Below the pieces are notes generated by a model. The model was not told the DNA's origin and did not search any database. It worked only from the letters and a program-made list of their open reading frames with translations. From Snodgrassella alvi wkB2 (GTDB lineage Bacteria > Pseudomonadota > Gammaproteobacteria > Burkholderiales > Neisseriaceae): 64,000 nt of DNA. The DNA lies in contig NZ_CP007446.1 in assembly GCF_000600005.1 (NCBI RefSeq), positions 832,894 through 896,893 of the forward strand. Direction: 5' to 3'. Below, one piece after another: positions 1 to 64,000 of this stretch; within the stretch, counting starts at the first letter, position 1, and every line of letters starts with the position of its first letter. Position numbers and translations under genes: made by a program.

Positions 1-1838
1 TTCAAATCTTGCCGGGCAATTTCAAAGCCGTCGGTATTTTCATAAATTACTTTCAAACGTGCTTTGGCTACATCACTAAGAGGTTCACTGAATAACAATA
101 CACAGCGGCTGGCTGCTGCTCCACGTCCCACCCGACCGCGAAGCTGATGCAATTGTGCCAGTCCCATACGTTCAGCATGTTCTATTACCATCAGACTGGC
201 ATTGGGTACATCTACACCAACTTCAATCACTGTTGTAGCCACCAGTACCTGAATACTGCCTTCAACAAATTCTGTCATAACAGCTGCTTTTTCTGCCGGC
301 TTGAGCCGTCCATGTATTAAGCCTATATTCAGTTCCGGTAACGCCGTCTGTAATTCAGCAACTGTATCTACGGCAGTTTGCAATTGCAGTACTTCAGATT
401 CTTCAATTAACGGACAGACCCAGTATACCTGCCGGCCTTGTGCACAGGTATGCTTTACCAGTTTTTCAACTTCCTGACGGCGGGCAGTGTTTACCAGACG
501 GGTTATAACAGGTGTTCTTCCGGGAGGCAGTTCATCAATGACAGAAACATCCAGATCGGCAAAAAAACTCATTGCCAGTGTGCGTGGTATTGGTGTGGCG
601 GACATCATCAGCTGATGTACATCTTCACCTTTATTTTTTAATGCCAGACGCTGGGCAACACCAAATCTGTGCTGTTCATCAACAATAATCAGACCCAGAT
701 TATGAAAAGTAACATCATCCTGAAATAGAGCATGCGTACCTATTGCCAGCTGAGCAGTACCATCTGCCAGTTCTTTCCGTGCGTCATCACGGGCTTTTTT
801 GCGCATACTGCCTGAAAGTCTGGCAATCCGGATTCCTAAAGGTGAAAACCATTGTGTGAATTTCAGATAATGTTGTTCAGCCAGAATTTCTGTAGGTGCC
901 ATGACCGCTACCTGAAAACCGGCTTCTATTGCTATTGCCGCTGCCAGAGCACAAACAATGGTTTTACCGCTGCCCACATCTCCCTGCAGTAAACGGTGCA
1001 TCGGGTGTGTCTGGGCTAAATCATCAGTGATTTCAGCAAGAGCACGCTGCTGAGCTTCTGTTAAGGTAAAACTCAGATTAGCCAGTAAATGCTCACTAAT
1101 ATGGCCGTTACCAGTTAAAGCTTTTGCATGCCCGTTTAAGCGTTGCTGGCGTGCCAGCCTCATGGATAACTGCTGAGCCAGCAATTCATCAAATTTCAGC
1201 CTTTGCCATGCTGGTAAAGTACCTTCATGTAAATCACGCGCAGTGTACTCTGGCGGTGGGGAGTGCAGAAAAATCAGGCTTTCCAGCAGAGGAGGTAATT
1301 GTAACTGCTGTAATAATTCAGCCGGCAGTGTATCATCTGCCGGCAGATGCTTGAGTGCAGCCTGAATCAGCCGGCGAAGGGCAGGCTGGTTTAGTCCGTT
1401 AACGGTGGGATAAACGGGAGTGAGGCTTTCTGCCAGTCCTTTATCAATATCAGTGCGAATTTTTGGGTGCACCATTTCATCGCCAAAAAAACCATGTCTG
1501 ATTTCACCCAGAGCCCGAATCACATTACCTTCTGCCAGTTGTTTTTGCTGATTAGGATAAAAATGCAAAAATCGTAGATACAAGACATGTCCGGATACAT
1601 CCTGAACTTGTACTACCAGCTGTTTGCGCGGACGAAATTGTATTTGCTGATGAATAACAGTAGCTTCGATCTGTACCGGCACCCCGTTCTGTGCATCAGC
1701 AATCGGCGTAATATGTGTCTCATCTTCATAGCGTAACGGTAGGTGTAAAGCCAAATCCCAAATATTAGTAATATTGAGTTTGGTCAGTTTGGCAAGCGTA
1801 TTGGCACTTACTGGAAAGGGAAAATCAGCAGTAGACAT
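1..1838 (-). CDS. recG: ATP-dependent DNA helicase RecG (3' end outside window)
   Basis: RecG is a superfamily 2 helicase that remodels stalled forks and branch-migrates Holliday junctions. About 612 residues are visible from an ATG at 1838 and the reading frame is open to the window edge, so roughly the last 65-70 residues of a normal ~680-residue protein are missing. An N-terminal OB/wedge region is followed by the helicase core: Walker A GDVGSGKT near residues 285-292 (bases ~965-990), a DEQH box near 384 (bases ~675-687), SATPIPRT near 411 (motif III) and GRVGRG near 566 (motif VI, bases 121-140). The gene is followed on its 5' side by ilvD on the same strand, separated by the ilvD terminator. 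The start is judged from family length; no strong ribosome binding site stands out. Confidence 0.95.
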   Translation of the reverse strand, partial: MSTADFPFPVSANTLAKLTKLNITNIWDLALHLPLRYEDETHITPIADAQNGVPVQIEATVIHQQIQFRPRKQLVVQVQDVSGHVLYLRFLHFYPNQQKQLAEGNVIRALGEIRHGFFGDEMVHPKIRTDIDKGLAESLTPVYPTVNGLNQPALRRLIQAALKHLPADDTLPAELLQQLQLPPLLESLIFLHSPPPEYTARDLHEGTLPAWQRLKFDELLAQQLSMRLARQQRLNGHAKALTGNGHISEHLLANLSFTLTEAQQRALAEITDDLAQTHPMHRLLQGDVGSGKTIVCALAAAIAIEAGFQVAVMAPTEILAEQHYLKFTQWFSPLGIRIARLSGSMRKKARDDARKELADGTAQLAIGTHALFQDDVTFHNLGLIIVDEQHRFGVAQRLALKNKGEDVHQLMMSATPIPRTLAMSFFADLDVSVIDELPPGRTPVITRLVNTARRQEVEKLVKHTCAQGRQVYWVCPLIEESEVLQLQTAVDTVAELQTALPELNIGLIHGRLKPAEKAAVMTEFVEGSIQVLVATTVIEVGVDVPNASLMVIEHAERMGLAQLHQLRGRVGRGAAASRCVLLFSEPLSDVAKARLKVIYENTDGFEIARQDL

Positions 1839-1981
1839 AGTGACAAACAGTAAAAGCATATTACAACATGGTTACGATAGCATGTTTGCACATATAGCGC
1901 TAATCTGACCACTTTAATCATATTTAAAGAATTGATCAGAATATCAAATTAATACACTGTGTATTTTGATTAAAAAAATAA

Positions 1982-2013
1982 ACCCGTTTCGCTATCCGGA
2001 CAGCGAAACGGGT
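1982..2013 (-). terminator. Rho-independent terminator of ilvD
   Basis: A perfect 12-bp inverted repeat (1982-1993 with 2002-2013, 8-base loop) lies 17 bases past the ilvD stop. Read on the minus strand the stem is followed by a T-rich tract (TTTATTTTTTT). It separates ilvD from recG. Confidence 0.9.
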
Positions 2014-2029
2014 ACTCTGACAGAATGAA

Positions 2030-3898
2030 TTAATCTTGTCGCTCTACTTGTGTTACATCACGTACAGCACCGGTATCAGCACTTGTAGTCATGGCTGCAT
2101 AGGCACGTAAAGCAACAGAGACATGACGCTGACGTTTAACAGGTTTCCATGCACGAGCACCACGACTTTCCATTTCTGTGCGGCGTTGTACTAACTCTGC
2201 ATCAGATACAGCCAGATGTATCCGGCGTTCAGGAATATCAATTTCGATAATATCTCCTTCCTGTACCAGCCCGATATTGCCGCCTTCGGCAGCTTCAGGA
2301 GAAGCATGACCAATTGAAAGCCCCGAAGTGCCCCCGGAAAAACGGCCGTCTGTAAGCAGAGCACATGCTTTACCCAAACCTTTAGATTTCAGATAACTGG
2401 TCGGATAAAGCATTTCCTGCATTCCGGGGCCGCCTTTGGGACCCTCATAACGGATAATAACCACATCACCAGCTACTATTTGGTTACCCAGAATGGCTTC
2501 AACAGCCTCATCCTGACTTTCAAACACCCGGGCACGGCCGGTAAATTTAAGAATACTATCATCTACACCAGCCGTTTTAACTACACAGCCACGTTCTGCG
2601 AGATTACCGAATAACACAGCAAGACCGCCGTCCTGAGAATAAGCATGCTGTTTATCACGGATACAGCCATTTTCACGATCCAGGTCCAGAGAAGGCCACA
2701 TCGCGTTTTGTGAGAAGGCCTCTGTTGAACGGATACCGCCCGGTGCAGCCCGATATCGTTGTATTGCCTCAGTATTGTTCTGATTGCTTACATCCCAGTG
2801 CTTAATCGCATCTGCCAGTGTAGGCATATGTACAGTATGTACACTGGTATCTAGTAAACCGGCATGATTAAGCTGGGATAAAATGGCCATAACACCGCCG
2901 GCACGATGCACATCTTCCATGTGATATTTCTGTGTAGCCGGAGCCACTTTACACAGGCAGGGTACATGGCGGCTTAACTGATCAATATCAGCCATTTTAA
3001 AATTAACACCGGCCTCGGTGGCGGCTGCCAGTAAGTGTAATACCGTATTGGTAGAACCACCCATAGCAATATCCAGACTCATAGCATTATTAAAAGCTGC
3101 CTTAGTTGCAATACTGCGCGGAAGCACACTGGAGTCATCCTGTTCATAATAGCGTTTGGCTAATTCAACAATACGCCGGCCTGCTTCAAGAAAAAGTTCT
3201 TTACGTAATGCATGAGTAGCGAGTAAAGAACCATTACCGGGTAAGGATAAACCCAGCGCTTCAGTCAGACAGTTCATTGAATTAGCCGTAAACATACCTG
3301 AGCATGAACCGCAGGTAGGGCAGGCACTACGCTCCACTTGTGCAACCGTTTCATCGCTGATTTTATCGTTACCAGCCTCAATCATTGCATCAATCAGATC
3401 CAGCTTGCGGATTTGTTGCTCACCATTGGTGGTAGCGATAATTTTACCTGCCTCCATCGGACCACCGGAGACAAAAATAGTCGGAATGTTCAAGCGCATG
3501 GATGCCATCAGCATTCCCGGAGTAATTTTGTCACAGTTGGATATACACACCAGTGCATCAGCACAATGTGCGTTGACCATATATTCCACACTATCCGCAA
3601 TCAGGTCGCGTGAAGGCAGGCTATAAAGCATTCCTTCATGTCCCATAGCGATGCCATCATCAACCGCGATGGTATTAAATTCCTTGGCAATACCGCCAGA
3701 ACGTTCAATTTCACGTGCTACCAGCTGACCTATATCGTGCAAATGCACATGTCCGGGAACAAATTGGGTAAAAGAATTGGCTATGGCAATAATCGGTTTA
3801 CCAAAATCACTATCAGCGACACCTGTTGCACGCCAGAGCGCACGTGCACCGGCCATATTACGCCCATGTGTAGAAGTTTGTGAACGGTATTGTGGCAT
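2030..3898 (-). CDS. ilvD: Dihydroxy-acid dehydratase
   Basis: Converts 2,3-dihydroxy-3-methylvalerate and 2,3-dihydroxyisovalerate to the 2-keto acids in isoleucine and valine synthesis; a cytosolic Fe-S enzyme. The 622-residue product is close to E. coli IlvD (616). Cluster cysteines are visible at C122 (CDKITPG) and in CPTCGSCSG (C193-C199). The start at 3898 ([10 protein letters not shown]) is chosen because it has AAGGGAA just upstream and the homologous N-terminus begins there. The frame stays open 38 codons further upstream to 4012, but that stretch looks like leader sequence (see the leader entry). No other ilv gene is in the window. Confidence 0.96.
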
Positions 3899-4012
3899 TA
3901 TGCATTCCCTTGTATTGGTTTTTATCTGTAAATGTAAAACAACTGCCAGCATGGTACGCAGGCAGTTGATGTTTGTAAACTTAGAACTGAGTTGATTATA
4001 TAATTTTAACAA
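3899..4012 (-). promoter_or_regulatory. ilvD leader with hairpin and in-frame upstream codons
   Basis: Upstream of the ilvD start the reading frame stays open for 38 codons and contains a Leu/Val-rich stretch ([10 protein letters not shown]). The DNA coding for this stretch carries an 8-bp hairpin (3940-3947 with 3961-3968, 13-base loop) followed on the minus strand by TTTTACATTT. A Leu/Val-rich coding leader next to a hairpin recalls branched-chain amino acid attenuation. However, there is no separate stop codon before ilvD, so a classic attenuator is not shown. It could equally be untranslated leader or an N-terminal extension. Confidence 0.35.
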
Positions 4013-4087
4013 GTTAATTTCAGACTACACAGAAATTAATATTGCTGAAACGACATATCAGTATGTAATATTCTTAAGTATATATAA

Positions 4088-4459
4088 TTATACTTTTATG
4101 ACAATTGTTTTGGCCAAATAATCTTGGAGAGTACGACGATTGGCCTCTGTTCTGAACAGCATAAAAAAACAAATAAATGTAATTAAATAGTTAAATATTT
4201 TCTCAGTAGATTCAGGATTAAGGTTAAAAATTTCAATCAATAAGTATGAAAAAATAATGATAATTGTTTGAAACAAAATTTCACGAATTAATACAGTACC
4301 GACAAATCCCGGATTGCGTCCGTCAAGGTTAATAACTTTAATTTTCATAATGCGCTTACCAAATGACTGACCAGTTTTACTCATCATAATCCATTGTGCT
4401 GTGATAAATGGTATTGAAGGTATACACGGTGGCAGTTTATAGGTAAAAAGATAATGGGT
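4088..4459 (-). pseudogene. RDD-family membrane protein, C-terminal remnant
   Basis: A 99-residue frame can start at 4387, but residues alignable to the intact neighbour continue in frame upstream of that ATG up to an in-frame TGA at 4460-4462. The part just before the ATG (TAQWIM) sits where the intact RDD protein has QFIQM. The shared core TGQSxGKRxMKIKVI, then VLIREI and the tail RTLQDYLAKTIVIKV match the intact gene at 4875-5636. The N-terminal half with the Arg-Asp-Asp region is missing. I read it as a 5'-truncated copy; it might still be expressed as a short membrane peptide. Confidence 0.75.
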
Positions 4460-4788
4460 TCAGGGTAATATACCTTAATATTAGGTTGTCTGATTTTTGG
4501 ATTAATGTGATAAAAAGGGAGATCATTTATTATTTATATTTATTTTTTCTTGTAATAACTATTTTTTATTTACCAGATCTACATAATGAGGATTTTTGGA
4601 ATTTTTTCTTACTGACGTTGCTTAAGCTATGGTCATCAGTAACAACACTTCCGTTATTATTTATCATTCTTTTGGTAAATATATTCAATTTAACGTGTCT
4701 ATATCGACTACTTTCAGATAAATTTTTATCTATCACTTTACAGGATAAACTTGCAAAAACCAAAGTAGTACAAAATATTTCAAAATAG
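4447..4788 (+). pseudogene. RDD-family C-terminal remnant, inverted
   Basis: A frame on the plus strand, open from 4447 (preceding TAA at 4444) with a possible TTG start at 4486, encodes about 113 residues. It has KxNG, then NVIKREIIYYLYL and a tail TLQDKLAKTKVVQ, matching positions of the RDD paralogs (KKNG, NVVLIREIFYTF, TLQDFLANTIVVK). Two hydrophobic segments are present. Its broken 5' end meets the broken 5' end of the minus-strand remnant at about 4444-4462, so the two halves lie back to back. More diverged than its neighbour; most likely decayed. Confidence 0.6.
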
Positions 4789-4836
4789 CTTTATAAAAAA
4801 TATATTAATATTATTTGAGTAATTTTAAATTTAGTC

Positions 4837-4868
4837 AGCCTCAAGAAATTTTAATTTTTCCTGAGGCT
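4837..4868. terminator. Hairpin between convergent RDD genes
   Basis: AGCCTCA (4837-4843) pairs with TGAGGCT (4862-4868), with the stem continuing inward after one mismatch. It sits 7 bases past the stop of the intact RDD gene (minus) and 49 bases past the plus-strand remnant, so it could serve both directions. T-rich on both sides. Confidence 0.55.
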
Positions 4869-4874
4869 TCTTAG

Positions 4875-5636
4875 TTATTTAATTTTAACAACGATTGTAT
4901 TAGCCAAAAAGTCTTGCAGTGTACGATAATCTGATTTTCTTATAAATAACATAATTATACAAATAAAAAGAAATAAAGTTGAAAATTCAGTGAATATACA
5001 TAAAATCCTATATAAATAATTTAAAAATTTATAAATAAAATTCTGGTAAACTCCAACATTTTTAGCGAAATCCATTAGATTGGGTGGCACATCTATTATT
5101 ATTATTAACATTGTAAAAAGGATAAGAGTAATGAATGTATAAAAAATTTCACGAATTAATACTACATTGAAAAAGCCAGCTTTCTCACCATTCTTTTTAA
5201 TAACTTTGATTTTCATTAATCGCTTACCAACAGATTGGCCTGTTAGACTCATTTGTATAAATTGAAATACAACATAAATGAGTAAAGGTAATATGATATA
5301 TAAGAATATTCGTATTGGTTGATGTACACCTCCCTCAAACTCATTATCCATAAATAAGAATGAAAAAATAGATTCTATTGACTTATCAGTTCTATAATCT
5401 GCAAAAAACCATAATTCAAAAGGATTTATAATATTTTGTGAATGATTCGATTCATAATCAGTTTGAAAATTGTAAACATGTAAAGCAATGTAAAATATAA
5501 AATAATATATTACATAATTAATCAGATATGCTGTAACTCTTTTCCATGGCGGAGCCAGTTCAACCAGGCCGCCTTTTTCTGTCATTAAAAAATTATGTTT
5601 ATCATTTAATGCTGATGATTGTCGAGTACGGGACAT
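4875..5636 (-). CDS. RDD family membrane protein
   Basis: 253 residues. The RDD domain is an integral membrane domain of mostly unknown function, in some cases tied to ion or small-solute transport. Visible: a polar N-terminus; PPWKRVTAYLINY leading into the first membrane helix (~residues 28-52), where the usual Arg-Asp-Asp is weakly kept; further helices at about 108-128, 160-185 and 215-240; the family core TGQSVGKRLMKIKVI; and the terminal RTLQDFLANTIVVK. A possible ribosome binding site (AGGAGA) lies 13 bases before the ATG, rather far; an internal Met at residue 18 is an alternative start. Two broken copies of the same family lie just downstream. Coding DNA is very AT-rich compared with nusB next door. 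Confidence 0.8.
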   Translation of the reverse strand: MSRTRQSSALNDKHNFLMTEKGGLVELAPPWKRVTAYLINYVIYYFIFYIALHVYNFQTDYESNHSQNIINPFELWFFADYRTDKSIESIFSFLFMDNEFEGGVHQPIRIFLYIILPLLIYVVFQFIQMSLTGQSVGKRLMKIKVIKKNGEKAGFFNVVLIREIFYTFITLILFTMLIIIIDVPPNLMDFAKNVGVYQNFIYKFLNYLYRILCIFTEFSTLFLFICIIMLFIRKSDYRTLQDFLANTIVVKIK

Positions 5637-5715
5637 AAATTTTATAAATCTCCTAGTGTGAAATCAAACTCAATATGCTTATAAATCAGCAATGTTTTAA
5701 GTTAATTTTTATAAA

Positions 5716-5747
5716 AAATAATATTATAGATTTACATAATATTATTT
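5716..5747. repeat. AT-only inverted repeat upstream of RDD gene
   Basis: A perfect 11-bp inverted repeat of A and T only (5716-5726 with 5737-5747, 10-base spacer), about 80 bases before the RDD start. It could be an operator or simply AT-rich drift. Confidence 0.4.
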
Positions 5748-5814
5748 GATAATAATATCAGAATTTATTTATATTTCATTAGATTTATTTGGTAAATATG
5801 TTTTTTTATAAATA

Positions 5815-5847
5815 AAAACAGATATTTTTAAATAAAATATCTGTTTT
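5815..5847 (-). terminator. Terminator of the ribBA-ribH-nusB group
   Basis: A perfect 14-bp stem (5815-5828 with 5834-5847) with a 5-base loop, 26 bases past the nusB stop. On the minus strand it is followed by a T-rich run. Confidence 0.8.
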
Positions 5848-5872
5848 ATGATATAGCTAATCCGTTTTTATA

Positions 5873-6295
5873 TCATGCAGGTGTTCTCAACTCAGCTGAG
5901 AGTTTATCCAGAATACCATTAATGAATTTATAGCCATCGGTACCACCAAAGGTTTTAGTAATTTCGATAGCTTCATTGATAATTACCGGATGGGGTGTTT
6001 CCGGCATGGCAGAAAGTTCATGGCAGGCCATCAGCAGTACAGCCCGTTCAACTGGATTAAGCTCATCTTCGTGGCGGTCCAGCAGAGGACGGATCCGTTT
6101 CATGTAATCACGCTGATTGTTATAGGCACCAAAAAATATCTGGGTAAACAATTCTTCATCAGCTTTGGCGAAATATTCATTATCACGAATATTCTGCGCA
6201 ATAATAGCAGCTGATTCTTCGTTATTCAGTTGTGCCTGATATAAAGCCTGAACAGCAAACTGACGTGCACGACGACGTGGTGTAATCATTGACAT
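5873..6295 (-). CDS. nusB: Transcription antitermination protein NusB
   Basis: NusB binds boxA RNA with ribosomal protein S10 (NusE) in the antitermination complex acting on rRNA operons. The 140-residue all-helical protein has the usual length and N-terminus (TPRRRARQFAVQALYQ) and the conserved NPVERAVLLMACHEL and PVIINEAIEI segments. It follows ribH by 28 bases on the same strand, the common ribH-nusB arrangement, and ends before a strong terminator. Confidence 0.97.
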   Translation of the reverse strand: MSMITPRRRARQFAVQALYQAQLNNEESAAIIAQNIRDNEYFAKADEELFTQIFFGAYNNQRDYMKRIRPLLDRHEDELNPVERAVLLMACHELSAMPETPHPVIINEAIEITKTFGGTDGYKFINGILDKLSAELRTPA

Positions 6296-6323
6296 GTATA
6301 CAATGTCCTTGTTTAATAAATAA

Positions 6324-6776
6324 TCAATATTGAATTTTAAGCAGATTGGCCATTTCTACTGCAACTATAGCCGCTTCACTGCCTTTATTGTGCATACGCG
6401 CCAGTGCCTGAGCATCGTTCTCGGTAGTCAGTATGGCATTGGCAATGGGTATATTGTGATCCAGACTAACTCGGGATACACCTGCGGCAGCTTCGTTGGA
6501 CACCAGCTCAAAATGATAAGTCTCACCGCGGATAACCACTCCGATGGCCACCAAAGCATCAAATTTGCCGCTACCAGCCATGCTTTTCAATACCAGAGGT
6601 ACTTCTAAAGCACCCGGCACAGTAGCCAAAGTTATATCGCTGTCTTTAACCCCCAGTTTAACCAAGCGGCTGCAACAGGCTTTGACCAGCTCTGCTCCGA
6701 TAGGATTAGTAAAGCGTGCCTGTACAATGCCTATACGCAGGCCAGAGCCGTTATGTTCCGGGGTGATGGTATTCAT
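6324..6776 (-). CDS. ribH: 6,7-dimethyl-8-ribityllumazine synthase
   Basis: Condenses 5-amino-6-ribitylaminouracil with 3,4-dihydroxy-2-butanone 4-phosphate, the penultimate riboflavin step; forms capsid-like assemblies. 150 residues, typical length. Visible: IVQARFTNPIGAELV at the N-terminus, TVPGALEVPLVLK, the IGVVIRGETYHFE segment of the active site, and HNKGSEAA near the C-terminus. Its butanone substrate would come from the RibB domain encoded at 7959-9047, and its product is used by the riboflavin synthase at 11543-12166. An 8-bp inverted repeat (6832-6839 with 6855-6862) lies in the gap upstream. Confidence 0.97.
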   Translation of the reverse strand: MNTITPEHNGSGLRIGIVQARFTNPIGAELVKACCSRLVKLGVKDSDITLATVPGALEVPLVLKSMAGSGKFDALVAIGVVIRGETYHFELVSNEAAAGVSRVSLDHNIPIANAILTTENDAQALARMHNKGSEAAIVAVEMANLLKIQY

Positions 6777-6909
6777 TCAGTTTCCTTTTTTCATCTGTTA
6801 CGCCTCAAGCACCATTGCATTGTCCGGAATAAAATACTTACATCACAGACATACAAGTATTTATGCTTAGCATTCTGATTTTACCGAATTTGCCAATAGG
6901 GTGGAATGT

Positions 6910-7806
6910 TTAAACCGTTTTTTTCTGTTTGTGTCTGGGCTTAAGTGAGCCCAGATAAATGGCCAGTAAGGTCAGTGCAGTACCAGTCCATTGCACAGTA
7001 TTTATCGGTTTATTCAGCAAGAAAAAATCGATCAGAATAGCAGCAACAGGTTCACTTAATAATAATAAACCGGTTAAAGTCAGTGACAGCAAAGGTACGG
7101 CATAAGCAATTAACCCCCAGGCAAAACACTGCATGACCACACCGTAAATCATGATCAGAAGAATATCTTTTGTGTTAGTAGGCCAGAAATGGCTTGAATC
7201 AATGAGAATACTTGGCACAATTAATGCACCGACTGCTCCGACGCTGACCAGCAGCATCAGCGGAAATAATGCAACCGGCTCTGCCAGATGTGCCTGACGA
7301 ATACATGCCATGGAAGCAGCCATTGCTGCACCGGAAATCAGACCGATAAAAATACCATAACCACCATGTGAATTGTGTCTGAGTTCAGGGTGGGCGATCA
7401 GTAAAATACCGATTACAGACAATATCATGCTAAATAGTTGTAATTTGCTCTGTCGTTCACCGAAGAAAAACCAGGCAATTGCCGCCAGAAAAAAAATCTG
7501 CATACTGTTGAGCAGAGTAGAAATTCCCGGACCTACTGCATGAATGCTTTCATGCCAGAATGCCAGATCAAAACCTAAAAATACACCTGATAGCATACAA
7601 AACCGTTTTGCTTTATTGCTTTCAGGCAGTTTCTGACCAAAATAGCGACTTAAAAACAGAAAAACGATACCACCAATGAATACACGCCATAATGCAATGG
7701 CATAAGAACCAATAGATACAAATTTAACAATCAGGCTGCCGAGTCCGAAAACAACGCAGCCGAAAGTTAAACCGGAAGCAGCCCATTTTTGCGGGGTCAG
7801 TTGCAT
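6910..7806 (-). CDS. EamA/DMT-family transporter, candidate riboflavin carrier
   Basis: 298 residues with about ten hydrophobic helices in two EamA repeats, typical of the drug/metabolite transporter superfamily (inner membrane). The substrate cannot be read from sequence. The gene lies between ribBA and ribH on the same strand. EamA-type RibN proteins import riboflavin in some Proteobacteria, so a flavin-related role is a reasonable guess from context only; amino acid or metabolite export is the alternative. AAGGATGGTATCTA before the ATG gives a plausible ribosome binding site. A structured GC-richer leader precedes it. Confidence 0.85.
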   Translation of the reverse strand: MQLTPQKWAASGLTFGCVVFGLGSLIVKFVSIGSYAIALWRVFIGGIVFLFLSRYFGQKLPESNKAKRFCMLSGVFLGFDLAFWHESIHAVGPGISTLLNSMQIFFLAAIAWFFFGERQSKLQLFSMILSVIGILLIAHPELRHNSHGGYGIFIGLISGAAMAASMACIRQAHLAEPVALFPLMLLVSVGAVGALIVPSILIDSSHFWPTNTKDILLIMIYGVVMQCFAWGLIAYAVPLLSLTLTGLLLLSEPVAAILIDFFLLNKPINTVQWTGTALTLLAIYLGSLKPRHKQKKTV

Positions 7807-7839
7807 TAGATACCATCCTTAAATAACAGCCATTACAAT

Positions 7840-7911
7840 AGGCTGTCGGAAAATACCCGATGCCGGTGTTCCATGGCAACAGATAATTCAGACAGCCTGA
7901 GGTGGGGTATT
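7840..7911 (-). promoter_or_regulatory. Structured leader, possible pseudoknot, before EamA gene
   Basis: Two perfect stems interleave: 7840-7847 with 7891-7898 (AGGCTGTC/GACAGCCT, 8 bp) and 7852-7858 with 7905-7911 (AATACCC/GGGTATT, 7 bp). In this order they make a pseudoknot topology, with a 32-base inner segment that can form a small TGCC/GGCA hairpin. On the minus strand it ends 33 bases before the EamA ATG and begins 48 bases after the ribBA stop. The 7840 and 7887 arms resemble DNA uptake sequences (AGGCTGTCGGAA and, inverted, AGGCTGTCTGAA), so an inverted-DUS terminator is the rival reading. Confidence 0.45.
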
Positions 7912-7958
7912 GTATTTAATTGTGTTACTAAAATATATACTTGTTTAGTAAAGAATTA

Positions 7959-9047
7959 TTATCGGGATGGTTCTTCAAACCCGGTAACTTCCAAACCAAA
8001 TCCATTCAGACCGGTAAAGGCAGAAGGCTTACCCATTACCCGCATACGTTTGACTTTTAAACCAGCCAATATCTGAGCACCGATACCATAAGTTTTACTA
8101 TCCCACTGTCTGGTCTGATGAGTGCCTTTGGGTAAGGTGCGGTCTAATAAAGTGGCTCCGGTTTCAGTACGGTGCATCAGTATTATTATACCGGCATCAG
8201 CTTGCTGTATACGTGCCATAGCTTCAGGTAGTGGCCATGTATGCAACTGATCCGGTTGCAGAAAATCCATGGCACTAAATGGTTCATGTACTCTTACCAG
8301 TACTTCACCGGCAGTTTCCGGATCGCCTTTAACCAGTGCCAGATGGGTTTCACCGGATAATTGATCAACATATACATGCTGAGTAAAATCTCCCCATGTT
8401 GTATGGATAGTATTTACTCCCAGTTCTTCTATCAGACTTTCGTGACGGCTGCGATATTCAATCAAATCAGCAATAGTGCCAATTTTAATATCATGTTTTT
8501 CAGCAAAAACCATTAGCTCCGGCATACGGGCCATAGTGCCGTCGTCATTAATGATTTCACAGATAACGGCTGCCGGAATCAGGCCGGCCAGTTTGGCTAA
8601 ATCAACGCTTGCCTCAGTGTGTCCGGTACGAACCAGAACGCCGCCTTTTTGTGCACGTAATGGAAAAATATGACCCGGCTGGACAATATCTTCTGCTTTG
8701 GCTGTAGGGGAAACTGCTGCCTGTACAGTATGGGCACGGTCTGCTGCGGAAATACCGGTAGTAATACCATGTGCTGCTTCTATGGAAACCGTAAAATTAG
8801 TACCATACTGAGCGCCATTATTCTGTGTCATCAGTGGTAAGCGGAGGCGATCTACTATTTCTTCTTCCAGAGGCAGGCAAACCAGACCCCGGGCATATTT
8901 AATCATGAAATTGATGGCTTCAGGTGTGACAAACTGTGCAGCCATGATTAAATCACCTTCGTTTTCACGGTTTTCTGCATCAGTAATAATAACCATTTTA
9001 CCGGCTTTTATGTCGGCAATAATTTCAGGAATGGTGGCAATACTCAT
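7959..9047 (-). CDS. ribBA: 3,4-dihydroxy-2-butanone 4-phosphate synthase with degenerate RibA half (RibBX type)
   Basis: 362 residues from the ATG at 9047; an upstream in-frame TTG at 9059 gives 366, but the AAGGGAG motif is only 2 bases from it and 14 from the ATG, so the start is uncertain. The N-terminal ~200 residues are a complete RibB domain ([18 protein letters not shown], ribulose 5-phosphate to the butanone phosphate). The C-terminal ~160 residues keep the RibA fold pattern ([19 protein letters not shown]) but lack the GTP cyclohydrolase II zinc cysteines and the GSxRCDC motif. The protein is therefore expected to do only the RibB reaction, as described for RibBX proteins; a separate ribA must lie elsewhere. 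Confidence 0.92.
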
Positions 9048-9059
9048 GATAGTAAACAA

Positions 9060-10341
9060 CGCTCCCTTAATAAAATAAGAGTTATTTTACTCTGGATTAC
9101 CGGGGCTGGTGCGCTTTTATCTTAGCGTTATTCGAATGCCGGCTACGAAATTACCGGAATAAAAAAATTAAAATAAACAGATTAAGCTGCAATATCATTA
9201 ATCGGGCAGGAAATTATATAAATAATAATGTTTTTTTTTACTCAAGTTACAGAATAGGCAATGAGATAATAAAATTTTACCGGCAGGCATTATTGATGAA
9301 TAAAACATGAGTCAGTCGATTTCTTCGGTTATTCAGGTACTGGCAAGCTGAATTTTTGAACAAGGTAAAGTTCAGTCAGTTAGCGAATTTTTTCACAAAA
9401 CTTGCCAACTAACCAACAAAGATTATTCTGACAGTCATAAGATTGTACAATCTGCTATAAAACAGATTCATAAATTAATTCTGCATGTTCAGATTAAAGT
9501 AGAAATTTTTTTGAAAGTAACGATAGAATGGTATTGGTAAATAATATTACGCGGTATACAAAAAGGTTTATAAAGGTTTCTGCTTCTGATTGCGTAAGTA
9601 TATAGCGAAACATAGCAGTAAGCCGTTTTGAAAACAGATTGAATGTAGAAGGGTGGATAAATACAAACTTGGCGGAACAGCTTTTATTATCGAGATAAAA
9701 TAATATTTAATTATATTTTCTATTCTTTTAATTAAATACCTTGTAGACAAGAATTTTTTTTAATCAGCTGCACTTTATGGAAAACAGTTTCGGGAATAAA
9801 ATTCGAGCCAGATTTTACCTGATAGATATCTATAGAAGCCAGTAATTGGCTCATCAGATTTGATTCGATATCAATATTATTCCTGAACTTTAATAGTATA
9901 GATTTTTAAATTTGCTTTCCATACACATCGTGCCGTAAGCCATATCTGCAAGCTCAATGGTGATTGTCCCAGTCATTTCTTATTTATATAGTCTGAATAA
10001 ACAAATCTTATAATTACAAAAATAAAGTATCCGATAAATTTATTAGCTATTAAATTCAATTTTTTTATTAAAAATTTTATTCCAGATATAAATTTGTCTG
10101 AATAGGATAGTATTGCCTTAAATACCTTATGAATTAAACTTAGAAGACATAATGTTATATATCAATTGATGTCTGAATATATGTATGTATCTAAAAAAAT
10201 TAATCTGGATTTGTCTGAAATAATAAAAAATTAAATTGTAGTTTTTAGAATAAAAAATAATATTGAAAATCTAAGTTATTAAAGTTATAATTTGTTTATA
10301 AATGTAAAGAAAAGTTTATTTATGAAAATATAGGAATAGTA
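9060..10341. other. AT-rich noncoding gap
   Basis: About 1.28 kb with no convincing gene. I see no FMN riboswitch signature before ribBA. It holds one broken small frame (9307-9540, listed separately). A 60-codon minus-strand frame at 9568-9750 shows no family features. The right half is very AT-rich. Confidence 0.6.
9307..9540 (+). pseudogene. Small broken reading frame
   Basis: An ATG at 9307 opens a 77-codon frame interrupted only by one TGA at 9349-9351 (codon 15) and ending in TAA at 9538. After the stop it reads a plausible helical protein (IFEQGKVQSVSEFF, then HKIVQSAIKQIHKLI). I recognise no family. It may be the remnant of a small gene or chance; it is GC-richer than its surroundings. 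Confidence 0.3.
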
Positions 10342-10755
10342 ATGAGCTCTTTTACACCAACAGTATTTTTTTCGCGTTTATGCTCTTCTTTGGCAATTAT
10401 AATTTGCTATGGATATCCAATATTGTTGTATATCGGATTAATTCATAAAGAAAACAAAAATAATGATTTAATTCTGCTTTTGTTATCAGTCTACTTTATA
10501 CTTACTATACTTGTTTTAATGATTTTAGGATGGGCTCTTAACTGTAAATCAAATATTTGGATTAAGACAGTTGTCATCATCGCGTCATGTTGTGCTATTC
10601 CTCATTTATTATTCAGTTTGGTATTTCTGCTAGGTATTTTCAGCCTCCCTTTATACATATTTACTTATTACCTAGCTTATTGGTATTTGAAAGGTGGTGC
10701 AAATTACCAGCCCACAACAAAGCCAAAGAGAATTAGATTAAAGGTAATCAGCTAA
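10342..10755 (+). CDS. Small four-helix membrane protein, paralog of 10975-11403
   Basis: 137 residues with hydrophobic segments at about 15-35, 45-65, 72-90 and 92-118, and a basic C-terminal tail (KPKRIRLK). Family unknown. The segment KTVVIIASCCAIPHLLFSL matches KILVIIGCCCGFPNAALCL of the next gene, with the same spacing to the following helix and Y-L ending, so the two are diverged duplicates. AGGAATAG lies just before the ATG. Very AT-rich, unlike the riboflavin genes on either side. No function can be assigned. Confidence 0.7.
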   Translation: MSSFTPTVFFSRLCSSLAIIICYGYPILLYIGLIHKENKNNDLILLLLSVYFILTILVLMILGWALNCKSNIWIKTVVIIASCCAIPHLLFSLVFLLGIFSLPLYIFTYYLAYWYLKGGANYQPTTKPKRIRLKVIS

Positions 10756-10974
10756 AATATGTCATCAATAAAGTTATAGTATGATTTAGTTTTTATATTT
10801 AAAAAATATCTATTAAAAAAATATAAAATATCAGTATGATAACTGGCCGTGAAATATTTCATTAATTAAAACTAATTGTCACATCTGCTGCTCGTATTGA
10901 GTTTATTAAATAAATTAATAAATTTAATAGATGTATTACATTTTTAATCAATATTATTACAGAGGATAACTACT

Positions 10975-11403
10975 ATGGATAAAGAATATACTATGGCTAC
11001 ATTTCTACGGCGTTTTAGTATTTCTGTCATGTGCCTGATTATAGGATCACCATGTTTCTTTCTAGGTATTGTAGGTGATGATAAAGCATTTCCGTTTTTA
11101 CGTTTATTGCATATTATGCCTATGCCGGAAAATATGAGCAGTGATGAAATTTTTTATTTCACATTGGGAGTAATGGCTTTTTTAGCCACAGTAATATTAT
11201 TAATTATGATGTTTGTATGGATATTTGATATTTCTACTAATCGTTTTCTGAAAATATTGGTGATTATTGGCTGTTGCTGCGGTTTTCCTAACGCTGCATT
11301 GTGTTTGAGTTTTGGTGCCCTGATAGGAATAGGATTATTAATTTTACCTGCGACAATATTATCTATATATCTGTCACTTAGGTACTTTAATATTTTCGAT
11401 TAA
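10975..11403 (+). CDS. Small four-helix membrane protein, paralog of 10342-10755
   Basis: 142 residues, four hydrophobic segments (about 13-32, 58-84, 90-110, 112-136). Between helices 1 and 2 is an exposed loop (GDDKAFPFLRLL...MPMPENMSSDE). The shared Lys-x(2)-VII-x(2)-CC-x(2)-P motif marks it as a duplicate of the preceding gene. AGAGGATAACTACT before the ATG is a good ribosome binding site. A second in-frame ATG (residue 7, before the helix) is possible. Function unknown; the closest guess is a lineage-specific integral membrane protein. Confidence 0.75.
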   Translation: MDKEYTMATFLRRFSISVMCLIIGSPCFFLGIVGDDKAFPFLRLLHIMPMPENMSSDEIFYFTLGVMAFLATVILLIMMFVWIFDISTNRFLKILVIIGCCCGFPNAALCLSFGALIGIGLLILPATILSIYLSLRYFNIFD

Positions 11404-11457
11404 ACTCAGTTTAAAGATAAAATTAATAACAAATAATTATTTATAGCCGAATATTTT

Positions 11458-11499
11458 GAAACTGATTATTACTTATTAGGATAAATAGTAATCAGTTTC
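11458..11499. terminator. Convergent terminator between 10975 gene and ribE
   Basis: GAAACTGATTA (11458-11468) pairs perfectly with TAATCAGTTTC (11489-11499), and the stem extends inward with a wobble pair. It lies between two convergent genes and can end both. Confidence 0.7.
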
Positions 11500-11542
11500 T
11501 GTATATTTATATAACATATTTTATATATAAGCAAATTTATAA

Positions 11543-12166
11543 TTAATTTTTTACTTTATTTATATACTGTTGCATATATTTCTGCACAGTATCAACAATT
11601 GCCTGTGTCTGAGCATCCACTTCGAGATTGATGCGATCATTTACCTGACAGCGTCCAAATAAAGTCCGGTTCAGGGTTTCGGGAATCAGATGAACGTTAA
11701 ATTCAGTAGTGGTTACCTCGCCGATGGTCAGGCTGCAACCGTTCAGCCCGATAAAACCTTTAGTAAGGATATAAGGGGCTGTACTTTCAGGGAGATTAAA
11801 CCAGACAGTACGATTATCAGGTGTATCGTCAATTTTATTAATGGTGGTCGTAGTAAAAATATGACCACTCATAATATGACCGCCAATTTCATCCCCATAG
11901 CGTGCAGCCCGCTCAATGTTTACCGCATCACCTACTTGTAGTTGTCCTAAATTGGTTTTGGCCAGACTTTCCGCCATGACATCAAAACATACTTCATCAC
12001 CTTTAATGGCTGTAATGGTCAGGCAGCAGCCATTATTGGCAATAGAAGCACCGATAGTCAGGTTGTCACAGGCTCCCTCAGGGAGACGTACCTGTATTGT
12101 GCGCAATTGTTCATACTCTTGAATAGAGGTAACGGTACCTAAACCGCAGACAATTCCTGTAAACAT
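11543..12166 (-). CDS. ribE: Riboflavin synthase
   Basis: Dismutates two 6,7-dimethyl-8-ribityllumazine molecules to riboflavin and the pyrimidine precursor. 207 residues made of two lumazine-binding barrels: the first starts MFTGIV and has GASIANNGCCLTI, the second has GFIGLNGCSLTIGEV; GDEIGGHIMSGHI lies between them, and the C-terminal helix (QAIVDTVQKYM) is present. The sequence resembles the E. coli enzyme closely. It sits 21 bases after the thioesterase gene on the same strand, 2.5 kb from the ribBA-ribH group. Confidence 0.97.
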   Translation of the reverse strand: MFTGIVCGLGTVTSIQEYEQLRTIQVRLPEGACDNLTIGASIANNGCCLTITAIKGDEVCFDVMAESLAKTNLGQLQVGDAVNIERAARYGDEIGGHIMSGHIFTTTTINKIDDTPDNRTVWFNLPESTAPYILTKGFIGLNGCSLTIGEVTTTEFNVHLIPETLNRTLFGRCQVNDRINLEVDAQTQAIVDTVQKYMQQYINKVKN

Positions 12167-12186
12167 TTATATTCCCTTTAAATAGA

Positions 12187-12684
12187 TCAGGCAGATTGTG
12201 TATGTCTGGTTTTTGCAGCTTTTAACCGGGCTTCTTTGCGAATGGCTCCTTCCTGAAAACGGCGAGCCTCTTCTTCGCTGGCAATACATAGCGGCGGTAC
12301 AACTGTAGGTTTGCCGTTTTTGTCTACAGCAACCATGCTGAAATAACAACTATTAGTGTGACGTGCACTGCGATGCTGGATATCCTGTGCTTCCACGCGA
12401 ATACCAACTTCCATAGAAGTTCGGCCGACATGGTTAACTGACGCATAAAAAGTAACGAGTTCGCCCACGTGAATTGGTTCTTTGAATATTACCTGATCAA
12501 CTGATAATGTTACTACATATTCGCCAGAATAACGACTGGCGCAGGCATAGGCTACCTGATCCAGTAGCTTGAGTAAATCTCCGCCATGTACATTTCCGTG
12601 AAAATTTGCTAATGCTGGAGTCATAAGTACAGACATGGAAAGCTGATGCTGCGCACCTTGTGGTGGTAAAGGTGTAGGTTTCAT
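12187..12684 (-). CDS. Acyl-CoA thioesterase, hotdog fold
   Basis: 165 residues, one hotdog domain with the family motif HGGDLLKLLDQVAYACASR near residues 33-51 (catalytic Asp) and VDQVIFKEPIHVGELV. It resembles YciA/YkhA-type broad-range acyl-CoA hydrolases. The C-terminus is a charged helix (EEEARRFQEG..RKEARLKAAK) as in hexameric members. Cytosolic; the substrate chain length cannot be read off. Immediately upstream of ribE on the same strand. Confidence 0.9.
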   Translation of the reverse strand: MKPTPLPPQGAQHQLSMSVLMTPALANFHGNVHGGDLLKLLDQVAYACASRYSGEYVVTLSVDQVIFKEPIHVGELVTFYASVNHVGRTSMEVGIRVEAQDIQHRSARHTNSCYFSMVAVDKNGKPTVVPPLCIASEEEARRFQEGAIRKEARLKAAKTRHTQSA

Positions 12685-12765
12685 GGAATAGCCTCTGATG
12701 TGTATTTCTGTATTAATTATTGTCTTTCTATGAAGACTGATTGTTATTATAGAAGCTATTGATAG

Positions 12766-13842
12766 TTATAACCAGCGCCGTCTGTAGAAATAAATTAATA
12801 AGCTAATAATTATAGTCGCCATAAGACCGAGTACCACAAAATAACTATAATGCCAGTGTAATTCAGGCATGTTATCAAAATTCATCCCATAGATACCGGT
12901 AAGGACATTCAGTGGCATGACGATGATAGTGATAACGGTAAGCATGCGCATTTGTTCATTCAGATGGTTTGACTGATAGGATAAATGCACATCCATCATG
13001 CCCATTACAGTATCTCGTGCACTGTCGAGCGTTTCCATTAATTGCTGGGTATGGTCATACACGTCAAGTAAATAAACATGAGTGTTCTGACTGAACATGG
13101 AAAATTCACCATGTACAATTCGGCCGACAATATCACGGATAGGGGAAAGGGTACGGCGCAGATTACTGGCATCACGTTTTAACTGGTGGATCAGAATCAG
13201 TAAGTTTTTATTACTGTTGCTAAACAGGCGTTTGTCAACACCTTCAACCCGATTATCAAATTCATCTACAGTAACGAAATAATCATCAATGATACGATCC
13301 AGTAATGAATACGCCAGAAAATCAATTCCTTTGCGGTAGATATCGCTGTAATTATGCTGAATATATTTACGGATAATATGCAGTAATCCAAGCGGTTCAA
13401 ACTGGAAAGTAATAATATAATTCTGACCGATAATGATATAAATCTGGTTATATTGCAGTTTTTGTTTTTTATAAACAAAAACTCGTGCGGCTACAAATAG
13501 ATAATGTCCATAGTCTTCAATTTTCGGACGCTGCTTGCGACTAAGCATGTCTTCCATGGCCAGTTCATGGATATTAAAAGGCTGTAATAGCTGATGCAAC
13601 TGTTCGTTATCAGTAATACCAATCAGGTGAATCCATGTAAGACACTCTGTATCAGGTGCCGGTATGTTTTTACTGCATATATCGTCGCCAGTGAAGCTAT
13701 GATTGATTAGTTGCTTTTCTTTAATCCGGATAATAGTCATGGATTGTGCCGGCATGTTGCTGACATTGCTGCGATGTACCAGACTAGGCAGATTATGGGT
13801 CTGAGCCAGTTTGTTACTGGAAACATTCGGCGTTGTACTCAT
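12766..13842 (-). CDS. corA: Magnesium/cobalt transporter CorA
   Basis: 358 residues. A large cytoplasmic N-terminal domain is followed by two C-terminal membrane helices; the first ends in the signature GMN at 319-321 (GIYGMNFDN), the second is followed by a basic tail RRRW. This is the pore architecture of pentameric CorA Mg2+ channels. Residues 1-30 are polar and unusual, so the true start could be later, but AAGGA lies 8 bases before the ATG at 13842. Upstream of the thioesterase gene and just downstream of ppx. Confidence 0.93.
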   Translation of the reverse strand: MSTTPNVSSNKLAQTHNLPSLVHRSNVSNMPAQSMTIIRIKEKQLINHSFTGDDICSKNIPAPDTECLTWIHLIGITDNEQLHQLLQPFNIHELAMEDMLSRKQRPKIEDYGHYLFVAARVFVYKKQKLQYNQIYIIIGQNYIITFQFEPLGLLHIIRKYIQHNYSDIYRKGIDFLAYSLLDRIIDDYFVTVDEFDNRVEGVDKRLFSNSNKNLLILIHQLKRDASNLRRTLSPIRDIVGRIVHGEFSMFSQNTHVYLLDVYDHTQQLMETLDSARDTVMGMMDVHLSYQSNHLNEQMRMLTVITIIVMPLNVLTGIYGMNFDNMPELHWHYSYFVVLGLMATIIISLLIYFYRRRWL

Positions 13843-13867
13843 GGGACATCCTTGACTGATTTCTGGT

Positions 13868-15367
13868 TTACATGGCTTTGATTTCTAACTGTAATCCAAT
13901 TTTCTGCCATAAAACAGATTCCTGCAATAAGACACTATCTGTAAGCGGATTGTGTTTTAACCTTTCTTTACTCAGGCTGATGGTCAGTTTCCTTAACTGT
14001 TTGTCATAGTGAATGTCACAATGATTCACCGGTATCTGAATGTCTTGCCGTGCCCGGCAGAACAGTGCAGCCAGCCGTAATGACAATATACCCAGCCAGA
14101 GCATTTCCTGCTGACTGAATTCGGCTATTTTCCGTAGGTCGCCGCGCTGTCCTAATACCATTGTGGCCAGAATATGCTGTTCTTTACGTGAAAAACCGGG
14201 CATATCAGCCTGATCGAGGATATAGGCTGCATGCTTATGAAAACCAGTATGGGAAATATCCAGACCAATTTCATGTACCAGCGCAGCCCAGTGTACATAT
14301 TGCTGCCATTGTTCCGGATGATCAGGAGAGACGGAGGCGGACAGATGATTGAATATCATTTGAGCCAGCCCAGCTACCCGTTCTGCCTGGATGGTGTCAA
14401 CATGATAGCGCTGCTGAAAATCAGCTATAGTCTGGTTGCGCATATCATCACCAAGTTGTCGTCCGATCATGTCGTAAAACACACCATCCCGCAGTGCTGC
14501 ATCGGTTACTGTCATTTCGCTGATATTCAGTTCGGCAAAGGCGGCGATCATTACAGCCAGTCCGCCGGCAAAAACCTCTGTCCGGTCTGATTTTAAGCCT
14601 TCCAGTTTGGCTTTTTTGGTACTTCCGGCTGCAATAATATGATTGGCAATTTTGTGCATTTGTGTTGCGGTAATTGCATCGATGGTTGTGTCGCCGGCTG
14701 CAATCACATCGCGAATTGAGCGGGCAGAGCCGGAGGTACCAATAGCGTAATGCCAGCCAATATTTTTAAGTGCGACGGAAATACGCTGAATTTCTGCCCG
14801 TGCATTGTTGACTGCGGCCTGAAAATTTTTATGGTGTATTTTACCGCGCGGGAAGAACCGCATACTGTAGGAAACACAGCCAAGATTCAGGCTTTCAGTA
14901 ATGGCAGGCTGTAAATCCTGTCCGATAACAAATTCAGTAGAGCCGCCGCCAATATCTATTACCAGCATGTTTTCACCCTTAGGCGGTAAGGTGTGAACCA
15001 CACCGGTATATATCAGTCTGGCTTCTTCGCGTCCGGCAATAATATCAATCGGAAAACCCAGTCTGGCTTCGGCAAGCGGTATAAACTGGCTGATATTTTT
15101 GGCAACGCGAAAAGTATTGGTTGCAACAACTCTTACCTGGTCGGGATTGAAACCACGCAGCCTTTCTCCGAATCTGGCCAGACAATCCAATGCACGTTGC
15201 TGAGAATCCTGATCAAGATTTTTTTGTTCGTCCAGTCCTGCTGCCAGCCTTACCATTTCTTTGATGGAATCAATGACCTGTAAATGGCCGTTCTGATTGT
15301 GGCAAATCTGGAGACGAAAACTGTTAGAGCCTAGGTCTACAGTAGCGAGCATGTCTTGCGTGGTCAT
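13868..15367 (-). CDS. ppx: Exopolyphosphatase
   Basis: 499 residues of the Ppx/GppA family (ASKHA fold), releasing phosphate from polyphosphate ends, with possible pppGpp hydrolysis. Visible: DLGSNSFRLQI (11-21), EARLIYTGV, DIGGGSTEF near residue 134, a second ASKHA lobe, and the C-terminal HD-like domain with HEIGLDISHTGFHKH. Length is normal. It shares the strand with corA, 26 bases apart; a common transcript is likely. Confidence 0.93.
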   Translation of the reverse strand: MTTQDMLATVDLGSNSFRLQICHNQNGHLQVIDSIKEMVRLAAGLDEQKNLDQDSQQRALDCLARFGERLRGFNPDQVRVVATNTFRVAKNISQFIPLAEARLGFPIDIIAGREEARLIYTGVVHTLPPKGENMLVIDIGGGSTEFVIGQDLQPAITESLNLGCVSYSMRFFPRGKIHHKNFQAAVNNARAEIQRISVALKNIGWHYAIGTSGSARSIRDVIAAGDTTIDAITATQMHKIANHIIAAGSTKKAKLEGLKSDRTEVFAGGLAVMIAAFAELNISEMTVTDAALRDGVFYDMIGRQLGDDMRNQTIADFQQRYHVDTIQAERVAGLAQMIFNHLSASVSPDHPEQWQQYVHWAALVHEIGLDISHTGFHKHAAYILDQADMPGFSRKEQHILATMVLGQRGDLRKIAEFSQQEMLWLGILSLRLAALFCRARQDIQIPVNHCDIHYDKQLRKLTISLSKERLKHNPLTDSVLLQESVLWQKIGLQLEIKAM

Positions 15368-15719
15368 AATAAATATTTTTTTAGTTCAGATAGACATAAT
15401 GTTACCGTATCCCTACCGTAACTGCCATGAATGGCTGTTTTACCAAATGCTGTCGGCGAAAATGATACACAAGTAACAGTGAATTTTATTTTTGAATAAA
15501 AATAAAAAGGAGAAATTTGTGATTGAATGTACTTAAGTATTTCGGCAGAGCTGAATACTTTACATTGCTATTATGCTGACAGATTGCAGAAGTGTATAAA
15601 GCTTGAGTCAGCTAAAATCCGGATACAATTCAGACCGCTTTATCTGTGGGATAAATTTTACCGGTATGGCGGATTTATTCACAGATAAGCGGTCTGAGAA
15701 TCAGCTTGAGACTAATATT
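15368..15719. other. Gap between ppx and glnA
   Basis: Holds the putative ppx promoter region and the large inverted repeat listed at 15631-15696. No reading frame with family features is seen. Confidence 0.6.
15631..15696 (-). terminator. Long imperfect inverted repeat after glnA
   Basis: CAGACCGCTT(T)ATCTGTG at 15631-15648 pairs with 15680-15696 over 17 bp with a single bulged T; the 31-base interior can pair further (GGATAAAT with ATTTATT). It starts 24 bases past the glnA stop. Position suggests a terminator or mRNA 3'-end stabiliser, although the T tract is weak. Confidence 0.6.
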
Positions 15720-17138
15720 TTACAGACTGTAATACATTTCAAATTCAAGCGGATGTGGTGCCATACGGATGCGTTTTACATCATCGCTCTTGAATTCAAT
15801 ATAGCTGTCGATCCAGTCCTGACTGAATACGCCGCCACGGGTTAAAAATTCATGGTCTGCTTTCAGTGCTTCCAGTGCCTCTTCTAAAGAAGCACATACG
15901 GTTGGTACCAGAGCATCTTCTTCCGGTGGTAAATCGTACAGATTTTTATCTGAAGGATCACCCGGATGAATTTTATTCTGGATGCCGTCCAGTCCGGCCA
16001 TTAACAAAGCGGTGAAAGCCAGATAAGGATTAGCGGTTGGATCCGGAAAACGAGCTTCGATACGGCGGGCTTTTGCACTGGCAACGTACGGAATGCGGAT
16101 AGAAGCTGAACGGTTTTTGGCAGAGTAGGCCAGTTTAGTCGGGGCTTCAAAATGCGGTACCAGACGTTTGTAAGAGTTGGTTGACGGATTAGTCAGCGCA
16201 TTCAGTGCTTTAGCATGTTTAATGATACCGCCGATGTAGTACAAAGCCAGATCAGACAAGCCGGCGTAGCCATCACCGGAAAACAGATTTTGTCCGTCTT
16301 TCCAGATAGACTGATGTACATGCATACCGGAACCATTGTCACCCAGAATAGGTTTTGGCATGAAAGTAGCAGTTTTGCCAAAGTTGTGCGCTACATTCTG
16401 GATGACATATTTCATATCTTGTGTCCAGTCAGCACGGCGCACCAGTGTATTGAAGCGGGTACCGATTTCCATCTGACCGGCTGTGGCAACTTCGTGGTGA
16501 TGTACTTCTACCGGAATGCCGATCGCTTCCAGTGTCTGGGTGCAGGCAGAACGTAAATCCTGACCGGAATCAACAGGTGCTACAGGGAAATAGCCGCCTT
16601 TAACGCCCGGGCGGTGTCCGGTATTCTGACCGTCATATGATTTACCGCTAGACCATGCGGCTTCTTCAGAATGAATTTTGTAACGGGTACCGCTCATATC
16701 GGTTTGCCATTCTACGCCGTCAAACACGAAAAATTCCGGTTCCGGACCAAAGAATGCAGTATCACCGATACCGGTTGATTTCAGATAAGCTTCGGCACGT
16801 TTTGCGATGGAGCGCGGATCACGGTCGTAACCCTGACCATTAGCCGGATCGATAACATCACAGGTTAAAACTACTGTGGTGTCATCATAGAAAGGGTCAA
16901 TAAATGCTGTCGATGCATCTGGTCTCAGAGTCATATCGGAAGCCTGAATTCCTTTCCAGCCGGCGATGGAAGAACCATCAAAAGCCTGACCGTTTTCAAA
17001 CCATTCTTCAGGGTCTTCCAGCACAATTCTGGCTGGCACGGATACGTGCTGCTGTTTGCCTTTTGTATCGGTAAAGCGCAAATCAATGAATTTGGCATCA
17101 TTTTCTTCAATCAGGCTAACTACTTTTTTTATTGACAT
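15720..17138 (-). CDS. glnA: Glutamine synthetase type I
   Basis: ATP-dependent ligation of ammonia to glutamate; cytosolic dodecamer and the central nitrogen-assimilation enzyme. 472 residues from the ATG at 17138, chosen because GGAG lies 8 bases upstream and homologs begin with MSIKKV. Visible: [42 protein letters not shown], and the adenylylation loop NLYDLPPEE with Tyr401, so covalent control by GlnE is expected. It is transcribed alone. No clear sigma-54 site appears upstream; a leader hairpin does (next entry). Confidence 0.97.
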
Positions 17139-17159
17139 ATTTAAGGCTCCCATTAAGGT

Positions 17160-17182
17160 CTGGAGAGTAACAAACTCTCCGG
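17160..17182 (-). promoter_or_regulatory. Hairpin in glnA leader
   Basis: GGAGAGT (17162-17168) pairs with ACTCTCC (17174-17180) around a 5-base loop; two more pairs (one wobble) extend it. It lies 22 bases before the glnA ATG, just ahead of the ribosome binding site, so it could affect translation or mark the mRNA 5' end. Confidence 0.45.
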
Positions 17183-17505
17183 CAAGTTAAGGTGATTCTG
17201 CCACATTCAATTTGTAAAAAAAACGCATTGATGTAAAAAAAGCCGGTTTTTTATAATGGATTAAATTAATTTATTTAAAAACATGTTGTTATATATATCT
17301 ATTTTGGTTTATATCAGAATTTGTGAACTATCAGATTTAGTTATTCAATACAGAAAAATTTAATAAATCAAATACCGTCAGGAAATAAAGAAGAGCCAGG
17401 TTGATGTATCAGGCAAAATATTAACGGTAAATAAAAGGCGTTATTTCAAATTTTCTTATGTTATTGATTCGGAATGCTGATATTTGAATCGAATCGTATT
17501 AATTT
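17183..17505. other. AT-rich gap upstream of glnA
   Basis: About 320 bases upstream of glnA, before the P1 peptidase terminator. AT-rich, no reading frame of note; expected to hold the glnA promoter. I could not place -10/-35 boxes with confidence. Confidence 0.5.
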
Positions 17506-17553
17506 ATTTCAGCCCGTAAGTTATCTGTTAACTCATAATTAACGGGCTGAAAT
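17506..17553 (-). terminator. Inverted repeat after P1 peptidase gene
   Basis: ATTTCAGCCCGT (17506-17517) pairs perfectly with ACGGGCTGAAAT (17542-17553), 24-base loop, 18 bases beyond the stop codon. The following minus-strand tract is AT-rich but not a clean T run. Confidence 0.65.
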
Positions 17554-17570
17554 TGATAAATATTAATTAT

Positions 17571-18701
17571 TTATTTGATTTTTCCGTATTTTTTCAAAAT
17601 TGCTAACAGTTGATCCTGCGGTAGCGCCTGAACCAGATTGTGGTCACGACCTTCCATGGTTTCAGCTGCACATAAAGCATTTAATACTGCTTCTTCAACT
17701 GCTTCTACTGTGGCAATATAAAGCGGATCAATAATTTCATCGCTCAGCATATCAATTTTGCTGATGCCCAGACTGTAAGCATTTTCATTAGCGGTAGAGA
17801 AAGCCAGAAAAATGTCGCCGGAACCGTTATCACCATAAGCGCCGAGTAAGCCGATGCCAATAGGGACACGTTTGGTAAGTTTACTCAGTTGCCAGGGAAG
17901 TAACGGGGCGTCGGTAGCCAGAATCACAATGATAGATCCTGTTCCCGGCTTGGGGGCAAAAGTATTAATTACCGGCATGGTTTCAGGACCAAATTCATCT
18001 TTCAGCGGAATACCGCAAATTTGAAAAGTATCACGCATCCCATGGTTGGCCTGTACCAGTACACCCAGAGTAAATTCACCGGCTTCTGTGCTGACTATAC
18101 GTGATGCGGTGCCGGTACCACCTTTGAAATCATGGCAGATCATGCCGGTGCCACCACCGACGTTACCTTCAGCAATGGCACCTGCGTGTGCATTATTTAA
18201 AGCCTCAAGTGCATGTTCAGGTTTGATATGAAAACCATTAATGTCGTTTAATAATCCGTCCCATGTTTCGCCCACTACCGGATAAAAATATCCTACGCCG
18301 TCTACAGGCTGACCATTGTTAACATATGGAAAATAAAAGTGATTATCTATCATCCATTTGCTGGTGGTATCGCGAACAATACCTACGCTGTTAGTATTGG
18401 TAATGAGTACCGGACCATGCATTAAACCTGAATCATCCAGCCAGTGTGTGCCGGTTAATTCTCCATTGCCGTTTAAATCATGCCTGCCAACGAATACAGC
18501 ACTGTGTTGTTTACCTCTGGGCAAAATAGCGGTTACACCAGTACGGGCAAAGGCTGAACCCGGACCTGTATAATCATCCGGTGTACCATAGATAACGGTA
18601 CTGTAGCCAACTTCAATGCCGCATACATCGGTTATCGCATTGTTTTTGCCAGTGATGCCGGTTAGAGGAATTCCTAATTCCCGTGCACGTTTCTTAGTCA
18701 T
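17571..18701 (-). CDS. P1-family (DmpA-type) aminopeptidase
   Basis: 376 residues. DmpA/BapA enzymes are N-terminal-nucleophile hydrolases that cleave themselves before a Ser and then release N-terminal residues or beta-amino acids from peptides and amides. The self-cleavage and nucleophile region is visible as GTGSIIVILATDAPL with Ser near residue 256, close to DmpA Ser250. Upstream segments GGGTGMICHDFKGGTGTASR and VQANHG also fit, and ATVEAVEEAVLNAL fits the C-terminal end. No signal peptide, so cytosolic. Seventy-four bases downstream of a GPH transporter gene on the same strand, suggesting uptake followed by hydrolysis of a substrate. Confidence 0.9.
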   Translation of the reverse strand: MTKKRARELGIPLTGITGKNNAITDVCGIEVGYSTVIYGTPDDYTGPGSAFARTGVTAILPRGKQHSAVFVGRHDLNGNGELTGTHWLDDSGLMHGPVLITNTNSVGIVRDTTSKWMIDNHFYFPYVNNGQPVDGVGYFYPVVGETWDGLLNDINGFHIKPEHALEALNNAHAGAIAEGNVGGGTGMICHDFKGGTGTASRIVSTEAGEFTLGVLVQANHGMRDTFQICGIPLKDEFGPETMPVINTFAPKPGTGSIIVILATDAPLLPWQLSKLTKRVPIGIGLLGAYGDNGSGDIFLAFSTANENAYSLGISKIDMLSDEIIDPLYIATVEAVEEAVLNALCAAETMEGRDHNLVQALPQDQLLAILKKYGKIK

Positions 18702-18775
18702 AATATTTCTCCTTTTTTACATGTATCATGTTGTTTATCTTGATTATATTGTAAATATCAGCTTTTGCAGTATTT

Positions 18776-20248
18776 TTACAATAATTGTTTGAAATTACTG
18801 GTGGTGTACGGCTGCTGCTCTTTTTTTGCTTTAAGAGCGGTAAGTAATGCCTGATAACGGCTGCGGGTCAGTGGATAACCAATGGCACACAGTGCAGCAA
18901 TAATGCCGGCTAATGCATGAATCCATGTGTTTAATTCCAGAATAGCCTGTTGTGCCAGTGGTGGCTGAATAATGGTTTCCTGACCTGTGGATGATATATA
19001 TCCATGTTTCTCCAGATAAAAACCAATAAACCAAATGGCCAGTGCACTACCGAATTTTTGTAAGAATGACATCAGGGCTGTAATTGCTCCTTCTCTTCGT
19101 TTGTTGTTAATAAAATCATCCAGCTCACTAATGTCGTACATCATGGAATAATATATAGTCCAAAAATAACTATTACCAAGTTGCAGCAGAATTAAAAAAA
19201 TTATCAGCATAGTTCTGTTAGGAAATCCGCAAAAAAAGAATACGCCTGTGCCTATTGAGCTGATGAGCATAGACAGATAATAGACATTTCTTTTATCAAA
19301 TTTCTGCGCGGTATAATTTACAGCGGGAAGCCAGGCAAGAGCCAGTAAGCTGTAAATCAAAAAACAGATCGCAGCATCTTTTTCGCTGTATGCCATGTTG
19401 TTTAAGAATAAATAATATAAGGCTCCGGTACTGAGCGCGTAAGCAGCCGACCAGAAAAAAACTGATGCGCCGAGAAATTTACTTGATGAAAGACGCCAGA
19501 TTTCAATCATGTTACTGATAACTTCGCGAATAAAAGCCAGAAGCCGGTATCTGCTATGTATTCGGCTTGTTTTATGCCGGACAGGCAGTTCATAACCACG
19601 TGTCAGAAACCAGCAGGTGAGTCCGCTCAGTAAAGTCAGAACAGCAAATATCACACTCACGCCGTGCCAGCCGCTGCTGACACTGAATCCATGATCTACA
19701 ATCCATTTAACAATCAGCGGCGGAGCGCAAGAAGATACAAGAACGGCTGCATTAAGTGCATAACCCGCCCATACCCGAAGCGAAGTACGTTCATCAAAGT
19801 TATTGGTCATTTCTGCACCTAAAGTGTAGAAAGGTATGACGTAGATTTTGTAAGCAGACCAGAACAGAATGGCAATTATGGTGAAATAAACCGTTTTCTG
19901 ATTGGTGCTGAGAGATGAAATATCAGTATAGAGCAGTAACAATAGCAGGGTATATGGCAGAATAGCTGCCAGCATTAATGGTCTGCGCCGCCCCCAGTGT
20001 GAACAGATATTATCTGAAAACTGACCTACCAGCGGATCAGCCACAGCATCCCAGATAACAGCAATCAGAACAATAGTACCTGCCTGAGCAGCAGGAATGC
20101 TGGCAACGTTTGTCAGAAAAAAAAGATAAAAAACATAAAAAAGATTATAGGCGAGTGAATCAGCCATTTGTCCGATGGCATATCCCAGTTTAACGTGTAA
20201 GGGTAATTTATTGAATGTGTGAGGAATGACAGGCCGGCGAGTATGCAT
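18776..20248 (-). CDS. GPH-type cation symporter (MFS superfamily)
   Basis: 490 residues, about 12 helices. The loop motif DPLVGQFSDN..SHWGRRRP after helix 2 and the N-terminal LGYAIGQMADSLAYN are typical of the glycoside-pentoside-hexuronide:cation symporter family. Classical substrates are sugars, but several family members pair with peptidases or carry other solutes, and here the partner gene encodes a P1 peptidase, so a peptide- or amide-like substrate is an inference. A 12-base-period direct repeat lies right in front of the gene. Confidence 0.85.
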   Translation of the reverse strand: MHTRRPVIPHTFNKLPLHVKLGYAIGQMADSLAYNLFYVFYLFFLTNVASIPAAQAGTIVLIAVIWDAVADPLVGQFSDNICSHWGRRRPLMLAAILPYTLLLLLLYTDISSLSTNQKTVYFTIIAILFWSAYKIYVIPFYTLGAEMTNNFDERTSLRVWAGYALNAAVLVSSCAPPLIVKWIVDHGFSVSSGWHGVSVIFAVLTLLSGLTCWFLTRGYELPVRHKTSRIHSRYRLLAFIREVISNMIEIWRLSSSKFLGASVFFWSAAYALSTGALYYLFLNNMAYSEKDAAICFLIYSLLALAWLPAVNYTAQKFDKRNVYYLSMLISSIGTGVFFFCGFPNRTMLIIFLILLQLGNSYFWTIYYSMMYDISELDDFINNKRREGAITALMSFLQKFGSALAIWFIGFYLEKHGYISSTGQETIIQPPLAQQAILELNTWIHALAGIIAALCAIGYPLTRSRYQALLTALKAKKEQQPYTTSNFKQLL

Positions 20249-20715
20249 GATTCATCCTGATAAAAACTATATCAATTGGCATTGCAATATGCATTGCATA
20301 AAAATTAAAAATTTTTGCTTCAGATGCTGGCCTGATATCAGATTATTTTTTGAACGTGCTGATTGATTGAATGCCAGCTGATTGATAAGTAGTTTTGTGT
20401 TTACCTGGATGTAATCAGGTTTTATTACGGTTAATCGATAATCCGAAAATTAAAGAGTAAGCGCGAGTAAATCATACGGTAAATTGAAGTTAAATAAAAA
20501 TAATTTTTACAATTGTTGCTAATTGGTCTGGTTTTCAGGCTAAAAAACTAATTTTATTCAGGCAGAAATTTATTTAGCGACCAGATATGCATGCGTATGA
20601 AAACCAGCGTCTGCTTATCATGAAAGAAAAATTAATGGTTTTATGATAGGGTTTTGCCTTTAACCGGTGTAGTCTGGATAATGGCAACAGTTATTTACAT
20701 AGCAGAGGGGAGTCA
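20249..20715. other. Divergent intergenic region, GPH transporter and aroE
   Basis: 467 bases between divergent genes, so it must hold both promoters. The GCATTGCA repeats at 20279-20298 are the only obvious structure. Confidence 0.6.
20279..20298. promoter_or_regulatory. Direct repeat GCATTGCA x2, operator candidate
   Basis: GCATTGCA at 20279-20286 and again at 20291-20298 with ATAT between. The inner part also reads as an inverted pair (TGCAAT..ATTGCA). It ends 31 bases before the transporter ATG on the minus strand, a usual operator position. Confidence 0.5.
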
Positions 20716-21525
20716 ATGAGTATATTTGCAGTATTGGGTAATCCTGTAGCGCATAGTCGTTCTCCGCAAATTCATCAGGCTTTTGCTGCTCAGCACGGTC
20801 AAAAGTTAATTTATGAGCGGCGTCTGATTGCTGTTGATGATTTTGCTGCACAAGCCAGAGAATTTTTTAAAGCTGGCGGAACCGGGGCTAATGTTACTGT
20901 GCCTTTTAAGCATGAGGCTTATATTCTGGCTAATGTGCTGACTGAACGGGCTAAAGCAGCAAAAGCTGTTAATACTTTATTCTGGCGCAACGGGCAGTTG
21001 CTGGGGGACAATACTGACGGTATCGGTCTGGTGCGGGCAATTGAAGAATTATTGTCTTTTTCTCTGAGTAATAAACATATATTACTGCTGGGAGCAGGTG
21101 GTGCAGCATGTGGTGTCATTCAGCCACTTTTACAGCAACTGCCGGCTTCACTGACCATTGCTAACCGCTCAGCAGAAAAAGCGCAGTTGCTTGCTCAGGA
21201 GCATAATGTAAACTGGTGCGCGGTAACGCAGATAAAACCAGAATATGATGTCATTATCAATGCTACCTCAGGTAGTTTACACGGGCAGAAATTACCTGTG
21301 TCTGTGCCAGTACTGGCCAGAGCGCAACTGGTTTACGATATGATGTATTCGGCAAAGCTCACCCCTTTTTTGCTTCAGGCTCATGAAGCAGGGTGCCGGC
21401 ATCTGGCTGATGGTCTTGGTATGCTGGTAGCGCAGGCAGCAGCCTCATATGCATTGTGGCATGGTTTTAATCCTGATATCCGGCCGGTAACCGAGCAGAT
21501 ACGTAAAGAAATGGAACAGTCATGA
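20716..21525 (+). CDS. aroE: Shikimate dehydrogenase (NADP+)
   Basis: Reduces 3-dehydroshikimate to shikimate in the aromatic amino acid pathway. 269 residues. Visible: GNPVAHSRSPQIH (substrate site), NVTVPFK with catalytic Lys65, NTDG, the nucleotide-binding GAGGAACGV, NRS (NADP phosphate contact) and GLGMLVAQAA near the C-terminus. AGAGGGGAG upstream gives a strong ribosome binding site. Stop and mtgA start overlap by ATGA, so the two are translationally coupled. Confidence 0.97.
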   Translation: MSIFAVLGNPVAHSRSPQIHQAFAAQHGQKLIYERRLIAVDDFAAQAREFFKAGGTGANVTVPFKHEAYILANVLTERAKAAKAVNTLFWRNGQLLGDNTDGIGLVRAIEELLSFSLSNKHILLLGAGGAACGVIQPLLQQLPASLTIANRSAEKAQLLAQEHNVNWCAVTQIKPEYDVIINATSGSLHGQKLPVSVPVLARAQLVYDMMYSAKLTPFLLQAHEAGCRHLADGLGMLVAQAAASYALWHGFNPDIRPVTEQIRKEMEQS

Positions 21526-22217
21526 AAATCGTGCGTAATTTGTTAATTGTGCTCGTTACGCTGTTTTTGCTGTTTAATGTTTATATTTATGGCAGTCTGT
21601 TAATCTATCGGACAGTGGCGCCGCACCGTACCATGTTTATGTTGTTACGTATGCATGAGCTGGCTGAAACCCGCCCGGATACGCAGTTGAATTATCAGTG
21701 GGTAGCTTACAACCGTATTTCGCCCAATCTGAAAAAAGCGCTGATTGCCTCAGAAGATGCGCGTTTTGCCGAACATGACGGTTTTGACTGGAATGGTATC
21801 CGTACGGCAATTAAAAAAAATGAACGTCAGGGTAATATTAAGGCTGGCGGGTCAACCATCAGCCAGCAGCTGGCTAAAAATCTGTTTTTATCTGAAAGTC
21901 GCAGTTACTGGCGTAAAGCAGAAGAAGCAGTGATTACTTCGCTGCTTGAAGCTACAACCAATAAAGACCGGATTTTTGCGCTATATCTGAATGTAATTGA
22001 GTGGGGATATGGGATATACGGTGCCGAAGCGGCCAGTGAAACGATTTATGGACGAACCGCCATGCAGTTGTCACCGCAACAGGCAGCCAAACTCGCTGCG
22101 CGTGTACCCAGACCACTTTATTACATTGATCATCCGCGAGATAAAGAAATTCGCCGTAAAGCCAACGTTATTTTACGGCGAATGGGTTCTGCACAATTGC
22201 CGGATAATGACCAGTAA
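21522..22217 (+). CDS. mtgA: Monofunctional biosynthetic peptidoglycan transglycosylase
   Basis: Polymerises lipid II into glycan strands at the inner membrane. 231 residues: one N-terminal membrane helix (about 7-28), then a GT51 domain with catalytic Glu78 in SEDARFAEHDGFDW, GGSTISQQLAKNLFLS, RKAEEAVI and LYLNVIEWGYGIYGAE. No transpeptidase domain, as expected for MtgA. Overlaps aroE by 4 bases. Confidence 0.96.
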   Translation: MKIVRNLLIVLVTLFLLFNVYIYGSLLIYRTVAPHRTMFMLLRMHELAETRPDTQLNYQWVAYNRISPNLKKALIASEDARFAEHDGFDWNGIRTAIKKNERQGNIKAGGSTISQQLAKNLFLSESRSYWRKAEEAVITSLLEATTNKDRIFALYLNVIEWGYGIYGAEAASETIYGRTAMQLSPQQAAKLAARVPRPLYYIDHPRDKEIRRKANVILRRMGSAQLPDNDQ

Positions 22218-22251
22218 CTGCATAGAGTATTGGTTAATTACTCACTCCGGA

Positions 22252-22518
22252 TTAACCGCGTCGGCGTAAATCTTCTACTTCATCCAGTAATTGCAGAATC
22301 AGTGCAGTGGCACTCGCGCTGGCATCAAAATCACGATGAATACGCCATGCACGGCGGGCAATAGCCATATGATAGCCACTATAGCGCGCCAATTGCGGTT
22401 CCTGTGCAACAGGAATAACGCTTTCAGCAATCAGGCTTAATATCCAGTTACTCTGATTGTCACAGGCACGAACCAGATCATCAAAGCTTAATTCAATATC
22501 TTGTTGATTTTTATTCAT
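22252..22518 (-). CDS. cbpM: Chaperone modulator CbpM
   Basis: 88 residues. CbpM is a small MerR-like helical protein that binds the J-domain of CbpA and inhibits it. Visible: a SFDDLVRACD start, IAESVIPV, RRAWRIHRDFDASASATALILQLLDEVEDLR. It follows cbpA by 15 bases on the same strand, the standard cbpA-cbpM layout, which supports the call for an otherwise weakly conserved family. Confidence 0.85.
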   Translation of the reverse strand: MNKNQQDIELSFDDLVRACDNQSNWILSLIAESVIPVAQEPQLARYSGYHMAIARRAWRIHRDFDASASATALILQLLDEVEDLRRRG

Positions 22519-22533
22519 TCTTCGCTCCTGTTA

Positions 22534-23502
22534 TCAAACATGATTCTGGGGTTTAAAACCGGCATAATGCGTGGCAAGTGCCTGCCATGCGGCACGGTCT
22601 GCTTCGTTACTGGCTTGTGGCAGCACAATATTTATCAGCAGATACAAATCACCGGCTGCTTTTGCCGGTATACCTTTACCTTTCAGGCGCATTTTCTGCC
22701 CGTTGTAGCTGTTGGTAGGAATATTGACACTCAGTTTGCCGGCCGGAGTAGTAATATCTGTTTTACCGCCCAATGCAGCAGTCCAGGGAGCAACGTTGAT
22801 ACGCTGGTAAACATCTTTACGGTTCTGGACATATAAATTATCCTGATTACGGAAACTGATTTTTAAATATAAATCTCCGGATGAACCACCGTTAAAACCA
22901 GGTAATCCCTGACCGCTAAGCCGGATTTGCTGACCTTCAGTAATCCCTGCCGGAATTTTTACATTGAGTGTTTTACGCTCATAAGCCATTTGCCCCTGAG
23001 CATTCAGTGTAGGCATATCCAGGGATAAATTACGCTGTGCTCCCTGATAGGCTGCGGCTATATCAATAACCAGCTCAGCATGCTGGTCTTCTCCGCCTAC
23101 CGGACCGCTTCGGCGTTGTTGAAAGCCTTGTCTTGCACTGCTGCCGAAAGCAGAGAATAAGTCGTCAAAACGAAAATCGCCATTGCCAAAGGCTCCGTTC
23201 TGACCAAAGTGACTTGGGTCAAAATCATACTGCTGATAACTGTAATCACCCTGGCTACCTCCAGCCTGCCGGCTGCTATGCCGGAACGGATTGTCCAGCA
23301 TTTCATCATATTCAGCCCGTTTTTCCTTATCATGTAAGGTTTCATAAGCAATATTGATTTCACTAGTTTTAGCTACGGCATCAGGATCTTTACTTACGTC
23401 TGGGTGATATTTGCGAACCAGTTTACGATAGGCTTTTTTGATATCGTCTTCGCTGGCATTTCGATCAACACCGAGAATTTCATAATAATTGCGTTCAGCC
23501 AT
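22534..23502 (-). CDS. cbpA: DnaJ-family co-chaperone CbpA
   Basis: 322 residues. J-domain at 1-70 with HPD (33-35) to stimulate DnaK ATPase, a Gly/Phe-rich linker (about 75-130), then two beta-sandwich substrate domains ([38 protein letters not shown]). There is no zinc-finger Cys cluster, which separates CbpA from DnaJ. A long AT-rich region precedes it. Confidence 0.94.
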
Positions 23503-24487
23503 ATTTTATCCTTTGCTGAAATTTCTATTCGTTTTCAAAATACTATTTAAATCAAAATAAGGTCAAATGATTAAGATTTAAAGTGCTTATTTTATGTAGT
23601 AAAAACAATTAATAAAATATATATTTGTGTTTTAATTATAGATAAATAAAAATGAAATGATTAATTTTTGAAGTCTGAAAGAAATTAAAACTTGATTTGA
23701 TAATGCGGTAAAGAAAAATTGTAATAATCCAGCTAATATAATATTGATTAGATTAAATAAATTATAAATTGAGATTGAAAATAACAGAATGTGAAATAAT
23801 TTTATGGGATCAATTTATGATAATTATTTAACATTAAACTATAAATAAAATTCTAAAGAATTAAAACTAAGATAAAAAATAAAGAAAATTTCATTTGTCT
23901 GAGTAAAACTGATACTGATAACTTGATTTAGGTTTGGTTGTTTAAAGCAGCGAATAAACAAATTGATTACTCAGTAATAGCGTTTGTATAAAATAAAATT
24001 TATTAGTTAATAAATGTCAATTAATGTGCGGAAGTTCAAAAATAATTCCAATTCTGAATTTATTAATAAAAAATAGTTTTTGTTAATGATAATTACGTAT
24101 TTGGTATTAATATAACTTATTATATTTACTTTTGTTTTATCTAATTACCTGTTTTTGGCATAGTAAAAATCATTTACCACATTCTGATAAACTTTCTGTG
24201 ATGATTTGTTTATTTGTTTTAAATCAGAAAATTGGTGTAAAAATACATTGCTGTTTAGGTATTACGCTGGTACGATTTAAACGAAAATACAGTATGTTGC
24301 ATCACAATAATATATGCTTTTATTCAACTAAGATTATGCAGATTTATTGTAAGTTATTTGAATTTATTTGTATTTCTTTTAATTAATTTGGTAAAGCATC
24401 TGGTTAATAAAGAAAATGATAAATGAAATAGCAACAACATAAAGTGTTTTGTTCATGACTCAATCCCAAATGAAAGAGGATATTGCT
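23503..24487. other. AT-rich gap between cbpA and aceE
   Basis: About 985 bases between divergent genes. Very AT-rich. An 84-codon frame at 24132-24386 has no family features and no ribosome binding site that convinces me. Promoters for cbpA and aceE must lie here. No PdhR-like box was seen by eye. Confidence 0.5.
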
Positions 24488-27163
24488 ATGTCTGCTGACT
24501 TCCATGATCAAGATATCGATCCGATTGAAACCCAGGAATGGCTGGATTCGCTCAGCTCGGTGCTGAAAGAAGAGGGACCTGAACGCGCGCATTATTTAAT
24601 GGAAAGCCTGGTGCGCTATATCCGCCGCCGGGGTATTTATATGCCGTTCAGTGCCACAACAGCCTATCTGAATACTATTCCTGTTGGTAAAGAAAAAAAA
24701 TCACCGGGTAATCATGAATTAGAGCACCGAATCCGATCACTGGTGCGCTGGAATGCAGCAGCACTGGTATTAAATGCCAGCAAAAAGAATCTTGAGCTGG
24801 GCGGGCATATTGCCAGCTTTCAGTCTTGTGCTACTTTATATGATGTTGGTTTCAATCACTTCTGGCATGGTAAAACAGATAATCAGGAAGGCGATCTGGT
24901 ATTTTTCCAGGGTCATAGTGCACCTGGTTTCTATGCACGTGCATTTGTTGAAGGCCGCTTAACTGAAGAACAGATGAGTAATTTCCGTCAGGAAGTACAT
25001 GGTAATGGTCTGTCTTCTTATCCGCATCCGTGGCTGATGCCTGACTTCTGGCAGTTCCCGACAGTTTCTATGGGTCTGGGACCAATCCAGGGTATTTATC
25101 AGGCCCGTTTGCTGAAATACCTGGAATCCCGTGGTCTGGCGAAAACTCAGGGCCGTAAAGTATGGGTATTCTGTGGTGACGGCGAAATGGATGAGCCGGA
25201 AAGTCAGGGCGCAATTGCACTGGCTGCCCGTGATGGATTAGATAACCTGATTTTTGTTGTTAACTGTAACTTGCAGCGTCTGGACGGACCGGTACGCGGT
25301 AACGGTAAAATTATTCAGGAACTGGAAGGCAACTTCCGCGGTGCCGGCTGGAATGTACTGAAAGTAATCTGGGGCAGTAAGTGGGATGCACTGCTGGCTC
25401 AGGATAAAGATAATCTGCTGAAAAAACGCATGGAAGAATGTGTTGACGGTGATTATCAGATGTATAAATCACAGAATGGCGCATATGTGCGCGAACACTT
25501 CTTCAATACGCCTGAACTGAAAGCCATGGTGGCTAATATGTCAGACGATGAAATCTGGTCACTGAACCGTGGTGGTCACGATCCGCATAAAGTGTATGCC
25601 GCTTACTATGAAGCAGTTAATAATCCGGATGGCCGTCCGACTGTAATTCTGGCTAAAACCATTAAAGGTTATGGCATGGGTGCTTCCGGTGAGGCACAGA
25701 ATACTGCTCACCAGGCTAAGAAAATGGATATGAAATCTTTGAAGCAGTTCCGTGATCGTTTCCAGATTCCGGTAACTGATGAAGAGATGGAACATACTCT
25801 GCCATTCTTCCGTCTGCCTGAAGACAGCGAAGAAATGAAATACATGAAAGAGCGTCGTGCTCAGCTGGGTGGTTTCCTGCCTTACCGTCATCCTGATTCT
25901 GAGCAGCTGCCAATTCCGCCATTAAGTGAATTTGAAGCTCAGCTGCAGGATAGCGGAGACCGTGAATTCTCTACAACAATGGCCTTCGTACGTATTCTGA
26001 GTACACTGCTTAAAGATAAAAATATCGGCAAGCGGATTGTGCCGATTGTGCCGGATGAAAGCCGTACATTCGGTATGGAAGGTCTGTTCCGTCAGTATGC
26101 TATCTGGAATCCGAAAGGTCAGATTTACACCCCGCAGGATCACGACCAGCTGATGTTCTATAAAGAATCTAAAAATGGTCAGATTTTCCAGGAAGGTATT
26201 AATGAGCCGGGTGCAATGAGTTCATGGATTGCTGCTGCAACAAGCTATTCCAATAATGATTGCCCGCTAATCCCGTTCTATATTTATTATTCAATGTTTG
26301 GTTTCCAGCGTATCGGCGATCTGGCCTGGGCTGCTGGTGATCAGCGTGCCCGCGGCTTTATGCTGGGTGGTACTTCCGGCCGTACAACTCTGAACGGTGA
26401 AGGCTTGCAGCATCAGGATGGTCACAGTCATATTCAGGCTGAGCTGATTCCGAACTGCATTTCCTATGACCCGTCCTTCTCTTATGAAGTTGCTGTCATT
26501 ATTCAGCATGGTCTGCAGCGCATGTATGTAGACCGTGAAGATGTGTTCTATTACATCACTCTGATGAACCAGAACTATAAACATCCGGCTATGCCGCAGC
26601 GTGAAGGAATCGAACAGCAGATTCTGAAAGGTATGTATCTGTTGCAGGAAGGTGGCAGCGGTAAACTGAAAGTGCAGTTAATGGGTTCCGGTGTTATTTT
26701 GCAGGAAGTGATTGCTGCAGCAGAACTGCTGAAACAGGATTTCGATGTTGATGCCAATATCTGGAGTGTGACTTCATTTAATGAACTGTACCGTGATGGT
26801 ATTGATATCGAACGCTACAACCGTCTGCATCCGACCGATACCCAGAAAGTACCTTATGTGACTCAATTACTGTCTGGTCATGAAGGTCCGATTGTGGCTT
26901 CAACCGATTATGTACGTCACTTTGCTGACCGTATTCGTGCTTATGTACCACAGGATGTGTTCACAGTTCTGGGTACAGATGGCTTTGGTCGCAGTGATTC
27001 CCGTGACAATTTACGTGAGTTCTTTGAAATCAACCGTTACCACGTGGCTGTAGCTGCTCTGAATGGTCTGGCTGATGAAGGCAAGATCAGTAAACAGGTG
27101 GTACAGGATGCCATCAATAAATATGGTATCAAGGCTGATGTAGAACCGAGCTGGGCACGTTAA
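24488..27163 (+). CDS. aceE: Pyruvate dehydrogenase E1 component
   Basis: Thiamine diphosphate-dependent decarboxylation of pyruvate and transfer of the acetyl group to the lipoyl arm of AceF. 891 residues from the ATG at 24488 (AGAGGA 8 bases upstream; an in-frame TTG-type extension to 24449 is judged leader). Homodimeric E1 type: DPIETQEWLDSL N-terminus (binds E2), ThDP motif GDGEMDEPES through VVNCNLQRLDGPVRGN, and the transketolase-like middle domain (EGLQHQDGHSH). First gene of aceE-aceF-lpdA. Confidence 0.98.
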   Translation: MSADFHDQDIDPIETQEWLDSLSSVLKEEGPERAHYLMESLVRYIRRRGIYMPFSATTAYLNTIPVGKEKKSPGNHELEHRIRSLVRWNAAALVLNASKKNLELGGHIASFQSCATLYDVGFNHFWHGKTDNQEGDLVFFQGHSAPGFYARAFVEGRLTEEQMSNFRQEVHGNGLSSYPHPWLMPDFWQFPTVSMGLGPIQGIYQARLLKYLESRGLAKTQGRKVWVFCGDGEMDEPESQGAIALAARDGLDNLIFVVNCNLQRLDGPVRGNGKIIQELEGNFRGAGWNVLKVIWGSKWDALLAQDKDNLLKKRMEECVDGDYQMYKSQNGAYVREHFFNTPELKAMVANMSDDEIWSLNRGGHDPHKVYAAYYEAVNNPDGRPTVILAKTIKGYGMGASGEAQNTAHQAKKMDMKSLKQFRDRFQIPVTDEEMEHTLPFFRLPEDSEEMKYMKERRAQLGGFLPYRHPDSEQLPIPPLSEFEAQLQDSGDREFSTTMAFVRILSTLLKDKNIGKRIVPIVPDESRTFGMEGLFRQYAIWNPKGQIYTPQDHDQLMFYKESKNGQIFQEGINEPGAMSSWIAAATSYSNNDCPLIPFYIYYSMFGFQRIGDLAWAAGDQRARGFMLGGTSGRTTLNGEGLQHQDGHSHIQAELIPNCISYDPSFSYEVAVIIQHGLQRMYVDREDVFYYITLMNQNYKHPAMPQREGIEQQILKGMYLLQEGGSGKLKVQLMGSGVILQEVIAAAELLKQDFDVDANIWSVTSFNELYRDGIDIERYNRLHPTDTQKVPYVTQLLSGHEGPIVASTDYVRHFADRIRAYVPQDVFTVLGTDGFGRSDSRDNLREFFEINRYHVAVAALNGLADEGKISKQVVQDAINKYGIKADVEPSWAR

Positions 27164-27172
27164 TAAACCCAA

Positions 27173-27200
27173 TGCCTGAAGTTCATTCGGATTTCAGGCA
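27173..27200 (+). repeat. Inverted repeat TGCCTGAA..TTCAGGCA after aceE
   Basis: An 8-bp inverted repeat (27173-27180 with 27193-27200) directly after the aceE stop. Each arm is the conserved 3' part of a Neisseriaceae DNA uptake sequence. It could act as a weak terminator or attenuating hairpin between aceE and aceF. Confidence 0.5.
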
Positions 27201-27236
27201 GGTTTTGCTGGCTGTGCAAGCTAATGATTGTCGGAC

Positions 27237-27252
27237 GCAGGCTTAAGCCTGC
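27237..27252. promoter_or_regulatory. 16-bp perfect palindrome before aceF
   Basis: GCAGGCTTAAGCCTGC is a perfect palindrome ending 20 bases before the aceF ATG and 8 bases before its AAGGA motif. It may be a protein-binding site or an RNA hairpin (6-bp stem, TTAA loop) that tunes aceF translation. Confidence 0.45.
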
Positions 27253-27272
27253 TGTCATCAAAGGACATAATG

Positions 27273-28913
27273 ATGAGTCAGATTGTAGAAATAAAAGTGC
27301 CTGATATCGGTAATTATACCGGTGTCGATGTTATTGACGTGGCGGTCAAAGTTGGCGATAGCATTGCGGTAGACGATACCCTGATTACGCTTGAAACAGA
27401 TAAAGCCACTATGGACGTTCCTGCTGATAAGGCTGGTGTGGTGAAAGAAGTCCTGGTTAAAGTAGGTGATAAAGTATCTGAAGGTAATGTGATTGTGAAA
27501 GTAGAAACTTCTGCTGCCGCAAGTGCATCTTCATCTGCCGGTACCACTACTGAAGCTCCGGTTAAGGCAACAACTACCGAAGCAGCCGGTACAGCTGCTC
27601 AGTCTGTTGCTGTGAAAGTACCGGACATCGGTAATTTCTCGAATGTTGATGTAATTGAAGTAGATATTAAGGTTGGTGATGATGTGGCTGTTGATCAGAC
27701 ACTGGTTACCCTGGAAACTGATAAAGCGACGATGGATGTACCGTCTACTGTTGCCGGTAAAGTAACGGCTGTACATGTAAAAGTAGGCGATAAAGTATCA
27801 GAAGGAAGTGCTCTGATTGAAGTGGCTGTTGCTCCGGCAAGTGCTGCTGCCGCACCGTTAACGCCGGAACAAAAAGAAGCTTCTGAAATCAAAAAACAGG
27901 TTGCTGCCACACCATCTGCAGAAAATAACGAATTACGTGCCGAAATCAAAAGCCATGTGCCTCAGGCTTTTGGCAGCTCTGATATTGATGAGAAGGGTTT
28001 TGAAAAAGCCCATGCCAGCCCGTCTGTACGCAAACTGGCTCGTGAACTTGGCGTAGATTTAGGACGTGTAAGTGGTAGTGGGCGTAAAGGGCGCATTACC
28101 CCTGTTGATCTGCGTGAATTTGTTAAATCGGTTATGCAGAAGGTTGATCGGGGTGGTAGCGGTGCTTCTCTCGGAGGCGGGCTGGATTTATTACCGTGGC
28201 CTAAAGTAGATTTCAGCAAATTTGGTGAAATTGAAGTTAAAGAACTGTCACGAATCAAGAAAATCTCCGGTCAGAATCTGGCTCGTAACTGGGTAATGAT
28301 TCCTCATGTTACTTTACATGAAGATGCAGACATGACAGATCTGGAAGCTTTCCGTAAACAGCTGAATAAAGAATGGGAGCGTGCAGGTATTAAAGTATCG
28401 CCGCTGGCTTTCATCATTCTGGCCTGCGTGAAAGCATTACAGGAATTCCCTGAATTTAATTCTTCGCTTGATGGTGATAACCTGATTCTGAAGAAATACA
28501 TTCATATCGGTTTTGCCGCTGATACGCCGAATGGTCTGGTTGTGCCGGTTATTAAAAACGCTGACCAGAAAGGTCTGAAAGAAATCACGCAGGAACTGGC
28601 TGATATGAGTAAGCGTGCCCGTGAAGGCAAGCTGAAACCTCAGGAAATGCAAGGCGCTTCTTTCACCATTTCTTCTTTAGGCGGTATTGGCGGTACAGGC
28701 TTTACGCCTATTGTTAATGCGCCGGAAGTGGCTATTCTTGGCGTTTGTAAATCACAGATCAAACCGACCTGGAATGGTAAGGAATTTGAGCCGCGCTTAC
28801 AATGCCCGCTGTCCCTGTCTTTTGACCACCGTGTGATTGATGGTGCAGCCGGTATGCGTTTTCTGGTATTTATCAGCCAGCTGCTGGCTGATTTCCGCCG
28901 CGTATCTCTGTAA
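27273..28913 (+). CDS. aceF: Dihydrolipoamide acetyltransferase (PDH E2)
   Basis: Core of the pyruvate dehydrogenase complex. 546 residues from the ATG at 27273, 7 bases after AAGGA. Two lipoyl domains with lipoyl-lysines at K44 and K151 (ETDKATMDV in both), Ala/Thr-rich linkers, a peripheral-subunit binding domain near 250-285 (ASPSVRKLARELG), and the catalytic domain ending with SFDHRVIDG (His519, Asp523). E. coli has three lipoyl domains; two here plus one in LpdA is the Neisseria-like arrangement. Confidence 0.97.
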   Translation: MSQIVEIKVPDIGNYTGVDVIDVAVKVGDSIAVDDTLITLETDKATMDVPADKAGVVKEVLVKVGDKVSEGNVIVKVETSAAASASSSAGTTTEAPVKATTTEAAGTAAQSVAVKVPDIGNFSNVDVIEVDIKVGDDVAVDQTLVTLETDKATMDVPSTVAGKVTAVHVKVGDKVSEGSALIEVAVAPASAAAAPLTPEQKEASEIKKQVAATPSAENNELRAEIKSHVPQAFGSSDIDEKGFEKAHASPSVRKLARELGVDLGRVSGSGRKGRITPVDLREFVKSVMQKVDRGGSGASLGGGLDLLPWPKVDFSKFGEIEVKELSRIKKISGQNLARNWVMIPHVTLHEDADMTDLEAFRKQLNKEWERAGIKVSPLAFIILACVKALQEFPEFNSSLDGDNLILKKYIHIGFAADTPNGLVVPVIKNADQKGLKEITQELADMSKRAREGKLKPQEMQGASFTISSLGGIGGTGFTPIVNAPEVAILGVCKSQIKPTWNGKEFEPRLQCPLSLSFDHRVIDGAAGMRFLVFISQLLADFRRVSL

Positions 28914-28924
28914 GTTTTTAAATA

Positions 28925-28963
28925 ACAGGCTGCCTGAAAACAGATTGGTTTCTGGCAGCCTGT
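28925..28963 (+). terminator. Inverted repeat carrying an exact DNA uptake sequence
   Basis: ACAGGCTGCC (28925-28934) pairs with GGCAGCCTGT (28954-28963), 19-base loop, 11 bases past the aceF stop. Bases 28927-28938 read AGGCTGCCTGAA, the AG-simDUS dialect. In Neisseriaceae, inverted uptake sequences often double as terminators; no T tract follows here, so partial readthrough to lpdA is likely. Confidence 0.65.
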
Positions 28964-29025
28964 ATACATGAAATACAGGCAATTACTGTTGTATCTGATG
29001 CAACAGTCAGGCAAAAGGTAAGACC

Positions 29026-30777
29026 ATGAGCTTAATTGAATTGAAAGTACCGGATATCGGCAATTATAAAGATGTCGATATTATTGCGGTAGAAATCAAA
29101 CCGGGCGATACCGTTGCGGTAGATGACACATTGATTACGCTGGAAACAGATAAGGCCACGATGGATGTACCGGCAGAAACAGCCGGTGTGGTGAAAGAGG
29201 TTAAAGTTAAAGTTGGTGATAAAATTTCTGAAGGTGGTGTGATTGCAGTAGTAGAAGCTACAGCTAAACCTGCAGCAAGTGCTCCTGCGGCTGAAAGTGC
29301 ACCGGTAGCAGCACCTCAGGCAGCCAGTTACTCCGGAAGCAGTGATGCTGAGTACGATGTTGTTGTACTTGGCGGCGGCCCGGGCGGATATTCTGCGGCT
29401 TTTGCCGCAGCTGATGAAGGTCTGAAAGTTGCCATCGTGGAACGTTATGCAACTTTGGGCGGTGTTTGTCTGAATGTTGGTTGCATTCCATCCAAAGCTT
29501 TACTGCATAATGCAGCTGTAATTGATGAAGTTAAAGAACTGAAAGCCAATGGCATTGAGTATCCGGCACCAAAAATTGATATCGACCAGTTGCGCAGCTA
29601 CAAGGAAAAAGTAGTAGCGAGAATGACCGGCGGTCTGGCCGGCATGGCTAAAACCCGTAAAGTTGATATTATTCGCGGTAATGGTCGTTATATCGATCCG
29701 CATCATATTGAAGTCAGACTGACTTCAGGGGAAGGACGTGTTGAAACCGGTGAAACCAGAACACTGGCTTTTAAAAATACCATTATTGCTGCCGGTAGCC
29801 GCGTAGTTAATTTACCATTTATTCCTGAAGACCCGCGCATTGTTGATTCAACAGGTGCTCTGGCACTGAAATTCGTGCCGGAAAAAATGCTGATAATCGG
29901 CGGTGGTATTATTGGTCTGGAAATGGGTACAGTGTACAGTACACTGGGCGCACGTCTGGATGTAGTAGAAATGATGGATGGTCTGATGCAGGGTGCTGAC
30001 CGCGATATGGTCAGAATTTGGCAGAAGAAAAACGAACATCGTTTTGATAATATTATGCTGAATACCAAAACCACAGCTGTTGAAGCTAAAGAAGATGGTA
30101 TTTACGTGACATTTGAAGGCGCTAAAGCTCCGACACAGCCGCAACGCTATGATCTGGTTCTGGTTGCAGCCGGTCGTGCACCCAATGGCAAACTGATAGG
30201 CGCAGAAAACGCCGGAGTGGCCGTTACAGAACGCGGATTTATTAATGTAGATAAGCAGATGCGTACTAATGTACCGCATATTTTTGCCATAGGTGATATT
30301 GTGGGTCAGCCGATGTTAGCGCATAAGGCTGTACATGAAGCCCATGTGGCTGCTGAAAACTGTGCCGGTCATCAGGCGTATTTTGATGCACGTGTTATCC
30401 CTGGGGTGGCTTATACCAATCCGGAAGTTGCATGGGTAGGCATGACAGAAGATCAGGCGAAAAAAGATGGGGTGAAAATCACTAAATCCGTATTCCCCTG
30501 GGCTGCTTCCGGCCGTGCTGTAGCCAATGGTTGCAGTGAGGGTGCTACTAAGCTGATTTTTGACGCTGACAGCGGACTGATAATCGGCGGTGCAATTGTT
30601 GGTCCGAGTGCTGGCGATATGATTGGTGAAATCTGTCTGGCTATTGAAATGGGTTGTGATGCAGATGATATTGGTCGCACCATCCATCCTCATCCGACGC
30701 TGGGTGAATCAATAGGTATGGCGGCTGAAGTCGCTATGGGTACGTGTACTGACCTGCCACCACAGCGTAAAAAGTAA
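29026..30777 (+). CDS. lpdA: Dihydrolipoamide dehydrogenase with N-terminal lipoyl domain
   Basis: E3 of the PDH complex: re-oxidises dihydrolipoamide, passing electrons through FAD to NAD+. 583 residues: lipoyl domain 1-80 with lipoyl-Lys43, Ala/Pro-rich linker 80-108, FAD-binding GGGPGG (116-121), redox-active Cys148/Cys153 in GGVCLNVGCIPSK, NAD-binding GGGIIGLEMG, and the C-terminal interface with His556/Glu561 (HPHPTLGE). The lipoyl-E3 fusion is known from Neisseria (p64k). The lipoyl part repeats the AceF lipoyl domains almost word for word. No strong ribosome binding site beyond AAAGGTAAGACC. Confidence 0.97.
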   Translation: MSLIELKVPDIGNYKDVDIIAVEIKPGDTVAVDDTLITLETDKATMDVPAETAGVVKEVKVKVGDKISEGGVIAVVEATAKPAASAPAAESAPVAAPQAASYSGSSDAEYDVVVLGGGPGGYSAAFAAADEGLKVAIVERYATLGGVCLNVGCIPSKALLHNAAVIDEVKELKANGIEYPAPKIDIDQLRSYKEKVVARMTGGLAGMAKTRKVDIIRGNGRYIDPHHIEVRLTSGEGRVETGETRTLAFKNTIIAAGSRVVNLPFIPEDPRIVDSTGALALKFVPEKMLIIGGGIIGLEMGTVYSTLGARLDVVEMMDGLMQGADRDMVRIWQKKNEHRFDNIMLNTKTTAVEAKEDGIYVTFEGAKAPTQPQRYDLVLVAAGRAPNGKLIGAENAGVAVTERGFINVDKQMRTNVPHIFAIGDIVGQPMLAHKAVHEAHVAAENCAGHQAYFDARVIPGVAYTNPEVAWVGMTEDQAKKDGVKITKSVFPWAASGRAVANGCSEGATKLIFDADSGLIIGGAIVGPSAGDMIGEICLAIEMGCDADDIGRTIHPHPTLGESIGMAAEVAMGTCTDLPPQRKK

Positions 30778-30798
30778 GAACTAAAATTCTTATGTCAC

Positions 30799-30830
30799 AA
30801 GCTGTCCGGTTTTTCCGGACAGCTTTTTTA
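30799..30830 (+). terminator. Terminator of the aceE-aceF-lpdA group
   Basis: AAGCTGTCCGG / CCGGACAGCTT, 11-bp perfect stem with a T5 loop (30799-30825), then TTTTTA. A near-identical hairpin ends the rplI operon at 58030. Confidence 0.93.
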
Positions 30831-31047
30831 TTGGACAAAAAAAGGTAAATTCGGAAATAATTGATTAAATCAGCTGGTTAAATTGAATAATATTTGCAAA
30901 AAAATATCAGTATCTGATACGTAAGTTACATTTAGACATTCCAGTACTGCGCTTATTCAGCTATTATCAAAATAAATATGCTGATAAATCACTATCCGTG
31001 TATTGCTGTGAGCTTATATTTTTATTAATCAGTATGAGTGTAATTGA

Positions 31048-32181
31048 ATGAATATGAACAGCAAAACCTCTTCTGGTATTGCCTCCTGGATTATAGGCGG
31101 GTTGGTACTGCTGGCAACCATCAGTCTGTTTATAGGGCTAAAACCGATTCTAATGCCTTTTGCCGCAGCCGGAGTACTGGCTTACATTTTAAATCCGCTG
31201 GTAGTAAAACTTCACAGTCTAAAACTTTCCCGTTCACTGGCAGCAATGTTGGTGATGTTTCTGGGACTGAGTGTTATTGTGATTTTGCTGCTGATTGTGA
31301 TACCGATGCTGATTAATTTGCTGGACAGTATATATGAGAAACTGCCTGCATTTCTTGATTGGGTGCATCACCGGCTTGTTCCATGGCTTAATCAGACATT
31401 TCATATCCGTATCCGCTGGGATGCGGATTATATGTCCAAGTATGTAGCACAATGGATTCAAACTCATAATGCCAGCATTAAAGATGCCGCTTCAAAAGTT
31501 TTACCTGTAGTATGGCAGCATAGCAGTGGTATGGTAGAGTGGGTGACCAATCTGCTGTTACTGCCTTTTCTTTTATATTATTTTCTGCTGGACTGGAATC
31601 GCTGGACCTCCGGTATCCGTCATCTGATTCCGCGCCGTGCCTTACCTACTTATAATCGTATCGCTACCAATATGGATACGGTACTGGGTGAATTTCTTCG
31701 TGGTGAACTGCTGGTAATGGTAATTATGGGTATGGTTTATGGTCTGGGGCTGGCATTGGTAGGGCTGGAATCAGGATTTGCTATAGGTATGGTTGCCGGT
31801 TTGCTGGTGTTTGTGCCTTATCTGGGTGCTTTTACCGGTCTGCTGCTGGCCACGCTGGCAGCATTATTGCAGTTTGATGGCTGGACAGGACTATTACTTG
31901 TCTGGGGTGTATTTGCCATTGGTCAGTTTCTGGAAAGTTTCTTTGTCACTCCGAAAATTGTGGGCGATAGAATTGGTCTGTCGCCGTTCTGGGTTATTTT
32001 CTCATTGATGGCATTCGGGCAGTTACTTGGTTTTGTCGGTATGCTGCTGGCGTTACCACTGGCTGCAATATGTCTGGTATTGATTCGGGAAGGAACTCAG
32101 GCGTACTGGAGAAGTGATTATTTCCGCAAATTGCCGGAAAATAGCATAATCAAGGATGAAAAAACACAGCAGGACAGGTAA
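31048..32181 (+). CDS. AI-2E family transporter (PerM-like permease)
   Basis: 377 residues with about eight membrane helices; the family signature is the C-terminal block (PYLGAFTGLLLATLAAL, FLESFFVTPKIVGDRIGLSPFWVIF). Members include autoinducer-2 exporters, Na+/H+ antiporters and proteins of unknown role, so the substrate is open. Two in-frame ATGs (31048, 31054) compete and neither has a strong ribosome binding site. Ends 121 bases before rpsT. Confidence 0.88.
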   Translation: MNMNSKTSSGIASWIIGGLVLLATISLFIGLKPILMPFAAAGVLAYILNPLVVKLHSLKLSRSLAAMLVMFLGLSVIVILLLIVIPMLINLLDSIYEKLPAFLDWVHHRLVPWLNQTFHIRIRWDADYMSKYVAQWIQTHNASIKDAASKVLPVVWQHSSGMVEWVTNLLLLPFLLYYFLLDWNRWTSGIRHLIPRRALPTYNRIATNMDTVLGEFLRGELLVMVIMGMVYGLGLALVGLESGFAIGMVAGLLVFVPYLGAFTGLLLATLAALLQFDGWTGLLLVWGVFAIGQFLESFFVTPKIVGDRIGLSPFWVIFSLMAFGQLLGFVGMLLALPLAAICLVLIREGTQAYWRSDYFRKLPENSIIKDEKTQQDR

Positions 32182-32302
32182 TCCTAGCTTCTTATTTTTA
32201 TATGTTGCCTGCTGAAAAAACAACACCGGTACTTGCATTTATGCTGTGAAGTCATTAAAATTCTGCGTTTCATGATTTGTATATGTATGTTAGGAGATAT
32301 TG

Positions 32303-32569
32303 ATGGCCAATAGTGCACAATCTCGTAAGCGCGCCCGTCAGGCACTGAAACAACGTGCTCATAACGCTAGCTTGCGTACCGCTTTTCGCACTGCAGTTAA
32401 AAAAGTATTGAAAGCCGTTGAAGCTGGTGACAAAGCAGCTGCTCAGGTTACCTACAGCGAGAGCGTTAAAGTGATTGATCGCATTGCTGATAAAGGTGTT
32501 TTCCATAAAAATAAAGCTGCACGTCATAAAAGCCGTCTGGCTGCCAAAATCAAGGCTATGGCTGCTTAA
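32303..32569 (+). CDS. rpsT: 30S ribosomal protein S20
   Basis: 88 residues, basic three-helix bundle: [18 protein letters not shown], then [16 protein letters not shown] and a Lys-rich C-terminus. Binds 16S rRNA at the bottom of the small subunit. The ATG at 32303 has AGGAGA 5 bases upstream; an in-frame TTG one codon earlier is not needed. Confidence 0.97.
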
Positions 32570-32601
32570 GCTGATTTTTGTCATTGCATGAGACGATTCT
32601 C

Positions 32602-33555
32602 ATGATTGCTATTATCACAAGGCTGTTCCCATTGTGGGCAGCCTTATGTTCTATTTTTGCCTATTATAATCCTGCCGTTTTTATTCCTCTGAAATCTTAT
32701 ATCTCTGAAATGCTGATGCTGGTGATGCTATCCATGGGCATGACGCTGAGAATTGAGGATTTTACCCGGGTATTGAAGCGTCCGGCGCCTATTGCGGCAG
32801 GTATTGGTCTGCATTATCTGATTATGCCACTGGCGGCATGGTTGATTGCCAGATTGCTGAACATGTCGCCAGAATTGCAGGCAGGAATGGTGCTGGTAGG
32901 GTGTGTGGCCAGTGGTACTGCTTCGAATGTGATGGTGTTTTTATCCAAAGGTGATGTTGCACTGTCTGTCACAATCAGTGCCTTGTCTACTGTAGTGGGT
33001 ATTTTTGCTACACCACTATTGGCAAAACTTTATATAGCTGCATCAATCGAAGTACCTGTCGTAACTATGCTCAGGGAAATTTTGCTGATTGTTGCCTTAC
33101 CTATTGCTATAGGGGTAAGCATTAATTATTTTGTGCCGAAACTGGTAAAAAAAATTATACCTTCACTACCACTGATAACGATGTGTATGATTATTATTGT
33201 GCTATCAACTGTGGTGTCATTAAGCAGCGATAAGATCGGAATAAAGACGGTAATTGTTGTTGTTGGTGTGATTTTGCATAATGCTTTAGGGCTGATTGGC
33301 GGTTACTGGGGTGGACGGTTATTTGGTTTTGATAAATCCATCTGTCGCACACTATCTCTGGAAGTAGGGATGCAGAATTCTGGTCTGGCAGCAGTATTGG
33401 GATCTGAATTTTTTGGTTCGATGGCTGCTTTACCGGGCGCAATATTTTCATTATGGCATAATATTTCCGGTTCATTTCTCGCCAGCTACTGGTCGGGAAA
33501 GCCTACAGGTACAAGTAACGACCATGTGAAACGTGAAGATGTTAGTTTACATTGA
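32602..33555 (+). CDS. Bile acid:sodium symporter (BASS) family protein
   Basis: 317 residues from the ATG at 32602 (a TTG at 32578 adds 8 residues; neither start has a clear ribosome binding site). Nine to ten hydrophobic helices with the family features [26 protein letters not shown] (crossover motif) and [14 protein letters not shown]. Bacterial members carry diverse organic anions, including pantoate (PanS). Transcribed from just after rpsT and ended by a strong terminator. Confidence 0.87.
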
Positions 33556-33570
33556 TTAATTTGATATACC

Positions 33571-33602
33571 AAAAAAGCCCGGTTATTAGTCCGGGCTTTT
33601 TT
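33571..33602. terminator. Bidirectional terminator between BASS gene and recX
   Basis: Twelve-bp perfect stem AAAAAAGCCCGG / CCGGGCTTTTTT (33571-33582 with 33591-33602) with an 8-base loop and T runs on both strands. Confidence 0.92.
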
Positions 33603-33704
33603 ATTGAATAATGCTTTGCTGAATTAAATGTACAGGTATTGATTTTGTATGTATATACGAAATTTTGTATTTTCAGGATGTGCTGTCAACACCTGACATT
33701 ATAA

Positions 33705-34175
33705 TCAGTATTCATCTTCGTCAGGCAGCGAAGTATCAGCCCACGCCTGACGGATAGCTGAGTGAATAATATCCATACTAAAACCGCGGTAAGCAAGAAA
33801 ATGCATACATTTATGTTTTTCTTTTAAGTCAGCGGGAGGCTGGCGATATTTTTTTTGCAAAACAGCTATAGCATTAATTGTCTGTTGTTCTCTGTCCGGT
33901 AAATAATCTGCAATCAGAGCTGCATCAACACCTTTTTGCTTCAGGCTTTGCTCTAAACGCAGATTACCATGCAGCCGGCTTTTACTATTGATATAAGTTT
34001 CCGTATATCGTTCATCTGATTGCCAGTGCTTTTGTGCCAGTTCATCCAGTAATGCTTCAAGATTGTCGTTTTCATCTGCATAAGGATGCAGTTTACGTGC
34101 CAGCTCAGCTCTGCTGATTTCCCGCCGTGCCAGTAGGGCAATGGCACGGGCACGTAAACTGATTTTTTGCTTCAT
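33705..34175 (-). CDS. recX: Regulatory protein RecX
   Basis: 156 residues; RecX binds RecA filaments and limits recombinase activity. Helical repeats of the family are seen (RARAIALLARREISRAELARKL, LEALLDELAQKHWQSDERYTETYI, and the C-terminal FLAYRGFSMDIIHSAI). It overlaps the end of gph by 4 bases. recA is not in the window. Confidence 0.93.
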   Translation of the reverse strand: MKQKISLRARAIALLARREISRAELARKLHPYADENDNLEALLDELAQKHWQSDERYTETYINSKSRLHGNLRLEQSLKQKGVDAALIADYLPDREQQTINAIAVLQKKYRQPPADLKEKHKCMHFLAYRGFSMDIIHSAIRQAWADTSLPDEDEY

Positions 34176-34879
34176 GCGCGGATTTCGCTGTTAGCATGAT
34201 GACGTATGCCATCATCAATCTGAGGCAGATGATCAACAATAATGTCCGGTTTAGTCTGTGTGTTTTTTGCCAGCTGTGCCATATCTGCATAACCCCATGT
34301 GACGCCACAGCTTAAAGCTCCGGCTGCTTTAGCTGCCAGAATATCATTAGCAGAGTCACCAACCATCAGTAAATTTCCGACGGGTACGCCTAATACTTCT
34401 GCTGTGTGCAATAAAGGCATAGGAAAGGGTTTTTTTTCAGCCAGTGTATCACCACCCACAACCAAACTGAATGAATCAGCCAATCCAAGCTCACATAATA
34501 ATTCCACTGCCAGAATTTCATTTTTATTTGTGATTACTGCTAAAGGCAAACCACGGGCACGGAATAATGCCAGTGCGGTTTCTACTTCAGGATAGGGGCG
34601 GGTGTGAACACTCAAATGAGTACGGTAATAGGAAATAAAAGCAGTAAATCCCTGTGTCCAGATTGTTTCATCCACCAGACCGTCCCGATTACCACTGAGA
34701 GCCCGGTGTACAAGGCTGGATAAACCGTCACCTACATAGGTAGTCAGTTCAGATTCTGGCAGTGATGACAGTCCTAGTTCCGCGCGCATATGATTGGCAG
34801 CAGCACATAAATCGGCGATTGAATCGACCAGGGTACCATCCAGATCGAATGCTATGGCATGAATATCATTCCATTTCAT
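34172..34879 (-). CDS. gph: Phosphoglycolate phosphatase
   Basis: 235-residue HAD-superfamily hydrolase. Motif I is DLDGTLVDS (residues 12-20, nucleophile Asp), motif II is VITNKN, Lys is in LAEKKP, and motif III is VGDSANDILAAKAAG. A helical cap lies between motifs I and II. Removes phosphate from 2-phosphoglycolate, for instance from DNA repair. Overlaps recX by ATGA. Confidence 0.92.
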   Translation of the reverse strand: MKWNDIHAIAFDLDGTLVDSIADLCAAANHMRAELGLSSLPESELTTYVGDGLSSLVHRALSGNRDGLVDETIWTQGFTAFISYYRTHLSVHTRPYPEVETALALFRARGLPLAVITNKNEILAVELLCELGLADSFSLVVGGDTLAEKKPFPMPLLHTAEVLGVPVGNLLMVGDSANDILAAKAAGALSCGVTWGYADMAQLAKNTQTKPDIIVDHLPQIDDGIRHHANSEIRA

Positions 34880-35036
34880 GATTGGCTTATTGATTGGGTA
34901 AAAGACATGCTTATTTTATCATGTTCAAATAACTAGTAAGGCTGCCGGTAGCAGTATATTTACTCTGTTTAGCAATTCGGAATTATTTAGGTTCAGACAT
35001 AGCAGGATAAAACTACAGGCAATTAATCCGTTGTAG

Positions 35037-36107
35037 TTAGTTTATAACTGGCTGAATGGGATCACGGCTGAATATATAAGCTATATGCTGTTTAAACTTT
35101 GTACCGGCATGCAGAATATTATTCGGAAATGCATGGTGATTCGGAGCATCCGTATAGCCTTGCGGTTCAAAACAGATTGCTGCAAATGGCAGAAGTGATT
35201 TACGTGCCGGTATCTGCTGCTCAGGCAGATTTTGAGCATTATAGACCACCATTACAGGTGCATCTGTTTTTACCGCTATGGACAAACCGGTATCCGGAGC
35301 ACTTAAGCGCGCAACAATGTTGTTTGCTGAATTTGGAGGTAATACATACGCAGTATCAATAATACTGCTGCCTATGGGACGTGCTGAATGAAAATCAAGC
35401 GTTGCCGGTGCCTTATGAATATCACCAGTTGGTATCATATCTTTATCAGTCACAATGACTTCTTGTGGTAACAGCCATAACTGATGTTCGCTGATCGTGC
35501 TTTCTCTCAGAGCCAGATTAAAATAACTATGCTGAGTCAGATTAATTAAAGTATCACGATCTGATTCAGCGCTGAAATCAATATTCAGTTCGTTATTTAC
35601 TGTCAGGGTATAGCATACCTGTACATTCAGGTTACCCGGATAGCCTTCTTCACCATCGGCACTAAAAAGCTGCATGGTAACCGAAGCGCAATGTTCATCA
35701 TTATGGGTAGCACATACTTTCCACCACTTCTGATCAAAACCAGTATATCCGCCATGCATATGATGTTCTCCCTGATTAGCAGTCAGGTGGAGCAGTTCAT
35801 GGTTGAGCGGTGCATGTGCAAAGCTGATGCGTCCGGCATGCCGTCCGATTACAGCGCCCAGATGGGGATTGCTGGCACGATAACTGGTGCTGGCATAATC
35901 CTCAGCATTATTGAAACCCAGAACACATTGCACAGGATTGCAATCTCTGTCAGGCATGATGATCGAGGTAACTATGGCACCGAAATCCATAACAGATACC
36001 TGCATCCCCTGACTGTTTGTCAGTGTCCACAATGTGGCACTTTCACCGTCTACCAAACCGAATGGCTGGGTACTAATCGTACATAATGAATGTTCATTTG
36101 ATTTCAT
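35037..36107 (-). CDS. galM: Aldose 1-epimerase (mutarotase) family protein
   Basis: 356 residues from the ATG at 36107 (an upstream ATG at 36128 lies further inside rarA). Interconverts alpha and beta anomers of hexoses. The family's catalytic pair is seen in LTQHSYFNL (His) and FEPQGYTDAPNH (Glu), plus the HHMHGG substrate loop. The usual GRYANRI is changed to GRHAGRI, so the Asn is lost. The start overlaps the end of rarA by 14 bases. No other galactose genes are nearby, so the substrate is uncertain. Confidence 0.88.
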   Translation of the reverse strand: MKSNEHSLCTISTQPFGLVDGESATLWTLTNSQGMQVSVMDFGAIVTSIIMPDRDCNPVQCVLGFNNAEDYASTSYRASNPHLGAVIGRHAGRISFAHAPLNHELLHLTANQGEHHMHGGYTGFDQKWWKVCATHNDEHCASVTMQLFSADGEEGYPGNLNVQVCYTLTVNNELNIDFSAESDRDTLINLTQHSYFNLALRESTISEHQLWLLPQEVIVTDKDMIPTGDIHKAPATLDFHSARPIGSSIIDTAYVLPPNSANNIVARLSAPDTGLSIAVKTDAPVMVVYNAQNLPEQQIPARKSLLPFAAICFEPQGYTDAPNHHAFPNNILHAGTKFKQHIAYIFSRDPIQPVIN

Positions 36108-37407
36108 TCTGTCCGGCCTCTTCATCAAGATTATGTAAGAACGCCAGTTTTTCGGCGATTTTAATTTCCAGCCCGCGAGCTACCGGCTGATAGAATGCCG
36201 GTTCATCCATCCCTTCAGGCATGTAGGTTTCTCCGGCCGCATAGGCATTAGGTTCATCATGGGCATAGCGGTATTCACGCCCGTAGCCCAGCTCTTTCAT
36301 TAACTTAGTCGGTGCATTGCGTAAATGAACCGGTACTTCATTGGACGGGTGTTTTTTGACAAAAGCACAGGCTTCGTTATACGCAAGATAACCGGCATTG
36401 CTTTTTGCCGCACACGCCAGATACAGCACTGCCTGCGCCAGAGCCAGTTCCCCTTCAGGGCTGCCGAGTCGTTCAAAAGTCTGCGCTGCATCATTGGCTA
36501 TTTGCATCGCTCTCGGATCAGCCAGACCAATATCTTCCCATGCCATACGAATTATACGTCTTGCCAGATAGCGGGGATCAGCACCACCATCCAGCATCCG
36601 GGTAAACCAGTACAGAGCGGCATTCGGATGAGATCCGCGTACTGATTTATGCAGTGCAGAAATCTGTTCGTAGAAGCTGTCGCCGCCTTTATCAAAACGG
36701 CGTAATTGCGTGCCAAGACTGCCGGCAGTTAACTCTGCGCTGATTTCAGTTTGCTGCTGTGCTTGTGCGGTATGAATCAGTTGTTCGAGTAAATTCAGAA
36801 AACGCCGGCCATCACCATCAGCGCTGTTAAGGATTAATGTCTGTGCATCCGAACTGATACTGAATGATTGAAACTCAGGCAGGCTGAAAACTTTATTTTG
36901 CAATTGTTTCAGTTCTTCAATGCTGAGTGAGTGCAGGGTATACACCTGTGATCGGCTTAGTAGTGCCGGATTAACCTCAAAAGAAGGATTTTCTGTTGTA
37001 GCGCCTATAAAAGTAAATAAGCCGTTTTCGACATAAGGTAAAAATGCATCCTGCTGTGATTTATTAAAGCGATGTACTTCATCGACAAAAAGTATGGTGC
37101 GTTGTCCCTGTTGTAAAGCCAGCTGAGCTTTTTCAACCGCTGTACGGATTTCTTTTACTCCGGAAAAAACCGCTGATAAAGGAATAAACAGAGCATTAAA
37201 GCTTTGTGCCAGAATCCGTGCCAGAGTGGTTTTACCCACGCCGGGAGGACCCCATAACAGCATGGAATGTAGATGTCCGGTTTCTACAGCAACACGCAGA
37301 GGTTTACCGGTACCAATCAGGTGTTGCTGCCCGATTACTTCGTCCAGATTTTTCGGGCGTAACTGTTCTGCCAGTGGTGGTAAAGGTTTCTGATTAAATA
37401 AATCCAT
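36094..37407 (-). CDS. rarA: Replication-associated recombination protein RarA
   Basis: 437-residue AAA+ ATPase related to clamp-loader subunits and eukaryotic WRNIP1, acting at stalled forks. Walker A GPPGVGKT (53-60), Walker B FVDEVHRF, sensor TTENPSFEVN, then the helical tetramerisation domain (GADPRYLARRIIRMAWEDIGLADP). It is the only gene upstream of galM on this strand. Confidence 0.95.
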   Translation of the reverse strand: MDLFNQKPLPPLAEQLRPKNLDEVIGQQHLIGTGKPLRVAVETGHLHSMLLWGPPGVGKTTLARILAQSFNALFIPLSAVFSGVKEIRTAVEKAQLALQQGQRTILFVDEVHRFNKSQQDAFLPYVENGLFTFIGATTENPSFEVNPALLSRSQVYTLHSLSIEELKQLQNKVFSLPEFQSFSISSDAQTLILNSADGDGRRFLNLLEQLIHTAQAQQQTEISAELTAGSLGTQLRRFDKGGDSFYEQISALHKSVRGSHPNAALYWFTRMLDGGADPRYLARRIIRMAWEDIGLADPRAMQIANDAAQTFERLGSPEGELALAQAVLYLACAAKSNAGYLAYNEACAFVKKHPSNEVPVHLRNAPTKLMKELGYGREYRYAHDEPNAYAAGETYMPEGMDEPAFYQPVARGLEIKIAEKLAFLHNLDEEAGQNEIK

Positions 37408-37575
37408 AACGTGTCATTCAGTACACGATAATTCGTGTAATATATTGTACCTGATTATGTAAACTTTGCAGGGCTGATAACCATTGGATTATGGGTATAA
37501 TCAGTATGGTTATATATTGTATAAATAAGAAAAGTTGTATTCTAGACTTAAATTTAATCCAACTGAAGAAATTGT

Positions 37576-37923
37576 ATGAGTAAAATATTGTTTTTTCTGG
37601 TTTTTGTAGTTGTAGTGATAGGGGCTTATATAAATTATGACCGAAAATCAGAATACGGGCTGATATCTGGTATTGGCAGATATATGATCGATCAGGAATG
37701 TCAGCGTCAGTTTGGTCAGTCGGTAAATAAACAGTTGACAGAATTATTTATCATCAAAAGAATCAGTCAAAAGGATTGTAACTGTATTGCAGTACATGCA
37801 AGTCGAAAACTCAGCATTAAAGAAATTGCAAAAATGGTCGATCCGCAGGTTCGTCAGCAAAGAGTGCGTGAATTTACTGTATCTCAGGCCAGAGTATGCA
37901 GGATAAGATTCCAGCGTTATTAA
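37576..37923 (+). CDS. Small membrane-anchored protein, unknown
   Basis: 115 residues. One N-terminal hydrophobic segment (3-21) is followed by a basic soluble part with four cysteines (QECQR, KDCNC, RVCRI). The orientation suggests an inner-membrane anchor with the rest in the periplasm, where the cysteines could form disulfides. No family recognised. Thirty-eight bases before thrC and possibly co-transcribed. Confidence 0.65.
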   Translation: MSKILFFLVFVVVVIGAYINYDRKSEYGLISGIGRYMIDQECQRQFGQSVNKQLTELFIIKRISQKDCNCIAVHASRKLSIKEIAKMVDPQVRQQRVREFTVSQARVCRIRFQRY

Positions 37924-37961
37924 CTATAGCTCAAATATGATTAAATCATACGGGAGAAACA

Positions 37962-39377
37962 ATGAAATACATTAGTACCAGAGGGCAGACCGCGCCAAAA
38001 AGTTTTAGTCAGGCATTAATGGCAGGTCTGGCAGATGACGGTGGTTTATTATTACCACAAAGCTATCCGCATATTGATACATTTACTCTTCATGAGTGGC
38101 GGTCATTAAGTTATGCTGAACTGGCTATGCAGATTATCAGTCTGTTTGCTACTGATATTCCTAAAGCAGATTTACAGACGATAGTTAATAAGACATATAC
38201 AAAAGAAATATTCGGAAGTAATGAGATTACTCCGGTCAGAACTTTGCATGATGGAATTCTGATTGAAGGACTTTCAAATGGTCCGACGCTGGCATTTAAA
38301 GATATGGCCATGCAATTATTGGGTAATTTGTTTGAGTATGTGCTGGAACGTGAAAACCGCTTTCTGAATATTATCGGCGCCACCAGTGGCGATACCGGTT
38401 CTGCTGCTGAGTATGCTCTGCGCGGCAAAAAGCGGGTAAATGTATTTATGTTGTCGCCATATGGAAAAATGAGTGATTTCCAGCGTGCTCAGATGTATAG
38501 CCTGAAAGACAGTAACATTTTTAATATTGCTGTTAAAGGCATGTTCGATGATTGCCAGGATATTGTAAAAGCGCTGCAGAATGATCATGCTTTTAAGGCA
38601 CACTATCATTTAAGTACAGTTAATTCTATCAACTGGGGGCGTATTGTTGCGCAGGTGGTGTATTACTTTAAGGGCTATTTTGCAGCTACCAGCACAAATG
38701 AACAGAAGATTTCATTCTGCGTACCCAGTGGTAATTTTGGTAATGTGCTCGCAGGACATATTGCCCGAAGCATGGGGCTGCCTATTCATCGCCTGATTGT
38801 TGCTACAAATGAAAATGATGTGTTGAATGAATTTTTCAATACCGGCCATTATCGTCCTCGTGATGCGGCACATACATTTGTTACTTCAAGCCCGTCTATG
38901 GATATTTCCAAAGCTTCTAATTTTGAACGCTTTGTTTATGATTTGCTTGACCATGATGGTTCTCATGTGCAAAAACTCTGGCAGCAGGTTGCAGCAGGCA
39001 ATGGATTTGATTTAAGCCATATGCTGAATAAAATTCAGCATCAGTATGGTTTTGCTGCTGGTAAAAGTACTCATGCTGATCGTTTGCAAACCATTGCTCA
39101 GGTGTATCAGGAGGACAATGAACTGATTGATCCGCATACAGCAGATGGCGTAAAGGTAGCGCGACAGTTGCGCGAAGCCGGCGAAATCATTGTGTGTCTG
39201 GAAACTGCTCTGGCAGCTAAATTTGCACAGACTATTCATGAGGCAGTTGGAAGTGATGTAACCATACCGCGCCCTGATAATCTAGACGGACTGGAAGATT
39301 TACCACAGCATGTTACCGTGATGGATAATGATGCGGCTGCGGTTAAACGGTTTGTGGAAACACAATTGGATAAATAA
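37962..39377 (+). CDS. thrC: Threonine synthase
   Basis: PLP enzyme converting O-phosphohomoserine to threonine. 471 residues, the long bacterial/fungal class. Lys113 in LAFKDMAMQLLG binds PLP; ATSGDTGSAAEYAL, STVNSINWGRI and VPSGNFGN form the cofactor and substrate sites. GGGAGAAACA before the ATG. Ends at a strong terminator. Confidence 0.96.
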   Translation: MKYISTRGQTAPKSFSQALMAGLADDGGLLLPQSYPHIDTFTLHEWRSLSYAELAMQIISLFATDIPKADLQTIVNKTYTKEIFGSNEITPVRTLHDGILIEGLSNGPTLAFKDMAMQLLGNLFEYVLERENRFLNIIGATSGDTGSAAEYALRGKKRVNVFMLSPYGKMSDFQRAQMYSLKDSNIFNIAVKGMFDDCQDIVKALQNDHAFKAHYHLSTVNSINWGRIVAQVVYYFKGYFAATSTNEQKISFCVPSGNFGNVLAGHIARSMGLPIHRLIVATNENDVLNEFFNTGHYRPRDAAHTFVTSSPSMDISKASNFERFVYDLLDHDGSHVQKLWQQVAAGNGFDLSHMLNKIQHQYGFAAGKSTHADRLQTIAQVYQEDNELIDPHTADGVKVARQLREAGEIIVCLETALAAKFAQTIHEAVGSDVTIPRPDNLDGLEDLPQHVTVMDNDAAAVKRFVETQLDK

Positions 39378-39405
39378 AAGTAGATGTAAGTTTTTTCAAA
39401 TTTTA

Positions 39406-39438
39406 AAGGCCGGCATGGTTATGCCGGCCTTAGTTTTT
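39406..39438. terminator. Terminator between thrC and CPA1 antiporter
   Basis: AAGGCCGGCAT / ATGCCGGCCTT, 11-bp perfect stem with GGTT loop (39406-39431), followed by AGTTTTT on the plus strand. Convergent genes; probably serves both. Confidence 0.9.
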
Positions 39439-39442
39439 CAAA

Positions 39443-40945
39443 TTAGAAATTATCCGGATTTTCCAGTTTATCTACTTTCTGTTTTAATTCTTCAGGAGTC
39501 AGTGCAATTTCTTCACTTGGATTAGCCGCTGCAGTGGCTACTGCAACAGGATTATAGACAGAAATGTATTCTGATCCGTCAGAACGATCCTCAATAGTGT
39601 ACATCACTCCGCTGCGGTTGAAACGGTGGCACTGGCGCTGATACCAGCCTCTGAACCCAGTTTTAGGTTCATTCGGGTTGTAATAGAATGCGTTGAGTAT
39701 TTCCGGTAAGCCAAGGCCGCATACCACACCGGAAAGCAATACACAGATAAATGTATAACCAACCAGAATATCGCTGTATTTAGCCAATGCTGGCATATTG
39801 GCTACAGCCAGTATCAGGGCGAGAGAGATACCACCACGTACACCGCCCCAAGACAAAATGGTAAGGCTGCCATGGTAGCTTTTCTTATATACTTTCGGGA
39901 ACAACATAAATGCCAGTATGTTTCCGACAAAACGGCTCAGATGCAGTAATACGAAAGCTATAATACCGCCGATAACCAGAGTTTTGCTCATATCAACGAT
40001 AAAGAGTTCCAGACCGATTAAGGTAAACAGAAATGAATTGATGATGCCTTCTACAGCGTGCCAGAAGTTATTAACATCATCTATTTCTTTTTTCTGTAAA
40101 ACTTCCTGCCATTTATTTCCAACGATCAAACCGCCGACTACACAGGCAATTGGGCCGGACGCATGAGCAAAATAAGCCACCAGATAAGAACCGGAAGCCA
40201 GCAAAGCTGTTGTCAGAATCAGTGATTCATTTTCATGTTTGCCATGCAACAGGCGCAATGCGCCAATGCCGAAAATAAACCCGATAATAACGGCAACAAC
40301 AATTTCATAGAAGAAATTTTCAATAACACCTAAAGGAGATACGTGCTGACCATTAATCAGGGTAAGAATGGTCATGAATACTACGATACACATGGCATCA
40401 TTGAATAATGATTCACCTTCCAGTTTAACCATTAAATGGCGCGGGGTACGTACTGAGCTCAGAACGCCTTTAATACCGATAGGGTCTGTTGCGCCCAGAG
40501 CAGAGCCCAGTAACAGCAGAACCAGTAAAGGAACATGATCGCCGACCAAAAACTGAAACCCATATAGCAGACCGCCAAACAACACTGAGCACAGCAATAA
40601 TCCCAGAGTGGCCAGAATCAGAATTTGTCTCCAGTAACGCTTTAAATCAGAAATCTTAAATTTAAGAGCAGAGGAGGTCAGGATAAAGCAGATTACGCCG
40701 TTTACCAGAAAATCATAAAAATTAATATGACTTACGGCTGCCTTTAACGCCATGATATCTACATGGATAAAATGATTGCGTCCGAATAAATTCATGCCCC
40801 ATTGCAGTGCAAATACCAGAATGGCTGAAACAATCGGTACGCCAATGGCCTGCGGCATATCAAATAAGCGTTTATTTAATAATGTGGTGACAATAGACAG
40901 TGAAAAAATAACCGTTATTGCCTGTAAAAAAAGTACACTACCCAT
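39443..40945 (-). CDS. Cation:proton antiporter, CPA1 (NhaP-like) family
   Basis: 500 residues with about 12 helices and a ~75-residue cytoplasmic tail. The ion-binding signature is visible: GATDPIGIKGVL (Asp of helix 5) and EGESLFNDAMCIV (the ND motif), both typical of electroneutral Na+(K+)/H+ exchangers. Likely inner-membrane pH and cation homeostasis; ion choice cannot be told. Transcribed alone. Confidence 0.9.
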   Translation of the reverse strand: MGSVLFLQAITVIFSLSIVTTLLNKRLFDMPQAIGVPIVSAILVFALQWGMNLFGRNHFIHVDIMALKAAVSHINFYDFLVNGVICFILTSSALKFKISDLKRYWRQILILATLGLLLCSVLFGGLLYGFQFLVGDHVPLLVLLLLGSALGATDPIGIKGVLSSVRTPRHLMVKLEGESLFNDAMCIVVFMTILTLINGQHVSPLGVIENFFYEIVVAVIIGFIFGIGALRLLHGKHENESLILTTALLASGSYLVAYFAHASGPIACVVGGLIVGNKWQEVLQKKEIDDVNNFWHAVEGIINSFLFTLIGLELFIVDMSKTLVIGGIIAFVLLHLSRFVGNILAFMLFPKVYKKSYHGSLTILSWGGVRGGISLALILAVANMPALAKYSDILVGYTFICVLLSGVVCGLGLPEILNAFYYNPNEPKTGFRGWYQRQCHRFNRSGVMYTIEDRSDGSEYISVYNPVAVATAAANPSEEIALTPEELKQKVDKLENPDNF

Positions 40946-41049
40946 GCAAACAGTTTTCCTTTATTTAAGTATTGTAATAAGTTGCTGATGAATCGAATCT
41001 GTCGCAGTTTGTAGCAGGTTCCCCTTGAATCAAAACTTGCAATAATAAC

Positions 41050-41988
41050 TTACGAATCAAATTCATCCAGTAAATCAGGTGCTGGAATAAAATAGAGACT
41101 GCCGCTTACCGGTGTACTGAAATCCAGCAGACGGTCTACGTGACCTTCGTCATTTCCGGTAAACATATGCTGCAGCATTTGGCGTGTTACTGCAAATGAA
41201 CGTGCATAACCGATAAAAAACGTACCGTACTCATTTTTTGACGGATGAGCAAATGCTACATTGGCACGAATAATTTTCAGTTCATTGCCTTGTGCATCAT
41301 AAGCCTTACTCACGTTACTATGCGCAGTTTTCGGCTTTTCTTCATCAGAAAGCTCAATGTCATTAAAACGGCGCCGGCCAATGACTTTTTCCTGTTCTTC
41401 TACTGATAATTGCCGCCATGCCTGCATGTTATGCAGATATTTCTGAGTAAAAGCATAACTGCCGTTGCGGAATAACGGATCTTCATCACCCACCAGAGCA
41501 TATTCTGCTTTGGATACATCTTCCGGATTTTCAGTACCATCAACGAAACCGATGATAGCGCGACCATCCAGATAACGGAAACCACTTACTTCATCAATGG
41601 AATAAGTCGCATCAGCCAGTAATTCATCAATCATTGCGGCCATTTCATAACAAATGTCCTGACGATCGGCACGGATATGAAAGAAAAGATCGCCTGCTGT
41701 CGCTACGGCAGTATGTTTTTCGCCTTTAATAGCAGTAAAAGGAACCAGTTCCTTAGGCTTTGGTTTACCCGGCCTCAGCTTGTCCCAGGCTTCCGAACCA
41801 ATCCCCATTAATGCATTAAAATTTTCATCATGAAACCGGCCATGCATGCTGCGTACTAACGCTGAAAAACCAGTAATAAATTCGAGTACCTTGGTAATCG
41901 CTGCCTGATTATTCTGTATCCCTAACGTAATAAATAAAGCACTTTTACCCGGATAAGCTAATACTGAAGGTGTTCTGTATATTGTCAT
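41050..41988 (-). CDS. Dyp-type heme peroxidase
   Basis: 312 residues. The GxxDG motif is GFVDG (147-151) with distal Asp150; the proximal heme His is probably His223 (KTAHSNV) and the distal Arg241 lies in IIRANVAF. YfeX/B-type Dyp peroxidases oxidise porphyrinogens and dyes with peroxide. No Tat signal at the N-terminus, so cytosolic. Divergent from the YbaL-type antiporter. Confidence 0.92.
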   Translation of the reverse strand: MTIYRTPSVLAYPGKSALFITLGIQNNQAAITKVLEFITGFSALVRSMHGRFHDENFNALMGIGSEAWDKLRPGKPKPKELVPFTAIKGEKHTAVATAGDLFFHIRADRQDICYEMAAMIDELLADATYSIDEVSGFRYLDGRAIIGFVDGTENPEDVSKAEYALVGDEDPLFRNGSYAFTQKYLHNMQAWRQLSVEEQEKVIGRRRFNDIELSDEEKPKTAHSNVSKAYDAQGNELKIIRANVAFAHPSKNEYGTFFIGYARSFAVTRQMLQHMFTGNDEGHVDRLLDFSTPVSGSLYFIPAPDLLDEFDS

Positions 41989-42319
41989 TAATAAATACTT
42001 TCCTAAACCATTATTATAATGAAATCAACGTACGTTATTAAGTACAAACTGACATGAATTTAAATATTTTTAACTATGTCATAAAAATCGCCTGTAAATA
42101 TGTTCAGCACTGTAAACCGAACCGAGTAATAAATCCGGCTTTTCTCACTGCCTGTATTAGTAACGCAATTAATAAATGGGGATACTTATACATAAGATAT
42201 GAAAATTATCGATAAAATATGATAATTATAACCTAAAAGCGTACAAAAGCTTTTATTTGCTGATATTTTTCCGCTAGTATAGATTACTTACTATTATTTA
42301 CTATTACCCTGAGAAAGCA
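41989..42319. other. Divergent promoter region, Dyp peroxidase and ybaL
   Basis: 331 bases with both promoters. AATTATC (42204-42210) and GATAATT (42221-42227) form a 7-bp inverted repeat with a 10-base spacer about 93 bases before the ybaL start, an operator-like arrangement. Confidence 0.5.
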
Positions 42320-44050
42320 ATGCATCACTCATTTCCATTGGTTGAAACCATCGTAGGTGGTTTATTTTTCGCCTTTGTGCTCGGTTATATCGCACATAAG
42401 CTGCGTATGCCTCCGCTGGTCGGCTATCTGCTGGCCGGCATAATTGTCGGACCGTATACCAAAGGATTTACTGCTGATATGCATTTATCACAGCAACTGG
42501 CCGAACTGGGCGTGATTTTGCTGATGTTTGGAGTGGGGCTGCATTTTTCCATTCGCGATTTGCTGGCGGTTAAGCGGGTAGCGATACCGGGCGCACTTAT
42601 CCAGATTGTTCTGGCTACTTTACTTGGCTGGTTGCTTGCCTGTCTGGCCGGCTGGACAACAGGTGCGGGTATTGTCTTCGGATTGGCTCTATCTTGTGCT
42701 TCAACTGTTGTCTTAATAGCGGCTTTACAGCGCTGGCATTTGGGGGATTCTACACAGGGGCGAATTGCCACCGGCTGGCTGATTGTTGAAGATATTGCCA
42801 TGGTGTTTGTGCTGGTGATGATTCCGGCTCTGGCACCGGTTTTATCAGGAGAGGGAGCTGTTTCCAGTGCAAATTTGCTTTATTTGCTGGGTAAAACCGG
42901 AGTACAAATCATTGCATTTATACTGGTTATGCTTTTTCTTGGTCGCAGAATAATTCCATGGTCTTTACAGCGTGTAGTGAGCACCGGAAGTCCTGAGTTG
43001 TTTCGTCTGGCTGTCATTGCTATTGCTTTAGGCTGTGCCATACTGGCCAATTACTTATTCGGTGTGTCGTTTGCTCTAGGTGCTTTTTTTGCCGGAGCCA
43101 TCATCAGCGAAACCAGTATGAATCACACTGCTGAAGAAGCATCCGGCGGCTTACGTGATTTTTTTACCGTACTGTTTTTTGTTTCTGTGGGTATGCTGTT
43201 TGATCCTAGTATTATTATCCGTAATCCATTATTACTCTTAGCCACTTTATTAGTGGTGGTAATAGGTAAAAGTGCAGGAGCATTTTTGATTGTGCGTGTA
43301 TTCGGCTATCCGCATCAAACTGCACTAACAATTGCTGTTGCGCTGGCTCAGATCGGTGAGTTTTCTTTCATGATTGCCAGTCTGGGCGCGGTATACAATA
43401 TTTTGCCGCAATTAGCCAGTGATCTGATTCTGGGTAGTGCACTAATATCCATAATCTGTAACCCGTTTTTATTTGTCTGGCTCAACAGCTATCTGGAAAA
43501 ACAGTCACAGCAAAAAACTTCTGCTACAACCATTGTGTCCGAGAGTAATCGATTATCAGATAAACCTCATGCCAAAGTAGCTGCACCGATTAAGCCGGTT
43601 TCAATCTATTTTGTAGATGAAGATATGGCTATTGCTCCTGCGGTGAGCGATCATACAGTGTTGGTGGGTGCAGGCCCGGTCGGACAAGAAATAATCAGAC
43701 ATTTGCACGCACGTAATGAAACAGTCTATGTACAGGAAAATCGTTTAGAAGCTGTTACCGAGTTGCGTGCACGTCAGATACCCGTTGCCTATGGGCATGC
43801 ATTATCAGATGGGATGCTGGACGCTGTATTTGTTGCTCAGGCTAAAAATCTGATTATTACTATTCAGAATAAAACTGAAGTGATATCAATTATAAAGGCT
43901 GCCATTGCACTTAATCCGCAACTGCACATAGTCACATTCAGCAGATATGAACAAGACAAACAGTTGTTTATTCAGGCAGGGGCAACCAAAGTTGTTGACA
44001 GTCAGCTCGTACTGGCCAATGAAATTATGCAAGCATTCGGACAGGTCTGA
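42320..44050 (+). CDS. ybaL: YbaL-type monovalent cation:proton antiporter (CPA2, Kef-like)
   Basis: 576 residues. N-terminal ~380 residues are the CPA2 membrane domain (PPLVGYLLAGIIVGP, AELGVILLMFGVGLHFS, GWLIVEDIAMVFVL), then a linker and a C-terminal TrkA-N/RCK domain (VLVGAGPVGQEIIRHL). The sequence follows E. coli YbaL closely (MHH start, VETIVGGL, GFTADMHL). Likely K+ efflux or exchange, gated by a nucleotide on the RCK domain. GAGAAAGCA lies before the ATG. Confidence 0.9.
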   Translation: MHHSFPLVETIVGGLFFAFVLGYIAHKLRMPPLVGYLLAGIIVGPYTKGFTADMHLSQQLAELGVILLMFGVGLHFSIRDLLAVKRVAIPGALIQIVLATLLGWLLACLAGWTTGAGIVFGLALSCASTVVLIAALQRWHLGDSTQGRIATGWLIVEDIAMVFVLVMIPALAPVLSGEGAVSSANLLYLLGKTGVQIIAFILVMLFLGRRIIPWSLQRVVSTGSPELFRLAVIAIALGCAILANYLFGVSFALGAFFAGAIISETSMNHTAEEASGGLRDFFTVLFFVSVGMLFDPSIIIRNPLLLLATLLVVVIGKSAGAFLIVRVFGYPHQTALTIAVALAQIGEFSFMIASLGAVYNILPQLASDLILGSALISIICNPFLFVWLNSYLEKQSQQKTSATTIVSESNRLSDKPHAKVAAPIKPVSIYFVDEDMAIAPAVSDHTVLVGAGPVGQEIIRHLHARNETVYVQENRLEAVTELRARQIPVAYGHALSDGMLDAVFVAQAKNLIITIQNKTEVISIIKAAIALNPQLHIVTFSRYEQDKQLFIQAGATKVVDSQLVLANEIMQAFGQV

Positions 44051-44135
44051 AAACTGGCATTGATTCCCATAGAAAAATATAATTTTTTTATTAGTTTTTA
44101 AAAATAATCCAGTATCCTGAGAATGATATTTTCTG

Positions 44136-44182
44136 AAACAGGCGTAAATCAATAATTATCTAATATTGGTTTGCGCCTGTTT
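44136..44182. terminator. Convergent terminator between ybaL and yajR-like gene
   Basis: AAACAGGCGTAAA (44136-44148) pairs with TTTGCGCCTGTTT (44170-44182) over 13 bp with one wobble; the 21-base interior contains a CAAT/ATTG pair. Sits between convergent stops. Confidence 0.8.
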
Positions 44183-44186
44183 TGGT

Positions 44187-45572
44187 TTAATTACTTATAG
44201 TATCGATGAATACTTCCAGTTGTTCACGGTTAGTAATTTTGCTGTCTATTTTGATATATATACTGTGTTCTTCAGGAATAATTAGTACCTGATGTACACC
44301 AGCCTGTTCAAGTAATTGTTCTCGGGCATTGTCAGGTAAAACACGACCCTGTTTCAGGATAATGCGCAGACTGGCCAAATAGGGTGGTTCGTGCATTGTC
44401 AGGCTCAGTAGAAGCCAGATAAAAGTTAATCCTGTGCCGAAGATAAAAACACTATGTGCACCGGTATGTGCAGCCAGCCAGCCTCCGATTGTTCCTCCGC
44501 AGGCTACGCCCAGAAACTGTCCGGTTGCATAGATGCCCATTGCAGTGCCTTTATAACCTGCCGGTGCTTCTTTACTTACCCATGAAGGCAAGAGTGCTTC
44601 CATCAGATTAAAAGCAATAAAGAATAATAAAACACCTGTGACAAGCGGCCAGAAAGAAATATTAGCCAGCCATAATACACTTTCAGCAATCAACAGTCCG
44701 GCTACACACAAGATAAACACTTGCTTCATTTGCCGTTTGCTTTCAGCGTAAATAATTGGTGGCAGAACAGTAATGAAAGCAATCAGCATCGTGTATAAAT
44801 AAATCTGCCAATGTCTTGCTGCCGGAAAGCCTGCCTGTTCCAGTTGTATAGGCAGCGCGACAAAAGTCGACATAAGCAGAAAATGCATGCAGAAAATACC
44901 GATGTTCAGCTTAAACAGGGCAGGGTTGCGCAGTACAGTACCAAAACTGCCGCGTACAATGCCTGATTCACGGTTAAGTACATGAACAGTACTGTCGGGT
45001 ACAAAAAACAATGTCAGGCCGATAGCAGCCAGTGCCAGTATCGCAATAACCCAGAATAATCCGTGTAAACCTATTGCATGTGTAATGATAGGGCCGCAGA
45101 CCATGGCAATTGCAAAAGTGATACCAAAGCTAATACCAATAAAAGCCATGGCTTTGGTGCGGTTTTGTTCGCGCGTCAGGTCAGATAACAATGCCATTAC
45201 AGCTGCTGCGATAGCACCACTGCCTTGTAATGCACGTCCCAGTATGATTCCCCAGATAGAGGATGTTAAAGCAGCAATAATGCTGCCCAGAGTGAAAATC
45301 AGCAAGCCGCCTACAATTAAAGGTTTACGCCCGAAACGGTCAGACCACAAACCAAAAGGAATTTGCAATATAGCCTGCATCAGACCATAAATTCCGATTG
45401 CCAGTCCGATTAGGCTTTCACTTGCTCCCTCTAATTTCATACCATAAGTAGTCAGAACAGGAAGAACCATAAACATGCCCAGCATGCGCAGCGAAAAGAC
45501 TGCCCCTAACCCCCAAGTTGCACGCCTTTCGGCAAGATTCATGTGTGTATCGGTGTTGTTCTTGGAATTCAT
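44187..45572 (-). CDS. yajR: MFS transporter, YajR-like with C-terminal YAM domain
   Basis: 461 residues: 12 helices of the major facilitator fold with motif A GLWSDRFGRKPLI (loop 2-3), then a ~60-residue soluble ferredoxin-like domain (VLPDNAREQLLEQAG, VHQVLIIPEEHSIYIKID), which is the YAM domain known from E. coli YajR. A proton-driven exporter of unknown substrate is expected. The ATG at 45572 lacks a good ribosome binding site; the Met at residue 11 is an alternative. Confidence 0.82.
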   Translation of the reverse strand: MNSKNNTDTHMNLAERRATWGLGAVFSLRMLGMFMVLPVLTTYGMKLEGASESLIGLAIGIYGLMQAILQIPFGLWSDRFGRKPLIVGGLLIFTLGSIIAALTSSIWGIILGRALQGSGAIAAAVMALLSDLTREQNRTKAMAFIGISFGITFAIAMVCGPIITHAIGLHGLFWVIAILALAAIGLTLFFVPDSTVHVLNRESGIVRGSFGTVLRNPALFKLNIGIFCMHFLLMSTFVALPIQLEQAGFPAARHWQIYLYTMLIAFITVLPPIIYAESKRQMKQVFILCVAGLLIAESVLWLANISFWPLVTGVLLFFIAFNLMEALLPSWVSKEAPAGYKGTAMGIYATGQFLGVACGGTIGGWLAAHTGAHSVFIFGTGLTFIWLLLSLTMHEPPYLASLRIILKQGRVLPDNAREQLLEQAGVHQVLIIPEEHSIYIKIDSKITNREQLEVFIDTISN

Positions 45573-45594
45573 GTTTAATACTGCTTAAAAGAAA

Positions 45595-45628
45595 AACCTG
45601 CCTATTGTAAAAGAAACAAAGGCAGGTT
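45595..45628 (-). terminator. Terminator of the cyo operon
   Basis: AACCTGCCT (45595-45603) pairs with AGGCAGGTT (45620-45628). On the minus strand the stem runs into TTTTCTTTT. Forty bases past the cyoE stop. Confidence 0.85.
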
Positions 45629-45667
45629 GGGTTGGTTTGCGTATTGTTATATATTTATGTCACGGTA

Positions 45668-46558
45668 TCAGCCAGCAAAGCTTAATACAGTTTGTGAGGC
45701 CGGAGTCATAAAATCTACCGACATCATTATGCTTAAGGTAGTGATAGCAATAATCGAAAACACAAACAGTTTGCGTGCCCATATACGATCATTATTCTGT
45801 GCTTTATAGCCGGATAATGCCATACACAGCCACCACACGCTGACAGCAGCAGCAACGACCAGATATTTGTAGCCGGCGTAGCCGCCTATTGACAGCATCA
45901 ATGTTGCAAACATAAAGGCAATAATATAAAACGTGATATGGTGTTTTGCTACAGCAATGCCTTTTACTACCGGTAAAACCGGAATATTAGCCGCCTGATA
46001 ATCCTTAAAGCGGTAAATCGCGATTGCATAGGAATGCGGCATCTGCCAGAGACTGAAAATCGCCAGCAGAATAAGTGCACCTGCATCAAAATTATTGCTT
46101 ACAGCGCAATAACCGATTACTGGTGGTGCGGCACCTGACAGACTGCCAATTAAAGTTCCGTAAACAGAATGCCGTTTCATATAGAGACTGTAAATCCCTA
46201 CATAAACCACAAAGCCCATTACAGATAACCACATGGCTAAGGGATTTGCGCCAAAATAAAGCACAATAAATCCGGCAATACCCAGTATCGTGGCCAGTGC
46301 AAATGTTACACGGGCAGATGCTAAGCCCCGCACAAGCACACGATTCTTAGTACGCTCCATTTTCGGATCAATATCACGGTCAATCAGATTATTAAACGCA
46401 CAGCCGGAGGCTACTACCAAAGACACGCCCAGCAGGGTAAGGATTAGCAGGTAGCCGTTTATGCTGCCTTTTGACGCCAGCAAAAACCCGCCGACAACCG
46501 AAATCAGGTTGCCGACGATAATACCTGGTTTTGTTACTTGCAGGTATGGCTTAATCAT
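45668..46558 (-). CDS. cyoE: Heme O synthase (protoheme IX farnesyltransferase)
   Basis: 296 residues, about nine helices, UbiA superfamily. Attaches farnesyl to heme b, making the heme O of the bo3 oxidase. Motifs [17 protein letters not shown] (prenyl-PP/Mg site 1) and [17 protein letters not shown] (site 2). Last gene of the cyoABCDE run; 9 bases after cyoD. Confidence 0.95.
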
Positions 46559-46567
46559 GAACTGCCT

Positions 46568-46900
46568 TTAACCTAACACCATGTTTGCGTTGAGGCTCCA
46601 CATAATCCAGATGGAAAGACCTACCAGCAATACAATCACAATAGCAGTGAAGATAAATGAAATCAGATTCCAGCGTTCTTCAGGGTTACTGCCTAGATGC
46701 AAAAAGCATACCAGCTGAACAATAAGCTGCAAAACGGCAGTAATGACAATCACAGCAAACAGAGTTTGTTTGTCAGCGGACTGATTCATTACCATCATAA
46801 ATGGAATCAGAGTTAAAACTACAGACAGGATAAACCCGATAATGTAGTTTTTAGCACTGCCATGTTGTGGGATATGGTCTTGATGGTTTGACTGACTCAT
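46568..46900 (-). CDS. cyoD: Cytochrome bo3 quinol oxidase subunit IV
   Basis: 110 residues with three membrane helices; CyoD helps assemble subunit I. The ATG at 46900 overlaps the cyoC stop by ATGA and GGGGGTAG lies before it, so the longer frame to 46945 is rejected. Conserved [13 protein letters not shown] and [17 protein letters not shown]. Confidence 0.93.
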
Positions 46901-47508
46901 AACGCTACCCCCATCAGATATACAATTGAGAACACGCAAATCCACACGATGTCCAGAAAGTGCCAGAACAGGCTCAGGCAGTTGATGCGCATGCGGTTAA
47001 CACTGGTAAGACCGCGTGAAGCTACCTGAATCATCATTACAGCCATCCAGATTAAACCGGCAGTAACGTGCAGACCGTGGGTGCCGACCAGAGCAAAAAA
47101 GCCAGAAAGATAACCACTGCGGTCAGGACCCATACCACTTGTAATCAGGTGATGAAATTCATACAGTTCCATCCCGATGAAGCATGCACCGAATACAAAA
47201 GTAATCACCAGCCATAATAAAACCTGACTCTGATTATTGCGATTCATTGCCAGCACGGCAAAGCCGTAAGTAATGGAACTCAATAAAAGAGCAAAAGTTT
47301 CTACCAGCACAAAAGGCAGCTCGAAAATGTCTTTGCCGCTTGGACCACCTGCTGTGCCCGGCAGGAGCACGATATAGGTGGCAAACAGACAGGAGAACAA
47401 AATCAAGTCACTCATCAGGTAAATCCAGAACCCGAATACCTTCAGTGAACCGTTGTCGTGGTGAGCGTGCTCATGCGCACTACCGTGAATCAAGGTTTCA
47501 GTTGACAT
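46897..47508 (-). CDS. cyoC: Cytochrome bo3 quinol oxidase subunit III
   Basis: 203 residues, five helices. [21 protein letters not shown] at the N-terminus, [23 protein letters not shown] and [16 protein letters not shown] at the C-terminus mark the COX3 family in its short quinol-oxidase form. Its ATG shares a base with the cyoB stop (TAATG). Confidence 0.96.
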
Positions 47509-49493
47509 TATTTCAGTCCTGCTTTAGTTAATTCATTAAAACGTTTGCTTTCAATAGCTTCGATTTCAGCAACCGGAACGTAGTAATCCACATCCGTGTC
47601 AAAGCTCTTGACAATAATGCTGATAATCATGCCGGCAAAGCCAACGATAGCCATCCACCAGATATGCCAGATCAGGGCAAAGCCGCAAATCATTGAGAAC
47701 ACTGCAATCACCAGACCGGCAGCAGTATTTTTCGGCATATGAATTTCTTCATATTTGGCTGGTTTCTTGTAAGCAATACCTTTTTCTTTCTCATCCCAGA
47801 ATGCATCACGGCTTTCAACCTGTGGCTGCACAGCGAAATTATAGAAAGGTACAGGGGAAGAAGTAGACCATTCCAGAGTACGACCATCCCACGGATCACC
47901 CGTAACATCAAGGTTTTCCTTACGATGCAGGCAGGAAACTACAACTTGAATCACCATGCATACTACGCCCAGAGCGATAATGGCAGCACCACTGGCAGCA
48001 ACGCACAGCAAATTATGGTAAGCCGGATCAATGTGCTGACTCAGACGGCGGGTCATACCCATGAAGCCCAGTGCATATAAAGGCATGAATGCTACAAAGA
48101 AGCCGATAAACCAGCACCAGAAAGCCCGTTTGCCCCATTTTTCATCCAGCTTAAAGCCGAATGCTTTCGGGAACCAGTAGTTAAGTGCTGCAAACAATCC
48201 AAACACTACACCACCGATAATGGTGTTATGGAAGTGAGCGACTAAGAACAGACTGCCATGCAGTACAAAGTCCGCACCCGGCACAGCAAGCAGTACACCG
48301 GTCATACCACCTACAGAGAATGTAATGATAAAGCCTACAGTCCACAGCATCGGCACATGGAAGGAAATACGACCTTCATACATGGTAAACAGCCAGTTGA
48401 AGATTTTTACCCCGGTCGGGATAGAAATAATCATGGTTGCGATACCGAAGAATGCGTTGACATTGGCACCTGAACCCATGGTAAAGAAGTGGTGCAGCCA
48501 TACGATAAAAGACAATATGGTGATACACACAGTTGCCCATACCATTGAAGTATAGCCAAACATGGTCTTGCGTGAGAATGTAGCTGTAACTTCTGAATAC
48601 ACACCAAAGATTGGCAGTATCAGAATATATACTTCCGGATGACCCCATGCCCAGATCAGGTTGATGTACATCATCATGTTACCGCCCAGTTCATTAGTAA
48701 AGAAGTGGGTGCCGAGGTAACGGTCTAATGTCAGCATGGCAACAGAGGCTGTCAGGATAGGGAAGGAAGTCAGAATCAGAATATTGCTACAGAAAGATGC
48801 CCAGCAGAAAATAGGCATTTTCATCATAGTCATGCCCGGGGCACGCATTTTCAGGATAGTAGCAATAAAGTTAACAGCACTAACTGTTGTCCCGATACCT
48901 GATATCTGCAAACTCCATATCCAGTAATCAACACCTACCCCCGGACTGAATTCCAGACCAGACAGCGGCGGATAGGACAACCAGCCGGTTTGTGCAAATT
49001 CACCGATTCCCAGTGATAAGTTAACCAGTACCACACTTACAGCAGTAAACCAGAAACCCAGATTATTCAGGAATGGGTAGGCCACATCGCGCGCACCCAG
49101 TTGCAGCGGGATGACAAAGTTCATCAGGCCGATTACAAAAGGCATGGCAACAAAGAAAATCATGATTACACCGTGAGCGGTGAAAATCTGATCGTAGTGA
49201 TGTGGTGGCAAAAAGCCGTCACTGGTGCCTGATGAGGCTAAAACCTGCTGACTACGCATCATCACTGCATCGGCAAAACCACGAACCAGCATCACAATAG
49301 CGACAATGATATACATGATACCGATGCGTTTGTGGTCAACTGTAGTAAACCATTCTTTCCACAGATAGCCCCATTTATGAAAATACGTAATTGCACCTAC
49401 CAGCGCCAGACCAATGACGATGATAGCTGTAATCGTTACCATGACAATCGGTTCATGGAACGGTATCGCATCTAAAGATAATTTTCCGAACAT
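47508..49493 (-). CDS. cyoB: Cytochrome bo3 quinol oxidase subunit I
   Basis: 661 residues, 15 helices. Reduces O2 to water with quinol electrons and pumps protons. Low-spin heme and quinol-site residues appear in [10 protein letters not shown] and FTAHGVIM (Arg, Asp, His), the CuB ligand and cross-linked Tyr in [10 protein letters not shown], further His ligands in WLHHFF and FHNTIIGG. The ATG at 49493 is 19 bases after the cyoA stop. Confidence 0.98.
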
Positions 49494-49512
49494 TGTTTAT
49501 TTCCTCGCAAGC

Positions 49513-50403
49513 TTACTCAGCACTGCTGGCTGCACTGGCCTGTAGAGCAGCAGGCATATTGTGATTGGCAAATTTAGCAATCACGTTGCCGTACAAACCC
49601 GGATTTGCGCTGGAGAAATATTCCACTTTATGGAATTGACTAGGCGCAGCCAGTTTGTTGAATGAAGCCATGTCATTAAGTGTATTGGGCGACTGTTTCA
49701 CCTTATCCACCCACTGATTGAAGCTGGCTTCATCCGGTGTCGCAATGGCAGTAAATTTCATGCCAGAGAAACCGGCACCGCTGTAGCTGGATGAAATACC
49801 TTTGTATTCACCTGCTGTATCAGCAACCAGATGTAATTTGGTTTGCATACCAGCCATAGCATAAATCTGGCTACCCAGCTGCGGAATAAAGAATGAATTC
49901 ATCACTGTATTGGAAGTGATTCTGAATTCCACCGGGGTATCTTTCGGAAAAGCAATTTCATTAACAGTGGCAATACCCTGTTCAGGATAAATAAACAGCC
50001 ATTTCCAGTCTAATGAAATTACTTCGATTACCACCGGTTTTTTATCACTTTCCAGCGGACGATAGGGATCCAGAGAGTGAGTGGTTTTCCATGTGATTGT
50101 TCCCAGAATGAGAATAATCAGGATAGGAATACCCCAAACTACGGCTTCGAGTTTGTTGGAATGCGCCCATTTCGGTGAATATTTGGCATTACTACCCTCT
50201 CTGAATTTCAGAGAAAATAAAACTGCCATGATAATCACCGGAATTACGACTATCAACATCAAGCCTAAGGCTGTCAGTATCAGTGTGCGTTCTTCCTGAC
50301 CTATATGGCCTTTAGGGTTTAGCAGAGCTGCATCACAGCCGCTTAAAAAAAGCGAACCGATCAGCATCGTCAATACTATCCCTGAGAGCTTACTTAATTT
50401 CAT
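49513..50403 (-). CDS. cyoA: Cytochrome bo3 quinol oxidase subunit II
   Basis: 296 residues, a lipoprotein: lipobox LSGC with Cys23, two membrane helices (about 42-65 and 87-108), then a periplasmic cupredoxin domain without CuA ligands, as in quinol oxidases. [21 protein letters not shown] and the C-terminal [12 protein letters not shown] are conserved. First gene of cyoABCDE; an unusually long gap lies upstream. Confidence 0.97.
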
Positions 50404-51347
50404 GTAACGACCTCAACATTACGGGAAACACGATTAACGTTTGTAAAAAACGGGTGCTACTATTTTAAGACAATGTAGCTGAACTGTATATTGCAGTATT
50501 CAACACATTATTAAAAAACATAGCGGAATAAATAAAAAATTTTTAAAATATTTTTTATTATTTATTATATAAAACAAATATGTATATTAAAAAATTACTT
50601 TATATTTCTTTGTCGTGAAGATAAGAATACTGCTTTGATTTCCGATAAAATCCGTTTATTAACACATAAATGTCATCTTGAAAATTAGTTTAATATTTAA
50701 ATTTATCATGAATAAACTTAAATTTTTATTAAATATAAAATGCTGATTTATATAGATAAATATAGGGTGTATGTTTTAAGAAAAAAACAGCAAGCTTTTT
50801 TTCTGAAAAAAAAGAAGATAAATGTTAAGATTATAAAAAGGTTAATCTGTATCAATTTTGTGTGAATTATTTTAAAAAATAATTTTTTTAAAATAATTTC
50901 AACAATAATTAAAAGCCAGATCGTCTAATTGTTGTATTTAAAATTTTGTATTATATGGTTTTTTTATGAACTCGTTTTGAAATAAACAAATATTCGGGTG
51001 TTGTAAAGGTATCGACTGAAATAAAATATTGATTGATTTCTTTTTGCAACATGGTTTAAATAATATAACTAAAGTAAACAATCTAATTCAAATTAGATAA
51101 TTATTATCTTTATTGTTTTTATGCTTATTTTCCTTACTTGTTAACATTTGAGTAAATGTTTAGCAATTTTCATACCATTTTGCATATTTTCTGTATTGAA
51201 TTCATATTTATTGTAATTTCTCAAAATAATCATTAAGTGTTTTAACTATCTGATTATCTATATTGTTAATGATATTTGTATGATGGTATAGAAGAATCAG
51301 TGATCAAATTCAAAATAAATCAGCATGCATTCAAATATAAATATATA
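50404..51347. other. Long AT-rich noncoding region upstream of cyoA
   Basis: About 940 bases without a plausible gene on either strand, all upstream of cyoA and downstream of hemB. It contains an all-AT inverted repeat (50865-50875 with 50888-50898, 11 bp), a poly-A/T hairpin (50779-50804) and the Fur-like palindromes at 51081-51109. It may hold a long cyo leader, a distant regulatory site or a small RNA. Confidence 0.55.
51081..51109. promoter_or_regulatory. Overlapping palindromes with exact 6-1-6 Fur-like box
   Basis: ATCTAATT-CA-AATTAGAT (51081-51098) overlaps AGATAAT-T-ATTATCT (51095-51109). The core GATAAT-T-ATTATC at 51096-51108 is an exact match to the 6-1-6 description of Fur sites. 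About 690 bases from the cyoA start; no coding start is close. Confidence 0.45.
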
Positions 51348-51399
51348 AATGCATCAGTTTGCTTTCATACCGGCTGGGTTGTTTGCAAACTGATGCATT
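51348..51399 (-). terminator. Long inverted repeat after hemB
   Basis: AATGCATCAGTTTGC (51348-51362) pairs perfectly with 51385-51399 (15 bp), 22-base loop, 26 bases past the hemB stop. No clean T tract on the minus strand, but the flank is AT-only. Confidence 0.65.
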
Positions 51400-51424
51400 C
51401 CTGATGGCTATATATCTTTTTATT

Positions 51425-52793
<1,369 letters not shown>

Positions 52794-53396
52794 TTATTTA
52801 GTGAAAATCAGGCTAAAACTTATACTCCACATAATAACGCTTATAACTAAGTCTAATATCTTCCATGAAAGATTTTGATTAAATAAAGGAGATAAAAATT
52901 TTGCACCATAGCCTAATGAAAAAAAGAACAGCCATGAGGCAAGCATAACTCCAAGTGTAAATAGATGAAGATTATCTTTGAATGATACCGATATCGAACC
53001 AACTAAAATCACTGTATCCAGATACACATGTGGATTTAACCATGTAAAAGTCAGACATACTCCAATAACTTTCATTAAGGAACTTTTTTCAATCAGGCTT
53101 GGTTTCAGCGCTGAATTTTGATTCAATGCAGAATAAAAACTTCGTATGCCATAAATAAATAAAAAAGTAGCACCAAAATATTTAGCATAAATAATGATTT
53201 CCGGATAGCGGTTAAGTACTTTAGCAAATCCGGCTACCCCTAAATAAATCAGAATAGTATCTGATACTGAGCAGATCAGGCATACCCAGAAAATATATTG
53301 CTGCTTTAAACCTTGCTTTAAAACAAATGCATTTTGGGCACCAATGGCTATAATTAATGAAAAGCCAAGGCCTAGTCCTGATAGTAAAGCAAACAT
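52794..53396 (-). CDS. LysE/ArgO family amino acid exporter
   Basis: 200 residues, six helices. GFSLIIAIGAQNAFVLKQGL at the N-terminus and TWLNPHVYLDTVILVGS in the middle are the family signatures and resemble E. coli ArgO closely. Export of arginine or lysine is probable; the exact substrate is not certain. Transcribed alone. AT-rich for a conserved gene. Confidence 0.9.
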   Translation of the reverse strand: MFALLSGLGLGFSLIIAIGAQNAFVLKQGLKQQYIFWVCLICSVSDTILIYLGVAGFAKVLNRYPEIIIYAKYFGATFLFIYGIRSFYSALNQNSALKPSLIEKSSLMKVIGVCLTFTWLNPHVYLDTVILVGSISVSFKDNLHLFTLGVMLASWLFFFSLGYGAKFLSPLFNQNLSWKILDLVISVIMWSISFSLIFTK

Positions 53397-53628
53397 TGAA
53401 TTTAACCTATTAACCTATTGAAATGTAAAATAATTAACGCAATTTCTATTACTTGTTATATTAAAGTATATTTATAACAAGTTTATTTTATTAATAATTT
53501 TGCTGAAAGCTTTATTAATTCAATAGATACGACGGTTTTTAAAATTATTCGGAAAATGTCTGGATAAAAATAGCTTAGATGAAATCCAGCTTAGGAATAA
53601 TGATTTAGATTCATTTGAAAACAGGTTA

Positions 53629-54384
53629 TTAAGTTTTACTCAGAGGGCTGACAACTGCGTACAAAGGCAGATGGTCGGAAAGTTTTTGCCATGGCAGACC
53701 TGTTAATGGTTTTGCTTCATGTATTTCCAGATGGCGGGTAAAGATTCTGTCGAGACTTAAAATAGGCAGGCGGGCTGGAAATGTTTTCGGCGCATGGCGA
53801 TAAGCATAAAATGCATCATGCAAATTTAATTTTAAGCCTAAAGTATTGTGGGAACGCTGGCGCCAGTCGTTGAAATCACCGGCTAAAATTAATGGATTGG
53901 CCGGATCTATTTCACTTTGGATATAGTCATAAATAGTCTGATACTGTTTTATTCGATCTGGTTCACGTAAGTTTAAATGGGCACACAGGCATACCAATGG
54001 TCGTGTCCAGTGCGGGGGCTGAATTTCACAATGTAGCAGTCCGCGCTGCTCAAAACTGTTAACACTGATGTCCAGATTATGGCAGGTTACGATCGGTAGC
54101 TGACTTAAAATAGCATTACCATGATCACGAAATTTATAACGAGCATTGCGACCATAACTGACATTATAGGCTAGTTGTTCGCCGAGTACCTGGTAATGGG
54201 GTTTTTTGGGAAAATCCGGCATATTTTCTGCCCGTTTACTATTGATTCCTTGTACTTCCTGTAAAAACAGTATGTCTGGTGCCAGCTGATGCAGTGCTGC
54301 CGCCATTTGAGGAAGCTGTACTTTTTTATTAAGTGCTGACATGCCTTTATGTATGTTATAGGAGGCAATAGTAATTTTATTCAT
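53629..54384 (-). CDS. Endonuclease/exonuclease/phosphatase family protein
   Basis: 251 residues with the whole EEP fold: SYNIHKG (Asn), FLQEVQG (Glu, metal), HLNLREPDR, AGDFNDWR (Asp/Asn) and the C-terminal SDHLPLYAVV (His). Resembles YbhP-like proteins. Could be a phosphatase or nuclease; no signal peptide. Third gene behind mscS-type and nudB genes on the same strand, 22 bases after nudB. Confidence 0.87.
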   Translation of the reverse strand: MNKITIASYNIHKGMSALNKKVQLPQMAAALHQLAPDILFLQEVQGINSKRAENMPDFPKKPHYQVLGEQLAYNVSYGRNARYKFRDHGNAILSQLPIVTCHNLDISVNSFEQRGLLHCEIQPPHWTRPLVCLCAHLNLREPDRIKQYQTIYDYIQSEIDPANPLILAGDFNDWRQRSHNTLGLKLNLHDAFYAYRHAPKTFPARLPILSLDRIFTRHLEIHEAKPLTGLPWQKLSDHLPLYAVVSPLSKT

Positions 54385-54406
54385 GAAAATGGCCGGTGCT
54401 TTTAAA

Positions 54407-54850
54407 TTACCAGTGGTGGGTTAGTTCCAGTATTGCTGAACGGTTTGATGGCGAAAATACTTTTTCCGCAGCCTGTTCAGGCGAACACCATATATAGTCT
54501 AAATGTTCGCGTGGTGACAGAAGAATAGGAGTTTCTGCTGTAATACACAGGGAAAAAATATGCTCGGTATTATGAGTAACTCCGGGAGCATAGCGATGAC
54601 GCCAGTGCGGATAAATTTCGTAGATACTGGATTGCTGCCAGTTAAGAATATCATTGCTGTAAATGCCGGTTTCTTCTGCCAGTTCTCGTTTTGCAGTCTG
54701 CTCAATTGTTTCTCCCGGTTCCAGACTGCCGGTTACAGATTGCCAGAAACCCGGCTTATCTGCGCGTTCCAGTAGCAGTATCTGCCGGTTGTTATTATAA
54801 ATAACAACCAGTACAGATACAGGTTGTTTATATGGTTTATTGCTGATCAT
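54407..54850 (-). CDS. nudB: Dihydroneopterin triphosphate diphosphatase
   Basis: 147-residue Nudix hydrolase; the Nudix box spans 41-63 (GSLEPGE..., REL.EETG). The N-terminus KQPVSVLVVIY and the C-terminal HLDYIWCSPEQA match NudB, which removes pyrophosphate from dihydroneopterin triphosphate in folate synthesis. Its start overlaps the upstream mscS-type gene by 14 bases. Confidence 0.9.
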   Translation of the reverse strand: MISNKPYKQPVSVLVVIYNNNRQILLLERADKPGFWQSVTGSLEPGETIEQTAKRELAEETGIYSNDILNWQQSSIYEIYPHWRHRYAPGVTHNTEHIFSLCITAETPILLSPREHLDYIWCSPEQAAEKVFSPSNRSAILELTHHW

Positions 54851-56276
54851 GATGCTGTTGATGAGCTGAGCGATAAGATGAAACGCTTAATGCTGTGGGT
54901 AAAGGCTCCGGATAAGCTGAAGCAGTTTCTGTTTTTACTGAACTGGTTATGGTATCGCAGGCAATCGGATCTGCTTTATCATTGAGAATACGTATTTCCT
55001 GCTGCGGAAATGGAAATTCTATACCAACTTCTTTAAAACGATTCCAGATTTCCAGCAAAATTGCAGAATTGATACTTAGAAAACCATTTTCCGGATCACG
55101 AATCCAGTAATTAACATACAGATTAATGCCGGAATCAGCAAAGCCGGTAACATAACTGTTTGGTTTAGGATCATCGCATACTCTTGCCTGTTTGGCTGCT
55201 GCCTCTTTTAGTATTTCCAGAGCCTGAGGCAGATCAGTATTGTAGGCTACCTGTAAGGTCAGGTTGTTGGACATGATTTTACTGGAATAAGAATCATTGA
55301 TAACTGTATTGGAAACAAAAGTATCATTCGGAATCAGGGCTTCTGAGCCGTCACTGCTGCGTAGTACTACAAAGCGGGCAGTTATCTTGGTTACATAGCC
55401 GGTGAAATTATTAATATTCAGTCTGTCACCAGGACGCACGGAATGGTCTGCCAGAATGATAAAACCGGATACATAGTTGCTGGCAATTTTCTGTAAGCCC
55501 AAGCCAAGACCAACACCCAGAGCACCACCAAAAACAGAGAGAATAGTTAAGTTAATTCCTACCATTGGCAGGGCAATCAGTACGGCAACTACAACCAGTA
55601 ATGTTTTGACAATTTTTACCAGTACATAACGCAGATTGACGTCGAGTTTTTCTGCTTTAAGAATGCGTCTTTCGGTAAATCGGGACAGCCACATGGCAAT
55701 AATGATGGCAATCCCGACAATAATACTGCCGGTAATGACGGTATACAGGCTCAGACTGGTTGAGCCTATGGGCAGAGCCAGTGACTTGAGCAGGCGGACA
55801 ATAAAGGTATCCAGACTGGTGAGCCATAGAATAAAACATACCCATAGGAATGTGGATAGTGAGCGCTCATAATGCTCATTAAAACGGTTATTCGGGATTG
55901 CGTTGTGCAATACGGCCATAATGATGCGAATCATCAGTAACCAGCGCGCGGTAAATGTGGTTATTTGCAGCCATAATACTGATTCGCCTGTACTGGCCCT
56001 CCAGATAATCATTGCGATAATGGTGCAGATAAATAGCAATACAGGCCATAGCAGGCGTGTAAACAGGTGGTACAGAAACGGAAATTTAATGTTGTTCTGG
56101 TTTTCAGTACGTTTGGATACGGCCGACAGCATTTGCAGGCTGAGCCAATAAGTACCAATCATAATCACCACTGCACAGGCCAGTTCCAGCCAGCCGGTAG
56201 TGGTTTTTAAACTATGTACTATCAGGCGTGCCAGGAATTCTTTGCGGGCAAACATGGAGTCAAAGTAGTTATTCAT
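54837..56276 (-). CDS. Mechanosensitive ion channel, MscS family
   Basis: 479 residues. Five to six helices, then the MscS core: a pore helix rich in Gly/Ala (LSVFGGALGVGLGLGLQKIASNYVSGF), the beta domain (DRLNINNFTGYVTKITARF, GSEALIPNDTFVSNTVIN) and the alpha/beta cytoplasmic cage. The C-terminal ~45 residues are a low-complexity tail. Releases solutes on osmotic downshock. Its 3' end overlaps nudB. Confidence 0.9.
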   Translation of the reverse strand: MNNYFDSMFARKEFLARLIVHSLKTTTGWLELACAVVIMIGTYWLSLQMLSAVSKRTENQNNIKFPFLYHLFTRLLWPVLLFICTIIAMIIWRASTGESVLWLQITTFTARWLLMIRIIMAVLHNAIPNNRFNEHYERSLSTFLWVCFILWLTSLDTFIVRLLKSLALPIGSTSLSLYTVITGSIIVGIAIIIAMWLSRFTERRILKAEKLDVNLRYVLVKIVKTLLVVVAVLIALPMVGINLTILSVFGGALGVGLGLGLQKIASNYVSGFIILADHSVRPGDRLNINNFTGYVTKITARFVVLRSSDGSEALIPNDTFVSNTVINDSYSSKIMSNNLTLQVAYNTDLPQALEILKEAAAKQARVCDDPKPNSYVTGFADSGINLYVNYWIRDPENGFLSINSAILLEIWNRFKEVGIEFPFPQQEIRILNDKADPIACDTITSSVKTETASAYPEPLPTALSVSSYRSAHQQHHDQQ

Positions 56277-56495
56277 GGTAGGGCAAAGAAAAAATTTTAA
56301 AATTGACCTAATAGTAGGCGTTTTAATAGGTTTCTGTAAACTGTCGTTATTAAAATTATCAAATATAGATAACTAAGCTGTGCATATGATAGTGGTGAAT
56401 AATACTTCTAAGAATGATGGTTTATTTAAAATTGTTCATAAAAACATATTTTTGTTGTGATTTTAATAAATCAGCTTAAGCAGGCAACTTATTAT

Positions 56496-56524
56496 TTGAT
56501 TCTGAATACAAAGATGCTTATAAT
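56496..56524 (+). promoter_or_regulatory. rpsF promoter
   Basis: -35 TTGATT at 56496-56501, 17-base spacer, consensus -10 TATAAT at 56519-56524. Seventy bases before the rpsF ATG. Confidence 0.8.
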
Positions 56525-56543
56525 AGTCGGTTTTCCAACCTTG

Positions 56544-56570
56544 CCCTTTGCACTTTCGCATGGTAAAGGG
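56544..56570 (+). promoter_or_regulatory. rpsF leader hairpin, possible S6:S18 control element
   Basis: CCCTTTGC (56544-56551) pairs with GC..AAAGGG (56558-56570), with a 5-base bulge ATGGT on the 3' side. The rpsF leader in many bacteria binds the S6:S18 complex at a bulged hairpin; the conserved CCG of that motif is not evident here, so the match is tentative. Confidence 0.35.
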
Positions 56571-56594
56571 ATCGATTAGCCACAAGGAGTACTC

Positions 56595-56978
56595 ATGCGT
56601 CATTATGAAATCGTGTTCATTGTCCATCCGGATCAAAGCGAACAGGTCGGTGCTATGGTTGAACGTTACAAAACCATGATTACCGAAGCTAATGGTAAAA
56701 TTCACCGTCTGGAAGACTGGGGTCGCCGTCAGCTGGCTTACCCGATCAATAAAATTCATAAAGCACACTACGTGTTAATGAATATTGAAACCACACCTGA
56801 AGTGATTGACGAAATTGAAACAGCATTCCGCTTTAATGATGCTGTATTGCGTCATCTGACTGTAAAAATGGACGCAGCAGTGACTGAAGCTTCTCCAATG
56901 ATGAAAGACGAGAAGTCTAAAAATCTGTTAGCAGGTAACAGCACTGAAACTGCTTCAGAAGAAGCAGCTGAAGCCTGA
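56595..56978 (+). CDS. rpsF: 30S ribosomal protein S6
   Basis: 127 residues; [17 protein letters not shown] start, [23 protein letters not shown] and [10 protein letters not shown] give the ferredoxin-like S6 fold, with an acidic C-terminal tail. AAGGAG 6 bases before the ATG. First gene of the rpsF-priB-rpsR-rplI operon. Confidence 0.97.
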
Positions 56979-56997
56979 TTAATTTACTGAGGCCGGT

Positions 56998-57294
56998 TTG
57001 CTGAATCAAATATGCCTGTGTGCACAGATTAAAAGTCTGGACAATTTACGCTATACGCCAGCCGGTTTGCCGGTTCTGACCATGTGGCTTACCCATGAGT
57101 CATGGCAAACGGAACTGCAACAGCAGTATCTGGCAAAAGTAGAAATTCAGGCGAAAGCACTGGGTGATTTAGCTGAAAACTGGTCGTATCAGCCGGGAAA
57201 TATGGTCGAAGTCAGCGGATTTCTCAGCCAGAAAGGTATATACCACTCCCGTCCGGTACTGCATATCCAACAAATTCGTGAATATAAAGGTTAA
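56998..57294 (+). CDS. priB: Primosomal replication protein PriB (TTG start)
   Basis: 98-residue OB-fold ssDNA-binding protein of the replication restart primosome. [19 protein letters not shown] and the C-terminal IQQIREYKG match neisserial and enteric PriB. The frame starts with TTG at 56998, preceded by GAGG at 5 bases; no ATG lies nearby until residue 24, inside the conserved fold, so TTG is the real start. Rare start use may keep PriB low within a ribosomal operon. Confidence 0.92.
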
Positions 57295-57299
57295 ACGAC

Positions 57300-57530
57300 A
57301 TGGCTCGTCAATCATTCAAACGTAGAAAATTTTGCCGCTTTACTGCGGAAGGTATCAAACAAGTAGACTATAAAGCAGTTGATTTGTTAAAAGATTTTAT
57401 TACTGAAAATGGTAAAATCATTCCGGCACGCATTACCGGAACCAAAGCACATTACCAGCGTCAGCTGTCTACAGCGGTAAAACGTGCCCGTTTTCTGGCT
57501 TTGCTGCCTTACACCGATCAACATAAATAA
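57300..57530 (+). CDS. rpsR: 30S ribosomal protein S18
   Basis: 76 residues: [21 protein letters not shown]-like stretch, and [25 protein letters not shown], the 16S rRNA/S6-binding core. Usual length. Five bases after priB. Confidence 0.97.
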
Positions 57531-57545
57531 TAAGGAAGAGTTATT

Positions 57546-58001
57546 ATGCAGATTATTTTGTTAGAAAAAGTCGGTGGCCTGGGCAATCTGGGTGATCTGG
57601 TTAATGTAAAAAATGGCTATGCCCGTAACTTTTTGATTCCTCAGGGTAAGGCTCAGCGTGCTAATGCTGCCAATCTGGCTGCATTTGAAGAAAAACGTGC
57701 TGAATATGAAGCACATCAGGCTGCTGTTCTTGCTGATGCTGAAGCACGTAAACTGAAACTGGATGGTCAGAACATCAGTGTAGCGCAAAAAGCTGGTGTT
57801 GATGGTCGTCTGTTTGGTTCTGTAACGACTCATGATATTGCAGAAGCTATTAAAACTGCTATTGGTGTTGAAGTAGTTAAAGCTAATGTGCGTTTGCCTA
57901 ATGGTCCTTTGAAAGCCATTGGTGAATATGAAATCGAAGTAGCTCTGCACAGTGATGCTGTTGCTGCTATCACAGTAACTGTTGTAGCTGCTGCAGAATA
58001 A
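57546..58001 (+). CDS. rplI: 50S ribosomal protein L9
   Basis: 151 residues. N-terminal domain [30 protein letters not shown]-type signature, long central helix, C-terminal domain with [20 protein letters not shown] lies before the ATG. Last gene of the operon. Confidence 0.97.
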
Positions 58002-58029
58002 ATATAACTGACACACATCAGGAAAGCGT

Positions 58030-58061
58030 AAGCTGTTCGGGTTAATCCGGACAGCTTTTTT
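58030..58061 (+). terminator. Terminator of the rpsF-rplI operon
   Basis: AAGCTGTTCGG / CCGGACAGCTT, 11 bp with one G-T pair, 6-base loop, then T6. Nearly the same hairpin as after lpdA at 30799. Confidence 0.92.
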
Positions 58062-58120
58062 GTTATTGATGGTAAAATTAGTTTAAACTGTGCATGAAGC
58101 ATATGCTAGGAACCATAATA

Positions 58121-59197
58121 ATGAAATTAGTCAGGATGATAAGTGCAGCTTTGTTTCTGTCTGCTTGTCAAAGTACCCATCCAATTCAGGAAAAACCACT
58201 TCAGCCTACTGCTACAACCAGTGTATCGTCACCAGCTGATAATAAAGTGTTTGCTTTGACGGACAGTGGAATAGATTTACTGAAACGTAATGATGTAAAT
58301 CGTTTTATTGATTTTGAAGTTAAGCGGGGACAATATAGCAGGGCTCAATTGGAAAATTTTTTCCGGCAGGTAAGCTACCGGCCAAGTATTGTTCGTGGTA
58401 TGGATAAACCGGGAACATCCTTACCGTGGTATACATTTGTACAGAATAATGCCAATAATGTTCGTATTAATACCGGAAATATCTTCTGGAAAAATAACAC
58501 CGGAATAATTCAGGCAGTATCAAAACGTTATGGAGTAGCGCCGCAATTGCTGGTGGCGATTGTTGGGATTGAAACCAATTACGGCAATACTATGGGCTCA
58601 TATCGGGTTGCTGATGCACTGACAACATTGGGCTATCACTATCCACGGCGGGCTGAATATTTTCAGCGTGAGCTATCTGAATTTTTGCAACTGGCTTATG
58701 AAGAAAAGCAGGATCCATTAAGCTTTAAGGGCAGCTTTGCCGGGGCAATGGGTATGCCACAGTTCATGCCATCCAGTTTTCGCCAGTTTGCCGTTGACTG
58801 GGATGGTGACGGACATCGGGATATCTGGCGTAATTCCGGTGATACACTGGCCTCAGTGGCCAATTATATGAAACAGCATGGCTGGCAGTCCGGAGCGCCG
58901 ATTGCCGTTCCGGTAAATATGCAGCCAACACCGCGATTACAGCAAATCATTGATGAACCTACTTCGCTTAAATACACCGCAGGTCAGTTGCGTCAGTTAG
59001 GCGTAATCATTCCCGTGCAGATTAAAGATCAGGAAAAGGGTATTTTATATCGTCTGGAAAGATCTCCCGGCGAATATGATTACTGGTTTGGTCTGAATAA
59101 TTTCTACACTATCTGGCAATATAATCATAGCCGGCATTATGTGGCAGCCGTTCGTCAGATTGCGAATAATCTGGCAGATGCCAATGCTAATTTATAA
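58121..59197 (+). CDS. mltB: Lytic murein transglycosylase B
   Basis: 358-residue lipoprotein from the ATG at 58121, chosen because AGGA lies 8 bases upstream and a lipobox (FLSAC, Cys16) then sits correctly; the frame is open to 58094. Outer-membrane enzyme that cleaves glycan strands to anhydro-muropeptides. GH103 features: catalytic Glu151 in VGIETNYGN, GAMGMPQFMPSSF and the Asp-rich DWDGDGHRDIW loop. Function complements mtgA at 21522. Confidence 0.94.
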   Translation: MKLVRMISAALFLSACQSTHPIQEKPLQPTATTSVSSPADNKVFALTDSGIDLLKRNDVNRFIDFEVKRGQYSRAQLENFFRQVSYRPSIVRGMDKPGTSLPWYTFVQNNANNVRINTGNIFWKNNTGIIQAVSKRYGVAPQLLVAIVGIETNYGNTMGSYRVADALTTLGYHYPRRAEYFQRELSEFLQLAYEEKQDPLSFKGSFAGAMGMPQFMPSSFRQFAVDWDGDGHRDIWRNSGDTLASVANYMKQHGWQSGAPIAVPVNMQPTPRLQQIIDEPTSLKYTAGQLRQLGVIIPVQIKDQEKGILYRLERSPGEYDYWFGLNNFYTIWQYNHSRHYVAAVRQIANNLADANANL

Positions 59198-59545
59198 ATG
59201 AGTATTCATTTGCAATCATCAGCCATCTTGTTATACAGATGGCTTTTATCTTGCTATGGTAAGTAGTGATTGATTAAAATAATTATTAAAAAATTTAAAT
59301 AAAGATGAAACTAATCTGGTGTAATTCTTACCTACATTAATATTGCAGGATATTCAATTAAACCATAGTCAGATTTATCATTGAAATGAAGATGAATGTC
59401 TGATTAATTATTATTAAATTAGTTATAATAGAAGATATTAATATTAATTTATGTGTTCAAATAAGTTTTTATCTTTCATTGCAGATAACTCCGATTTAAA
59501 ATTTATCTAAGTATGGCTATTCGTGTTTATTAGATAATGAGTAAT
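59198..59545. other. Gap between mltB and orphan membrane protein
   Basis: 348 AT-rich bases between convergent genes. Beyond the mltB terminator at 59221 nothing stands out. Confidence 0.5.
59221..59249 (+). terminator. Terminator of mltB
   Basis: AGCCATCT (59221-59228) pairs with AGATGGCT (59237-59244), 8-base loop, followed by TTTTAT. Twenty-three bases past the stop. Confidence 0.8.
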
Positions 59546-60715
59546 CTAGTGATTTACCTGCATTTCCTCGATAACACTTTCTATAATCTGATAAGCCAGT
59601 TTAGCTGCATCTAATTTTTGATTGATAGAATTTTGATCATCATTATCAGGATTATTCTTATAATTAATTGTAAAAGAGTATAAGTAGGAAACTTTCCAAT
59701 TATTAGTAAAATCATGAGTTATATAGCATTTTAAATCATAATCAGTCGGGCAATTAATAACAAGAGGTTCCGTTACAGATGGTAACCAACCGGGATTGGG
59801 AACGGTTATGACATTATAGTAGTGATCAAAAAACTTAAACATTTGTACTTGATTATCAAATTTTAAATTTTCAATCAATTCAGTGTGATGATTCACTATT
59901 TCATAATTTAATTTTTCTTCTTTAGTATAAATATATTTATTATTCAGATCGTCTTGAAATTGTTGCCATGGACTTTTAGTATTCTTATCTTTTTTTATCA
60001 GTTCGAATTCAAGCCATTCAAATTTTATTTGTCTGGTTGCCGGATTTTCGCAATAGCTGGCCATTTTTTTTGAAACCGGATGTTGGCATAAAGTATTTAA
60101 ATCAATATTTATTTTACCAATGGAGTCGATTAAAGTTGGTTGAGAAGCTGAAAATTGCCTGCAAAAATTCTTTTCAGCAATATTAAAAATATAATCTTCT
60201 AACTTAGGAGCAAGGCTTCTAATCCAAAATGATGGATATTTGGAGATCGGGTAAATACGTAAGTTAATATCTTCTGATAAAGCCACTAATCGGCCATTTT
60301 GTTTGCATTCACTGTCTGGACGGTTTTGCCAGTATTCTATTAACGCCGGAGCAACAAGATAGGCTGGCCAGAAAAAGGTACATAAGAATGGCAAAACAAT
60401 ATAAACAATAACAGAATAAAATTTTTGCTTAATGCCTTGAAAATGAGCCGTGAAGGACTGACAGTAGCGAAGAATAACTGGAAAAAGTGCTCCTGTTATT
60501 GAAAATAAAAAAACATAGAAGTCAGCAAATATCAGGCTGAAAACTAACCATCCGGCAATAATAATGGCAAAGCCTATTTTGATAAATTTATAAATTTTTC
60601 CATAAACAATTATCAGGGTAGGAAGAAAAACGATGTAGAAAAAAGGCAGTATAAATATCCATACAAAAACATAACTATCAGTGTGATAATAAGGATGATC
60701 CATGTACAGGCTCAC
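59546..60715 (-). CDS. Orphan membrane protein with soluble C-terminal domain
   Basis: 389 residues, family not recognised. About four hydrophobic segments in the first 130 residues, then ~255 hydrophilic residues. The soluble part has several cysteines (SECKQNG, NFCRQF, TLCQHP, SYCENP, VINCPTDYDLKCY), which suggests a disulfide-bonded periplasmic domain. Strongly AT-rich and flanked by AT-rich gaps on both sides, unlike mltB and dnaX; a sign of relaxed selection or later arrival. No partner genes. Confidence 0.7.
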   Translation of the reverse strand: MSLYMDHPYYHTDSYVFVWIFILPFFYIVFLPTLIIVYGKIYKFIKIGFAIIIAGWLVFSLIFADFYVFLFSITGALFPVILRYCQSFTAHFQGIKQKFYSVIVYIVLPFLCTFFWPAYLVAPALIEYWQNRPDSECKQNGRLVALSEDINLRIYPISKYPSFWIRSLAPKLEDYIFNIAEKNFCRQFSASQPTLIDSIGKINIDLNTLCQHPVSKKMASYCENPATRQIKFEWLEFELIKKDKNTKSPWQQFQDDLNNKYIYTKEEKLNYEIVNHHTELIENLKFDNQVQMFKFFDHYYNVITVPNPGWLPSVTEPLVINCPTDYDLKCYITHDFTNNWKVSYLYSFTINYKNNPDNDDQNSINQKLDAAKLAYQIIESVIEEMQVNH

Positions 60716-61378
60716 TAAAAATATCTTTTTAAAATTATATTGACCCTGTTATTAATATAAATTAATTATTTTATTTAAAACAAATAATATTGATATATTG
60801 TGTATTTATATCAAATTATTGGTAGGTTAATTTGTAAATATGAACTCTTTTGACAAGGATAAATAAATTTCTGGTAATTTTTTTACTCATCCAGATGCTT
60901 AGATTAAGAGTAAAAATATTTAATATTGGAATAATGTGATTGTTAAACGCAGCTGCTCAAGTAATGTTATATATTTCATAAATTAAGATTGATTTATAAT
61001 TAAGCATACAGACTAAGTGCGTGGTTACATGTATTCAGATAGTTTTTCATGTAGCAAATGACTTTTTATTTCTTTTTGTTTTTATTTTCGCGTAGTTATA
61101 TTTACTAAGAGCGATTTGTGTAAAATATTTGTACTTTAATTTATTATTGATGATTTAAGCATATTAAATATATATTCTGTAATTTTAACTATTTAAAGTA
61201 ATAACAACAGATGTTAAAGCAAGTTGAGGTTGTTTCATCTGATTGTTTCACCTGGTTTGTGGCTTTGGTATAACCTTTTATGCTGGTTTTTAGTTACAAT
61301 AAAGTGCTTGTTTAGATTGCACTGAACAAGATTTATTTTGCCTTTAAGTTTTGCTGTGGCTGGCAGTTGCGGATGGTT
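60716..61378. other. AT-rich gap upstream of dnaX
   Basis: About 660 bases between divergent genes. No reading frame of note; promoters for dnaX and the orphan gene must be here. No clear structured RNA seen. Confidence 0.5.
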
Positions 61379-63337
61379 ATGACTTATCAAGTATTGGCAC
61401 GAAAATGGCGACCAAAAAAGTTTGCCGATTTAGTAGGACAGGAGCATGTAGTCAGGGCGTTGTTAAATGCGCTTGATAAAGGACGTTTGCATCATGCTTA
61501 TATGCTTACGGGGACTCGGGGTGTAGGTAAAACCACCATTGCCCGTATTCTGGCCAAAAGCCTGAATTGCCAGCATACTGAACATGGTGAGCCATGTAAC
61601 CAATGTGATTCTTGTCGCCAGATTGATGCCGGCCGTTTTGTTGATGTGCTGGAAATTGATGCTGCTTCCAATACAGGAATTGATAATATCCGCGAAGTAC
61701 TCGAAAACGCACAATATGCGCCAACGATGGGGCAGTATAAAGTCTATATCATCGACGAAGTGCACATGTTGTCGAAAAGTGCTTTTAATGCCATGCTCAA
61801 AACTTTAGAAGAGCCGCCTGAACATGTGAAATTTATTCTGGCGACGACAGATCCGCAGAAAGTACCGATTACGGTTTTAAGCCGGTGTCTGCAATTTGTC
61901 TTGCGCAATCTGAATAGTACTCAGGTACATGATCATCTGGTTTATGTATTACAGCAGGAACAAATTGCTTATGAAGATCCGGCATTATGGCTGTTAGGCC
62001 GGGCTGCTGCCGGCTCAATGCGTGATGCACTCAGTTTGCTTGATCAGGCTATTGCCATTGGTTCAGGAAAGGTGACTGAATCTGATGTGCGGAATATGAT
62101 TGGTGCGGTTGATAAAAGTTATTTGTATGCGCTTTTGGAAGCCTTGGCTGTACGGGATGGTCAGGCATTACTGGCTAAAGCGGAGGAAATGGCCAGTTGC
62201 GCGGTAGGATTTGATAGTGCGTTAACTGAGCTGGCTCTGTTATTACAGCGTTTAACAATACTGCAATCTGTTCCGTCAGTCGGCGCTGATGATCCTGGGT
62301 ATGCGGCTTTAACCCGTTTTGCGGGTTTGTTTTCAGGAGAGCAGATTCAATTATATTATCAGTGTGTATTACGAGGTAAGGCAGATTTGCCGCTTGCTCC
62401 GGATGAGAAAGCCGGGTTTGTCATGACCTTATTGCGGATGCTTGCATTTGCACCTCTGGCTGCACTGAATGCACAACGTTTGCATGGACAAATCGACGGT
62501 ACACAGTTGCATAATGTGTCAGTAAATAATAAGCAGATGGATAATATACCAACTGTTTCTGAAGAAAATAGTCCAGTTTCAGTATCTGAAGCACTGTCAG
62601 AGACAGCATCTGATGCAACTACTGAAGTACCGGTAACATTAGAAACTGAAATAATCGAAAAAAAATCTTCGTCGATAACAGTTGCTGATAGCAAGATATT
62701 AAATGATTCTTCACCTGCTTTGCAGGAATCTCAGTCTGTAACGATTAGCGATGAGCCTCCGCCACCCTGGGAAACAGGTGTTGATGACATATCCTGCAGG
62801 GCTGTGAGTGTGTTTGAGTCTATAGAATCAGTCAATGCAAATGCGGTAGAAAAGTATGATGAAAATACGGATATATCCGCAGAAAAGCCCAGAGATGATC
62901 AGAATTTATCTCTGGTAAAAAAGGCTTTTCCGCCATTGACGGCAGAGAACTGGCCGGAAATTTTAACTATGCTGGCACATCGTCTCGGTGCAGTACAGTT
63001 GTTCAGTCAGCATACGGCGATTGTTGCTTATGATGAAAATAGTGGTGATTTAACTATTGCTCTGGCTGAGCAGGGTGAGCCGACAGCCAATCGTGAGTTA
63101 CTAAACCGGCTGGCTGAATCGTTGTCAGAAGTTTATCAACGGCCGATACATCTGCATACCTGTAGCTGGCAGGAACAGAGTATGCCGGAAACACCGCAAA
63201 TGCGTCAGCAGCGATTACATGCAGAACAACAGCAGCAGGCAAAGACAGTGTTAGAAGCCCAGCCCGCTGTAAAAATGCTGATGGAAACTTTTAATGCAGA
63301 ATGGATACCGGAAAGTTTACATCTGGATAAAGAATAA
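61379..63337 (+). CDS. dnaX: DNA polymerase III subunits gamma and tau
   Basis: 652 residues from the ATG at 61379 (homologs begin MTYQVLARKWRP; in-frame ATG at 61373 and TTG at 61367 are alternatives). Clamp-loader ATPase: Walker A GTRGVGKT (45-52), zinc cysteines C64, C73, C76, C79, DEVHMLS, sensor ATTDPQK, SRC box. Domain III ends near 370, then a variable Ser/Thr/Glu-rich linker and the tau C-terminus (DnaB/alpha binding). The linker carries an A8 run at codons 427-429 and an A AAA AAG heptamer at codons 513-515 that may produce a shorter gamma form. ybaB follows by 57 bases. Confidence 0.96.
   Translation: MTYQVLARKWRPKKFADLVGQEHVVRALLNALDKGRLHHAYMLTGTRGVGKTTIARILAKSLNCQHTEHGEPCNQCDSCRQIDAGRFVDVLEIDAASNTGIDNIREVLENAQYAPTMGQYKVYIIDEVHMLSKSAFNAMLKTLEEPPEHVKFILATTDPQKVPITVLSRCLQFVLRNLNSTQVHDHLVYVLQQEQIAYEDPALWLLGRAAAGSMRDALSLLDQAIAIGSGKVTESDVRNMIGAVDKSYLYALLEALAVRDGQALLAKAEEMASCAVGFDSALTELALLLQRLTILQSVPSVGADDPGYAALTRFAGLFSGEQIQLYYQCVLRGKADLPLAPDEKAGFVMTLLRMLAFAPLAALNAQRLHGQIDGTQLHNVSVNNKQMDNIPTVSEENSPVSVSEALSETASDATTEVPVTLETEIIEKKSSSITVADSKILNDSSPALQESQSVTISDEPPPPWETGVDDISCRAVSVFESIESVNANAVEKYDENTDISAEKPRDDQNLSLVKKAFPPLTAENWPEILTMLAHRLGAVQLFSQHTAIVAYDENSGDLTIALAEQGEPTANRELLNRLAESLSEVYQRPIHLHTCSWQEQSMPETPQMRQQRLHAEQQQQAKTVLEAQPAVKMLMETFNAEWIPESLHLDKE
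62658..62688 (+). promoter_or_regulatory. Candidate slippage site for gamma in dnaX (A8)
   Basis: Eight A at 62658-62665 in frame GAA AAA AAA TCT (codons 427-430). A -1 shift reads IFVDNSC then TGA at 62686-62688, giving a ~436-residue product; loss of one A in the transcript reaches TAA even sooner. The codon position equals that of the E. coli gamma shift (gamma is 431 residues). Confidence 0.5.
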
Positions 63338-63394
63338 TTGCCATTATTTGTTTAATTTTTTCTCTCTATTTAATTGACGTGTAAGGAAGATATT

Positions 63395-63736
63395 ATGTTT
63401 GGAAAAGCAGGTTTGGGTGGTTTGATGAAGCAGGCGCAACAGATGCAGGAACGTATGAAAAAGGCGCAGGCTGATCTGGCTAATGTAGAGGTGGAAGGTG
63501 AATCTGGGGCTGGTATGGTTAAGGTAACCATGAATTGTCACTATGGAGTAAAACGTATCCATATTGATGACAGTTTGCTTGCAGATGCTGCTGATGACAA
63601 AGAGATGCTGGAAGATTTGATTGCAGCTGCGGTTAATGATGCCGTACGTAAAGCTGAATCAACTTCTTCAGAACGTATGAGTCAGTTTACTCAGGGTATG
63701 AATTTACCAGCAGGTATGGGAGATTTATTTAAATAA
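63395..63736 (+). CDS. ybaB: YbaB/EbfC nucleoid-associated protein
   Basis: 113 residues. Dimeric DNA-binding protein commonly encoded after dna[23 protein letters not shown] coiled region, the beta core ([12 protein letters not shown]), [15 protein letters not shown] and the GMNLPAGM tail are typical. The ATG at 63395 has AAGGAAG 8 bases upstream. In many Neisseriaceae recR follows; here a strong terminator does. Confidence 0.95.
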
Positions 63737-63746
63737 TTACGCCAAT

Positions 63747-63780
63747 AAAAAAGGGTAACGGTTACGTTACCCTTTTTTAT
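63747..63780 (+). terminator. Terminator of dnaX-ybaB
   Basis: Fourteen-bp perfect stem AAAAAAGGGTAACG / CGTTACCCTTTTTT around GTTA (63747-63778), 10 bases past the ybaB stop, with T runs on both strands. Confidence 0.95.
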
Positions 63781-63816
63781 TGTTTTTAGTTTAAGTTGTT
63801 ATCATTAAAACCTTTG

Positions 63817-63848
63817 TTATCTGCTTAGTAATGAAACTAAGCAGATAA
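63817..63848 (-). terminator. Hairpin after the partial minus-strand frame
   Basis: TTATCTGCTTAG (63817-63828) pairs perfectly with CTAAGCAGATAA (63837-63848) around an 8-base loop. It lies 16 bases past the stop of the partial frame at 63865. No clean T tract on the minus strand. Confidence 0.5.
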
Positions 63849-63864
63849 AATGTTATATTAAAGT

Positions 63865-64000
63865 TCAGAAGTCAGTATGATAAGTGATCCGGATTAGTCT
63901 GATGGTAATCTTACATGGTATACAAATGTCAGGTTGGGTAAGGTGAAGATATTTGGTCTGAGTTGGTAAAGCCAGTTCCGTTTCTTCCGGCCTGATGAGA
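63865..64000 (-). CDS. Possible partial CDS at the window edge, unknown
   Basis: A minus-strand frame is open from the window end for about 44 codons to a TGA at 63865-63867. It reads ...RPEETELALPTQTKYL, then DICIPCKITIRLIRITYHTDF-like residues, with two Cys three residues apart. The stop is followed at once by a hairpin. Too short to name; it may be chance. Confidence 0.3.
   Translation of the reverse strand, partial: LIRPEETELALPTQTKYLHLTQPDICIPCKITIRLIRITYHTDF

Follow-up and report, generated by a model that had tools for sequence, protein, structure and literature searches.

The dnaX gene of Snodgrassella alvi and its A-run

The DNA that we analysed is a stretch of 64,000 nucleotides from Snodgrassella alvi wkB2 (hereafter 'the window'), which lies within a single contig of 2,527,978 bases; its genus is coded g1. 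It carries a dnaX gene whose product consists of a clamp-loader core, a linker and the tau domain V (Table 1). The linker, which is hypervariable in an alignment of dnaX within the genus, contains a run of eight A's (A8) in codons 427–430, which read GAA AAA AAA TCT. An earlier, sequence-only reading had proposed that this run may direct the synthesis of a gamma-sized protein, and had placed it at the coordinates that we also find (62658–62665). The frames described in that reading are correct as well: a −1 event leads through seven codons (IFVDNSC) to the TGA that begins at 62686, and a transcript with one A fewer reaches a TAA within four codons (NLRR).

Addition of one A to the run gives a modelled product of 436 amino acids (47.8 kDa) and removal of one A gives 432 amino acids (47.4 kDa), and both are of the size that had been claimed for gamma; addition of two A's gives 433 amino acids. 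Stops lie seven codons on in the −1 frame and four codons on in the +1 frame, and equally near stops in both other frames are found at 24% of linker positions. A heptamer scan of the same gene identified two more in-frame A_AAA_AAG sequences, at codons 12 and 513; the one at codon 513 has no Shine-Dalgarno-like pairing upstream and a folding rank of 31%.

Table 1. Features of the dnaX locus and the lysine tRNA gene with anticodon CUU (positions are those of the window unless a genome and contig are named).
Feature	Position	Strand	Basis
dnaX, DNA polymerase III gamma/tau, 652 aa, ATG start	61379..63337	+	translation; NCBIfam and Pfam matches
Clamp-loader core, residues 1–359 (to end of Pfam domain III match)	61379..62455	+	PF13177, PF22608, PF12169
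Linker, residues 360–541, domain III to tau domain V	62456..63001	+	by difference from Pfam matches
Place matching the Neisseria-like A_AAA_AAG site (approximate), residues 380–392; without slippery heptamer	62516..62554	+	alignment; heptamer scan
A8 run; in-frame heptamer A_AAA_AAA at 62659–62665	62658..62665	+	direct reading
TAA in +1 frame after A8; product ends NLRR	62676..62678	+	direct reading
TGA in −1 frame after A8; product ends IFVDNSC	62686..62688	+	direct reading
Second linker A_AAA_AAG, in frame, codon 513	62917..62923	+	direct reading; heptamer scan
Tau domain V, residues 542–642; missing from any shifted product	63002..63304	+	Pfam PF12170
Lysine tRNA, anticodon CUU (L216)	G000:C1:1203156-1203228	minus	

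Frequency of A8 runs in the window and genome

Both strands of the window together contain 14 A8 matches, compared with 14.4 (sd 4.9) in shuffled sequences, and runs of exactly eight A's number 303 genome-wide (145 and 158 on the two strands). Among 52 ORFs picked mechanically from the window, seven sense-strand A8 runs were counted, versus 4.1 after shuffling of codon order or 5.9 in synonymous draws; six ORFs of the window besides dnaX, which start at 21522, 24449, 32578, 33708, 34175 and 59549, also have a sense A8. A bare A8 run is not commoner than chance. The probability of at least one A8 in the linker of the window's dnaX is 1.4% by codon-order shuffle and 33% when the protein is held fixed and synonymous codons are drawn. 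The window ORFs use AAA for 82% of their lysines and GAA for 84% of their glutamates, and four of seven [EKQ]KK tripeptides in them carry an A8.

Stimulatory elements and Rfam matches

Pairing to the anti-Shine-Dalgarno sequence was calculated 6–17 nt upstream of each site and folding over the 50 nt downstream, and both were ranked within the gene. The run has no Shine-Dalgarno motif in that upstream interval (pairing 0.0 kcal/mol, rank 100%) and weak downstream folding (−3.2 kcal/mol, rank 97%; z +0.62 in a shuffle test), as the sequence-only reading had judged on both counts. The dnaX gene of E. coli, used as a control, gave a pairing of −7.4 (rank 1.5%) and a folding of −18.7 (rank 9.5%). 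Its genuine hairpin has a z of −0.07 by the shuffle test, and a poor z by itself therefore does not exclude a signal. At 36 sites of the related genus g5 (described below), pairing has a median rank of 6%, with a strict motif in 21 of the 36; the median rank of folding is 42%, so that the hairpins of this genus are not outstanding. Upstream pairing is also 0.0 in those genomes of the family that have A9 or A11 runs. Because the A8 lacks stimulators, as they do, it would belong with transcriptional slippage if it is active, and to that extent the earlier preference for slippage over frameshifting holds.

Neither RF00382 nor RF01843 matched the window's dnaX at E values up to 10; the E. coli control scored 94.6 bits with RF00382. 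The Rfam search of the window's dnaX listed four matches, all to unrelated families and all below gathering scores, and RF01843 has one match at E 1.21 somewhere in the window's genome.

Relatives within the genus

We recovered dnaX from 12 of the 14 genomes of the genus, and the comparison is one among species, with one genome per species. None of the 11 other dnaX genes has an A-run of eight at the aligned place, and the conservation that the proposed signal called for is thus not found among these other species. Two of the 11 genes are damaged. One (L006) runs into a contig end, and the piece from the other end (L111) has a linker without Lys-Lys; since an A8 in this frame requires Lys-Lys, L006 is without the run. 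The other (L011) has a broken frame, and its linker, read in the other frame, is also without Lys-Lys. The break in this gene (L011/L112, genome G009 of g1) lies near codon 359, where a C-run is one C below expectation, and domain V is readable in another frame, through mutation or assembly error.

Two g1 dnaX genes have a long A-run at other places: codon 487, in the linker, for the A9 of L012 (genome G011), and the last codons for the A8 of L005. The linkers of ten g1 genes contain two runs of at least eight A's (the A8 of the window and the A9 of G011), versus 0.17 by codon-order shuffle or 0.83 by synonymous draws; cut or short ORFs (L006, L011 and L166–L169) are excluded from these linker counts by group. 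In a tree of dnaX cores, g1 is a clade (support 97) that groups with g6 and g11 (support 99).

Two g1 genomes, G002 and G006 (the latter 60% complete), gave no dnaX match. In G002 and in a g5 genome assembled as one contig of 2.8 Mb (G039), the DnaX search returned nothing better than weak matches to related proteins, despite completeness ratings of 97% and 100%, respectively. Assembly gaps, or stretches withheld from the data, may account for the missing DnaX in both.

dnaX signals across the family

The family set comprised 72 genomes with a completeness of 90% or more; dnaX was recovered from 70 of them, which together with the gene of G010 gives 71 genes. Heptamers were listed for the part of each gene after codon 340, and a site was labelled by one of four heptamers located 5 to 50 codons after the end of the core; other heptamers in that stretch, such as A_AAA_AAT in L009, were scored as none. 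A_AAA_AAG is present in 36 of the 40 dnaX genes of g5, at codons 381–391. A_AAA_AAA lies within an A9 in G070 and G073 and within an A11 in both g7 genomes, and C_CCA_AAR is found in all four g9 genomes as well as in G016, G072 and G018. None of the four site heptamers occurs in that stretch in the 12 g1 genomes and 11 others of the family. On the core tree, the distribution of site types needs ten changes. The comparison suggests, as far as the sequences tell, that the gamma signal of dnaX turns over fast within the family (A_AAA_AAG, A9, A11, C_CCA_AAR or none).

Genus g5 appears to be Neisseria-like, judging from its Rfam element and its uptake sequences. The element neisseria_FSE (RF01843) scores above cut-off in four g5 genomes (G025, G035, G040 and G056), and each match lies shortly downstream of a dnaX core match, which identifies the element as the dnaX signal. 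Relative to the place of the A8 in the window, the g5 signal is located about 40 codons upstream. Seven loci were looked at, from 80 (L031–L034 and L036–L038), and the named N. elongata dnaX among them (L031) has no slippery heptamer. RF00382 was above cut-off in none of the 72 family genomes under stricter filters. A keyword search of the open-access literature found no paper on neisseria_FSE.

The word GCCGTCTGAA, the DNA-uptake core, is present in 150 copies (both orientations) after the core in the 40 g5 dnaX genes and in none of the cores themselves. Words related to it accumulate in g9, g10 and g12.

An inverted dnaX layout in genus g9

The 0-frame dnaX ORF of all four g9 genomes (L166 in G069, L167 in G066, L168 in G067 and L169 in G068) is 377–381 residues long. 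Its stop follows C_CCA_AAA directly in three genomes and one codon later in G068. The heptamer occupies locus positions 1187–1193 in L166 and L167 and 1172–1178 in L169, and lies on the minus strand in L168. An overlapping −1 ORF of 217–389 codons follows it; against tau domain V this ORF scores below the Pfam cut-off in three of the four genomes and gives no match in L169. A stem of 14–15 base pairs begins 4 nt past the heptamer in L166–L168, and one of 7 pairs begins 6 nt past it in L169. These hairpins have z values of −3.2 to −5.0, with 0, 0, 0 and 1 of 200 shuffles folding equally well.

In g9, the sequence suggests that the 0-frame product is gamma and that tau requires a −1 shift at C_CCA_AAA; this genus is the strongest case among the apparent decoding tricks of the family. 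L169 groups with g7 (support 81), so that the inverted layout may have had one or two origins. Two-ORF dnaX genes have been described by Antonov et al. (2013, PMC3711429), where, in the part of the paper available, recoding is at poly-A and the Chlorobium chlorochromatii case has eight A's. In the genes described there, gamma is the 0-frame product and tau depends on recoding, unlike in the window, where tau is read in frame 0; g9 shares their layout but with C_CCA_AAA instead of poly-A. We found no report of a two-ORF dnaX layout with C_CCA_AAA by keyword search of the open-access literature.

A-runs in dnaX linkers of the order

We also counted runs of at least eight A's in 67 dnaX genes from other families of the order (L172–L199 and L252–L290; one count used 65 of the 67, omitting two with linkers under five codons). 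There are none in the cores, 12 in the linkers and two in the tails. The corresponding expectations are 1.1, 0.68 (∼0.7) and 1.5 when codon order is shuffled, and 0, 3.9 and 0.8 in synonymous draws. The 12 linker runs come from 11 families, and seven of the 12 genes have a G+C content of 63–70%. Such counts suggest that selection favours A-runs in the dnaX linkers of these outgroups. The enrichment is not general, because g5 has none in its 40 linkers, versus 0.5 (order shuffle) or 3.6 (synonymous).

Many of the outgroup linker runs read GAA AAA AAA ACT or GAA AAA AAA AAG. Two outgroup genes of another kind (L283 in G091 and L285 in G134; genus g30, family f19) encode 0-frame DnaX proteins of 441 and 459 residues that end before domain V, which comes next in the +1 frame (Pfam 1.9e-6, just under the cut-off, and 1.1e-8, over it). 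A G-run and GGAGAG are located near both stops, and the break may represent a shift, reinitiation or an error.

Lysine tRNA genes

Of the lysine tRNA genes in the window's genome, two have anticodon UUU and one has CUU. All 72 family genomes have the UUU pattern. The CUU pattern is present in 18 of the 72 (all 12 of g1, G016, both of g7 and three of the four of g9) and in none of the 41 g5 genomes. No CUU carrier of the family with dnaX data has A_AAA_AAG at the usual place. The A_AAA_AAG site was seen in g5 only and the independent pairs are few, so that this association is confounded and proves nothing: a link between CUU and loss of A_AAA_AAG is represented by three independent pairs on starred tree branches (sign test p = 1). 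Genera without CUU that are also without A_AAA_AAG oppose a simple CUU rule.

Discussion

The A8 of the window is probably not a programmed signal. On balance we favour the reading that it is an ordinary stretch of an A-rich linker, with no programmed gamma signal, and that dnaX is expressed mainly as full-length tau. The grounds are direct observations: the sequence itself, a frequency at chance level, absence of the run from the remaining 11 g1 dnaX genes (all from other species) and lack of stimulators. On these points the claim of a programmed gamma signal finds no support, although a comparison with other species does not refute it fully. The A8 would be Glu-Lys-Lys spelled with GAA and AAA, the codons that the genome prefers, within a fast-changing part of DnaX. 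Slipped transcripts would form at most a small share and give products of 432–436 residues, and gamma itself would in this species either not be made or be made otherwise, for example by proteolysis, which has been reported for Caulobacter crescentus. Against the ordinary-stretch reading stand the enrichment of linker A-runs in the order (12 versus 0.68 or 3.9) and in g1 (2 versus 0.17 or 0.83), and the 1.4% obtained in the order shuffles.

These two enrichments are the reason why we leave a minor share of belief for programmed transcriptional slippage, in which A's are gained or lost as the polymerase transcribes the A8 and normal translation of the resulting mRNAs gives a gamma of 432–436 residues, as reported for the A9 of Thermus; we regard this as unlikely. 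The concentration of A-runs in the order's linkers spans 11 families and includes genes of high G+C content, both other frames soon reach a stop, and translational stimulators are missing, as they are in the family members with A9 or A11 runs. The dnaX of Thermus thermophilus likewise has, in the accounts available in part, an in-frame A-run with near stops in both frames and two kinds of lysine tRNA; the available part of PMC5009743 gives two lysine tRNAs for that species, to be compared with the CUU gene beside two UUU genes in the window's genome. The T. thermophilus run, however, has nine A's and reported slippage, whereas that of the window has eight, is unconserved in the genus and is known from sequence alone. 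With E. coli RNA polymerase, detectable slippage required at least seven T's or eight A's, and slippage by deletion was not detected on the A-runs tested, according to the available part of PMC6260861. Eight A's is, by that partial source, the detection floor of this enzyme, and six further ORFs of the window have a run of that length in the sense direction.

Programmed −1 ribosomal frameshifting at A_AAA_AAA, giving gamma as at the A_AAA_AAG of E. coli, is very improbable. The heptamer is in the correct frame with a −1 stop seven codons on, but it has no internal Shine-Dalgarno sequence, weak folding downstream, no Rfam element in the gene and no conservation in the genus. The sequence-only reading had stressed that the run has the same codon position as the E. 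coli site. The numbers do agree closely (the E. coli A_AAA_AAG, annotated 'DnaX frameshifting element', starts at codon 428 of dnaX, in the linker, versus 427 in the window, with a −1 stop soon after in both), yet equal numbering is not homology, and we regard the match as coincidence, because the signal of the family lies about 40 codons upstream and the linker is hypervariable. The E. coli element (RF00382) combines A_AAA_AAG with Shine-Dalgarno-like pairing and a stem-loop, whereas in the window the heptamer is A_AAA_AAA, both stimulators are missing and RF00382 finds no match in the gene. With stimulators, the most efficient heptamers in E. coli are A_AAA_AAG, C_CCA_AAG and G_GGA_AAG, as given in the portion of PMC5009743 at hand. 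The Neisseria element (RF01843) belongs to the same gene and the same taxonomic family as the window; its A_AAA_AAG site is at codons 381–391, and the window has no slippery heptamer there. Phase variation, in which replication slippage at a mutational hot spot would create A7 and A9 alleles that toggle between tau and a truncated form, is hardly credible: coding homopolymers can vary in length, which is nothing specific to the window, but losing domain V from a replication gene would carry a high cost, a run of eight A's is short, and runs of equal length are as common elsewhere in the window.

We favour, then, an ordinary A-rich stretch. Keyword searches of the open-access literature found no paper joining dnaX with Snodgrassella, nor DnaX frameshifting with the betaproteobacterial clamp loader or with Kingella. 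A wider and distinctly doubtful idea is that, in this family, the lysine tRNA set decides the mode by which gamma is made, with lineages that have CUU losing A_AAA_AAG frameshifting and re-inventing the gamma/tau pair otherwise. Were it true, the re-inventions would be A11 slippage in g7 and the inverted C_CCA_AAA layout in g9, g1 would have young A-runs at new places (the A8 at codon 427, the A9 at codon 487 of G011), and the A8 of the window would be a slippage site soon after its birth.

Slippery-looking runs in A-rich linkers are easily mistaken for programmed sites, and equal codon numbers do not establish homology. Of more use is the comparison itself, in which one gene in one family displays several apparent decoding tricks. 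It raises the testable question of why bacteria have turned repeatedly to different decoding errors for making a short DnaX, and whether the lysine tRNA set decides which error is used.
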